Of a stretch of DNA of 40,064 nucleotides, positions 1-40,064 are shown in pieces. The notes under the pieces were generated by a model, which ran no database searches, had not been told where the DNA came from, and worked only from the letters and a program-made list of their open reading frames with translations. Where the stretch lies: contig MWDJ01000028.1 of the NCBI GenBank assembly GCA_002070505.1, forward strand, positions 1-40,064. The letters run 5' to 3'. The position numbers were made by a program, and so were the translations under genes. Position 1 is the first letter of the stretch, and each line of letters starts with the position of its first letter. This stretch comes from Bacteroidetes bacterium ADurb.Bin145. Its GTDB lineage: Bacteria > Bacteroidota > Bacteroidia > Bacteroidales > VadinHA17.

Positions 1-537
1 ACTGGCAAACGTGGTACCTGCAGCTACGGCATTTACTGTAAAAGTAAACTCCGTAACCAGGACTGTCAGCTCAGTGGCAATCTCAGCAACTAAAGTACTG
101 CTTACTCTTGCCAACCCCGTCGTCAACGGCGACGCCGTAACCGTGGCATATACAAAACCTGCCACCAACCCGTTGCAGACCGCCGCCGGAGGACAGGCAG
201 CATCACTGACGGTCCAAAGTGTGACAAACAATGTTGTCGCACCCAGCCCGGTTTATATTAGTTCTGTAATTGAGAATGCCACTCCCGCCAGGCTGGAAAT
301 GACATATAACCTTACACTGGCAAACGTGGTACCTGCAGCTACGGCATTTACTGTAAAAGTAAACTCCGTAACCAGGACTGTCAGCTCAGTCGCAATCTCA
401 GGGACGAAAGTGCTACTTACTCTTGCCAGCCCCGTCGTCAACGGCGATGCTGTAACTGTTGCATATACAAAACCTGCCACCAACCCGTTGCAGACCGCCG
501 CCGGAGGACAGGCAGCATCAATAACCTCACAGAATGT
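1..537 (+). repeat. Tandem swm-type coding repeat, 315-bp unit
   Basis: The sequence starting at base 1 recurs from base 316, a 315-bp (105-codon) period. Conserved blocks run about 1-222 and 316-537. The first ~75 bases of the two copies are identical, the next ~75 bases carry more than ten substitutions (several silent), and the following ~60 bases are identical again. More copies probably lie to the left of the window. Confidence 0.9.
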
Positions 538-1405
538 GATTAACAACTGCTCTCCTGTAACAAACCAGCCGCCATTGGTTACAATTACCTCTCCGACAAA
601 AAGCCTGACTTTTACTGAGCCTGCAACGATTACTGTGGAAGCTACTGCTTCTGACGCTGATGGATCAGTCGTCAAAGTAGAGTTCTACAGCAGTAATTCG
701 AAATTTGGTGAGGCAACCTCACTCCCATACAGTTACGCATGGAAGAATGTAACTGCAGGAACGTACACTATATATGCTATTGCAACAGACAACTCAGGAT
801 CAAAGACTGTTTCTGAGGCTGTAACAGTAATTGTTGAGAAGTCTGCTCAGACAGTGAACAGATTGCCTGTGATTGATATCACATACACTACACCAGGAAA
901 ATCCGGAAAACCCAAGAAACACGATAATATTTTACTAAAAGCTTCTGTATATGATCCAGATGGCACTATTTTGAATGTGGAATTCAAAAGCGGCGATGTA
1001 ACTCTGGCAGTTGTTGATGCTGCACCATACCTTTATACATTGCAGGACGTAGACACAGGGACGTATGTAATTACCGCGATTGCCACTGATAACTTGTATG
1101 CTTCAACCGTTTCATCACCAATTGTAATTGATGTTACCGAGAACGGCGAGTACCCTGCAATAATAAGTTTGTCTCCCAATCCGAACAACGGACAATTTGC
1201 CATTGATATTCAATCTGAAGAACCTGATGTTGAAAAAAGAATAAGAGTGGTTGATTTATCCGGAAAGACAATTTATGAAGATATTATGGCTGACTACGAG
1301 AACCATCGGGAATTTGATCTCTCATCTTCAGTATCCGGAACTTATATTCTATTAATATCTGACAACAAACGGATTGTTGGTACGAAGAAATTTATTAAAA
1401 GATAG
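2..1405 (+). CDS. C-terminal part of a large secreted T9SS cargo protein with swm repeats and Ig-like domains
   Basis: The reading frame is open from base 2, and its first residues (LANVVPAATAF) match the interior of a repeat, so the true start lies outside the window. About 467 residues are visible. Residues 1-175 hold two copies of a ~105-residue repeat of the swm type (cyanobacterial long-protein repeat, SwmB-like; phrases such as VAYTKPATNPLQTAAGGQ). Two Ig-like domains follow (about 185-280 and 285-380), each with the ASDADG/VYDPDG and ATDN pattern of cadherin/Big-type modules. The last ~80 residues have the features of a T9SS type A sorting domain: SPNPNNGQF, a VVDLSGK strand, GTYILLI and a basic end KKFIKR. 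The protein is presumably exported and attached to, or released from, the cell surface. It points away from the polysaccharide locus and is convergent with it, so it is probably unrelated to it. The N-terminal functional part is not visible. Confidence 0.85.
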   Translation: MANVVPAATAFTVKVNSVTRTVSSVAISATKVLLTLANPVVNGDAVTVAYTKPATNPLQTAAGGQAASLTVQSVTNNVVAPSPVYISSVIENATPARLEMTYNLTLANVVPAATAFTVKVNSVTRTVSSVAISGTKVLLTLASPVVNGDAVTVAYTKPATNPLQTAAGGQAASITSQNVINNCSPVTNQPPLVTITSPTKSLTFTEPATITVEATASDADGSVVKVEFYSSNSKFGEATSLPYSYAWKNVTAGTYTIYAIATDNSGSKTVSEAVTVIVEKSAQTVNRLPVIDITYTTPGKSGKPKKHDNILLKASVYDPDGTILNVEFKSGDVTLAVVDAAPYLYTLQDVDTGTYVITAIATDNLYASTVSSPIVIDVTENGEYPAIISLSPNPNNGQFAIDIQSEEPDVEKRIRVVDLSGKTIYEDIMADYENHREFDLSSSVSGTYILLISDNKRIVGTKKFIKR

Positions 1406-1485
1406 TTCGATTCGCACCCTGTTTCCCTGGTTTTTGCATTACTAATTTATTTAGACCGGAGCAGGCAGATATTCTAAATATTATA

Positions 1486-2148
1486 TCACAGTTCAGGATT
1501 CTTTGGGACAGCGAAAATCCGCTCTTTAAAACGGTAAAAGATAACACTGTCATCGCCGATATTTGTATCGATTATCATACCTGCGCTTATTTTGTTGCGG
1601 TTACCAATCTTTATTCCGGGCAACGTTGCGGAATTTATTCCAAAAAGGTTTTCATCTCCAACAACTGTGAATCCGGACAGACAGGTATTCGGGCTGATAA
1701 AGTTGAAGTCCCCTACTATGGTATCATGTCCCAGACTGCATCTTGAGTTGATAAGGGTAAAATTACCTACCTGAACGTTGGGGCCGATATTTGAATTTGG
1801 ACCAACAATGCTTCCCTCCCCTACCCTTGCAGAGTTTGATACGTACGCCCCATGATGTATGACTGAAACAAACTTTGCACCTCCGGCAAGGTAGCGCTCC
1901 ACAAAAATCCTTCGGTACTTAATCCCGGCAATTCCCAGAATATAGTAATGATTCCTGATCACTTCATGATCAGAAGCACTGCCAATCAAGGGAGCCGAAA
2001 ACTGATATCTTCTGTAATTTTCAGGATTATCGTCCAGAAAGCCTACAATATTAAGATCCTCCCCAACTGAATGCTTCTTATTATAAATTATATATTCATC
2101 AATCTCGGCAGCATGACCACCAGCTCCGATAATAATTACATCAATCAT
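1486..2148 (-). CDS. PglD/NeuD-family sugar O/N-acyltransferase
   Basis: 220 residues, the usual length for PglD/NeuD-type acyltransferases that acylate nucleotide-activated amino sugars or sialic acid precursors. The N-terminal Rossmann-like domain starts IIIGAGGHAAEI (5-16) and has GFLDD at 36-40. From about residue 100 there are hexapeptide repeats of a left-handed beta-helix (ARVGEGSIVGPNSNIG). The His-Asp pair at 141-142 (CSLGHD) sits where PglD has its catalytic histidine. It ends the locus and lies 26 nt after the ketoreductase. With KAS III, ACP and ketoreductase just upstream, the likely donor is an acyl group made by that cassette, but acetyl-CoA is equally allowed by the family. 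Confidence 0.85.
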   Translation of the reverse strand: MIDVIIIGAGGHAAEIDEYIIYNKKHSVGEDLNIVGFLDDNPENYRRYQFSAPLIGSASDHEVIRNHYYILGIAGIKYRRIFVERYLAGGAKFVSVIHHGAYVSNSARVGEGSIVGPNSNIGPNVQVGNFTLINSRCSLGHDTIVGDFNFISPNTCLSGFTVVGDENLFGINSATLPGIKIGNRNKISAGMIIDTNIGDDSVIFYRFKERIFAVPKNPEL

Positions 2149-2174
2149 ATTATATGTCTTTTAAGGATACAGGT

Positions 2175-2945
2175 CTATTTTGCAAGATAGCCTCCGTCAA
2201 CAACCACATTTGTCCCTGTAATCCATTTTGAAGCATCAGATATCAGGAACAGACAGGCATTTGCAACATCATCTGGTTCCCCAAGACCGAGCGGATGTAA
2301 TAGTCTGATCCTATCCAAGGCTTCATCGTCACGACTATAAACCGCACTTCTGGACATGGGAGAGTCTACCACTCCCGGTGAAACGGTATTTACCCGGATT
2401 CTCCTGTTTGCCAGCTCTATGGCCAATGATCTGACAGATGATATAAGCGCCCCCTTTGTTAAAGAGTACAAAGTTTTACCTTTCTCTCCTGCCACTCCCA
2501 TTACGGAGCTTATGAACACAATGCTGCCTCCTTCAGGTGCAAAGTTACCTGGTTTTAAAACCTGTTTTGTCAGACTGAGGGGACCTACCACATTTGTCCT
2601 TAAGAAATGCTCTATCTTCTCTTCTGATGTTGCATTTATAGGAAGGGTTGTGGAAATCCCTGCACAATTGACAATGCCAGAGATCGGTCCTCTTTCTTTA
2701 ACAACCCTCCGAACGGCATCTGCAACATGTTTATAATCGGTCAGATCCACCAGAGCAGAGCAATGATTGTCCGGATTATCAATTAATGACAGGGTCTCCT
2801 GCAATCTAACCTCATCACGACCGAAAAGGCAAAGTGAAGCCCCTCTTCTGGCGAAAAGAACAGAACATGCCTTTCCAATACCCGAGGAAGCGCCGGTGAT
2901 GAGGATCTGACGGCCATTTAGAAGGAATGGATCAGGGGGATTCAT
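2175..2945 (-). CDS. Short-chain dehydrogenase/reductase, FabG-like ketoreductase
   Basis: 256 residues, classical SDR length. The cofactor loop TGASSGIG is at 17-24, NCAG at 93-96, the catalytic Ser at 147 (VFISSVMG) and the catalytic pair Tyr160/Lys164 (YSLTKGAL). The C-terminal GTNVVVDGGYLAK is typical of FabG-like enzymes. It lies 14 nt downstream of a KAS III gene and shortly after an ACP gene, so 3-oxoacyl-ACP reduction to 3-hydroxyacyl-ACP is the best functional guess. Reduction of a keto-sugar cannot be excluded from sequence alone. The start is an ATG at 2945 with no overlap. Confidence 0.85.
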   Translation of the reverse strand: MNPPDPFLLNGRQILITGASSGIGKACSVLFARRGASLCLFGRDEVRLQETLSLIDNPDNHCSALVDLTDYKHVADAVRRVVKERGPISGIVNCAGISTTLPINATSEEKIEHFLRTNVVGPLSLTKQVLKPGNFAPEGGSIVFISSVMGVAGEKGKTLYSLTKGALISSVRSLAIELANRRIRVNTVSPGVVDSPMSRSAVYSRDDEALDRIRLLHPLGLGEPDDVANACLFLISDASKWITGTNVVVDGGYLAK

Positions 2946-2959
2946 CTGATGCTTCTTTT

Positions 2960-4018
2960 TTATATCTCCACTAAATTGCCTATATAGCAGTCCTCAAGAT
3001 CAACAATTCCTGTTCCCCACGTAAGGCCAACCCCGAATCCACTCAGTATAATCCGCTTATGTCCTGTAAGCAAATCTTTAAGTTCTGATACTATGGTAAG
3101 AGGTATTGACACAGAGGATGTGTTACCAAATTTCTCAATTGTTGATGGTATCTTTACCTCAGGAAGTTTAAGTTTTTTTGCGAGGTAATTGTTTATGTAA
3201 CTGTTAGCCTGATGGAAAACGAAATAATCTATGGCATTTACATCAACACCTGAATAATCGATCAGCTTTTCAAAATCCCTGGGGACTTCTCTGATTACAA
3301 AATTAAACACATCAGCCCCATTCATATAGCCATTCTCTTCAGACCGGATATTTCCGTATTCATCAACAACCCTTTCTGTTACAGTTTCTCCAGAGCTCAT
3401 TTTCCTGTAACCACCAGCCGGAACTTTTATGAGATCTGCCCGGGATCCGTCAGAATTCAATGAAAACCAGCTGTCACCAAACCTGTCATCTCGTTGGATA
3501 AGGGCTGCCACTCCGGCATCTCCAAACAAAAATGCAGTCTTACGATCCTTCTGAGAGTAAACCTTGGACCTCGTTTCACCATCAAGGAGTAAAACCTTCC
3601 TCACTCCGCCGGCTATGATCATTGAATATGCTACAGTCAGGCCATAAATAAAAGCTGAACAACCAAGATTAATGTCAAGTGTTATTGTACCTGAAGGCAG
3701 GCCCAGTCTTTCCTGCAACAATACGGAGGTTGCAGGCATACGGTAGTCAGGTGTCTGTGAGATGAAGATGAGAAGGTCGATCTCCCTGCGGTCAATTGAC
3801 ATTCCGTTGATCAGTTCTTCTGCAGCGGCGAAGCATAAGTCCGAGGAGCATACATCCGGTCCTGCAAATCTCCGTTGCTTTACACCAATTTTATCAACAA
3901 CCTCCCGTATCTCATCCCTGGTAAAGAACTGATCATGGGAGTAGTTATCAATTACCTGTCCGGGAACGGCAGCTGTCAGGCCTGAAATGCCGACATTTTT
4001 AAAGGTTAACAGAGCCAT
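2960..4018 (-). CDS. 3-oxoacyl-ACP synthase III (KAS III/FabH-like)
   Basis: 352 residues from the ATG at 4018. A further upstream start at 4045 would overlap the ACP gene and add only a non-conserved stretch. The thiolase-fold condensing enzyme triad is intact: Cys120 (INLGCSAFIYG), His269 (FVFHQAN) and Asn299 (FGNTSS). FabH-type enzymes condense an acyl-CoA with malonyl-ACP to give 3-oxoacyl-ACP. It lies between the ACP (4 nt gap) and a ketoreductase, so the genes probably serve one short biosynthetic step rather than housekeeping fatty acid synthesis. No KAS II, dehydratase or enoyl reductase is present, which fits a short hydroxyacyl product. Confidence 0.9.
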   Translation of the reverse strand: MALLTFKNVGISGLTAAVPGQVIDNYSHDQFFTRDEIREVVDKIGVKQRRFAGPDVCSSDLCFAAAEELINGMSIDRREIDLLIFISQTPDYRMPATSVLLQERLGLPSGTITLDINLGCSAFIYGLTVAYSMIIAGGVRKVLLLDGETRSKVYSQKDRKTAFLFGDAGVAALIQRDDRFGDSWFSLNSDGSRADLIKVPAGGYRKMSSGETVTERVVDEYGNIRSEENGYMNGADVFNFVIREVPRDFEKLIDYSGVDVNAIDYFVFHQANSYINNYLAKKLKLPEVKIPSTIEKFGNTSSVSIPLTIVSELKDLLTGHKRIILSGFGVGLTWGTGIVDLEDCYIGNLVEI

Positions 4019-4022
4019 CAGA

Positions 4023-4244
4023 TTACTTATTGGATACCAGATCAATAAGATTCTGAACAGTCAGGTATTTATTGAACTCCTTCATCTCGATTTCAATTCC
4101 AAAGTCGGAGTCCAGCATGGCCAGTACGGACAGCTCGGTGAGGCTGCTATATGTTTCATAATCACGAAACTTATCCTCCGTATTAATCATTGACGCATCT
4201 ATCTCCAACGCCTCGGCGAGTGCAAGTACCAGTTTTTCTTTCAT
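4023..4244 (-). CDS. Acyl carrier protein, dedicated to the locus
   Basis: 73 residues with the size and helical pattern of an ACP. The phosphopantetheine attachment Ser is probably Ser34 in YSSLTEL. The canonical Asp before it (DSL) is replaced by Ser, giving SSL. The conserved acidic helix II (LDSDFGIEIE) is present. It is the first gene of the ACP-KAS III-ketoreductase-acyltransferase group and is preceded by a 105-nt structured gap. The product should carry the growing or finished acyl group for transfer to a sugar. It is much more diverged than a housekeeping AcpP would be. Confidence 0.85.
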   Translation of the reverse strand: MKEKLVLALAEALEIDASMINTEDKFRDYETYSSLTELSVLAMLDSDFGIEIEMKEFNKYLTVQNLIDLVSNK

Positions 4245-4266
4245 CTCTATTTATTTTATTATTCTG

Positions 4267-4348
4267 TTAGGTAATCCATGAGTAATGTAACCGGGTCCTG
4301 TCCCGGTTGCTGCTTCCCTGTCTAGGGCGGCAGTCTGCAATGGGCTAA
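4267..4348. other. Predicted three-way-junction structured element in the intergenic gap
   Basis: Two hairpins sit side by side. 4289-4295 pairs with 4302-4308 (7 bp, 6-nt loop). 4310-4313 pairs with 4330-4333 and 4316-4319 with 4324-4327, with a 4-nt loop. An outer stem can close both: 4267-4270 with 4345-4348 and 4275-4279 with 4340-4344, with a 4-nt bulge at 4271-4274. Three of the possible pairs are G-U only when read on the + strand and become A-C mismatches on the - strand, which slightly favours a + strand RNA antisense to the operon. On the - strand it would be the leader of the ACP gene. No T-tract follows on either strand, so it is not a clear terminator. Confidence 0.4.
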
Positions 4349-4349
4349 T

Positions 4350-5027
4350 TTATTGAATGATCCTAATAATCATAAATGCCTCTGCATATTCAACGCCTAC
4401 CGTACTCCCGCGATAGTTTGCCAATGCTTCAAGTGATTTTTCAGATCTCGGGTTGGGAAAATTCCTGATCTGACTTTCATAGCACTTCATAGCCTCAATT
4501 TTTGAACTGAATTCGCTCGTAATGTTCACAAAAAGTTGTGGAATGAAAACGTTGGCGCCAAAGGGTGGAGCCCATTCAGTTTCCGACAACACTTCATAGC
4601 TAAAAACAAACTTAACACTACAATCGTTCACCGGGCGTGAGGCAACCAGTCCGGCATTGAAAATTGCTTTGTGATCATGATGAATATCCCCATGATGCGG
4701 AAGAAAAACCGCATCAGGTTTTTCTTTAATTACTAAGGCTGAGATTGAAGAGGAAAGTTCAGAAATTGATACAAGATCCAGCTCGGGTGCGGGATAATCA
4801 AAGAAAAACGTCTCCCTGACTCCAAGCATCCTATGGGCATTAAGGGCCTGATTTCTGACGTTGATGATTTTTTCCTCCGGGTAAAGAGTCTTCTTTCCCC
4901 TGGATGCAACCAGAACAGATACCCTTACTCCTGAATCCGTCAGCCTCTTGATTGTTCCACCGCAACCCAATACCTCATCATCAGGATGAGGCGCTATAAC
5001 CAGTACATTTTGAAATAAATCAAGCAT
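4350..5027 (-). CDS. PIG-L family deacetylase
   Basis: 225 residues from the ATG at 5027, which places the motif IAPHPDDE at residues 11-18 as in LmbE/PIG-L proteins. Zinc ligands are expected at His14, Asp17 and the later histidine cluster HHGDIHHDH. The family removes N-acetyl groups from GlcNAc-containing or related substrates. It overlaps the end of the WbqC gene by 8 nt, so the two are probably co-translated. In this setting it may free an amino group on a sugar, which a later acyltransferase could re-acylate. The exact substrate cannot be read from the sequence. Confidence 0.88.
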   Translation of the reverse strand: MLDLFQNVLVIAPHPDDEVLGCGGTIKRLTDSGVRVSVLVASRGKKTLYPEEKIINVRNQALNAHRMLGVRETFFFDYPAPELDLVSISELSSSISALVIKEKPDAVFLPHHGDIHHDHKAIFNAGLVASRPVNDCSVKFVFSYEVLSETEWAPPFGANVFIPQLFVNITSEFSSKIEAMKCYESQIRNFPNPRSEKSLEALANYRGSTVGVEYAEAFMIIRIIQ

Positions 5028-5718
5028 CTTTGATTTTCTTTTGTGAGTCTGCAACCCTTGCCCAATCATAACCACAATTCATCAGATAATCAATTATTGA
5101 AACATTAGGCTGATACCCTTCCCAGAGCTGAGGATAAAGGAAAGGGGCAAAATCGCTGTATTGCAAAGTAATACCTTTAGAAGCAAAATCCTTATCATTC
5201 TGGTATTTTTTTGCTCCCGTACCAGAGTAATAAATGTCCCCACCAAGGATTCGGCAGATCTCAATGATTCTCTCCTCATTTGTCTTATCGGTTCCGATAA
5301 CAGACGAACGCTCAAACCGTGTACTGAGTCCAAACATATTACATATGAACGTTATCATTGTTATGTTCATGTCAGCCAGATCACTATAAGATCTCATAAA
5401 TAAATTCTCAATATCATGGAAGACCTGATCAAAGTACGGGGCTCTTTTATAATTTGCCATGATGGTTTTCAGATGCCGTTCTTTCCATCCCAGTTCATCA
5501 TTGGTCCTGATCTCATTTATGTTTGATCCGAATGGTCCGGTTACCGGTATCTTTAACCTGAATGGCCCCTGTGGAGTCTTAATATAATGATAATTGTGCA
5601 TCCCTTCATTGGAGAATTGTGCATCATCAAGAAATACAAAAATATCAGATGAAAATATTTTGTAGAAATATCCCAGCCAGGGGAAATAATTCGGCTGATG
5701 AATCGCTATAACTGACAT
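5020..5718 (-). CDS. WbqC-like family protein
   Basis: 232 residues from the ATG at 5718; the alternative start two codons upstream is GTG. The opening IAIHQPNYFPWLGY and the later LDDAQFS segment are signatures of the WbqC family, which is common in O-antigen and capsule clusters and has no settled biochemical role. Roles in amino-sugar modification, including aminoacyl or acyl transfer, have been suggested by context. Here it sits directly before PIG-L and the acyl cassette, which fits involvement in N-acyl decoration, but that is inference. Confidence 0.85.
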   Translation of the reverse strand: MSVIAIHQPNYFPWLGYFYKIFSSDIFVFLDDAQFSNEGMHNYHYIKTPQGPFRLKIPVTGPFGSNINEIRTNDELGWKERHLKTIMANYKRAPYFDQVFHDIENLFMRSYSDLADMNITMITFICNMFGLSTRFERSSVIGTDKTNEERIIEICRILGGDIYYSGTGAKKYQNDKDFASKGITLQYSDFAPFLYPQLWEGYQPNVSIIDYLMNCGYDWARVADSQKKIKDA

Positions 5719-5740
5719 GTTCACATATAGTTATTGTGGC

Positions 5741-6331
5741 TTATCTCCTGGAATAAATGTTATCTGTACGGAAAAAGACCAGAAATGATGCAAGGAAGAG
5801 TTTCAGGTCAAAAAAGAACGAGCATTTCCCGACATATTCTATATCTACTGGAATGTTAATATTCCAGTCATTTATTTCTCTATGACGTACCTGGACCAAC
5901 CCGCTCAGGCCTGGTTTAACAGTGAAACGGATTTTTTCCACATCGGAATACTCATGATAGTTTTTGGGGAAATATGGAACCGGAGGCCGGGGTCCAATAA
6001 AACTCATTTCACCCTTAAGTATGTTTATTAATTGGGGAAGTTCATCAATGCTGGTTTTACGCAGGAACTTCCCCGTTCTTGTTATTCGCGGATCATCTTC
6101 GAATACCTTTACTGATCCTACACGAGTGTTATTATCATTTGTCATTGACCGGAATTTGTAGATTCTGAAAATCCTGCCAAACAGCCCCAGCCTCTCCTGC
6201 CTGAAAAACACAGGCCCTTTTGAATCACATTTTATCGCAAGGGCTACTGCAAAAAATAAAGGAAAAAGTATCACCAGCGCCATAAAAGCTGTAATGCGGT
6301 CACATGTGGGTTTAACAAAAGTCCTGTACAT
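5741..6331 (-). CDS. Initiating phosphoglycosyl transferase, PglC-type (small monotopic)
   Basis: 196 residues from the ATG at 6331; the upstream alternative is TTG. Only the minimal catalytic unit is present, as in PglC, without the N-terminal membrane domain of WcaJ/WbaP. One hydrophobic re-entrant segment lies at about 13-33, followed by GPVFFRQERLG and YKFRSM. The catalytic Asp-Glu dyad is at 96-97 (IDELPQ) and FIGPRPP follows. It transfers a sugar-1-phosphate from a UDP-sugar to undecaprenyl phosphate at the inner membrane and so starts the repeat unit. A UDP-di- or monoamino-deoxysugar donor is likely given the locus content. It is followed by WbqC after 22 nt. Confidence 0.92.
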   Translation of the reverse strand: MYRTFVKPTCDRITAFMALVILFPLFFAVALAIKCDSKGPVFFRQERLGLFGRIFRIYKFRSMTNDNNTRVGSVKVFEDDPRITRTGKFLRKTSIDELPQLINILKGEMSFIGPRPPVPYFPKNYHEYSDVEKIRFTVKPGLSGLVQVRHREINDWNINIPVDIEYVGKCSFFFDLKLFLASFLVFFRTDNIYSRR

Positions 6332-6370
6332 CTCCTTTTTAAAAAATACTGCCAATTTTATACATAATAT

Positions 6371-7504
6371 TCAGTTTCGTTCTGACGACAGGAATTTCCG
6401 AACATTGTCGCTGCTGAAATCCATGGACGCAATAAGGGAGTTCTGCTTCAGGCGTGTATGGATAACGGGGTTTTCAGCCAATAGGATAATGAAACCCACG
6501 ATTCCTTCCAGGTCATCAGGTTCGAAGTTCTTACCACATTGATAGGTATCTACAAGTCTTTGCACTTCTGAACCGGGTGAGCTTAAACACAACAGAGGAG
6601 CTCCAACTGAAAGAAAATTATAGAGTTTGCTTGGTACTGCCAGTCTGGTCTCGCCTTTCCCAAGAGCGACAACTGCAAGATGGGCAGAGGAAAAAGAATA
6701 TGGCAACTCGGCTGCCGGCTGAAACGGCAACATTTTTACGTTTGACAGGCCAAGTTCTCTCACCCTTTTTGCCATCGGTTCCTTTTTGGCACCCTCTCCA
6801 ATAATAAGAAATAGGATATCTTTACTGGCTAATCTAATTGCAGCATCAATCAGAATATCTACCTCACTTGCCAACCCGATATTCCCCGAATACAGCACTA
6901 TAAACTTGTCTTGAAGAGAGTGTCTTTTCAAAAAATGATTATTACCCGGTGCAACAGGTCTCAGAAAACTATTGTCAGTCCAAAGGTGAACAACGTTGAC
7001 CGGGTTATTTCCAGCATACTGCCTCAATACCTCGCCCATACCTTCAGTAATAGTATATATCCTTAAGGCCTTCCTGTAAACCTTTTTATTCAATCCTTTC
7101 CATAATCTTATACCTGAGGAGCCAGGTTCAGAATATCCAAGCTCCGTCAAAACATCAGGATAGATGTCGAATATAAGCAGGCTAAACTGGTTCTTCAATA
7201 CCAGCGGAAGCAAGACTGCCGTGGGAGGATTTGAAACAATGAAAAGATTCCACTTCCTGTATTTAAATGCAACTTTTATAAAAATCTGTGATGATCCAAT
7301 AATCCAGGACCACAGACGCGTCAGATTTGAGTTCCGGTTATATCTGATAATTTTCTCTATCCTGACAGCGGAATTTACCTGCCGGTTTCTTACAACGAGC
7401 CTTCCTGTCATGAGAACACATTGATAGCCAGCCTCTGCATAGGCATTCACTATATCTATCATCAGGTATCCGGAATCCTGATTTATAAATACATACTTTC
7501 CCAA
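6371..7504 (-). CDS. Glycosyltransferase family 4 (WbuB-like)
   Basis: 377 residues. The GT-B fold is indicated by an N-terminal domain with SNPPTAVLLP and DIYPDVL, typical of WbuB-type transferases, and a C-terminal donor domain with YSGNIG (about 216), IGEG and VPSKLYNFLSVG. WbuB-like enzymes often add an L-FucNAc residue early in the chain, which would fit the FnlB/FnlC genes at the other end of the locus, but specificity is inferred. The start is a TTG at 7504: an in-frame stop lies two codons upstream and no ATG precedes the conserved N-terminus. Confidence 0.85.
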   Translation of the reverse strand: MGKYVFINQDSGYLMIDIVNAYAEAGYQCVLMTGRLVVRNRQVNSAVRIEKIIRYNRNSNLTRLWSWIIGSSQIFIKVAFKYRKWNLFIVSNPPTAVLLPLVLKNQFSLLIFDIYPDVLTELGYSEPGSSGIRLWKGLNKKVYRKALRIYTITEGMGEVLRQYAGNNPVNVVHLWTDNSFLRPVAPGNNHFLKRHSLQDKFIVLYSGNIGLASEVDILIDAAIRLASKDILFLIIGEGAKKEPMAKRVRELGLSNVKMLPFQPAAELPYSFSSAHLAVVALGKGETRLAVPSKLYNFLSVGAPLLCLSSPGSEVQRLVDTYQCGKNFEPDDLEGIVGFIILLAENPVIHTRLKQNSLIASMDFSSDNVRKFLSSERN

Positions 7505-7566
7505 GGGTCAATGATTTTAACCTGGTAAAACGGTTAGTTTACAGACATCTCTCCAATTATTGGTGA

Positions 7567-8706
7567 CTAAGAAATAAAGATATCATACAGAAGGTTTGCA
7601 GCTTCCCTGATACGTTTGTTGTAATCAGGATAATATAGTTTGCTCAGATCCCTTTCAGGATGGCACTTCAGAATTGCCGCCAGTGCTTCAAAGTCGTGTG
7701 GCTCAAAATAACAGCCATCCTTACCTAATTGTTCTTTATTTACTTTCAGACCGGAAGCAATTACCGGGACCTGCAATGATACAGCATCCTCAATTACTGT
7801 GCTCCAGCCCTCAAAAAGACTGGGCTGAATGACAGCCTGTGAATGGCGCATAATGGCAAGCTGATCATTTCTTGGAATAACTCCAAGGATGTTAACCTGG
7901 CGGTGCAGATCATTGTCTTCGATCAGGTGATGGATTTCCCCAAGGTATGGAGAATCCTGGGCAGAAGGAAGTTTCCCGGTAAATGCGAGATTCAGATTAA
8001 ATCCCTCCTCTTTCAGCTTTGCTACAGCCTGAAGCACGACTTTGTGGTTCTTATGCTTATGGAATTGATTTGAAACCAGGAAATATTTTTCCGGAAGGTT
8101 ATACTTCAACCTCAGATCATTAATATTAACGCCTTCCGTATTTTCAATTACCGATACGAAGTGATAAATGTAGACCCTCATATCATCCCTTATCTTGTAG
8201 AACTGGCGGAAATCATCAAACACGTCCTGACTTGATAAAACAAGATGTCCGCAGTTCTTCAGGATATTCTTTATCCGCAATTCTCTTCCCCTGTTCTGCA
8301 TTGGTGTGAAGAATTCAGGATAATAACGGTGCTGCAGATCAGCCCACCAGGAAATGAGCTTCACATTTGTCCTAGTTTTAACAGGAAAATCATGAAGCGG
8401 GAATACTGCATCCAGCTCATAACTATTAAGCATATTATCCACAAATAAATTCTTCCGTGTAAGCAATGACAAAAGAGTCCCCTTGATTACCGAGGGGTAC
8501 GACCATTCTATCAAATTTAGGTACGGGTAATTAAACTCATTCAGAAACCTTTTCAGTTCAGGCCTGTAGAAAACGAATATCTCCGGCTTCTTTTCTTCTT
8601 CAAGATGATTTAAGATTTTGACCAGGTTAATAATGTAAATTATCCCTCCCATCCATTGTGAGCTGAAATAAAATAGTATCCCAATCCTTGCTCTGTTCAA
8701 TTTCAT
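7567..8706 (-). CDS. Glycosyltransferase family 4
   Basis: 379 residues from the ATG at 8706, which avoids overlap with the epimerase gene upstream. The C-terminal GT-B domain shows KNHKVVLQA, GKLPSAQDSPY, LGVIPRNDQL and IQPSLFEGWSTVIEDA. In the last segment the usual second Glu of the EX7E motif is shifted: an E then D occupies the place. A 62-nt gap separates it from the next GT4. The acceptor and donor are not predictable. Confidence 0.85.
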   Translation of the reverse strand: MKLNRARIGILFYFSSQWMGGIIYIINLVKILNHLEEEKKPEIFVFYRPELKRFLNEFNYPYLNLIEWSYPSVIKGTLLSLLTRKNLFVDNMLNSYELDAVFPLHDFPVKTRTNVKLISWWADLQHRYYPEFFTPMQNRGRELRIKNILKNCGHLVLSSQDVFDDFRQFYKIRDDMRVYIYHFVSVIENTEGVNINDLRLKYNLPEKYFLVSNQFHKHKNHKVVLQAVAKLKEEGFNLNLAFTGKLPSAQDSPYLGEIHHLIEDNDLHRQVNILGVIPRNDQLAIMRHSQAVIQPSLFEGWSTVIEDAVSLQVPVIASGLKVNKEQLGKDGCYFEPHDFEALAAILKCHPERDLSKLYYPDYNKRIREAANLLYDIFIS

Positions 8707-8725
8707 ATTATCAGATTTATTCGAT

Positions 8726-9643
8726 TTACCTGTTCCAGCTATCAATCATGTTTTTAATCCCGTCATCTATACTCCATAACGGATCCCAACCAGTCTGTCG
8801 TAGTTTCATTACATCAGCCAGCAAGTGTTCCCGTTCAACCTTACGCACACGTGCCGGGTCAACTTCAATCGTTATTTTCTCATTAAGCTGCCTTTCGAAT
8901 GCCTCAACTATTTCAACTACTGAATATTCAATACCTCTCCCGAGGTTATAGACCGAATATCCGGTATTACCAAGGCTAATAAGCTTAATAACAGCAGATG
9001 CCATATCATGTGTATGGATAAAGTCACGTTTTGGTGTAAGGTTTCCAAGCTTGATAGTTCTTAACCCGCTCCTTAGCTGCCGCTCAATTTCCGGTATCAG
9101 GTGCGGATTGGTTTCATTGGGGCCGAAAGCATTAAAAAAACGGCATACAATTGTATCAACCCCGGTATCCAGATGAAATTCCCTGCATAGATGCTCTCCT
9201 GTCAATTTGCTAAGCCCATATATATCGAGTGGTTTTACCCTGTGATCCTCTGATACCGATACATCACAAATGGGATACACAGCCGCGGTCGATGCAAAAA
9301 AGAACTTTTTAAGTGATGTAGCACTTTTTGCTGCATTGAGCACATTAATGGTACCCCTGATGTTTATATCCGAAGCTTCATAAGGATGCTGGTTACAATA
9401 TGGGATAAAATGAATGGCTGCCAGATGAATTAAAATACCTGGATTGACTCTTTTAACCAATTCTCCCAACTCTTCTCCATCCCGGATATCTGCCAGAAAA
9501 AAATGATCATCATCTATGTCAATAAAGTCACGATTCCCAAAAGATAAATTGTCGAGGACAAAGACTTCATAGCCCTCTTTTGCCAGGGCAGGCACTACCG
9601 CCGATCCAATAAAACCGGCTCCTCCTGTAACTAAGGCTTTCAT
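8726..9643 (-). CDS. NAD-dependent epimerase/dehydratase (UDP-glucose 4-epimerase-like)
   Basis: 305 residues of an extended SDR. The NAD-binding loop TGGAGFIGS is at 6-14, DNLSFG at 31-36, HLAA at 73-76, the catalytic Ser/Thr region FASTAAVYP at 116-124 and Tyr142/Lys146 in YGLSK. The overall pattern fits GalE-like 4-epimerases, which would supply UDP-Gal, UDP-GalNAc or a uronic acid form. Decarboxylase or dehydratase activity is possible since these subfamilies are not separated by the visible motifs. It lies between two GT4 genes, which suggests it feeds one of them. Confidence 0.85.
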   Translation of the reverse strand: MKALVTGGAGFIGSAVVPALAKEGYEVFVLDNLSFGNRDFIDIDDDHFFLADIRDGEELGELVKRVNPGILIHLAAIHFIPYCNQHPYEASDINIRGTINVLNAAKSATSLKKFFFASTAAVYPICDVSVSEDHRVKPLDIYGLSKLTGEHLCREFHLDTGVDTIVCRFFNAFGPNETNPHLIPEIERQLRSGLRTIKLGNLTPKRDFIHTHDMASAVIKLISLGNTGYSVYNLGRGIEYSVVEIVEAFERQLNEKITIEVDPARVRKVEREHLLADVMKLRQTGWDPLWSIDDGIKNMIDSWNR

Positions 9644-9663
9644 AGAAATAGATTTTTTATGGT

Positions 9664-10746
9664 TTAACTTAATATGAATTTCAGATATTTCTCTCCAATT
9701 TCATTCACTGAAAAATCCTTGATTGCTGATCCTGCGTTAGATCCCATCGATCTTCTCAAATCTTCATTAATCATAAGTGTTTTTAATTTCTCCCGAAACT
9801 CATTATAATCATTTAATGGGATGAGATAGCCATTCTCGCCGTCTCTGATCATCTCAGAGGGGCCTGCCACACAATCAAAAGCAACCACTGGTAACCCTGC
9901 AGACATTGCTTCCCCTATAACGTTCGGAAATCCTTCAGATGTTGATGTAAATGCAAATATTTTGCTTCTTTGGTAATATGAATCGACATCTGAAACTTTT
10001 CCGGTAAGGATTACCCGATCTCCGGCATTTCGATCATCAATAATGGCCTGCAATTTCCCGGAATTTTTCTGTTTAAGATGATCATAACCGACCAGGAAAA
10101 GCTGCCATCCGGGAATATTGAGGTCAAGAAAGAGATTTATAAGTCTGTCCTGGTTCTTTGTGTTTACAAACCTTCCAACCATCAATACAATATTCTCTCT
10201 TCGATTATCAGGGAACGGCGAAATACTTCTGACAGGGTTGCCAATCACCATTATATTCCTGTGTTTAAATAACATGGAATATAAATCTCCGGCGATTTGG
10301 GTCTGGGCTATTATACCACTTGCACCCGGATATAGGATTTTTCTTAAAGCAGAGTGCAGAAGTCCAAAGTTTTTGGCAGGGCTGCAACGGTCTGATATAA
10401 AAACCGGATATCTCAGTCCAATCAGTGATAGAAGCACAAAACTATTCCAATACTCGCCAAAACTCAGAATTGAATGTGGTTTAAGCTTCCTGACCGTTTT
10501 TCGCAAAAAAAATGCAGTCAGTAAAGAATATAAGAATCGCCAATTGTCTTTGAATTCAAAATCCGGAATGTGTACAGTCAGGTTGCCGGGAATAGAGTAG
10601 AATAGCTCTCTTTTATTATCATACAAGATTATATGCAATTCCAGTTCTTCCTTTATCGAAAAATATCCGGCCAGTTCAGCCATGACACGCTCCATCCCGC
10701 CGGCCTGCAGGGATGGTATGACAAGACATAGTATCTGTTTAGCCAT
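9664..10746 (-). CDS. Glycosyltransferase family 4
   Basis: 360 residues from the ATG at 10746; the longer alternative would begin with TTG. The N-terminal acceptor domain has SLQAGGMERVMAEL, a glycine-rich loop typical of GT4. The C-terminal donor domain has MVGRFVNTKNQDRLI and the EX7E motif (TSEGFPNVIGEAMSAG). It is a cytoplasmic-face sugar transferase; GalNAc/Gal transferases such as PglH and PglJ share this layout. It lies 23 nt from the ATP-grasp gene. Confidence 0.9.
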   Translation of the reverse strand: MAKQILCLVIPSLQAGGMERVMAELAGYFSIKEELELHIILYDNKRELFYSIPGNLTVHIPDFEFKDNWRFLYSLLTAFFLRKTVRKLKPHSILSFGEYWNSFVLLSLIGLRYPVFISDRCSPAKNFGLLHSALRKILYPGASGIIAQTQIAGDLYSMLFKHRNIMVIGNPVRSISPFPDNRRENIVLMVGRFVNTKNQDRLINLFLDLNIPGWQLFLVGYDHLKQKNSGKLQAIIDDRNAGDRVILTGKVSDVDSYYQRSKIFAFTSTSEGFPNVIGEAMSAGLPVVAFDCVAGPSEMIRDGENGYLIPLNDYNEFREKLKTLMINEDLRRSMGSNAGSAIKDFSVNEIGEKYLKFILS

Positions 10747-10769
10747 TGAATGAGCAGGCAATTCTATTA

Positions 10770-11801
10770 TTATTTATCCAGGGTGTTTTCGTTTATGCTC
10801 AAAATCAGGTTGTCAACCATCCAACCATACGGATCAAATTTACCTTCATGCCACTCCAGATCCCTGTCCCAATATCCAGTACAGGGATCGTAAACCTCTT
10901 TAATAAAGCCAAAACTAACTTCGAGGACATATATACGGTTTCCTGCGTAAACGAAGTCGAATGCAGCACTCTGTGTATTCAGTTTTTCGGCCATTTCAAA
11001 TGCAAGTCCTACTGTTGATTCACTGAAATGCTTCTTCTCATAAAGAATCATTCCACTGCCTGAAGCCCTGAAGTCATCTTTCCGGACCATGCGCTTTATT
11101 GCAAATGCCCTGTCACCCACCACCACTATGCGTATATCAAATTCATTACCGGGTATGTAATCCTGAAAATAAATATATCCCCTCTCACGGCCCCTTACCC
11201 TGGCGTACGGAGGAGGAATCACAAATCGGACAAATCCCTCCAGGATATCCTGTAAATCAGTTTTCCCAAGCCTGAACATCCGCCATCGTTCTTTGAGATT
11301 TCCAAGTGCATAATACCCAAGGAATCCTCTGCCAAACGCCTTTCGGACCATTCTGCCTGCTTCTGCTCGGGTCCTTACCATCCTGACATTCTGCGATCCT
11401 CCGCCGCCTCTCAGCTTAAATATTTTAGGAAATTCGGCACCGGAAACCCATTTCAGAGCCTCCTTCTTTTCATAGAAAACATAAGTTGGCGGGATAGGAG
11501 CATTTATGCTTTCAAGAAGGTACTTCTGCCCAACCTTATCATCAAAGTGCCAGGCAGTCTGGAAATCCGGGAAAACCTTTTTGCCGGAAATAATCAATGA
11601 ATAGATAAGCTGTTTCGCAAAAACAATCTCATGATGGTTGTTCTGATTAATATGCCACATTAAACCATCACAGTCATCCAACTGTTTTATGATATCGTTC
11701 CTGTAGCAATTAACCTCCTTCCATGGTATACCGTTTGACTTACAATACGATATCCATCTTTCACTAAAAGATGATTCTTTGTGATGTATCCCGATTTTCA
11801 T
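10770..11801 (-). CDS. ATP-grasp ligase, RimK-like
   Basis: 343 residues. After a ~95-residue N-terminal domain come ATP-grasp features: DKVGQKYLL (88-96), a Lys at 129 in FPKIFKL, the glycine-rich loop RGGGGSQNV (131-139), QDYIPGNEFDIRI (213-225), RASGSG (245-250) and the metal-binding pair Asp282/Glu294 (FDFVYAG, VLEVSFGF). The usual Asn two residues after the last Glu is Ser296. Such enzymes couple ATP to joining a carboxylate with an amine. Placed 3 nt after the asparagine synthetase gene, it could attach an amino acid to a sugar carboxyl or amine. No known specificity was recognised. Confidence 0.8.
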   Translation of the reverse strand: MKIGIHHKESSFSERWISYCKSNGIPWKEVNCYRNDIIKQLDDCDGLMWHINQNNHHEIVFAKQLIYSLIISGKKVFPDFQTAWHFDDKVGQKYLLESINAPIPPTYVFYEKKEALKWVSGAEFPKIFKLRGGGGSQNVRMVRTRAEAGRMVRKAFGRGFLGYYALGNLKERWRMFRLGKTDLQDILEGFVRFVIPPPYARVRGRERGYIYFQDYIPGNEFDIRIVVVGDRAFAIKRMVRKDDFRASGSGMILYEKKHFSESTVGLAFEMAEKLNTQSAAFDFVYAGNRIYVLEVSFGFIKEVYDPCTGYWDRDLEWHEGKFDPYGWMVDNLILSINENTLDK

Positions 11802-11804
11802 GAC

Positions 11805-13709
11805 CTATTTTAAATAAACGGAAGCCCAGATTTCAAAGGATATTATTACCCATAATGCCAGCAATTCCTGGTAACCTAAGCTTCCAATATTCTCAACCCA
11901 GGAGGATGCCAGCTTATGATCGAACAATCCCCTTCCCCGTATTCCGGGAATTATTTTATCATTCACGTATTCCGTAAACCTTTTATCAGAAAGAAAGTCT
12001 TTCATGGGAATCCCAAAGCCCATTTTTTTCCTGAAGGCAAATTCATTCCCAAAAACTGAGGCAGCGATTTTCTTGAGCATGTATTTTTCGCTATCCTTAC
12101 CTTCAGCAATCGTTTTCACTAAAAGATACTCCAAAGGAATTGAAAACGAGAAGCTGAACAGTTCATTATCAAGGAAAGGCACCCGGTTTTCAATTGAATG
12201 TGCCATAGACATTTTATCCTGCCTGATAAGCAGATCAGGAAGATAGCTTAATATCTCATATTTCACCTGCCTGTCAAAAAGTGTTCCGGATAAAGAACTG
12301 TACATCGACAGCCTGCCTTGGGTTGCATTTTGGAAAGAAAACCCGGATTTTAGACGTTTCGCAGTTGCCGGATGCATGTATGAGGTGGCCATAATTGCCC
12401 TGTAATGAGGATCAAGATATCTCAGAATTCCTACGGGTTGCCTTAGATTTATAAACAGCTCATCAAGGATCTTTTTTCTATTATAGGGGTACTGAATATT
12501 ATAGAACCTTTCATAACCACCGAAAATCTCATCAGCGCCTTCCCCGCTTAATAAAACAGTCACATATTGTCTGGCACATTGAGAAAGTTTGTAAATGCCT
12601 AAAGTATTGGGGTGATTGATAGGAGACTCAAGATGCCATGTAGCCCTTTCTATATTGTCAATGAAGTAATCTGAGTCAAGAAGGAACTTATGGGACGCTA
12701 TTCCAATTACATCGCTGACACGATCAATATACTTTTCTTCATTAAAACTATTGTTTTCCAAGACTATGGAAACGGACTCAAAATTTCCTTTGGAGCTGTT
12801 AATATTTGCCAGCCAGGTAACGAGCGATGAGTCTATACCCCCCGAAAGCTGACACCCCAGCTTTACATCACTCATAAGTTGCCTGCGAACGCTTTGTCCT
12901 AGCCACTTTTCAAGGTCTTTTGAATACTCTTCCAGACTTGCACAGACATCAATCTGTCTGGAGAAACTGTCAATATTGAAGTATTGCTTTGCGGAGACGC
13001 CGCCAGATAAGGTATATTCAAGATAGTAACCTGGCCTAAGTGCCTCTATTTTTGTAAATAAAGTGCCATTAAGATTATTCCGGAAAATCAGATACTCATC
13101 CAATTTATCAGTATCAAGGCGGAATTCGAATCCATCTATATATTTAAAACTTTTAATTTCCGATGAAAACCCCAAGATCCCGTTATGAACCAAGTAATAC
13201 ATAGGTTTAATGCCGAATCTATCACGGGCAATAAGAAGCTTTCTTAGGTTCAGATCAATTATTACAATTGCAAACATCCCGTTAAGACGGAGGAGCATCT
13301 CGTCAAAACCATAACGGAGGTATAATGCGAGCACTATTTCAGTATCTGTTGTACTTTTAAACCTGTAACCCCAGCTCTTAAGTTCATCTGTGTAATCAAA
13401 GGCATTGTATATCTCTCCGTTAAGTGCCAAAATGACTTTGCCATCCGGACTTGCCATTGGCTGATGACCATTTAACGAAAGGTCCAGTATACTTAGACGG
13501 TTAAATCCGAGCACACCTTCGAAGTTATTTAATTCATAAACCGGTTCATTTGTATCCAGCTCTGCCGACTCTCCATGTTTCAGGCTAAAAGCTCGTATTC
13601 CTGAATCATCCGGCCCCCTGTGCCGTTGCACCTGCAGCATTTTAATAATGGTGCCTGTATCAGCTATGGGCTGTTGCCCTAAATGATAATATCCTGTAAT
13701 TCCGCACAT
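11805..13709 (-). CDS. asnB: Glutamine-hydrolysing asparagine synthetase-like amidotransferase
   Basis: 634 residues, the length of AsnB-type proteins. Cys2 (MCGITGYYH) is the glutaminase nucleophile after Met removal; RHRGPDDSG (29-37), RLSILD (71-76) and NGEIYN (97-102) complete the Ntn domain. The synthetase domain carries the PP-loop SGGIDSS (289-295). In polysaccharide clusters this family usually amidates a uronic acid carboxyl (WbpS-like) rather than making asparagine. It is preceded by a 72-nt gap after CapA and followed directly by the ATP-grasp gene. Both the ammonia-producing and adenylating sites look intact. Confidence 0.92.
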   Translation of the reverse strand: MCGITGYYHLGQQPIADTGTIIKMLQVQRHRGPDDSGIRAFSLKHGESAELDTNEPVYELNNFEGVLGFNRLSILDLSLNGHQPMASPDGKVILALNGEIYNAFDYTDELKSWGYRFKSTTDTEIVLALYLRYGFDEMLLRLNGMFAIVIIDLNLRKLLIARDRFGIKPMYYLVHNGILGFSSEIKSFKYIDGFEFRLDTDKLDEYLIFRNNLNGTLFTKIEALRPGYYLEYTLSGGVSAKQYFNIDSFSRQIDVCASLEEYSKDLEKWLGQSVRRQLMSDVKLGCQLSGGIDSSLVTWLANINSSKGNFESVSIVLENNSFNEEKYIDRVSDVIGIASHKFLLDSDYFIDNIERATWHLESPINHPNTLGIYKLSQCARQYVTVLLSGEGADEIFGGYERFYNIQYPYNRKKILDELFINLRQPVGILRYLDPHYRAIMATSYMHPATAKRLKSGFSFQNATQGRLSMYSSLSGTLFDRQVKYEILSYLPDLLIRQDKMSMAHSIENRVPFLDNELFSFSFSIPLEYLLVKTIAEGKDSEKYMLKKIAASVFGNEFAFRKKMGFGIPMKDFLSDKRFTEYVNDKIIPGIRGRGLFDHKLASSWVENIGSLGYQELLALWVIISFEIWASVYLK

Positions 13710-13781
13710 GCTTTTCAGTGAATTGAAAGACTCCGCCGGCGCTACTTTAAATGACCGGGAATAAATGTTATATAAATCAGA

Positions 13782-14918
13782 TTATTCGTACCTGCGAAGA
13801 AGGGCAGTCAGCACCTCCCTGTGAGATTCGCAGCGTATAAGGTTCAGAAGAAGTAATCTTTTCCTTTTTGACATCAACTTCGGAAGTAATCCCCTGCTTC
13901 TCAGGGCGGTGTGATACTTTCCAAAATAAGGTTCAATATATGCGTCATACATAGATGAGACCGAATCACAGTAAGCCTTGAATGAACTTTCCAGCAATGA
14001 ATCATCCCCTATGATAGAATTCAGTCTCTCTATCTCCTCAGAAAACAATCTCATTTCACTCTCATTCAATTGAAAAACACCAGGTTCCTTCCCGCTCTGT
14101 TTAAGTGGTATTATATCAAAGTCTACAGAATCAGACAACCGAAGACGAACAACATAACCCCTGTACCAGGAGAGCTCTTCTTTGCCCGGCCAATCATAAA
14201 TAAAGTTTCCTAAGCCAAAAAAGACAGGTTTTGAATTATATACCTCATAACCTGAGAATGCATGGGAATGATTTGCCAGCACTGCATCTGCCCCGCAATC
14301 GACCAGAAATCTGTACAAGGCTTTTGTCCTTGGTGACGGGAGTGAATAATATTCATTACCAGCATGAATAATTACTATGATATAATCAACTTCCTTCCTG
14401 ATTCTGGCGATCGAATTATGGAGTTCAATTGTGTCAATTGAATTGCACTTGTAGGAATTATCAGGGGCAGTTACAAACTCATCATCAGCGCAGTTTAAAA
14501 CTGCCAATCTTCGGCCATTAATAGTTGTAAAGTAAGGTTCAGAAGCTTCCCGGGAGGATTTGCCAACTCCAACGATAGAAATATTCTTAGACCTGCACAG
14601 GTCAATTGTGTCGATCAGACCAGCAGAACCATAGTCCATAATATGATTATTTGCCAGGGTCACAAGGTTGATTCCTGCATATGAAAGAAGATTTATACAA
14701 TCAGGATGAGCTTTTTGATGAGGGCCTATTTTTTTTCTTGATGCTTCTGAGCTGGTGAGCGGACACTCAAGATCTGTAATATTCAGATCACTATCCCTCA
14801 TAATATCAGTGAAATCATTGAGTATTTCCCCGTAATTCCCACCAGATACAAGTTGTTCAATTCGGTTTATCGGACATAGATCGCCTGTAACCAGTATCCT
14901 TATCGGAGCTTCATTCAT
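13782..14918 (-). CDS. capA: CapA/PgsA-like metallophosphatase-fold protein
   Basis: 378 residues. The order of motifs is that of CapA proteins (calcineurin-like fold): GDLCP with Asp13, DLECPLT with Glu51, ANNHIMDYG with Asn91/His92/Asp95, IIHAGNEYY with His185, NHSHAFSGYE with His217/His219 and GLGNFIYDW. Family members take part in poly-gamma-glutamate capsule synthesis in Bacillus and occur in many other capsule loci with unknown substrates. No signal peptide or membrane anchor is seen at the N-terminus, unlike PgsA, so a cytoplasmic site is suggested. Its neighbours AsnB and ATP-grasp also act on carboxylates or amides. Confidence 0.9.
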   Translation of the reverse strand: MNEAPIRILVTGDLCPINRIEQLVSGGNYGEILNDFTDIMRDSDLNITDLECPLTSSEASRKKIGPHQKAHPDCINLLSYAGINLVTLANNHIMDYGSAGLIDTIDLCRSKNISIVGVGKSSREASEPYFTTINGRRLAVLNCADDEFVTAPDNSYKCNSIDTIELHNSIARIRKEVDYIIVIIHAGNEYYSLPSPRTKALYRFLVDCGADAVLANHSHAFSGYEVYNSKPVFFGLGNFIYDWPGKEELSWYRGYVVRLRLSDSVDFDIIPLKQSGKEPGVFQLNESEMRLFSEEIERLNSIIGDDSLLESSFKAYCDSVSSMYDAYIEPYFGKYHTALRSRGLLPKLMSKRKRLLLLNLIRCESHREVLTALLRRYE

Positions 14919-14963
14919 AAAATAATAGTTTTAGAAATATGAGAATAATTCCTTAATCAGCGA

Positions 14964-16082
14964 TTAAATATCTCTATCAGAGATCAGATCTCCCAGTTTA
15001 TCGGAAGTCATAAATTCCACATCAGGCCACTGCTTTAATATTCTTTGCAGGAGTTCTTTGAATAATCTCAGATTCACCTTTCTGTTTCCAGGGTCTAACT
15101 CTCCCATATAATTTATCCGGTGCGTACAGATAATAGCAGGTTTGTGCCAGGAAAAGGCTATATCAATCTTTTTCAAACAATCCCCGACAATATCACTCCT
15201 GGCTGATAATGCCGGCTCAAAGAAACAGTTCCTGATCAGGTATGTGAGTCCGCTTGTGCTTTTACCTCCCAGAAAATGATAACGTCTCCTGTAGTTGCCG
15301 AAAGATCCTTTAGGGACCAATTGAACAATCAGACCCTGAAGATATCTTATTCCATTCGCATACAGAACACTTTCCAGTTCACTGTCCCATGTATAACAGG
15401 GAGGGATGAATGACTTTGACCGATACCCGAATATTTCTTCAAACAGAGAGAGACCTTCAAAAAGGCTTACTTTCATGCCTGCTATCTCTTCACGTGTGGT
15501 AAAATCAAGGACTTCCATGAAGTTATAGTCTTCCTCCCCTGAAAAAGTAGTATTGTCAGAAAATGTAAACAATATCTCGGGTGTTTTTCTCCTGAGCGCA
15601 TTCATCCATCTTTCAACATTAACATGTTCACGTCCGTGAAACTGAGGATGAAAAATACCTCTTTCATATCCTTCCTTCCACAATGATTCAACCCTGTCAC
15701 GCCCGGGATATTGTTTCAGTGTATGAGTTACAACTTCATAATAATAATGCTGAAAATTGCTTTCTTCAATCTTTTTAAAATCAGGGTTCCCAACCACCAT
15801 ATTGGCGGTTATTACAGGATTATTCCCCATAAAGTCACGGCATGAACTCAGGACGTCGTAAATCTGAATGAGGTCTTCATTACTCTCTAAAGTATCAATT
15901 CTGTTATAATCGGAATTTGACAGGTTGAGGCCGCGGTCCAGAAATCTCTGATAAACATCTTTGGATGGCATCCTGATACTGCCCCAATCATCGCTCTCAA
16001 TAACAACAATCCTTCTTTTTGTACGCCAACCCGGAGAATTGATGAGATTATAATAGATCTTGGATTTTATTTCTTTAAACAT
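14964..16082 (-). CDS. Polysaccharide deacetylase-like (NodB-fold) protein, copy 1
   Basis: 372 residues. Motifs in order: WRTKRRIVVIESDDWGSIRMPS (19-40, Asp31/Asp32), HPQFHGREH (145-153), FIPPCYTWDSELES (about 235) and THRINYMG (about 322). These positions resemble the metal- and catalysis-related motifs of NodB/CE4 deacetylases (the DD, HxxH, RxPY and H motifs) in a diverged form. It overlaps its upstream paralogue by 8 nt, and the two share the motif order and most spacing. Likely substrates are N-acetyl groups of the polysaccharide or a precursor. No signal peptide is visible, so action on cytoplasmic lipid-linked intermediates is plausible. Confidence 0.75.
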   Translation of the reverse strand: MFKEIKSKIYYNLINSPGWRTKRRIVVIESDDWGSIRMPSKDVYQRFLDRGLNLSNSDYNRIDTLESNEDLIQIYDVLSSCRDFMGNNPVITANMVVGNPDFKKIEESNFQHYYYEVVTHTLKQYPGRDRVESLWKEGYERGIFHPQFHGREHVNVERWMNALRRKTPEILFTFSDNTTFSGEEDYNFMEVLDFTTREEIAGMKVSLFEGLSLFEEIFGYRSKSFIPPCYTWDSELESVLYANGIRYLQGLIVQLVPKGSFGNYRRRYHFLGGKSTSGLTYLIRNCFFEPALSARSDIVGDCLKKIDIAFSWHKPAIICTHRINYMGELDPGNRKVNLRLFKELLQRILKQWPDVEFMTSDKLGDLISDRDI

Positions 16083-17208
16083 CTGTTTTCCTATTTATCA
16101 ATTCTCCAAGTTCTGCAGAGGTGACAAACCTGGCATCAGGCCAGTTTCTCAGGATCCCCTTTAACAACCTTTGCAGTTGTGACAATCCGTTGGTCCGGTT
16201 TGAAAGATGAATAGCACCTATATAGTTTACACGATGAGAACTAATTATGGCCGGCTTTCTCCATCTGAATGCTGCTGAAATGTCCGACAGGCATGAACCG
16301 ACCCAGTCTTTACCGGGCTGACCTGGTTCAAAATAGCAGTTTCTGGTCAGGTAGGTAATCCCGGAGCTGCTTTTCTTCCCGAGCCAACGAAGCCGGGTTA
16401 CCTTTCTGCCTCCCGGAAGGGGTTCCAAATGAATCTTTGGGGTTGAGATGTATCTGATACCTTCATTATAACAAACTGACTCCAAAGCTGAGTTAAAAGG
16501 CCCGTTAGGAGGGACAAAACACAGGGATTTGTAACCGAATAATTCACTAAAGAGCCTTAGCCCGGATGAAATGACGGTGCTCTGGTACAGCAGATCCTCC
16601 TTATCCAAAACATCGAAAGCGGCCTGCAGCTCAGTGCCAACCCCGGGATCTCCGGCCGTTGAAATTCCCCACATATTGTTTTCGAATGCTGTAAGAATCT
16701 TTTTATTCCCCTTTTGAAGTGCTTTTAACCATACCCTTACATTAAGATGCTCCCTGCCATGAAACTGAGGAACAAAAAGTCTGTGACTGATTCCATCCTT
16801 CCACAGATCAAAGGATTTTTCACAACCGGGGTATCTCTGCAATGTTTTTGTAAATGGTTCGTAATGGAATTCCGTAAAGTTTAAATCCTGGATTTTCCTG
16901 AAATCGGGATTGGCAACCAGAGCAAAAGGCGTAAATACTGCAGGCCGGTCCGTTTTGTCCTTTACGGACTCAAGGACCCCAAACAAAGAGGCAAGGTCCT
17001 GCACGGTCGCAAGAGAATCATATTTATTGAACCGGTTTCCTTCATCAGAGAAAAGATCAATTCCGGATTTTGCAAGATTTTCAAAGGCTTCCTTCGAAGG
17101 CATCCTGATGCTGCCCCAGTCATCTGATTCAAAAACAATCAGTCTCTCTTTTGTTCTCCAGCCGGGAAGATTTGAAACATCTCTTTTTACAGTTGACAAG
17201 AATTCCAT
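16075..17208 (-). CDS. Polysaccharide deacetylase-like (NodB-fold) protein, copy 2
   Basis: 377 residues, paralogous along its whole length to the next gene downstream. Shared motifs: WRTKERLIVFESDDWGSIRM (17-36, Asp29/Asp30), FVPQFHGREHLN (145-156), FVPPNGPFNSALES and SHRVNYIG. Compared with the neighbour, the His at the start of the HPQFHGREH motif is Val146, and the Asp in the PP-loop motif (TWDSELES) is Asn (PFNSALES). It may therefore differ in metal binding or substrate. It lies 9 nt after the EpsG gene. No signal peptide is seen. Confidence 0.75.
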   Translation of the reverse strand: MEFLSTVKRDVSNLPGWRTKERLIVFESDDWGSIRMPSKEAFENLAKSGIDLFSDEGNRFNKYDSLATVQDLASLFGVLESVKDKTDRPAVFTPFALVANPDFRKIQDLNFTEFHYEPFTKTLQRYPGCEKSFDLWKDGISHRLFVPQFHGREHLNVRVWLKALQKGNKKILTAFENNMWGISTAGDPGVGTELQAAFDVLDKEDLLYQSTVISSGLRLFSELFGYKSLCFVPPNGPFNSALESVCYNEGIRYISTPKIHLEPLPGGRKVTRLRWLGKKSSSGITYLTRNCYFEPGQPGKDWVGSCLSDISAAFRWRKPAIISSHRVNYIGAIHLSNRTNGLSQLQRLLKGILRNWPDARFVTSAELGELINRKTDV

Positions 17209-17217
17209 AGGATCGCC

Positions 17218-18477
17218 TTATTGAAACAAAACCTCAAAAATCGTAAGTTCAGGAACCAGCCACGGAATACCAAATCCGGGGGCAAAAAGCCACGCATTCA
17301 TTGTTTCTGATCCCTGCCTGAAAGTTATGGCTGCAAACAGAAGCATAGGGAAAAGGCCAACAAGAGTAAGGATGTCTATCCTGGAGGAATCATTCCCGGC
17401 AAAGAATCTGAAAACATAGAGGGTTGCAAACATAAAGAAGAGTATCATGAACCTTCCGCCAAATGAGGGAATCGGCATTCCGAAATTCACAAATGCAAGA
17501 AAAAGCAACAAAAAGCTAAAAAGGTTTTCAGAAGGTTGATTCTGAACAGAATTTCTCATCCTGTAACGAACCACTATGATTGCAAGCAGAAGGTAATATA
17601 AAACCATGTCTGATCCTATCCTTAGGAACCAGGCATCCTGCATTACAGAATCCTGTCGTAACTGAACATAAGCAGTATCAGTATACATCTGTACTCTTGC
17701 TTTTAAGGCTGCACTTCCAAAGGCGCCAAATGATGACTGAATTAATGGTTCTATAAGATTTGGAACAATAAAGGAGAGAAGTACAAGAGGGATATATATC
17801 ATGTTTCTGTTACCGGCAAAAAAGTAGATCAATAAAACGAAATTGGCCGTCAGGAAACTGAAATGTACAAGGCACGCTGAAAATGTAAGGATCAAAAACC
17901 TGGCATCTTTATACAATATGACATGATAAGCACCATAGAAAAAAATCCAGGCTGCTGTCCACATCCTGAATCCATTGATGGAGGTAACAGGCAAAATTGA
18001 TGCAAGAAAAATCATATATATCAGGCTATTCCATCCGAAGTTGTACTTTGCCTCATCAAACAGCAGGCTAAGGCTTCTAACATAAAAATACCCGAATAGT
18101 GCAGCAAAAGTGCCGAACAGAAGCCTGTGGTCTTCAGTGATTCTGGATACAACAAATGATATCAGAGGCTCCACAATGTCAACGGTGGTATCAGTAGCAT
18201 AAACACCTCCAATGATTCTGAAAATATCGGAAAACGGCAACATTGCATTCATCTTCAATGCCATAGCAATACGGGAAGCATCAATACCCTCATTACCAAC
18301 AACGAATGTAAGTCCATAGTATACCAGAAATGCATACACTATGTTCCTGGCTTCTTTCTGTCCAAAATTCAGTATTGCAGTAATACATGCCAGAAATGGC
18401 CACAAAAGAAACAATATCAGGTAGTTCTTCGTGTCAAGATAAGGCAATGCAACTGATCGTGAAAATCCTTCAGTCAT
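17218..18477 (-). CDS. EpsG-family polysaccharide polymerase (Wzy role)
   Basis: 419 residues with roughly ten to twelve hydrophobic segments, for example around 20-40, 50-62, 150-170, 195-225, 225-245, 290-310, 325-345, 350-365 and 375-392. The layout (NGFRMWTAAWIFFYGAYHV and a long loop before DAWFLRIGSDMVLYYLL) fits EpsG-type proteins, which act as O-antigen/capsule polymerases in the inner membrane. No other polymerase candidate exists in the window, so this probably joins the flipped repeat units. It is separated by 6 nt from the GT4 upstream. Confidence 0.82.
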   Translation of the reverse strand: MTEGFSRSVALPYLDTKNYLILFLLWPFLACITAILNFGQKEARNIVYAFLVYYGLTFVVGNEGIDASRIAMALKMNAMLPFSDIFRIIGGVYATDTTVDIVEPLISFVVSRITEDHRLLFGTFAALFGYFYVRSLSLLFDEAKYNFGWNSLIYMIFLASILPVTSINGFRMWTAAWIFFYGAYHVILYKDARFLILTFSACLVHFSFLTANFVLLIYFFAGNRNMIYIPLVLLSFIVPNLIEPLIQSSFGAFGSAALKARVQMYTDTAYVQLRQDSVMQDAWFLRIGSDMVLYYLLLAIIVVRYRMRNSVQNQPSENLFSFLLLFLAFVNFGMPIPSFGGRFMILFFMFATLYVFRFFAGNDSSRIDILTLVGLFPMLLFAAITFRQGSETMNAWLFAPGFGIPWLVPELTIFEVLFQ

Positions 18478-18483
18478 AACGAA

Positions 18484-19599
18484 TTAATTGGAATCTGAAA
18501 GTTCAAGGAATTTTTTTGCAACCCTTCCGATATGGTATTCTCCCGGGTCTGGCAGTATCATCTTGTTTTTGTAATTGCCATCCAGAAATGCTCTCACATC
18601 GGCTTGATTCAGGTCTCTTTTAATATTAAGTACCGGACGGCCTGCTATTGAATAATCTATCAGTTTACTGGGTGAATTAAGGGCTGAATTATTGTCGAAG
18701 TTTATCAGGAAATCCATTTGACTCAGTACCTCCAATAATTCTTCCCTTGGTATATATGCTGATACCTGGAGTCGATCATCCAGTTGTTTTTTATACTTGT
18801 CCAGTGATTCAGGAGAATTGGTATAAATATTAAATCTGAATGGCTTTGCAACAGACATCAGGAATCTCATTAACTGGTCCGGATCCCTTACTCCGGGAAT
18901 AAAACCTCCGGCATACGCAAAAGTTGGTATCCTGTTACACAAAAACAAATCTGTTTTATTGTCAATCTCAAAATCAAAACCCTGGGGAATGATTCTGATC
19001 TTATTATGGAATTCCCGGTAATATCCATCCCTGGCACCTTCTATAGGTATGGAAATGAAATCGGCTTTTCTGCAGAAGGCCTTTTCCAGATACTTGAAAT
19101 AAAAAGGTTTTCTGAAAGTATCAACAATATCACCCATATATGGGTCACCACAGTCTGCCACCCAAACCTCAGCTATCCGCTGCCGTGTGGTTCTTGCCCA
19201 TGCCACACCCCAATGTACGGGATATGGTACAGCAAAAGATATCATAATGTCAAAGTTGCTTTCTGATTTCAGCATTTGCCGTACTTTGAACATATCCTCA
19301 ATCCCGGGATACTCAAACAAAAGTGAGAGAGCCCTCGAAAGGGAACCGGTAATCCATGAAAATACATTTCTTTTTGAATCAGGAATTTGCGGGAATCGTG
19401 ATTTCCCCCACAAATCAAGCTCAACTTTATATTCTTTAAGAAATTCGCTATAATTAAAATCTCTGAACTTTGTGATGACTTTTACATAATGTCCCTGCCT
19501 GATAAATTCTTTTGCGAGTTCTGTAGCACGGTAACTCCTGGGCGAAATCTCAGGATAAAATCCATTTGACACCAATAGTATTTTCTTCTTTTCACTCAT
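18484..19599 (-). CDS. Glycosyltransferase family 4
   Basis: 371 residues. N-terminal ILLVSNGFYPEISPRSYRATELAKEF is a typical GT4 acceptor-domain opening. The C-terminal half has RIIPQGFDFEID, FAYAGGFIPGVRDP and a donor-site segment NSALNSPSKLIDYSIAGRPV, where the EX7E motif of other GT4 enzymes is not obvious. It belongs to the diverged GT4 group common in Bacteroidota O-antigen clusters. It sits between the formyltransferase (14 nt) and EpsG (6 nt). Confidence 0.8.
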   Translation of the reverse strand: MSEKKKILLVSNGFYPEISPRSYRATELAKEFIRQGHYVKVITKFRDFNYSEFLKEYKVELDLWGKSRFPQIPDSKRNVFSWITGSLSRALSLLFEYPGIEDMFKVRQMLKSESNFDIMISFAVPYPVHWGVAWARTTRQRIAEVWVADCGDPYMGDIVDTFRKPFYFKYLEKAFCRKADFISIPIEGARDGYYREFHNKIRIIPQGFDFEIDNKTDLFLCNRIPTFAYAGGFIPGVRDPDQLMRFLMSVAKPFRFNIYTNSPESLDKYKKQLDDRLQVSAYIPREELLEVLSQMDFLINFDNNSALNSPSKLIDYSIAGRPVLNIKRDLNQADVRAFLDGNYKNKMILPDPGEYHIGRVAKKFLELSDSN

Positions 19600-19613
19600 A
19601 AATCAAGAATGAC

Positions 19614-20423
19614 TTAATTGATCGGGATGCTTGATTTGTCAGCAGACATATCTCTCAATTTCCTTTCTACACAAGATCTTAATCGTGGGTGCATAACAAA
19701 GTACTGTAATCCCATCTCAGGCGACTGTTTTCTTCTGGTTAGTGAGTCTGTTTTAAAATCAATCAGGACCTCAGAGAAAAGTTCAAAATTCGCGATGCCG
19801 GTTTTATCTCTCAGATCGCTGATTGAATCACCTTTTTCAATTGAAATCGGCTTGAACGACAGTATATCTCCGGTATCAATCCCACGATCAATGATATGCA
19901 CAGTAACGCCTAACTTCCTTTCATAAAAAATACTCCACTCCAGTACATTCATACCTCTCATATCAGGGAGCAAACCCATATGTGCATTTAAAATTCCGAT
20001 TCTTACGGTATCTATTATACAAGATTTAAAGATCCCGCCGCCGGCATTTATCAATAGATCAAGCTCTGATCTCCGCAGAAGTTCGCATGTCTTACCTGAA
20101 TGCAGGTCATTGGTTGTAAACAGCGGGATCCCTTCATTTTTGCATGCCTGTACAAGCGAAATATCCGGGATAGTGATTCCCAATGATTCGAGATATCGGG
20201 CAAGGTGGTCGGTAGAAGGTTTTGCAGATGAAGATACCCGCTCTGAGGTCTGTGCTTTTAATATGGAAACTACTGCCCGAAGGTTTAGGTTTCTCTTTAT
20301 CCTGTGGAAAAAACTATTTGTGACCTGTATTACGCAATCAGGTTTGTGGAAATTGAATTTCAAAAAGTATATAAGCCTTTTTGTATATAGCTCCTGATCA
20401 GCAGTAATTATTCCGTACTTCAT
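19614..20423 (-). CDS. Formyltransferase-family protein, probable sugar N-formyltransferase
   Basis: 269 residues from the ATG at 20423 (the longer alternative is TTG and would overlap the next gene). The formyl transferase catalytic triad is intact: Asn146 and His148 (ILNAHMGLLPDMRG) and Asp183 (GIDTGDI). INAGGGIF (125-132) is the preceding conserved strand. The family moves a formyl group from N10-formyltetrahydrofolate to an amine; in surface sugar clusters the acceptor is usually a 3- or 4-amino-deoxysugar nucleotide. The Fuc4N and Fuc3N/Qui3N modules of this locus are natural acceptors. The N-terminal ~100 residues diverge from methionyl-tRNA formyltransferase and no C-terminal Fmt domain is present, so a housekeeping role is unlikely. 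Confidence 0.82.
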   Translation of the reverse strand: MKYGIITADQELYTKRLIYFLKFNFHKPDCVIQVTNSFFHRIKRNLNLRAVVSILKAQTSERVSSSAKPSTDHLARYLESLGITIPDISLVQACKNEGIPLFTTNDLHSGKTCELLRRSELDLLINAGGGIFKSCIIDTVRIGILNAHMGLLPDMRGMNVLEWSIFYERKLGVTVHIIDRGIDTGDILSFKPISIEKGDSISDLRDKTGIANFELFSEVLIDFKTDSLTRRKQSPEMGLQYFVMHPRLRSCVERKLRDMSADKSSIPIN

Positions 20424-20424
20424 A

Positions 20425-21657
20425 TCACCTTTGTTCAAGCGGTTTCATCAACTCTTCCTGGAGGATAAGCGCATCGGCGAAGAACTTTGTTGCCCAATTG
20501 GGGTAAGACCATGGCATGTAATCACCCCAGATTGGAAAGGAACCTGGTATTCCGCCACGGATTCCACGATTGGAACTCGATATATCCTGAACCTCTTTAA
20601 GCTGATCCAAAATCTTCAATGCTGCATTTAATAACCTTGCGTCAGAATTAATACGGTAAACCTTCAGCCAAATTATAGCTATCTGAGCATTGCCTGTCAG
20701 GCATGAGAAACTTGCTGCAGATTGCCATTTTGCGTTAAATCTGCCTGCAAGGTACTCGGGACTGGCGTTCGGATGCCTTTTCCTCTTTTCATACTTTAGG
20801 AAGATTCTTTCAGAATTACTGATTACCAGGCCACGGACTTGTTGTTTCAAATCGCCCTCCAAATAATGAGAACTTTCCAAAAGACCTCTGAGTGTATAGG
20901 CAATTGTATGTGTAAGAGGCAGCTCGTCCTGTGAAAAACCCATAAGATCAATCCAGCCATTATCTGAAGCAAGAGATAAGATCCACCTGATGTTTCTCAA
21001 CGCTGTTTCCCTGTAAAGGTCACTGGAGGTTAGGTCAGCCATAACAAAAAGAGCCCATGCCACCCTTGAATGATATGCATGAGGTATGCCGTTATAGGTA
21101 TACCGGGCCCATTTTCCGTCATTGTCAGAAATGGAGCACAGCCAATCAGATGCCTTTACAGCGGCGTCAAGATATCTCTTGTCATTTGTTGTTTTGTAAA
21201 GATCTGCCCAACCAAGAATTACCATACCAGTATTAAAAACTATAGGGTAATCATTTATCCCTGATCCTCCCCTTACCGCCCCTGATGGCAATTGGATTTC
21301 AATTTCCCAATCTCCCATTCGGATGGCTCTCTCAAGATAGCCAGGATCATTAACGAATGAAGAGTATCTCAGAAACGTTGAGATTATATACCCAGATGTT
21401 TCAGGGTAGGGTAATGCCCATCCGGATTCAAATCCAAATGATGCAGCAGACCCACCAGTTCCTGTAATTTCCTGAGAGAGAGACAACCATTCCATGGCAC
21501 TCTCAAGATGGTCCTTATTTCCGGCAATCTTCAAGGGGATGCCGAAAATATGTCTTGCGGTTACTTTAAATAAAGATGGATGAAGAATCAGCCTCAGGAT
21601 CACCGCTGGCCTGATGCGGGTAAATAATATTCGAAACTTATGCAAAAAGGGTCTCAT
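20425..21657 (-). CDS. Alpha/alpha-toroid protein of unknown activity
   Basis: 410 residues. The sequence shows repeated helical hairpins with aromatic and Gly-rich turns (GWALPYPETSGYIISTF, FNTGMVILGWADLY, AYHSRVAWALFVMADL, WAKFL-like ends), the pattern of (alpha/alpha)6-barrel enzymes such as GH88/GH105 hydrolases, N-acylglucosamine 2-epimerases and polysaccharide lyases. No family-specific catalytic set was recognised. A basic, hydrophobic N-terminus (about 1-40) may associate with the membrane, but no clear signal peptide is seen. It lies 1 nt before the formyltransferase start. Possible roles are trimming or epimerising the glycan; this is a guess from fold only. Confidence 0.6.
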   Translation of the reverse strand: MRPFLHKFRILFTRIRPAVILRLILHPSLFKVTARHIFGIPLKIAGNKDHLESAMEWLSLSQEITGTGGSAASFGFESGWALPYPETSGYIISTFLRYSSFVNDPGYLERAIRMGDWEIEIQLPSGAVRGGSGINDYPIVFNTGMVILGWADLYKTTNDKRYLDAAVKASDWLCSISDNDGKWARYTYNGIPHAYHSRVAWALFVMADLTSSDLYRETALRNIRWILSLASDNGWIDLMGFSQDELPLTHTIAYTLRGLLESSHYLEGDLKQQVRGLVISNSERIFLKYEKRKRHPNASPEYLAGRFNAKWQSAASFSCLTGNAQIAIIWLKVYRINSDARLLNAALKILDQLKEVQDISSSNRGIRGGIPGSFPIWGDYMPWSYPNWATKFFADALILQEELMKPLEQR

Positions 21658-21703
21658 ATGCTGATTGTGAAATGTGCGATATGCCGTAAATGCAGGTGTT
21701 GCA

Positions 21704-22888
21704 CTAATCTACCTGCTTAAAATGTATTTTTTCCAGAGATTTACGAAGAGCTCCGGCAACAGTAGTTTCTGAAAACATCGCTGATATTATTCGCCTGTTC
21801 TCCATCGCTTCAGACTCTTCAAGATTCGTAAAGACTCTTTTATTCTCATTGGTAAGATCAGTATCAATTGAAAAAACCTTTACGCCAATTCTTTTCAGGT
21901 AATTATAAAAAGAATTCGACTCATTTAGATAAACTTTTGCGCCCATCCAGATCATCATTACAATATTGCCGATAGCCTGTTGCCTGTAATGGTTCATAAT
22001 TACAATCCCACACCTCTGCATAGTGAGAGTATATTGCTCCAGGGGAATGAACTGCCTGAGCGAAATAAGGCCAGATCCGAAAATTGAAACTCCCTGGTAA
22101 TGAATATAATCCCCATATTGAGCATCGCCATAACTAAGCGGGAGTATTACTTTCCTGTTCCCAATCCCGATTTCGTTAATTTTGTAAAATACCTCCAAAT
22201 GGTTGTTGGTATAGTTGGCAGAATTTCCAATAAGGATATCATTGCCATTTACATGAATGTGTTCATTGCCTTTCAAGATGAACTCCAGGGGATAGTAAGT
22301 AAATGGAATAAATCTGCTGTAATGGGGGATGATCCCTTTGTTCTGAAAGAAATTGAATTCCTCTTCGTATGGAACCGCAAAATAAGACAGCTTTGAGGCA
22401 GCCTGCTTTATTGATCCTTTTACCAAAGCCTGATCCTGTCGGAACAGGGTACTTAAAGTCATCCTTAACTTATCTTTGAACGTTGGTATAATATTGGGGA
22501 GGTTTATTGAGGAAGTAAATTTCCCAAGAAACTCTTTATCAGGGAAGACTTCTTTTGTGTAGAGTTCTGCACCCCAAAAAATGCCTACAAATTTACCTTG
22601 CTCCCCGGAAGAAATAAAAAGTGTACTGTTAAATTCATTAAGACTATGCAAAATAACCCAATCATAATCCTGTATCCTGTGAAGCAGGTATTTTAACAGG
22701 AAGCGATTGTTCGGTACTAGTTCAATATTATCATGTTCTTTTACGTAGATAAGCTTTCTGTTGAACCGTGATTTGGGAATAATAAAATGATTGCTTCCGG
22801 GGAAAGCTTTCTCAAATATATATATTGCAGCATCAATGAATTTTTCATCGGATGCGATATGGATTATTTTATAATTTGCGCCGATCAT
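21704..22888 (-). CDS. wecF: WecF-like Fuc4NAc transferase (GT56)
   Basis: 394 residues. The protein resembles the TDP-Fuc4NAc:lipid II Fuc4NAc transferase family: KIIHIASDEKFIDAAI at the start, WVILHSLNEF, VGIFWGAELY and the later YGDAQYGDYI and MNHYRQQAIGNI segments. In enterobacterial common antigen synthesis WecF adds Fuc4NAc from the dTDP donor. The WecE- and WecD-like genes lie immediately upstream (the stop codon of this gene's neighbour abuts its start), so donor synthesis and transfer are co-encoded. It is longer than E. coli WecF by a few tens of residues. The acceptor here will differ from ECA lipid II. Confidence 0.85.
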   Translation of the reverse strand: MIGANYKIIHIASDEKFIDAAIYIFEKAFPGSNHFIIPKSRFNRKLIYVKEHDNIELVPNNRFLLKYLLHRIQDYDWVILHSLNEFNSTLFISSGEQGKFVGIFWGAELYTKEVFPDKEFLGKFTSSINLPNIIPTFKDKLRMTLSTLFRQDQALVKGSIKQAASKLSYFAVPYEEEFNFFQNKGIIPHYSRFIPFTYYPLEFILKGNEHIHVNGNDILIGNSANYTNNHLEVFYKINEIGIGNRKVILPLSYGDAQYGDYIHYQGVSIFGSGLISLRQFIPLEQYTLTMQRCGIVIMNHYRQQAIGNIVMMIWMGAKVYLNESNSFYNYLKRIGVKVFSIDTDLTNENKRVFTNLEESEAMENRRIISAMFSETTVAGALRKSLEKIHFKQVD

Positions 22889-24013
22889 TTATAATCCCTT
22901 GATAAGACTTATGATCATATCTGCATCATCCTCTGTAAGCTCAAAAAATAATGGTAATCTTACAAGATTTTCAGAAAAGAAATCAGCGTTGGGAAGTTCC
23001 CTTCCATCATGAAGGTTTTTATAATATTGGCTATTATGCAGGCTTAGATAATGGAAAACAGCATGAACACCATTTTCTTTAAGCCTGTTAATAAGATTCG
23101 CCCGCTGATCCGTTGATCTGGAAACCAGATAAAAAAGATGTCCGTTATTTGTGGCATACTTTGGAATGACAGGCAGGCTTTTTATATTACCATCGGCCCA
23201 TCCTTCAAGGCCGTTATAATACTTCTCCCATAGGGCAATCCTTTTTTTCTGAATTTCATTAATATTCTCCAGTTGCGCCCAAAGATAGGCAGCAATAATC
23301 TCCGATGGCAGGAATGAAGATCCGGTATCACACCAACCATATTTGTTCACCTCGCCCCTGAAGAACTCAGCCCGGTTAGTCCCCTTCTCCCATATTATTT
23401 CAGATCTTCTTATAAACCTGTCATCGTTTATTGCCAACAACCCCCCCTCCCCTGAGTTGATATTTTTGGTTTCATGAAAAGAGAAAGCAGCCATATGACC
23501 GATACTTCCCAGCGGTTTGCCTTTATAGTACGAATCAATTGCCTGGGCTGCATCCTCAATTACCAGAATATTATGTCTGTCTGCCACGTCCATAATCCTG
23601 TCCATATCACAAGCAATACCTGCATAATGTACCGGCACAATCGCTTTTGTCCTGGGAGAAATATATTTCTCAATTTCTTCCTCATCAAGATTTGGATAGT
23701 CCTTATGACTGTCCACAAATGTTATCCTTGCTCCGGCACGAACAAAGGCAAGCGCGGTGGAAACAAAAGTATATGAAGGCATAATAACTTCATCACCAGG
23801 TTTTATACCGGCAAGCATTGCACACATTTCGAGCGCATCTGTACAGGAAGTCGTCAGCAAGGCCTTTCGAAATCCGTATTTCTGTTCAAAGAACTCCTGG
23901 CATTTACGGGTAAAGATGCCATTACCGGATATCTTGCCGGAGTATACTGCCTGATAAATATAGTGCATCTCCTTGCCAGTCAGGTACGGCTTGTTAAACG
24001 GTATCATTTTCAT
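22889..24013 (-). CDS. wecE: dTDP-4-amino-4,6-dideoxygalactose transaminase (WecE/RffA-like)
   Basis: 374 residues, a DegT/DnrJ/EryC1/StrS aminotransferase. The PLP lysine is Lys183 in SFHETKNI, the exact context seen in WecE. Asp154 (VIEDAAQA) should bind the pyridine nitrogen, and MPSYTFVSTALAFVRAGA and VPVHYAG are conserved. It converts dTDP-4-keto-6-deoxyglucose to dTDP-4-amino-4,6-dideoxygalactose (Fuc4N) with glutamate as amino donor. The abutting WecF-like gene and the upstream WecD-like gene support the assignment. The keto-sugar precursor requires RmlA and RmlB, absent from this window. Confidence 0.93.
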   Translation of the reverse strand: MKMIPFNKPYLTGKEMHYIYQAVYSGKISGNGIFTRKCQEFFEQKYGFRKALLTTSCTDALEMCAMLAGIKPGDEVIMPSYTFVSTALAFVRAGARITFVDSHKDYPNLDEEEIEKYISPRTKAIVPVHYAGIACDMDRIMDVADRHNILVIEDAAQAIDSYYKGKPLGSIGHMAAFSFHETKNINSGEGGLLAINDDRFIRRSEIIWEKGTNRAEFFRGEVNKYGWCDTGSSFLPSEIIAAYLWAQLENINEIQKKRIALWEKYYNGLEGWADGNIKSLPVIPKYATNNGHLFYLVSRSTDQRANLINRLKENGVHAVFHYLSLHNSQYYKNLHDGRELPNADFFSENLVRLPLFFELTEDDADMIISLIKGL

Positions 24014-24069
24014 CGAAATCTTTTTGAAAGTTTTTTTCTGAATTGTTATTTTTCAGGGGTCCGAATTAC

Positions 24070-24780
24070 CTACAACCACATGTGGTAAGTATTTATAAGA
24101 CTCTCAACAGAAAACCCACATTTCTTATAAAGCAAACAGGCTCTTTCGTTATCCAGTTGTGTTACTACCTTGATAATGCTGAATCCTTTCGCATACGCCT
24201 CATTATCTGCGTAGTATACTAACTCTGAACCTATTCCCATACCGACATAGGACCTGTCAACAGCCAGAAGACCAATATCAGCAAAGTTACCCCTGGCGCC
24301 AAGAGTGATTAACCCTGAAATACGTTCTTCAGTTCTGGCAATAATTACACTGGATGCGACTTTACCGTTCAGGGAATTTTCAAGCCATTTTTTATACAGT
24401 CGCTCATATTCCCCGTTCCTGAAATTGCAGTCAACCCGAAACCGTGAATATAAACCCGCCTGTAGTGCCAATTCAGACAGTTCCTTTTCCTCTCCGGTAC
24501 CGGAATATTCCATAATTTCATTCCTGAATCCCGAATGGCTGGCACTGGTTTTACAAAATGTTACTTTTTTATCAACAAGCAGACCTCCGGATTCTTTTAT
24601 CATGCTGTTCAGGAGGAGAGCTTCCGGAGACACAAGAATATATGTCAGCCTTGCCTGCTCCTGATCCAATATCCTTAGTGTTTGTTCATAATCATAAGGG
24701 TCATCATTGTTTATAACAACCCTGGCTACCCGATATCCGAAGAAGGCAGAGTCCCATGGCAGAAATTCAAAGGAGTTCAT
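24070..24780 (-). CDS. WecD-like GNAT N-acetyltransferase
   Basis: 236 residues from the ATG at 24780; the longer start is TTG and adjoins the stop of the gene upstream. The N-terminal FLPWDSAFFGYRVARV is typical of WecD/RffC, and the C-terminal GNAT part has DIGLLAVDRSYVGMGIGSELVYYA (acetyl-CoA loop) and NERACLLYKKCGFSVE. WecD acetylates dTDP-Fuc4N on N4. It lies 56 nt before the WecE-like gene, completing a Fuc4NAc synthesis and transfer module. Confidence 0.85.
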   Translation of the reverse strand: MNSFEFLPWDSAFFGYRVARVVINNDDPYDYEQTLRILDQEQARLTYILVSPEALLLNSMIKESGGLLVDKKVTFCKTSASHSGFRNEIMEYSGTGEEKELSELALQAGLYSRFRVDCNFRNGEYERLYKKWLENSLNGKVASSVIIARTEERISGLITLGARGNFADIGLLAVDRSYVGMGIGSELVYYADNEAYAKGFSIIKVVTQLDNERACLLYKKCGFSVESLINTYHMWL

Positions 24781-24786
24781 GTCCAA

Positions 24787-25818
24787 TCAATACTCTTTTA
24801 ACTTAAAAATGGCTTTTATCCCAGACTTCCACCCGTGTAATACAGACCTGAACAGGAACAGGAAAGGCAGCTGATTGTATACAAAACCAAAGTAGAGATA
24901 AGGCCTTACCACCTTGTTGGTGTTTAGCCTGCCAAGACCAAATTCCTGTAATATGGCTCTCGTCTCCCTGAATGTTCTTAAATAAGGTTTACGAATTGAG
25001 GAGGTCATTGTCAGAATAACGAACTTAGAGATTGGCTGGTTCAGGAAAGTTTTCTGCCTGGGACTCAGGCTCTCCCTAGATTGAAACTTCTTCAGATTAT
25101 GGGCTGAGGCCAGAAAGCCTCTGGCTGCCTTTTCAGTATGAAACAACTTCGAATTTGTTGCAGAACCTAACCTCGTAGTTCGTAAATAGAAGGGCATGCT
25201 ATCAAAAATACACCGGTCTGCGACACTAAGAATTCTGGCAATTAATTCTCCATCCTCAAGAAATGGCACGTCAGGCAGATAATTTAATCCAAACGATTTG
25301 AAAAACTCAGTTTCAAAGAGTACAGCCCACATCCTGTCAGGATCAGGAGGATTACCCTTCCTGGTTAAAAAATATGCTTCTATTCCGTCAGTAACACACA
25401 AATCCAGGTTATTATTCAAGACTTCCTGCCGTACTGATCCGTCAGAATTCAGAAATGTAAAACCGAGAAATGAAACCTGGGCGTTTTTACTTTCGGCATT
25501 TTTCAAAACCATGTTCAGGGTGTTCTCCCGTATGTAATCGTCAGGATCAATGAAAAGAACATATTTACTGCCAGCCTCATGAATTCCCCTGTTTCTGGCT
25601 CTTGATACACCCTGATTTTGCTGATTGATCAGAATAATGTTAGAGTACTCCTTCTGTAACCTCTCAACTATTTCTCCGGATCTGTCAGGTGAACCGTCAT
25701 TAACACATATTATCTCGTAATCATTTAATGGTAAATCCTGTTGGAGAAGACTTCTGATACATCTTTCCACATAGGGTTCTACATTATACATCGGAATAAC
25801 GACTGACAGTCTTTTCAT
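24787..25818 (-). CDS. Glycosyltransferase family 2
   Basis: 343 residues from the ATG at 25818, which places the strand LSVVIPMYNVEPYVERC directly at the N-terminus as in other GT2 enzymes; a longer ORF adds a non-conserved hydrophobic stretch. GT-A features: ICVNDGSPDRSGE (about 37-49), NRGIHEAGSKYVLFIDPDDYI (metal-binding DxD-type region) and LEDGELIARI. It adds one sugar to the lipid-linked repeat unit on the cytoplasmic face. Donor unknown. Confidence 0.9.
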   Translation of the reverse strand: MKRLSVVIPMYNVEPYVERCIRSLLQQDLPLNDYEIICVNDGSPDRSGEIVERLQKEYSNIILINQQNQGVSRARNRGIHEAGSKYVLFIDPDDYIRENTLNMVLKNAESKNAQVSFLGFTFLNSDGSVRQEVLNNNLDLCVTDGIEAYFLTRKGNPPDPDRMWAVLFETEFFKSFGLNYLPDVPFLEDGELIARILSVADRCIFDSMPFYLRTTRLGSATNSKLFHTEKAARGFLASAHNLKKFQSRESLSPRQKTFLNQPISKFVILTMTSSIRKPYLRTFRETRAILQEFGLGRLNTNKVVRPYLYFGFVYNQLPFLFLFRSVLHGWKSGIKAIFKLKEY

Positions 25819-25890
25819 TCTGTGTTGATAATTCTTTGACTTCAGTAACAGCAGAAATAAGTCACATGGAAAAGCAAGCAACTTAAAAGT

Positions 25891-26871
25891 TCACAGGAAA
25901 AACTCTTCGTGCCGGGATTTTTCAGGCAGATGCTTTCTGATCCATAATAACCACCTGAATGGGTTAAGATAAATCGTTAAAAGGTTTTTAATCCAGACAT
26001 TAATTATTTTATCCCGATTCATGAACTCTGCCCGGAATACCTGGCTTGTAACCCAGCAAAATCTCTGATCATTCCTAACTAAAAATGGCAGGTTCGGATA
26101 GGTAAACCTTCTTCTGAAGTCCTCTGAACGGAAATAGTTTGGTTTTATTAACGTATCCTTACCCTTATTGTTTATTGCTCCGGAATGCATACGATAGTTA
26201 ACAGTGATCCTGTCCATAAAGTCAAGTCTTATCCCTGCCTTTGTGAGCTTAAGCCACACCGGATAATCCTCAAAGGTTCTGAACTCCTCATCAAATGCTC
26301 CGATCGATAACAATATTTCGCGGTTAATAAATACTGAAGGTGAGAAATGTATTCTGTCACAGACCAGAAGCATCCTATACTGAGATAAAGCGTCTCTGCC
26401 CGGAGCCATAATTCCATTCTTTGAAAAGGGGTTACCAGGTATAACAGATACCAGCGAATCTCTGGCAAAAATTTCCTTGTATACTTCGATCTTTGAGAAT
26501 AAGACACCTGTCTCAGGGTGCGATTCTATCCAGGTCATATTATCCTCTATGCAGGTAGGTTTAAGCGTGTCATCGGCTCCAAGGAACTTAATCCATTCAC
26601 CTTGGGCTGCCCTGATTCCCCTGTTTGCGTTACCTGCTACCCCGGTATTTTGATCAGAAGTAATAAGTTCTGTCCTGACAAACCTTGATTTATGATCACG
26701 TATCCAATTGCGGCAAATATCCACTGTATTGTCATTGGAACAGTCATCAGATACGATCAGTTCCAGCCCGGCCCATGTCTGATTCCTGACACTGTCCAGA
26801 GTCTCTTCAATAAACGGAGAAGAGTTGAAGGCAGAGATTATTACTGAGATGAGAGGTTTGTTATGAACCAT
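25891..26871 (-). CDS. Glycosyltransferase family 2
   Basis: 326 residues from the ATG at 26871. An ATG at 26907 gives 12 more residues but overlaps the flippase gene by 13 nt, so the start is uncertain. The catalytic domain has LISVIISAFNSSPFIEETL, VSDDCSNDNT, NRGIRAAQGEWIKFLGADDTL (DD metal site) and RTFEDYPVWLKLTKAG (acceptor Glu-Asp). The C-terminal region is basic and could touch the membrane. It is a GT-A sugar transferase for the repeat unit, specificity unknown. Confidence 0.9.
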   Translation of the reverse strand: MVHNKPLISVIISAFNSSPFIEETLDSVRNQTWAGLELIVSDDCSNDNTVDICRNWIRDHKSRFVRTELITSDQNTGVAGNANRGIRAAQGEWIKFLGADDTLKPTCIEDNMTWIESHPETGVLFSKIEVYKEIFARDSLVSVIPGNPFSKNGIMAPGRDALSQYRMLLVCDRIHFSPSVFINREILLSIGAFDEEFRTFEDYPVWLKLTKAGIRLDFMDRITVNYRMHSGAINNKGKDTLIKPNYFRSEDFRRRFTYPNLPFLVRNDQRFCWVTSQVFRAEFMNRDKIINVWIKNLLTIYLNPFRWLLWIRKHLPEKSRHEEFFL

Positions 26872-26894
26872 TTCCTGCGAACCAGCCTGGCAGC

Positions 26895-28385
26895 CTATCT
26901 CTTCCATAGCTTTTCTGCCACTAATGATCTCAGGTCCATCAAACCTGACAGCCTGTTTACGGAATACGCCCCAGCCGCAATACAGATCAGACCTCCGGAA
27001 AGATACCTGTACAAATTGACCGGGACAAAGACGGTTCCCAATGTCAGAATCATGAACATAAATAATATCAAAAATTGCCCGGCAAACTTCTCCGGCATCC
27101 TGAAATCATATTTTTTTCTTAACACATAATATGAGAACACAACACCGAGAAAATAGGTAATAATGAATGAAATCCCCAGACCATTCAGCCCGAAGAAATG
27201 ATAGAGAATAAGATTTGAAGCCAGGATTACCGCTCCTGACACTATTTCCATGGCCATAAAGAGCTTTCCGTCACCCTTGGCAAGGTAAACATAGCCCATC
27301 GCCCATGAGATGGTTTTGAACGGAATCCCTATCAGGGTAAGAACCGCAAACATAACCACAGGCAGGAATTCCGGAGTGTAAAGAATACGCACGACTAATG
27401 GCATTCCTACAATTAAAAGGATAAGCAGTGGTGTCACTATTAATAGTGCTGCTTCGATCTGCTGGTTTACCAGGTTTCTCACCTTATAATTATCAGCCTG
27501 TACGGCAGCGAGCCGGGGGAAATAATCCGTGGCCATTGCTGCAAATATAATGGCAGTATACTGGCCAACAACGCCCCACCCTGCATTGTAAAGCCCAACC
27601 TGCTCCACCCCTGCATTATTACTAATAAATGCATTTAGAATATAGCTCGATAATGAGGCAATAAACCCAGCAACAGTCATTGAGATTCCTAATTTTACCA
27701 TCCCCATCCCCTGCCGGGTATATTCATTTGAAGTAAGTTTGACTTTTTCAACAGGGACTCTTCGTGAAAAGTACCAGGAGAGTATTAATCCAGTAATGGA
27801 TGTGACAATCAATGCAGGCACAATGCCCCCAATTCCATAAAAATAGTATAGAGGAATAGAGGTTACAAGGCCAAGCAGTGAGCCTATTACTCCTGCTTTT
27901 GCCATCTCCCTGAGCCGGCGGGTACCCTGAAGAATGGCACTCTGGCCTTTGCTGATAGCCTGCAACAGAATTGTTATTGAAAGCCAGATAAATGCCCAGG
28001 TATACTCTTTATTTCCAAATGACCACAGACTTAACTGGGGAGCAAAAACTACCGTTGCGCCTGCCCCGAACAACCCTGTCAACCACACCCAGTGTCTTAG
28101 AACCCTTATGGTCTTTGATACAGATGATTTGTCACCAGTACCATTTGCTGCTGAAATGTCTCTAACTGCACTAAATGTGATACCGAGACCGGTAACAGTA
28201 ATAATTAACTGTAGCGGGGAATTTAAAAGACCGATTACTCCTACACCTTTTGCCCCAAGCAGGACCGCAACAAACTTAACCCTGATAATCCCTACCAGAA
28301 TATTGAAAACCTGTACGCCACCGAAAATAGAAGTCGCTTTGAATATCTGGCGATATGATGAACGCTCTGATTCAAGTTCTCCCAT
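26895..28385 (-). CDS. wzx: Wzx-type O-antigen/capsule flippase
   Basis: 496 residues from the ATG at 28385; the longer ORF would start with TTG at 28442. Twelve or more hydrophobic segments cover the protein, with a short charged N-terminus (SSYRQIFKATSIFGGVQVFNI) typical of Bacteroidota Wzx proteins. Family hallmarks include GAKGVGVIGLLNSPLQLI, AILQGTRRLREMA and AMATDYFPRLAAVQ. It belongs to the MOP/MATE-like superfamily and moves undecaprenyl-linked repeat units across the inner membrane. It is the only flippase in the window; no ABC transporter pair is present, so this is a Wzx/Wzy-dependent system. Confidence 0.93.
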   Translation of the reverse strand: MGELESERSSYRQIFKATSIFGGVQVFNILVGIIRVKFVAVLLGAKGVGVIGLLNSPLQLIITVTGLGITFSAVRDISAANGTGDKSSVSKTIRVLRHWVWLTGLFGAGATVVFAPQLSLWSFGNKEYTWAFIWLSITILLQAISKGQSAILQGTRRLREMAKAGVIGSLLGLVTSIPLYYFYGIGGIVPALIVTSITGLILSWYFSRRVPVEKVKLTSNEYTRQGMGMVKLGISMTVAGFIASLSSYILNAFISNNAGVEQVGLYNAGWGVVGQYTAIIFAAMATDYFPRLAAVQADNYKVRNLVNQQIEAALLIVTPLLILLIVGMPLVVRILYTPEFLPVVMFAVLTLIGIPFKTISWAMGYVYLAKGDGKLFMAMEIVSGAVILASNLILYHFFGLNGLGISFIITYFLGVVFSYYVLRKKYDFRMPEKFAGQFLILFMFMILTLGTVFVPVNLYRYLSGGLICIAAGAYSVNRLSGLMDLRSLVAEKLWKR

Positions 28386-28490
28386 TGATGATTCAGGCTG
28401 TGAGCTTTTCAAGGTTTCAGGTTGATCTTTGCCAGATAACAATTTAGGTCGGATATGAGTAGACTATTCGATTCAGGGAGTCTTTTAATC

Positions 28491-29687
28491 CTACTTGAAT
28501 TCATTTATTGCCTTGACAACAGCATCTGCTTCATTCTGAGTCATAACCTGACTGATAGGCAAACTAAGAACTTCCCGATGGATTCTTTCGGTTACCGGCA
28601 ATTTCAGGCCGGCATATTCAGAGTATGCTTTCTGAAGATGCGGCGGAATCGGATAATGAATTAATGTCTGAATGCCATGTTGCTCCAGGTACTCCCTTAA
28701 CCGGTCACGATCAGGATGGCGCACCACAAAAAGATGCCATACATGACAGAGATTATCACGGATGGAGTTTGAAAAATAAGGCATGGTACCCGCAAAGGTC
28801 GTTTGATGCAGGCTCACTCCAGGCAGCATCACCTGCCTATTTTTTATGTTCAGATGATAATAATCGGACACTTCCCTCCGATGTTGGTTATCAGAATCCA
28901 GTCGCGGGAGTTTTACCCTGAGAACGGCTGCCTGTAATTCATCCAAACGGGAATTAATTCCTCTATAATTATGAACGTATTTTCTGACTGAGCCGTAATT
29001 TGCCAGAGATCTTACCACGGTGGCAAGGTCGGAATCATCTGTAGTTACAGCACCTCCATCCCCCAATGCGCCAAGATTTTTACCCGGGTAAAAACTGTGA
29101 CCTGCAGCATCGCCGAGTGATCCTGTTCGCCTGGAGGCATGGCTCTCCTCAATCCTTGAATCTGAGCCGTACCTATGAACCACAGTCGCACCTGCTGCCT
29201 GAGCATTATCTTCAATAATTTTCAGATCATGGGTTTTCGCGATCTGCTCTAATTTCTCAGACCAGACTGCCTGACCATAGAGATGAACTACAATAATAGC
29301 CCTGGTTTTGTCTGAGATAGCACCTTCAATCTGATCTATATCTATGTTGTAAGTGCCAGGATCAGGTTCAACAAAAACCGGTCTAAGCCTGTTGTCTGTA
29401 ACAGCGAGAACGGTTGCAATGAATGTGTTAGCCGGTACAATAACCTCATCACCTTCCTTCATTGTACCCATTTCAATGTATGCCTTCAGAATTAGGCGAA
29501 GAGCATCCAGACCGTTTGCAGTAGTGATACAATGATCGCATCCGATAAAGTCAGCGTATTCACTCTCAAAGGCAGCGGTCTCCTCTCCCAGTAAAAACCA
29601 GCCTCTCTTTAGAACTCCCGAAATTGCATCCGACAACCCGGGTTCAAAACTCGACGTAATTTTTTGCAGATCAAGAAATTTAATCAC
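28491..29687 (-). CDS. fdtB: FdtB/QdtB-like dTDP-3-amino-3,6-dideoxyhexose transaminase
   Basis: 398 residues, DegT/DnrJ/EryC1/StrS fold. PLP Lys203 lies in HSFYPGKNLGALGDGGAV, and Asp160 in IIEDNAQAAGA. Both match the 3-aminotransferase group (FdtB, QdtB, DesV-like) better than WecE. A ~19-residue insertion (about 171-189) precedes the GSLGDAAGHSF strand. The start is a GTG at 29687 overlapping the preceding TGA by 4 nt, so translation is probably coupled. With FdtA-like isomerases upstream it should aminate dTDP-3-keto-6-deoxyhexose at C3. Whether the galacto (Fuc3N) or gluco (Qui3N) product forms depends on the isomerase. Confidence 0.85.
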   Translation of the reverse strand: MIKFLDLQKITSSFEPGLSDAISGVLKRGWFLLGEETAAFESEYADFIGCDHCITTANGLDALRLILKAYIEMGTMKEGDEVIVPANTFIATVLAVTDNRLRPVFVEPDPGTYNIDIDQIEGAISDKTRAIIVVHLYGQAVWSEKLEQIAKTHDLKIIEDNAQAAGATVVHRYGSDSRIEESHASRRTGSLGDAAGHSFYPGKNLGALGDGGAVTTDDSDLATVVRSLANYGSVRKYVHNYRGINSRLDELQAAVLRVKLPRLDSDNQHRREVSDYYHLNIKNRQVMLPGVSLHQTTFAGTMPYFSNSIRDNLCHVWHLFVVRHPDRDRLREYLEQHGIQTLIHYPIPPHLQKAYSEYAGLKLPVTERIHREVLSLPISQVMTQNEADAVVKAINEFK

Positions 29688-30187
29688 ATTCCCTCCATTT
29701 TCCGTTTTTCTTCATCTGTAAAGCTCCGGATAATCTTTGCAGGATTACCACCTATTATAGTATAGGGTCCAAATGATTCATTTACATATGAATTCGCCGC
29801 AACAATGCAGAAGTCCCCCAGGGAAACACCTGGCATGATAATTGACCCTGATCCAATCCAGACATGGTTCCCGATCCTCACGGGTTTCCTGATAATCGGA
29901 AACACATTTTGCATGAGTTCCGATGCATTCGGTCCTGAGTCAACCATTATGCTGACATTCTGAGCTATACTGACATTGCGTCCTATTGTAAGCTTTGCCG
30001 CATAGCCATTTAACATACTGTTCATTCCAACATAACAACCTGATCCAATCTCAAGGAGATTATCAGGACTCCCAAAAACAGAACATCTCTTGGCAATCCT
30101 TACATTATCTCCGATTACGACATTGTTGACCGAGGATGAGACGTCAATTTCAACATCTTTCCCAAGATTGATATTCGAATATTTCAT
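29684..30187 (-). CDS. Left-handed beta-helix acyltransferase
   Basis: 167 residues built of hexapeptide repeats (VEIDVSSSVNNVVIGDNVRIAKR, LTIGRNVSIAQNVSI, VRIGNHVWIGSGSIIMPGVSLGD) ending with IIGGNPAKIIR, the usual CatB/LacA-type terminus. It overlaps both neighbours by 4 nt. In an Fdt module it could be the N-acetyltransferase (FdtC role), but it is clearly shorter than FdtC/QdtC as I recall them (about 260 residues), so an O-acetyltransferase is equally likely. The active-site His cannot be assigned with certainty. Confidence 0.8.
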   Translation of the reverse strand: MKYSNINLGKDVEIDVSSSVNNVVIGDNVRIAKRCSVFGSPDNLLEIGSGCYVGMNSMLNGYAAKLTIGRNVSIAQNVSIMVDSGPNASELMQNVFPIIRKPVRIGNHVWIGSGSIIMPGVSLGDFCIVAANSYVNESFGPYTIIGGNPAKIIRSFTDEEKRKMEGM

Positions 30188-31107
30188 TGAAAATTCATTT
30201 TAAGAAATGCTTTCATGACTTCATAAAAATAATCAAGGTCATGTGCAGTAAGACCTTGATGGACCGGAATGAAGTATGCCTCTTCACCATAAAAGACGCT
30301 TGACTGGATACCGTGTTCCCAAAAATGCTTTTTCAGCATTGGAAGGTCAATTTTATAATTCCCCGTTTTGAACATAAACACACCCGGGACATTACCCGGT
30401 GCCAGCACAAACCTTTCAGGCAGATCCAATGTATCGAACATGCTGCGCAGTGTCATGTAATTGGCAATTCTTTGCCTAATTATAGAATCTTTTTCTTTAA
30501 TATACTTCGAAAGAACGTTTTTTACGTAACGAACAATCCCGGGGTGTTGATCGGCTACCTGAATCGCTCCTGTTTTATTCCGTGCAACAAGAAGGCCTCC
30601 GACCTGTATCGGGAACATTTTAGGAAAACTGTATATAACGAAATCTCCTATTTCCCCGATTGTATCTTCTTTGTCTGATGAAAAAAAAGAACCCGCGCAA
30701 TCTTCAATGACAGGCAGGTTGAGGCCCCTGAGATGTTTCATCTCAGGGTAAGGATATCCGAATTCGTGATTAACGAACAAAACCTTTGTTGCAGGCCCGA
30801 TTTCCCTTGACCATTTACAGTACCTCTCTATCTCAATGGTAACACAACTGCTGATGTAGTAATTACCTGATGTCGTCAGAATAGTTACAATATCGTCTGG
30901 GTTGAGATCGAACTGCCCCAAGGCAATGTTTATCGCCTGGCGGCCGTTGTATGTATAAAGGTAATTATCGTAACCAAATCGCTCTGTAAAGTAGTTTTCA
31001 ATCAGGTCATCGTCAGGTAATATATGGTTCAAGGAAAGATCCCTGGTACAAAAAGGGCCAATCCGGTATGCAGGAAGACTGTATGGATCAGGATTAATGA
31101 CGAACAC
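30184..31107 (-). CDS. Short, diverged DegT-fold PLP-dependent protein
   Basis: 307 residues, about 70-90 shorter than usual DegT/DnrJ family members. Recognisable features are YNGRQAINIALGQ (53-65), VIEDCAGSFF (133-142, Asp136) and YSFPKMFPIQVGG (159-171), where Lys163 would bind PLP. Between them the TFVATA and VPVHLYG regions are replaced by different sequence. PLP chemistry looks possible, but aminotransferase function is not assured. The start is GTG. It is sandwiched between the FemAB-like gene (3 nt gap) and the beta-helix acyltransferase (4 nt overlap), so it belongs to the same decoration module. Confidence 0.7.
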   Translation of the reverse strand: MFVINPDPYSLPAYRIGPFCTRDLSLNHILPDDDLIENYFTERFGYDNYLYTYNGRQAINIALGQFDLNPDDIVTILTTSGNYYISSCVTIEIERYCKWSREIGPATKVLFVNHEFGYPYPEMKHLRGLNLPVIEDCAGSFFSSDKEDTIGEIGDFVIYSFPKMFPIQVGGLLVARNKTGAIQVADQHPGIVRYVKNVLSKYIKEKDSIIRQRIANYMTLRSMFDTLDLPERFVLAPGNVPGVFMFKTGNYKIDLPMLKKHFWEHGIQSSVFYGEEAYFIPVHQGLTAHDLDYFYEVMKAFLKMNFQ

Positions 31108-31110
31108 TGA

Positions 31111-32046
31111 TCAGAATTTATGTGGTTCCAGGACAAACCTGTATCTTAATGAAGAAACCGATTCGTGACTTTCTTTAAACCGCAAAAGTCCCTCATTGGG
31201 AATCCCGGACTCTGTTGATATACCAAGATCCATATACCTGTAACCTGCTGCTTTATAATGGGAGAACAGGTTGAGCAGAAGATAATCCATTGCTCTAAGA
31301 GGACGTCCTTCATCATTATCACCCCAGAATACAGCATAACATATCTCATGACTACTACGGTAGAATATTGCGGCGGCTATAATCTGCTTATTTTCTGACA
31401 CTACCTTGAAGAAATCAACTGGCCATAGTCTGCCAGTTGATATTATATCATCCAGTGTCATAAAAATTGGCCTTCCGAATTTTGCTCGGTTTATTCGAAT
31501 CAGATTGTATATCTCATCCCATTCAATTGGATCCTGGGTTAAACCAAACTGAAGTTTATTGCGTTGGGCTTGCCTGAAATACTCTCTGCTGTTTTTCTGA
31601 CTGTAACCTCCATTAAAAACTGCCAGATCAACCCAATTGGTGATATCAGGGCAAGAAGTCTGGTACCCGTGCCTGATGAGAGAGTTTATGGCTTTTGCAT
31701 TAAAAGAACCATGGTAAAGATCCGGAGGTGTAATTATCTCGATCCGCCTCAGGGATTTGGATTTTGCATAATCCGCAAGCTGTTTGAGGAATTTGTCAAT
31801 TTCACTTATATAAATGTTATCCCTCCTGAAATGAAATCCCCCAAAAGGAGCTGAAAAAGGGGAGAGTAACGTATCTCTCCTTATTCCGGCCAATAAACCA
31901 ACAGGTATTTCCAGGGCAGAATCTACAAGTCTGATAATAGAATCAACCTTCGACCTGTTCAGTTCGCAAAAAGCTCCTGAAATAAAAGGGTGTGGGTCAG
32001 AAGGAAACAATTTCTCAAATGTGACCCTGTCAACTTCAGCCAGCAT
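31111..32046 (-). CDS. FemAB-like GNAT acyl/aminoacyltransferase
   Basis: 311 residues. The pattern FSAPFGGFHFRR (about 62-73), ITNWVDLAVF, REYFRQAQRNKLQFGLT and AIFYRSSHEICYAVFWGDND ... AMDYLLLNLFSHYKAAGYRYMDLGIS is that of the double-GNAT FemAB/FmhB group and related capsule proteins. FemAB enzymes transfer aminoacyl groups from aminoacyl-tRNA; many relatives use acyl-CoA instead. Here an acceptor amine of a 3-amino-deoxysugar is likely. It overlaps the preceding FdtA-like gene by 11 nt. Confidence 0.72.
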   Translation of the reverse strand: MLAEVDRVTFEKLFPSDPHPFISGAFCELNRSKVDSIIRLVDSALEIPVGLLAGIRRDTLLSPFSAPFGGFHFRRDNIYISEIDKFLKQLADYAKSKSLRRIEIITPPDLYHGSFNAKAINSLIRHGYQTSCPDITNWVDLAVFNGGYSQKNSREYFRQAQRNKLQFGLTQDPIEWDEIYNLIRINRAKFGRPIFMTLDDIISTGRLWPVDFFKVVSENKQIIAAAIFYRSSHEICYAVFWGDNDEGRPLRAMDYLLLNLFSHYKAAGYRYMDLGISTESGIPNEGLLRFKESHESVSSLRYRFVLEPHKF

Positions 32047-32470
32047 TTATCTCTTTCCTGTACTTTAAAAAATCATTGTATTCTCTAATGTAGTCCTCAG
32101 GATTGTACTTCTCCGAGGCAAGTACCAGACAAACAGCCCCTGAAGAAAAGTTTACAAGCTCTCGCCAAATCCCAGGGACAACCATAAGTCCGTAATAAGG
32201 TCTATTAAGTGGTACTATTTTCCTGTTAATGCCGTCATCAAGTATAACATCAAAAGAGCCACCTGCCGCTACTATTAACTGGTAAATATTCTTATGGGCA
32301 TGTCCGCCTCTTTCAGCTCCTCCTGGAACATCATACAGGTAATATACGCGATGGATATTGAAGGGTAGATGGAGTTCATTCTGGAAAACAGTTAAATTCC
32401 CAGCCCTGTTATGAACCCGGGGCAGTTCAATAACATTACAATTATGTATGTCAGAAACCAATCTAATCAT
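32036..32470 (-). CDS. fdtA: FdtA/QdtA-family sugar 3,4-ketoisomerase, copy with intact His pair
   Basis: 144 residues, a cupin of the FdtA/WxcM-like family. The catalytic His pair is present as His57 and His59 (RGGHAHKN). VYYLYDVPGG and LASEKYNPEDYIREY are conserved family segments. The N-terminal DxRG-type motif is altered to NRAG (21-24). FdtA isomerises dTDP-4-keto-6-deoxyglucose to the 3-keto sugar used by FdtB. Its start overlaps the stop of the paralogous gene upstream by 4 nt (ATGA), so the two are coupled. Confidence 0.85.
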   Translation of the reverse strand: MIRLVSDIHNCNVIELPRVHNRAGNLTVFQNELHLPFNIHRVYYLYDVPGGAERGGHAHKNIYQLIVAAGGSFDVILDDGINRKIVPLNRPYYGLMVVPGIWRELVNFSSGAVCLVLASEKYNPEDYIREYNDFLKYRKEINAG

Positions 32471-32883
32471 TTATTCCTGTTCATCCGAATGAATTCCTCC
32501 CAATCCCTTATATAATCATCCTCCGAATAATCAGTTGAGGAAAGTATGAGAGCAAGTGAATTTGTGGAAAAGTTTTCAAGAGTCCGCCAAATCATTTTGG
32601 GCACAAGAACCCCATTATATGATCGATTCAGCATGAATCTCCATTCATCTTTACCATCATTGAGAACGATATCAAAACTGCCGGACAATGATACAATCAG
32701 TTCTTCGGTCTCCCTGAAAGCATGCCCTCCTCTCTGTTCTCCACCGGGAACATCATATATCCAGTATACTCTTCTTAGCCTAAATGGAAGATGAGTGTCT
32801 TCCTCAATAAATGAGAGATTTCCCCTCAAATCGTAGAACCTTGGTAATTGTATTAGACAGGGTGCTGCCAATTTCAATCTCAA
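32467..32883 (-). CDS. FdtA/QdtA-family cupin, copy lacking one catalytic His
   Basis: 138 residues, same family as the gene directly downstream. DLRG (18-21) keeps the substrate-side motif seen in FdtA, but the second catalytic His is Phe56 (His54-Ala-Phe56). VYWIYDVPGG and LSSTDYSEDDYIRDW are conserved. No ATG or GTG precedes the conserved region: the frame offers only TTG at 32883 (or 32877, 32871), 24 nt after the kinase stop codon and in the same frame. It may be a regulatory or structural partner of the second copy, or a separate activity that needs one His. Confidence 0.8.
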   Translation of the reverse strand: MRLKLAAPCLIQLPRFYDLRGNLSFIEEDTHLPFRLRRVYWIYDVPGGEQRGGHAFRETEELIVSLSGSFDIVLNDGKDEWRFMLNRSYNGVLVPKMIWRTLENFSTNSLALILSSTDYSEDDYIRDWEEFIRMNRNK

Positions 32884-32907
32884 TTTTAGGGTTTGACAGA
32901 AAACAAT

Positions 32908-35280
32908 CTAGCTTTTGATTATCCGGGCCAGGCCCTTTTTCTTCTCCTTTTCAGTTGTATAACCGTATTTTTCACCGTAGGAGTAATGCTTGTAATCAGA
33001 TTTCATTCCATTTACTACTAGACTGACCCCTTTAGCTCCGTTCGAGTGAATCTCATTCATTGTCCTCTCAAGAATATCTTTGAGAGTGTAACCCGGTCTG
33101 ACTACCAGTAAACAGGAATCAGCTTTGGATATTAAATTAAACGTGTCCGAAACAATTCCAATCGGAGGAGAGTCAATTATGATATAATCATATTTAGACT
33201 TCAGGGAATTTATCAGATCACTGGTCTTGTCCATAGCGATCAATTCTGATGGATTGGGTGGTATAGGTCCTGAGGAAATGATTGACAGATTATCATAAGG
33301 TGTCTCCTGGATTATTTCTTCCAGGCTATCTTTTCCGATGAGCCACGTGGATACGCCTTTATCATTCTTTAAGGAAAAATCCTGAAATATTTTAGGTTTC
33401 CTTAAGTCAAACCCGATCAATACTGTTTTTTTGTCCAACAGACTATAAACTGATGCAAGGTTAACCGCCGTGAAAGTTTTGCCTTCTCCCGGCATGGATG
33501 ATGTTACAAGAATTACAGGTGATTTAGCATCGCGAGTCAAAAATTGCATTCGTGACCTCAACAGACGATATGATTCGGCAATCGGTGAACCGGGACTGTC
33601 AAATATGGTCTTGTTTATCTTCCCTGCACTTAGGGGAATATGCCCCACAACAGGCATCCATGTTATCTTGTTGAGATCATCTTCTTTGATCTTATTGTTA
33701 AGGAGAAATGATAAGAACAGAATTATGAATGGTACCCCAAACCCGGCTAAGAGCCCCATAAAATAAATTTTTGTGGGATTAGGTGCAACCATCATGCTGA
33801 AGCGTTCATCAGCAGGATCAATGACCTCACTGTCAGATCTGTTTGATGCTTTTTGCATTTCCTGCTCAGCGCGTGTTTCCAGAAGAAAAGTATAGAGTTC
33901 ATCATTAAGCCTGAATTTCCTTTCTATACCTAGCAGTTGCCTTTCGGTGACTGGAAGTGCAGACGCCTGGGCGTTTGCCTGATTGATCTGCTGCTGATTT
34001 TCCGAACGAGCAAGACTGTTTGCCCGCCTTAACCCGTTCAGCGTCTCTCTCAGACTGGCCTTAGCTGTATTTATCCTTTGCTCCAGATTTCTCTGAAGGG
34101 GATTCAGTTCCCCGGCACCTCGGGTGGCCATTTGCCCCTGTAATTCGGCGAGTTCATCAACCAGTCTTGTCAACCCTGGATCATTTATGCCCATGGTCAT
34201 TGGAACGATTGGAATTTCTCCAGATTCATTCTTATTTAGGTAGTCTGCAAGATAATCATAGTAGTTTGCCTCAAGATTGAGTCGTGCCCTTTCATTTTCC
34301 AGCAGTGTGACCTGAGTAATTATTGACTGCCCCTGAGCAGAAAGATCCATTACACGATTAGAAGACCGGAACTGCTGCAGCCTGCTTTCTGTTAGTTGTA
34401 GAGAATCAGTTATACCTATTAGTTGATCGTCTATGAATTGTATTCGTCTTGCGGCTTCAATATTTTTTTTGTCAAGTGATATTGCCTGAAAATTCCTGAT
34501 ATGCTCATTTAGAAAATCTGCATCCTTCGCTCTGTTTGTCCCTGTTAAACTGATTTTAAGAATGGATCCTTCTCTTGATAAGAGCTCAACTATTATTCGG
34601 TTGCTGTAATAATTTACTAGGCGGCTAAGGCTATAAATTGTAAAGAAGATTTGCTGATTCTTATTATTTGTGAATGCTTTTTCGTTTCGGCATTCAATAA
34701 TAAAACTGCTGCCAGAATAGTCAATAGGTTCTCCGAATGTGCCATCTTTTTCAAATGGAAGATACTTTGATTCGGACTTAAGTTTATACTTATTGCTGCC
34801 AAGATAGGTTATCGAAAACTCCGTATCCTTAGGGAGAGGAATCTGATTCTCAGTTATAATCAGAACCGGATCCTCCGGATATAACGGGAGATTATTTCTT
34901 AAGGTTTTATAATAAAAATCCATTTCGAACTGCAGGGCTTTTAATGTCCTTTCAGTTAGGTCCCTTGATCGCAGGATCATCATTTGATTCTCCAGATTCT
35001 TCATTCCTCCAGGCAAACCAAGCCCTTGAAGAAGTGCCGAATTATCTACCAGAGGCCTGTCTTCTGTTTCATTGATAAGAATTGAAATTGAAGTCTGGTA
35101 TACAGGCATTGTATGTCCTATATAAAACCAGGCACAAAACAAAGCACTAGCAGTGGTTATAACAAACCAAAACCAGTTTTTAAGTATCATGGACAAAATT
35201 GCCTGAGGATCTATACCAGAAACTTCCTGCGTTTTGATTCCCGGTTGTTCTTTCTGAATATAACTGCCTTTCCTTCTCAT
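32908..35280 (-). CDS. wzc: Polysaccharide co-polymerase/tyrosine autokinase (Wzc-like)
   Basis: 790 residues. Order: TM1 at about 36-56; Wzz domain; a long periplasmic coiled-coil region (about 270-470); TM2 at about 504-527; cytoplasmic BY-kinase with Walker A SSMPGEGKT (594-602), Walker A' IGFDLRKP with Asp625 and Walker B IIIDSPP with Asp703. The C-terminal tail has Tyr763, 766, 768, 772 and 774, the usual autophosphorylation cluster, and then a basic end. The protein controls chain length and coordinates export with Wza. It is a single fused polypeptide as in Gram-negative Wzc. No partner low-molecular-weight tyrosine phosphatase (Wzb) is in the window. Confidence 0.95.
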   Translation of the reverse strand: MRRKGSYIQKEQPGIKTQEVSGIDPQAILSMILKNWFWFVITTASALFCAWFYIGHTMPVYQTSISILINETEDRPLVDNSALLQGLGLPGGMKNLENQMMILRSRDLTERTLKALQFEMDFYYKTLRNNLPLYPEDPVLIITENQIPLPKDTEFSITYLGSNKYKLKSESKYLPFEKDGTFGEPIDYSGSSFIIECRNEKAFTNNKNQQIFFTIYSLSRLVNYYSNRIIVELLSREGSILKISLTGTNRAKDADFLNEHIRNFQAISLDKKNIEAARRIQFIDDQLIGITDSLQLTESRLQQFRSSNRVMDLSAQGQSIITQVTLLENERARLNLEANYYDYLADYLNKNESGEIPIVPMTMGINDPGLTRLVDELAELQGQMATRGAGELNPLQRNLEQRINTAKASLRETLNGLRRANSLARSENQQQINQANAQASALPVTERQLLGIERKFRLNDELYTFLLETRAEQEMQKASNRSDSEVIDPADERFSMMVAPNPTKIYFMGLLAGFGVPFIILFLSFLLNNKIKEDDLNKITWMPVVGHIPLSAGKINKTIFDSPGSPIAESYRLLRSRMQFLTRDAKSPVILVTSSMPGEGKTFTAVNLASVYSLLDKKTVLIGFDLRKPKIFQDFSLKNDKGVSTWLIGKDSLEEIIQETPYDNLSIISSGPIPPNPSELIAMDKTSDLINSLKSKYDYIIIDSPPIGIVSDTFNLISKADSCLLVVRPGYTLKDILERTMNEIHSNGAKGVSLVVNGMKSDYKHYSYGEKYGYTTEKEKKKGLARIIKS

Positions 35281-35295
35281 CTTCTTTATGATTCA

Positions 35296-35314
35296 AAAGT
35301 ATTTCTGATACTTT
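35296..35314 (-). promoter_or_regulatory. Inverted repeat and weak -7-like motif before the kinase gene
   Basis: A 7-bp inverted repeat (35296-35302 with 35308-35314, 5-nt loop) lies 16 nt before the kinase start. On the - strand the bases 35301-35294 read TACTTTTG, a match to the Bacteroidota -7 pattern TAnnTTTG. No TTTG is at the usual -33 distance and the leader would be very short, so a promoter is doubtful. The hairpin could instead affect translation of the kinase. Confidence 0.2.
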
Positions 35315-35373
35315 ACCAATTTGTAATTCCCAAAAAAGAACTGAATGTTAGTTTGTAAATAAGCATCCAATAT

Positions 35374-36159
35374 CTAAAGCGTTCTGAAAAACGCAATTAT
35401 CCCCAGGGTGGAGGTGATTGTTGTAAGGAAAATTGTCCAGACTGAACTGTTTGCCTGAAATGCCCTGCTCTGCCTTGGAACTGCATAAACAATATCATTG
35501 GGCATTATATAATAATACTCGGAGGAGAGGATGCTGCGATCAGCAAGAGAGAATTCCTTGACAATAGGACCATATGGAGACGGCCTGATTAATTGAACCT
35601 TCTGACGGTTGCTGTAATCGCTCATATCACCTGCTATTGCCAGAGCATCAAAGATTGTGATCCGATCCTTTGTAAGCATATACCTGCCGGGCAGCCTAAC
35701 TTCTCCAATAATGCTTACATAATTATTCACAAGTCTTACCATTATCGCTGCATCCGTAACATAATTTTTGAGGATTAAATCCAACTCAGCCTTAATTTCC
35801 GGAAGGGTCTTTCCTCCAACTGGGACCTTACCAACAAATGGGATTTCAATTATCCCTTGTGCATCAACTGTATACCCTGACAATGCTGCACTTTCCTGTG
35901 TGATTCCGGCAGTACCAACGTCCGCATTGAAAAGAGATGACCATTGCGGGTCAGGAGTAATTACTCTTACATATAAGTTATCATAGGGCATGACCTTATA
36001 AGCCTCAGGAGTCACTGAGGCTTGTTGGTCCGCAAATAAATCGGATCTGGCAGATTCTGCGGAGTATTGAAGATAGGTCAGCTTTTTTCTTGAAACACAG
36101 GAACTCATAACCATCACAATGGTTATAAGGATTAAAGGGGTGGTCCTACGAATTCTCAT
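35374..36159 (-). CDS. wza: Wza-like outer membrane polysaccharide export lipoprotein
   Basis: 261 residues. An N-terminal signal with lipobox ends at Cys21 (VMVMSSC), so it should be lipidated. The polysaccharide export domain (YKVMPYDNLYVRV, about 54-66) and SLBB-like segments (IIEIPFVGKVPVGGKTLPEI; GEVRLPGRYML) follow. A hydrophobic C-terminal stretch (about 240-260, TIFLTTITSTLGIIAFF) is the membrane-spanning end typical of Bacteroidota Wza. It forms the export channel working with the kinase encoded 93 nt downstream. Confidence 0.93.
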   Translation of the reverse strand: MRIRRTTPLILITIVMVMSSCVSRKKLTYLQYSAESARSDLFADQQASVTPEAYKVMPYDNLYVRVITPDPQWSSLFNADVGTAGITQESAALSGYTVDAQGIIEIPFVGKVPVGGKTLPEIKAELDLILKNYVTDAAIMVRLVNNYVSIIGEVRLPGRYMLTKDRITIFDALAIAGDMSDYSNRQKVQLIRPSPYGPIVKEFSLADRSILSSEYYYIMPNDIVYAVPRQSRAFQANSSVWTIFLTTITSTLGIIAFFRTL

Positions 36160-36262
36160 ATCAAGTGTTTTTTAGGAAATAATATTCTCCATTCATGTTA
36201 CCGGCAAAATAAAATAACAAATGGTTCGAGTTTGCACATGCCAATATTAAGCTATACAATTA

Positions 36263-37399
36263 TTAAGACATAATTCCATGCCATATGTTGGATAAGTTGG
36301 AATTCCCCTGAATTAACTTAAGCACACGCCACGAGGTATCAGGCACCTGATAATCAACTGGAAGCTGTTTTGATCGGATGACGTTGTGTTCAGCTATGAC
36401 AATTTCAATTGAATTCATAACCACATCCTGATTAAAACCTGTAAGGATTATAGTGCCTGTATCCTGGGCTTCCGGGCGCTCCATAGAATTGCGTAACGAA
36501 ATAGCAGGAAAATTTAAGATGGCTGATTCCTCACTGATGGTGCCACTGTCCGATACCGTACAAAGAGCATTCATCTGCAGATGAACATAGTCGGTGAATC
36601 CAAAAGGCTTCAGAAACCGTATCTGCGGATCCATATTAGTGTTCTCCACAGCCTCCAGACGCTTGCGCGTCCTCGGATGTGTAGATACAATAACAGGCAC
36701 CTTGTAATCTCCGGCCAGGCGATTCAGAATCAGCAATATCTTTTCAAGGTTACCAGGATTATCAACGTTCTCTTCACGATGAACCGATACTACAAAATAA
36801 AGTCCCTTCTCCAGCTTGAGGGTATCGAGGATCCCTGAACCATCTATCTTAGGCCTATAGTAATTGAGCACCTCACACATCGGCGAGCCTGTCAGGTATA
36901 TACGCCTGTGGGGAAGTCCCTCTGATATCAGATGCCGTCTTGCATGTTCAGTATAAACAAGATTAAAATCGGCAATGTGATCAATAACCCGCCGGTTAAT
37001 TTCTTCAGGTACATTGAAATCGAAACACCTGTTGCCGGCTTCCATATGGAAGACAGGAATATGAAGCCTCTTGGCCATGTAGGCAGAGAGACATGAATTA
37101 GTATCCCCCAGAACCAGCAGGGCATCGGGCTTCTCCCGTCGAAGAAGCTCTCCGGACTTTCTGATAATGTCCCCCACAGATGCTTCAAGAGATGACACAT
37201 CAACATTCAGGAAGAAATCAGGCTTACGCAAATCCAGATCCTTATAAAATATCTCATTCAATTCATAGTCATAATTCTGACCGGTATGCGCAATTATATG
37301 ATTTACATGCTCATCCAGCAGGGACATAACCCTTGACAATCTTATTATCTCAGGTCTCGTGCCAACAACGGTAAGTACTTTCAGTTTTGAATCTTTCAT
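36263..37399 (-). CDS. fnlC: UDP-2-acetamido-2,6-dideoxy-L-talose 2-epimerase (FnlC/CapG-like)
   Basis: 378 residues of the non-hydrolysing UDP-GlcNAc 2-epimerase family. Family-wide motifs: VVGTRPEIIRLSRV, AHTGQNYDYELNEIFY, LGDTNSCLSAYMAKR, HMEAGNRCFDFNVPEE, VSVHREENVDNP and VSDSGTISEESA. The IRLSRV and NRCFDFNVPEE forms point to the FnlC/CapG group rather than plain WecB. This enzyme makes UDP-L-FucNAc, the last step of that pathway. The CapF-like gene immediately upstream (47-nt gap) supports it. A 103-nt gap separates it from wza. Confidence 0.9.
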   Translation of the reverse strand: MKDSKLKVLTVVGTRPEIIRLSRVMSLLDEHVNHIIAHTGQNYDYELNEIFYKDLDLRKPDFFLNVDVSSLEASVGDIIRKSGELLRREKPDALLVLGDTNSCLSAYMAKRLHIPVFHMEAGNRCFDFNVPEEINRRVIDHIADFNLVYTEHARRHLISEGLPHRRIYLTGSPMCEVLNYYRPKIDGSGILDTLKLEKGLYFVVSVHREENVDNPGNLEKILLILNRLAGDYKVPVIVSTHPRTRKRLEAVENTNMDPQIRFLKPFGFTDYVHLQMNALCTVSDSGTISEESAILNFPAISLRNSMERPEAQDTGTIILTGFNQDVVMNSIEIVIAEHNVIRSKQLPVDYQVPDTSWRVLKLIQGNSNLSNIWHGIMS

Positions 37400-37446
37400 A
37401 ATAGTCCTTGGGCTGACCGCGGTAACGGGCGGCCGGCAAATATCAG

Positions 37447-38565
37447 TTATACTTGTTCAAAAAATGTATCAGGATCGGCTGGATCGTATGGTTCATTTAT
37501 CCAGAAAATAGTATACAGGTCTTCGTTACCTGTGTTGGTAATATTGTGAGTGTGCCATACCGGCATATCAACATAGGATGGTGCATTTCCGTCAAGATCG
37601 AATGAATTGATTTTATCCGTTCCTATTCGCCGAAGCTGTATTTTTGCCTTCCCCTTGATCACTGCAAACCTTTCTGCTTTCCTTGTATGGAAATGATTCC
37701 CCCTGGTGATTCCGGGCTTCGTTGTTGAGAATGAAATCTGTCCACCGCTGTTGAGTTTTACGGTTTCAACAAATGAGCCCCGTTCATCAGTGTTCAATTT
37801 CAGCCTGAATGGGAAATAACTCCCGTGATCTATATAACATAAAAACGTTATGAAAAGATTCCGCTCAAAAGAATCGGTAAGGTCCGGTATAATCCCTTTC
37901 TCAGAATATTTTGCCTTGAAACTCTGCAAAAGGGTCAGGATCTCTGTTACACGGGCTTCGTCCGTAGGTGTTATCCTGAATTCATTGTCAGCAATTCTGT
38001 TCTCAATGAGGTAATAGATAATTCTCACCAGGTCACCGATGTAGATAAGCTTCAGCTGGGCATCGACCTCAACCCTGGGCTGTTCATTATGAGTAAGCTG
38101 GTGGGAAAAAGTCGCAACAACGGAATTGTAATAAGGATTCCCAAACGGGCCGAAAACATTGGGTATTACCATTCCGGTGAATATGCCCCCGTTTCTTTCA
38201 GCCCACTCTGCAAGCAGTCTTCTTCCCTCACGCTTGGATTTTCCAAATACATTATCCCGCTCCTCCTGGGTAGAAGATGAGAACAGCACATGAGGCTTTA
38301 CACCGGTTGTCTCCAGGGCTGATATCAGCTTACTGACCAACTCAACATTTGTGTTATAAATTGTCTGTGGATCATTATGCCTGTTTAAAGCAGCCAGATG
38401 AACTATTGTGTCACATTGCCCAACAAATGTTTCCAGTTTATCCTGATGCTGAAAGAAGTCATCGTGAAATGGAATTAATTCCACTTCACCCTTCTTCACC
38501 GAAAGATAATTATAAAGATGCGTTCCTATAAATCCGGCCTGACCGGTTATCCCTATCTTAATCAT
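37447..38565 (-). CDS. fnlB: UDP-2-acetamido-2,6-dideoxy-hexulose reductase, SDR-cupin fusion (FnlB/CapF)
   Basis: 372 residues, two domains as in CapF. The N-terminal extended SDR (TGQAGFIGTHLY, 8-19; HLAALNRHNDP; FSSSTQEERDNVFGKSK) binds NADPH. The C-terminal cupin from about 255 holds GITRGNHFHTRKAERFAVIKG and DMPVWHTHNITN, with the His residues that bind metal in CapF. It epimerises and reduces the keto sugar made by CapE/FnlA on the route to UDP-L-FucNAc. FnlA/CapE is not next to it, so the precursor must come from a gene elsewhere or beyond the right edge. Confidence 0.92.
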   Translation of the reverse strand: MIKIGITGQAGFIGTHLYNYLSVKKGEVELIPFHDDFFQHQDKLETFVGQCDTIVHLAALNRHNDPQTIYNTNVELVSKLISALETTGVKPHVLFSSSTQEERDNVFGKSKREGRRLLAEWAERNGGIFTGMVIPNVFGPFGNPYYNSVVATFSHQLTHNEQPRVEVDAQLKLIYIGDLVRIIYYLIENRIADNEFRITPTDEARVTEILTLLQSFKAKYSEKGIIPDLTDSFERNLFITFLCYIDHGSYFPFRLKLNTDERGSFVETVKLNSGGQISFSTTKPGITRGNHFHTRKAERFAVIKGKAKIQLRRIGTDKINSFDLDGNAPSYVDMPVWHTHNITNTGNEDLYTIFWINEPYDPADPDTFFEQV

Positions 38566-38650
38566 TATTAACTAATTAATTCTTGCAGCCATACATGCAG
38601 GACAACAATACAGCATTGCCCTGGTCTGGTCTTTTGCCTCCGGAAACAAA

Positions 38651-40064
38651 TCAATTGAAGATACAGGAAAATTTGAGAAACAGTCCGGCAGAATTATAAT
38701 ACAGCTCACCGAAATCTGCTGCTCCAATCATCCCTACTCCTATCATATCATTTATCATTCTGTTCAGTTCCAGGTATGCCGATAACTGTTTCCTATCACC
38801 AAAGACACCAAATGAGCCCGGATCCGGTATCCCGGTCGACTGTTCTTCGTCTGTAGTGTTGTATGTCCCATAGTTCTTTGACCATGAGGCTTTGAAAACA
38901 TAATCAATATTTTCAACTCTGCCCTCACCACCGAGGTGTAAGACCATCACCCGGTTATTTACAAAGAAATCTTCAGGATGAGTGGCCAAACCATCCCGCA
39001 GGTGTGACCTTGCGGCAAGGTATTGTCCATGGTTATAATACGGTTCATAATATGAGCCATACTCAGGAGACCAGGGCCTTCCGGCCTGGTTCTTTGTATA
39101 GAGGAATTCAAAAAGGAATTTACTCCAATAAGTCTTCTGCGATTCCTTATGGCGATTCTCAATAATCAATCCGTTAAGGCCGTCCTGTATATTTGCCAGA
39201 TGTGACAAGCCTCCCACCTCATATAAGCTTTGCCGGTAAAGCATGATCCTTAGTTCTGCAAGCTCAAGCTCCAGCCCCAGATCAATTGAACCAAGATGGT
39301 TTCCCTGACGTTCCGCCTGAATATATCCATTGCTGAACTTCTTTCCGGTTATCACATATAAGTAAGTTTCCACGGGAGAGAGAGTGTAGTCATCCAGATA
39401 GTATTCCTGCTCGCTGCCCCAGACAACCTGGTGATTGAATCCCCCGTAAAATTTAATCTTCCATGAAGGTTTACCGAATCGGCCATAGAGGGATTTCTGA
39501 TGCAGGTATGATTTCAAAGTCAGCGTGTCCTGCAGAATATATCTTGACATCTGCACATCACCCATCCACCCGTGCGAGAAGTTGCCCTTAAATGCAAACA
39601 ACCCTCCAAACCAGGGAAGGGTCCAAAACTCCCGCACAGACAATTCTACCTCAGGAATTCCAAGGCTGGTTCCTGACATTGCCCAGGAGCCTGAGGTCAG
39701 GGTGGTGTCACACAGCCCGGTGATCTTCTTTGAACGGCCGGTGCGAAGTTCAAAGATCCCCAGGCGCACCTTACCGTACCCTTCAATAAGAGTAAGATTT
39801 GATCCCTGCCCCAGGTTTGCGCGGCCTTCAAATGAGGCGCCCCAGTCAAAGAGTTTGTCGCTGGATAGATCATAATCTTTTCGCGCAGCACCTATTAAAC
39901 TCAGAGAGGCGCCATCCAGCGGAATGCTGCCGAACTGATTCGCCCTCAGCCAGAACGGAACCATGCCCGGGGTAGTGTAACCGCCAAGACCCTGAAGCGA
40001 AAAAGTGTAAAGGCTATCCTGCCCGGCAACACTTCCGGTAACAAACACTAAAAGAAGAAGTGCA
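38651..40064 (-). CDS. wzi: Wzi-family capsule assembly outer membrane protein (partial)
   Basis: About 471 residues are visible and the frame stays open to the right edge, with ALLLLVFVTGSVAGQD giving the end of a signal peptide; only the first few residues are missing. The rest has the aromatic, alternating pattern of an outer membrane beta-barrel, with family segments FWLRANQFGSIPLDG, GRSKKITG and LGIPEVELSVREFW near the N-terminus and a C-terminal Phe-rich strand (FLKFSCIFN). Wzi anchors or organises capsule at the outer surface. It is the most upstream gene visible; the operon promoter probably lies outside the window. Confidence 0.9.
   Translation of the reverse strand, partial: ALLLLVFVTGSVAGQDSLYTFSLQGLGGYTTPGMVPFWLRANQFGSIPLDGASLSLIGAARKDYDLSSDKLFDWGASFEGRANLGQGSNLTLIEGYGKVRLGIFELRTGRSKKITGLCDTTLTSGSWAMSGTSLGIPEVELSVREFWTLPWFGGLFAFKGNFSHGWMGDVQMSRYILQDTLTLKSYLHQKSLYGRFGKPSWKIKFYGGFNHQVVWGSEQEYYLDDYTLSPVETYLYVITGKKFSNGYIQAERQGNHLGSIDLGLELELAELRIMLYRQSLYEVGGLSHLANIQDGLNGLIIENRHKESQKTYWSKFLFEFLYTKNQAGRPWSPEYGSYYEPYYNHGQYLAARSHLRDGLATHPEDFFVNNRVMVLHLGGEGRVENIDYVFKASWSKNYGTYNTTDEEQSTGIPDPGSFGVFGDRKQLSAYLELNRMINDMIGVGMIGAADFGELYYNSAGLFLKFSCIFN

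Follow-up and report, generated by a model that had tools for sequence, protein, structure and literature searches.

Paired FdtA-like cupins of Bacteroidota probably form a heterodimeric ketoisomerase with an active site shared between two chains

Our analysis suggests that two overlapping FdtA-like genes in the window, a stretch of 40,064 nucleotides of contig MWDJ01000028.1 from Bacteroidetes bacterium ADurb.Bin145, probably encode the subunits of a domain-swapped heterodimeric dTDP-4-keto-6-deoxyglucose 3,4-ketoisomerase that has a single, composite active site. We favour the heterodimer because of the fixed order of the two genes, the reciprocal pattern of their motifs, the existence of natural fusions, the division of conservation between arm and core, the further decay, in a few pairs, of an upstream barrel whose arm is retained, and the strand swap predicted for the fusions. 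The reaction, the single active site per dimer and the mutual dependence of the two chains are what we infer from these comparisons. An earlier note on this DNA had proposed a heterodimer with one complete site built from both chains; the proposal fits the comparative results better than its rivals and is supported, if unproved.

Results

Both copies belong to the FdtA family, with scores of 159.7 bits (upstream) and 174.3 bits (downstream) against the PF05523 profile (cut-off 23), and they are 44% identical when aligned. The earlier note had described DxRG at residues 18-21 and F56 in the upstream copy, NRAG and H57/H59 in the downstream copy, and a 4-nt overlap between the genes; the coordinates and motifs proved exact, and the overlap is the ATGA at 32467-32470 (Table 1). 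The HxH motif is thus complete in the downstream chain (H57, H59) and incomplete in the upstream one (H54, F56); neither chain has both DxRG and HxH, and together the two have both. Alignment columns are numbered here after the QdtA chain, which corresponds to the published FdtA number plus 2. We take H49 and H51 of FdtA (H51 and H53 of QdtA) to be the catalytic histidines and Tyr37 to be the putative acid, while positions 17 and 97 presumably have a role in the stereochemistry of the ketoisomerase product. The upstream copy retains the first histidine (FdtA H49, QdtA H51) and has lost only the second; since the FdtA mutants named in PDB titles are H49N and H51N, the lost residue corresponds to FdtA H51 (QdtA H53).

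Table 1. Features of the gene pair and its surroundings, in positions of the window.
Feature	Position	Strand	Remarks
Upstream FdtA-like gene	32467..32883	-	138 aa, TTG start as listed; proposed arm donor with disabled barrel
DLRG motif, residues 18-21, upstream copy	32821..32832	-	In the N-terminal arm
H54-A-F56, upstream copy	32716..32724	-	Phe in place of the second His
W41, S88, T107, N108, upstream copy			Upstream-type columns 38, 85, 104 and 105
ATGA	32467..32470		4 bases; stop of upstream and start of downstream gene
Downstream FdtA-like gene	32036..32470	-	144 aa, ATG start; proposed catalytic barrel
NRAG, residues 21-24, downstream copy	32399..32410	-	Ala in place of the DxRG Arg
H57-A-H59, downstream copy	32294..32302	-	His pair intact
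GNAT-like acyltransferase gene	31111..32046	-	PF13480, 20.8 bits (cut-off 22); possible acyl-transfer step
Short DegT-like protein	30184-31107		307 aa; weak aminotransferase match, 34 bits
Hexapeptide acyltransferase	29684..30187	-	PF00132; candidate for an N-acetylation step
DegT/DnrJ/EryC1 aminotransferase	28491..29687	-	FdtB/QdtB-like; candidate next enzyme of the pathway
Wzz/BY-kinase-like gene	32908-35280		Flanks the pair on the side opposite the GNAT-like gene
Reductase with C-terminal cupin	37447-38565		PF14667; best NCBIfam match WbcJ-like, below cut-off

The same division recurs within the genome, whose seven PF05523 matches consist of three tandem pairs (on contigs C28, C44 and C45) and, at a contig end, an upstream-type fragment (DLRG/HAF). 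All three pairs are split alike, with DLRG/HAF, DNRG/HAF and DDRG/HAL in the upstream copies, and NRAG, NVAG and DRAG, each with HAH, in the downstream copies. The earlier note had called for a survey of the paired pattern in Bacteroidota, and this bore it out. A family-profile search of 395 genomes of the phylum, which favours neither copy, gave matches in 136 (sample 1); the 93 regions retained have listed matches down to 41 bits and exclude the genome itself, and one of them (L209) gave zero matches on re-search. Taking genes less than 250 bases apart as adjacent, we found 27 adjacent pairs. Every upstream copy has DxRG without the second histidine, which is replaced by Tyr (15), Phe (10), Leu (1) or Lys (1); every downstream copy has HxH, and 26 of them lack the motif Arg, the exception being L122 (DRRG). 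The full pattern is therefore present in 26/27 survey pairs as well as in 3/3 pairs of the genome itself, which rules out chance or a local oddity. At a further locus, L135, an upstream-type copy and a DRRG/HAH copy lie about 870 bases apart; it was not scored as a pair and was also kept out of the close stand-alone relatives.

These close relatives (score >160, n=33) have the Arg in 32 cases, [DE]xRG in 31 and HxH in all 33; three of them have further copies in the same locus or genome. Among 34 more distant stand-alone relatives, 15 lack the Arg and keep HxH, and two lack the second histidine.

A second sample came from a scan of genome contigs with an upstream-type query, and is biased towards that query; it comprises the best 80 of 273 confirmed places. 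The full pattern was found at 77 of the 82 junctions in these best 80 of 273, including L060, which has EKRG upstream. The exceptions are L044 and L046, whose downstream copies have the Arg without the Asp, L012, whose downstream copy is incomplete, and the second junctions of the three-copy arrays L046 and L047. Both arrays consist of an upstream-type copy followed by two HxH copies, and L047 has an extra, partial upstream-type copy upstream of the array. Going by their titles, 73 of these best 80 of 273 records are from Bacteroidota, and the other seven from Treponema (2), Chlorobiota/Chlorobiaceae (2), Desulfobacteraceae, Opitutales and Phycisphaerales, with the proviso that several records are metagenome bins and that taxon names may be off. 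Samples 1 and 2 overlap in part, L019 and L129 being identical, and the counts given below over 109 pairs combine the two and so come partly from the best 80 of 273. The motif Gly is kept in 100% of the 109 downstream copies, so that the consistent loss is that of the motif Arg.

Two further samples were taken from the phyla of L043 (sample 3, matches in 34 of 198 genomes) and L055 (sample 4, matches in 68 of 247). They contributed ten two-copy pairs (L212, L234, L235, L236, L239, L240, L241, L264, L265 and L267), of which L236 and L212 are themselves the centres of these samples; L213 repeats the three-copy array already described for L046. In each of the ten upstream copies DxRG is intact and one histidine, or the pair, is gone; all ten downstream copies have HxH, with the Arg absent from nine (the exception is L267, with ERRG). 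Two pairs, L239 and L240, go further: their upstream copies keep DxRG and have TNN or RNN in place of HxH, while their downstream copies keep HAH and lack DxRG. The upstream copy of L241 has YAH and has lost the first histidine. Losses also occur in stand-alone copies. The second histidine is gone from L263 (HAL), L242-L244 and L247 (HAN), L208 (HAG) and L196 (HRY, partial), and the Arg is gone from L233 and L132, which keep HAH. L242, L243, L244 and L247, which have HxN with DERG or DENG, possibly form a separate subgroup.

We placed these copies in a tree of 174 rows, made up of all of the genome's own and survey pairs, 30 random scan pairs, singles scoring >110 and a few others, without the upstream copies of L239 and L240 (score <60); its bootstrap is unsettled. 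The upstream copies form one starred clade (100/98) of 64 rows, namely 60 upstream copies, the upstream copy of L241, L007, L047 and L135, and the upstream type is thus, on this tree, of single origin. The downstream copies fall mostly (57/60) into one unstarred group (93/91), together with the three downstream copies of L239-L241 and one of L135; those of L122, L131 and L068 are placed outside it. The downstream copy of L122 clusters with singles and retains DRRG, and the tree leaves room for some downstream partners that may have been replaced. We also considered L239-L241 as independent convergence and rejected this, because the upstream copy of L241 lies in the upstream clade and the three downstream copies lie in the downstream group; on the tree, all three appear to represent advanced stages within a single lineage.

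The two copies differ not only in their motifs but also in which part of the protein follows the single-copy pattern. We scored the match of an arm (columns 10-33, 7 sites) and a core (columns 35-130, 44 sites) to the conserved residues of the 33 close singles, over 107 of 112 junctions that are related and hence not independent; left out were L012 and L026 (incomplete), L025 (ambiguous) and the two second junctions of arrays. The arm matches the singles at 0.99 in upstream and 0.62 in downstream copies, and the core at 0.70 and 0.87, respectively. Both directions are seen in 96 of the 107 pairs, with the core failing in ten and the arm in one. The limits of the arm were set after inspection of L239 and L240; in a scan of all segments of arm length, the maximum is at column 10. 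Plain entropy is 1.15 for the upstream arm versus 1.82 for the downstream arm, and 1.16 versus 1.19 for the cores. Since core entropy is alike in both copies, the upstream core has departed from the pattern of the single copies without becoming loose in general; by this measure the upstream barrel is, in Bacteroidota, changed rather than decayed.

The disabled upstream barrel seems, moreover, to be under a constraint of its own, as judged from its conserved columns. W38, S85, T104 and N105 are near-invariant in upstream copies (97-100%) and occur in at most 15% of singles or downstream copies, and the upstream copies (n=109) keep the first histidine in 100% and Tyr37 in 86%. On the downstream side, Phe37 occurs in 36 of 109 pairs, and 35/109 downstream copies combine it with Ala or Ser at position 97, so that the composite site would not always be FdtA-like. 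A subtype of 32/109 pairs has Phe37 with Ala/Ser97 downstream and Tyr37/Arg97 upstream, and the Tyr/Arg type of the window (columns 37/97, downstream) is found in 55/109 pairs. The converse, Phe37 upstream with Tyr downstream, occurs in 11/109. The idea that Tyr37 is itself a residue of the swapped arm was rejected, given the conflicting Phe37 data and L239 and L240, where Tyr37 stays with the downstream core.

The two domains lie in a single frame at six scan loci (among the best 80 of 273), each time with the upstream half first. Five are clean fusions (L037, L053, L057, L079 and L086), all in upstream-downstream order; the sixth, L025, has an ambiguous residue in its reading and was excluded from the clean fusions and from the folds. 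Among the unfused pairs, a start could be named for 101 of 102 by the crude rule of taking the nearest in-frame start, and on this rule the downstream start overlaps the upstream stop in 89 of 101, by four bases in 20.

AlphaFold models were made of two fusions, L053 and L079 (pLDDT 91.7 and 92.6, pTM 0.88 for both), each from an alignment of the five fusions to which 37 downstream copies were added over the second half, so that the first half had five rows. The models are of fusions, not of the separate chains of the window, and the swap was read indirectly, from the first and last residues in VIA-align. FdtA-family chains match one fusion half contiguously (7n67_B, 133 residues, rmsd 1.3; FdtA itself, 2pa7_B, 134 residues, rmsd 1.8), as do RmlC-type chains, so the chain topology of FdtA is that of the fusion halves. 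Compact cupins span both halves: in model one CapF aligns over 6..281 (113 residues), KdgF over 5..274 (100) and CENP-C over 1..269 (104), and in model two the ranges are 7..280, 6..273 and 2..268. As these one-barrel cupins span both halves, a barrel would have to be built from the arm of the upstream half and the core of the downstream half, and in both models the upstream arm is predicted to enter the downstream barrel. This reading also suggests a swap in the crystallised chains of the FdtA family. The paper on FdtA reportedly describes a dimer with swapped strands, in agreement with this reading of the fusion models.

The neighbourhood of the pair is that of a polysaccharide cluster. The GNAT-like gene shares 11 bases with the downstream copy and is followed by the genes for the short DegT-like protein, the hexapeptide acyltransferase and the DegT aminotransferase, so that the link with a sugar aminotransferase and an acyltransferase expected of the FdtA/QdtA type is present in the window. 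RmlA and RmlB score above their cut-offs elsewhere in the genome. An aminotransferase homologue lies within 3 kb at 16/27 survey pair loci and 48/80 scan pair loci (best 80 of 273), and also at 8/32 close and 25/34 distant stand-alone loci; the link is thus not special to pairs. Stand-alone DxRG/HAH copies are found directly before an aminotransferase gene on plasmids of Aminobacter, Ruegeria and Niveispirillum (31 matching records; three of the four regions opened have this arrangement and the fourth is unannotated). Several other features of these regions may be recorded. The short DegT-like protein, near the full-length aminotransferase, is perhaps another degenerate partner. The reductase gene adjoins a UDP-GlcNAc 2-epimerase gene and perhaps belongs to another pathway leading to a 6-deoxy amino sugar. 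In L135 the translation of the gene ahead of the upstream-type copy starts like RmlA (by eye, unscored), and in L024 (3377-4246) a downstream-type copy is fused to a GNAT acetyltransferase domain.

Discussion

In the arrangement that we favour, each chain would pass its N-terminal arm (approximately columns 10-33) into the barrel of its partner. The upstream-type arm carries D-x-R-G-N-L-[ST]-x-x-E, and the downstream barrel, with both histidines, would be completed by the Arg of this DxRG to give one complete site. The reciprocal combination, the upstream barrel lacking the second histidine and the downstream arm lacking the Arg, would form a second, disabled site. The conservation of the upstream core and its own invariant residues make a plain 'dead site' insufficient as an explanation. 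A broader reading, which we consider less likely than not, is that the pair is a widespread obligate two-subunit ketoisomerase whose upstream subunit, besides donating its arm, would have a rebuilt site (W38, F/Y53, T104, N105) that now serves in regulation, in binding or in a second catalysis.

Known enzymes of the family offer close points of comparison. FdtA of Aneurinibacillus thermoaerophilus (PDB 2PA7) has the same PF05523 family membership and fold, but holds in a single chain both the DxRG and the HxH that are here split over two, neither chain of the window having both. QdtA of Thermoanaerobacterium (4O9E) resembles the downstream copy: it has HxH but not the DxRG Arg, whose column is Tyr17 in QdtA; this position was engineered together with R97 in the Y17R/R97H mutant (4ZU7). 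The residue at position 17 is Ala in the downstream copy of the window, and nine different non-Arg residues occupy it in the surveyed downstream copies. The QdtA entries name a single protein, unlike the pair in the window. WlaRB of Campylobacter jejuni (5TPU) combines Arg17 and Arg97 in one chain; the composite site is predicted to unite the same two residues from two chains (Arg17 upstream, Arg97 downstream). From these residues, our guess is a 'gluco' product for a Qui3N-type sugar.

QdtA also provides an argument for an alternative that we consider unlikely, namely that the downstream protein works by itself as a homodimer of the QdtA kind, and that the upstream one forms a separate homodimer and serves the same pathway in a different way. 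The DxRG Arg is, to judge by the alignments, not essential in the wider family: it is Tyr in QdtA and missing from the 15 of 34 distant stand-alone relatives that keep HxH, and the downstream copy might therefore work alone. The upstream core, for its part, is conserved like the downstream core and has invariant residues of its own. Separate homodimers would nevertheless leave unexplained why the order is identical in 27/27 adjacent survey pairs, why natural fusions exist and why the arm is retained upstream though that barrel lacks the second histidine. They also sit poorly with the starred clade of 64 upstream-type rows, of which just three were scored as single: L007 is a contig-end fragment, L047 a partial copy beside an array and L135 one of two separated copies. 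Also counting against the heterodimer are the few downstream copies that keep DxRG or the Arg, those of L122, L044, L046 and L267. Still less likely is a heterodimer with two active barrels, catalysing successive steps or acting on different substrates with different chemistry at the upstream site, because, despite the upstream first histidine and Tyr37 and the near-invariance of W38, S85, T104 and N105 in that type alone, both histidines are missing from the upstream copies of L239 and L240 and the first from that of L241, and Tyr37 has become Phe upstream with Tyr kept downstream in 11/109 pairs.

The composite heterodimer also invites comparison with cupins and enzymes outside the family. 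RmlC is encoded by one gene and has no division of labour between its chains. RmlC-type dTDP-sugar epimerases (7PWB) are cupins with exchanged strands, as we propose for the pair in the window. The paper on the C. burnetii RmlC paralogue (7PWB) describes F21, R25, F28, E30 and others, from both protomers, as holding TDP, and, going by the spacing of the marks there, R25, F28 and E30 are among the residues of the domain-swapped strands (PMC9095892). The VIA-align alignments to 7pwb start with 157 on 9 in one fusion model and with 1 on 10 in the other which, assuming no gap, places the DxRG Arg column on RmlC residue 25 in both. In hhalign, FdtA and RmlC rows align weakly over DxRG and RGxH (E 0.04 with close singles, 0.049 with all rows) and downstream rows over the RGxH part alone (E 0.49), the 11 of 21 RmlC rows used having been picked by the DxRG motif itself. 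We regard the putative correspondence between the FdtA and RmlC motifs as a lead only. Prozymes, such as that of trypanosomatid AdoMet decarboxylase, are paralogues without catalytic residues that are kept as partners. The pair in the window would differ from them in that its disabled member seems to contribute a residue to the active site by strand swap.

What sets the pair apart is the division of the motifs over two genes, known FdtA-type enzymes being the product of a single gene. A search of openly licensed literature, by titles and the starts of abstracts, found no paper on a paired or heterodimeric FdtA, though one may exist in print. If our reading is correct, the separate annotation of each gene as an 'FdtA/QdtA family cupin' misleads, and tests of single genes could yield false negatives, with consequences for the reconstruction of the sugars of Bacteroidota surface polysaccharides. 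The natural fusions are ready-made constructs for testing it. The pairs would then also represent a clean natural case of a domain-swapped homodimer that became an interdependent heterodimer by reciprocal loss.
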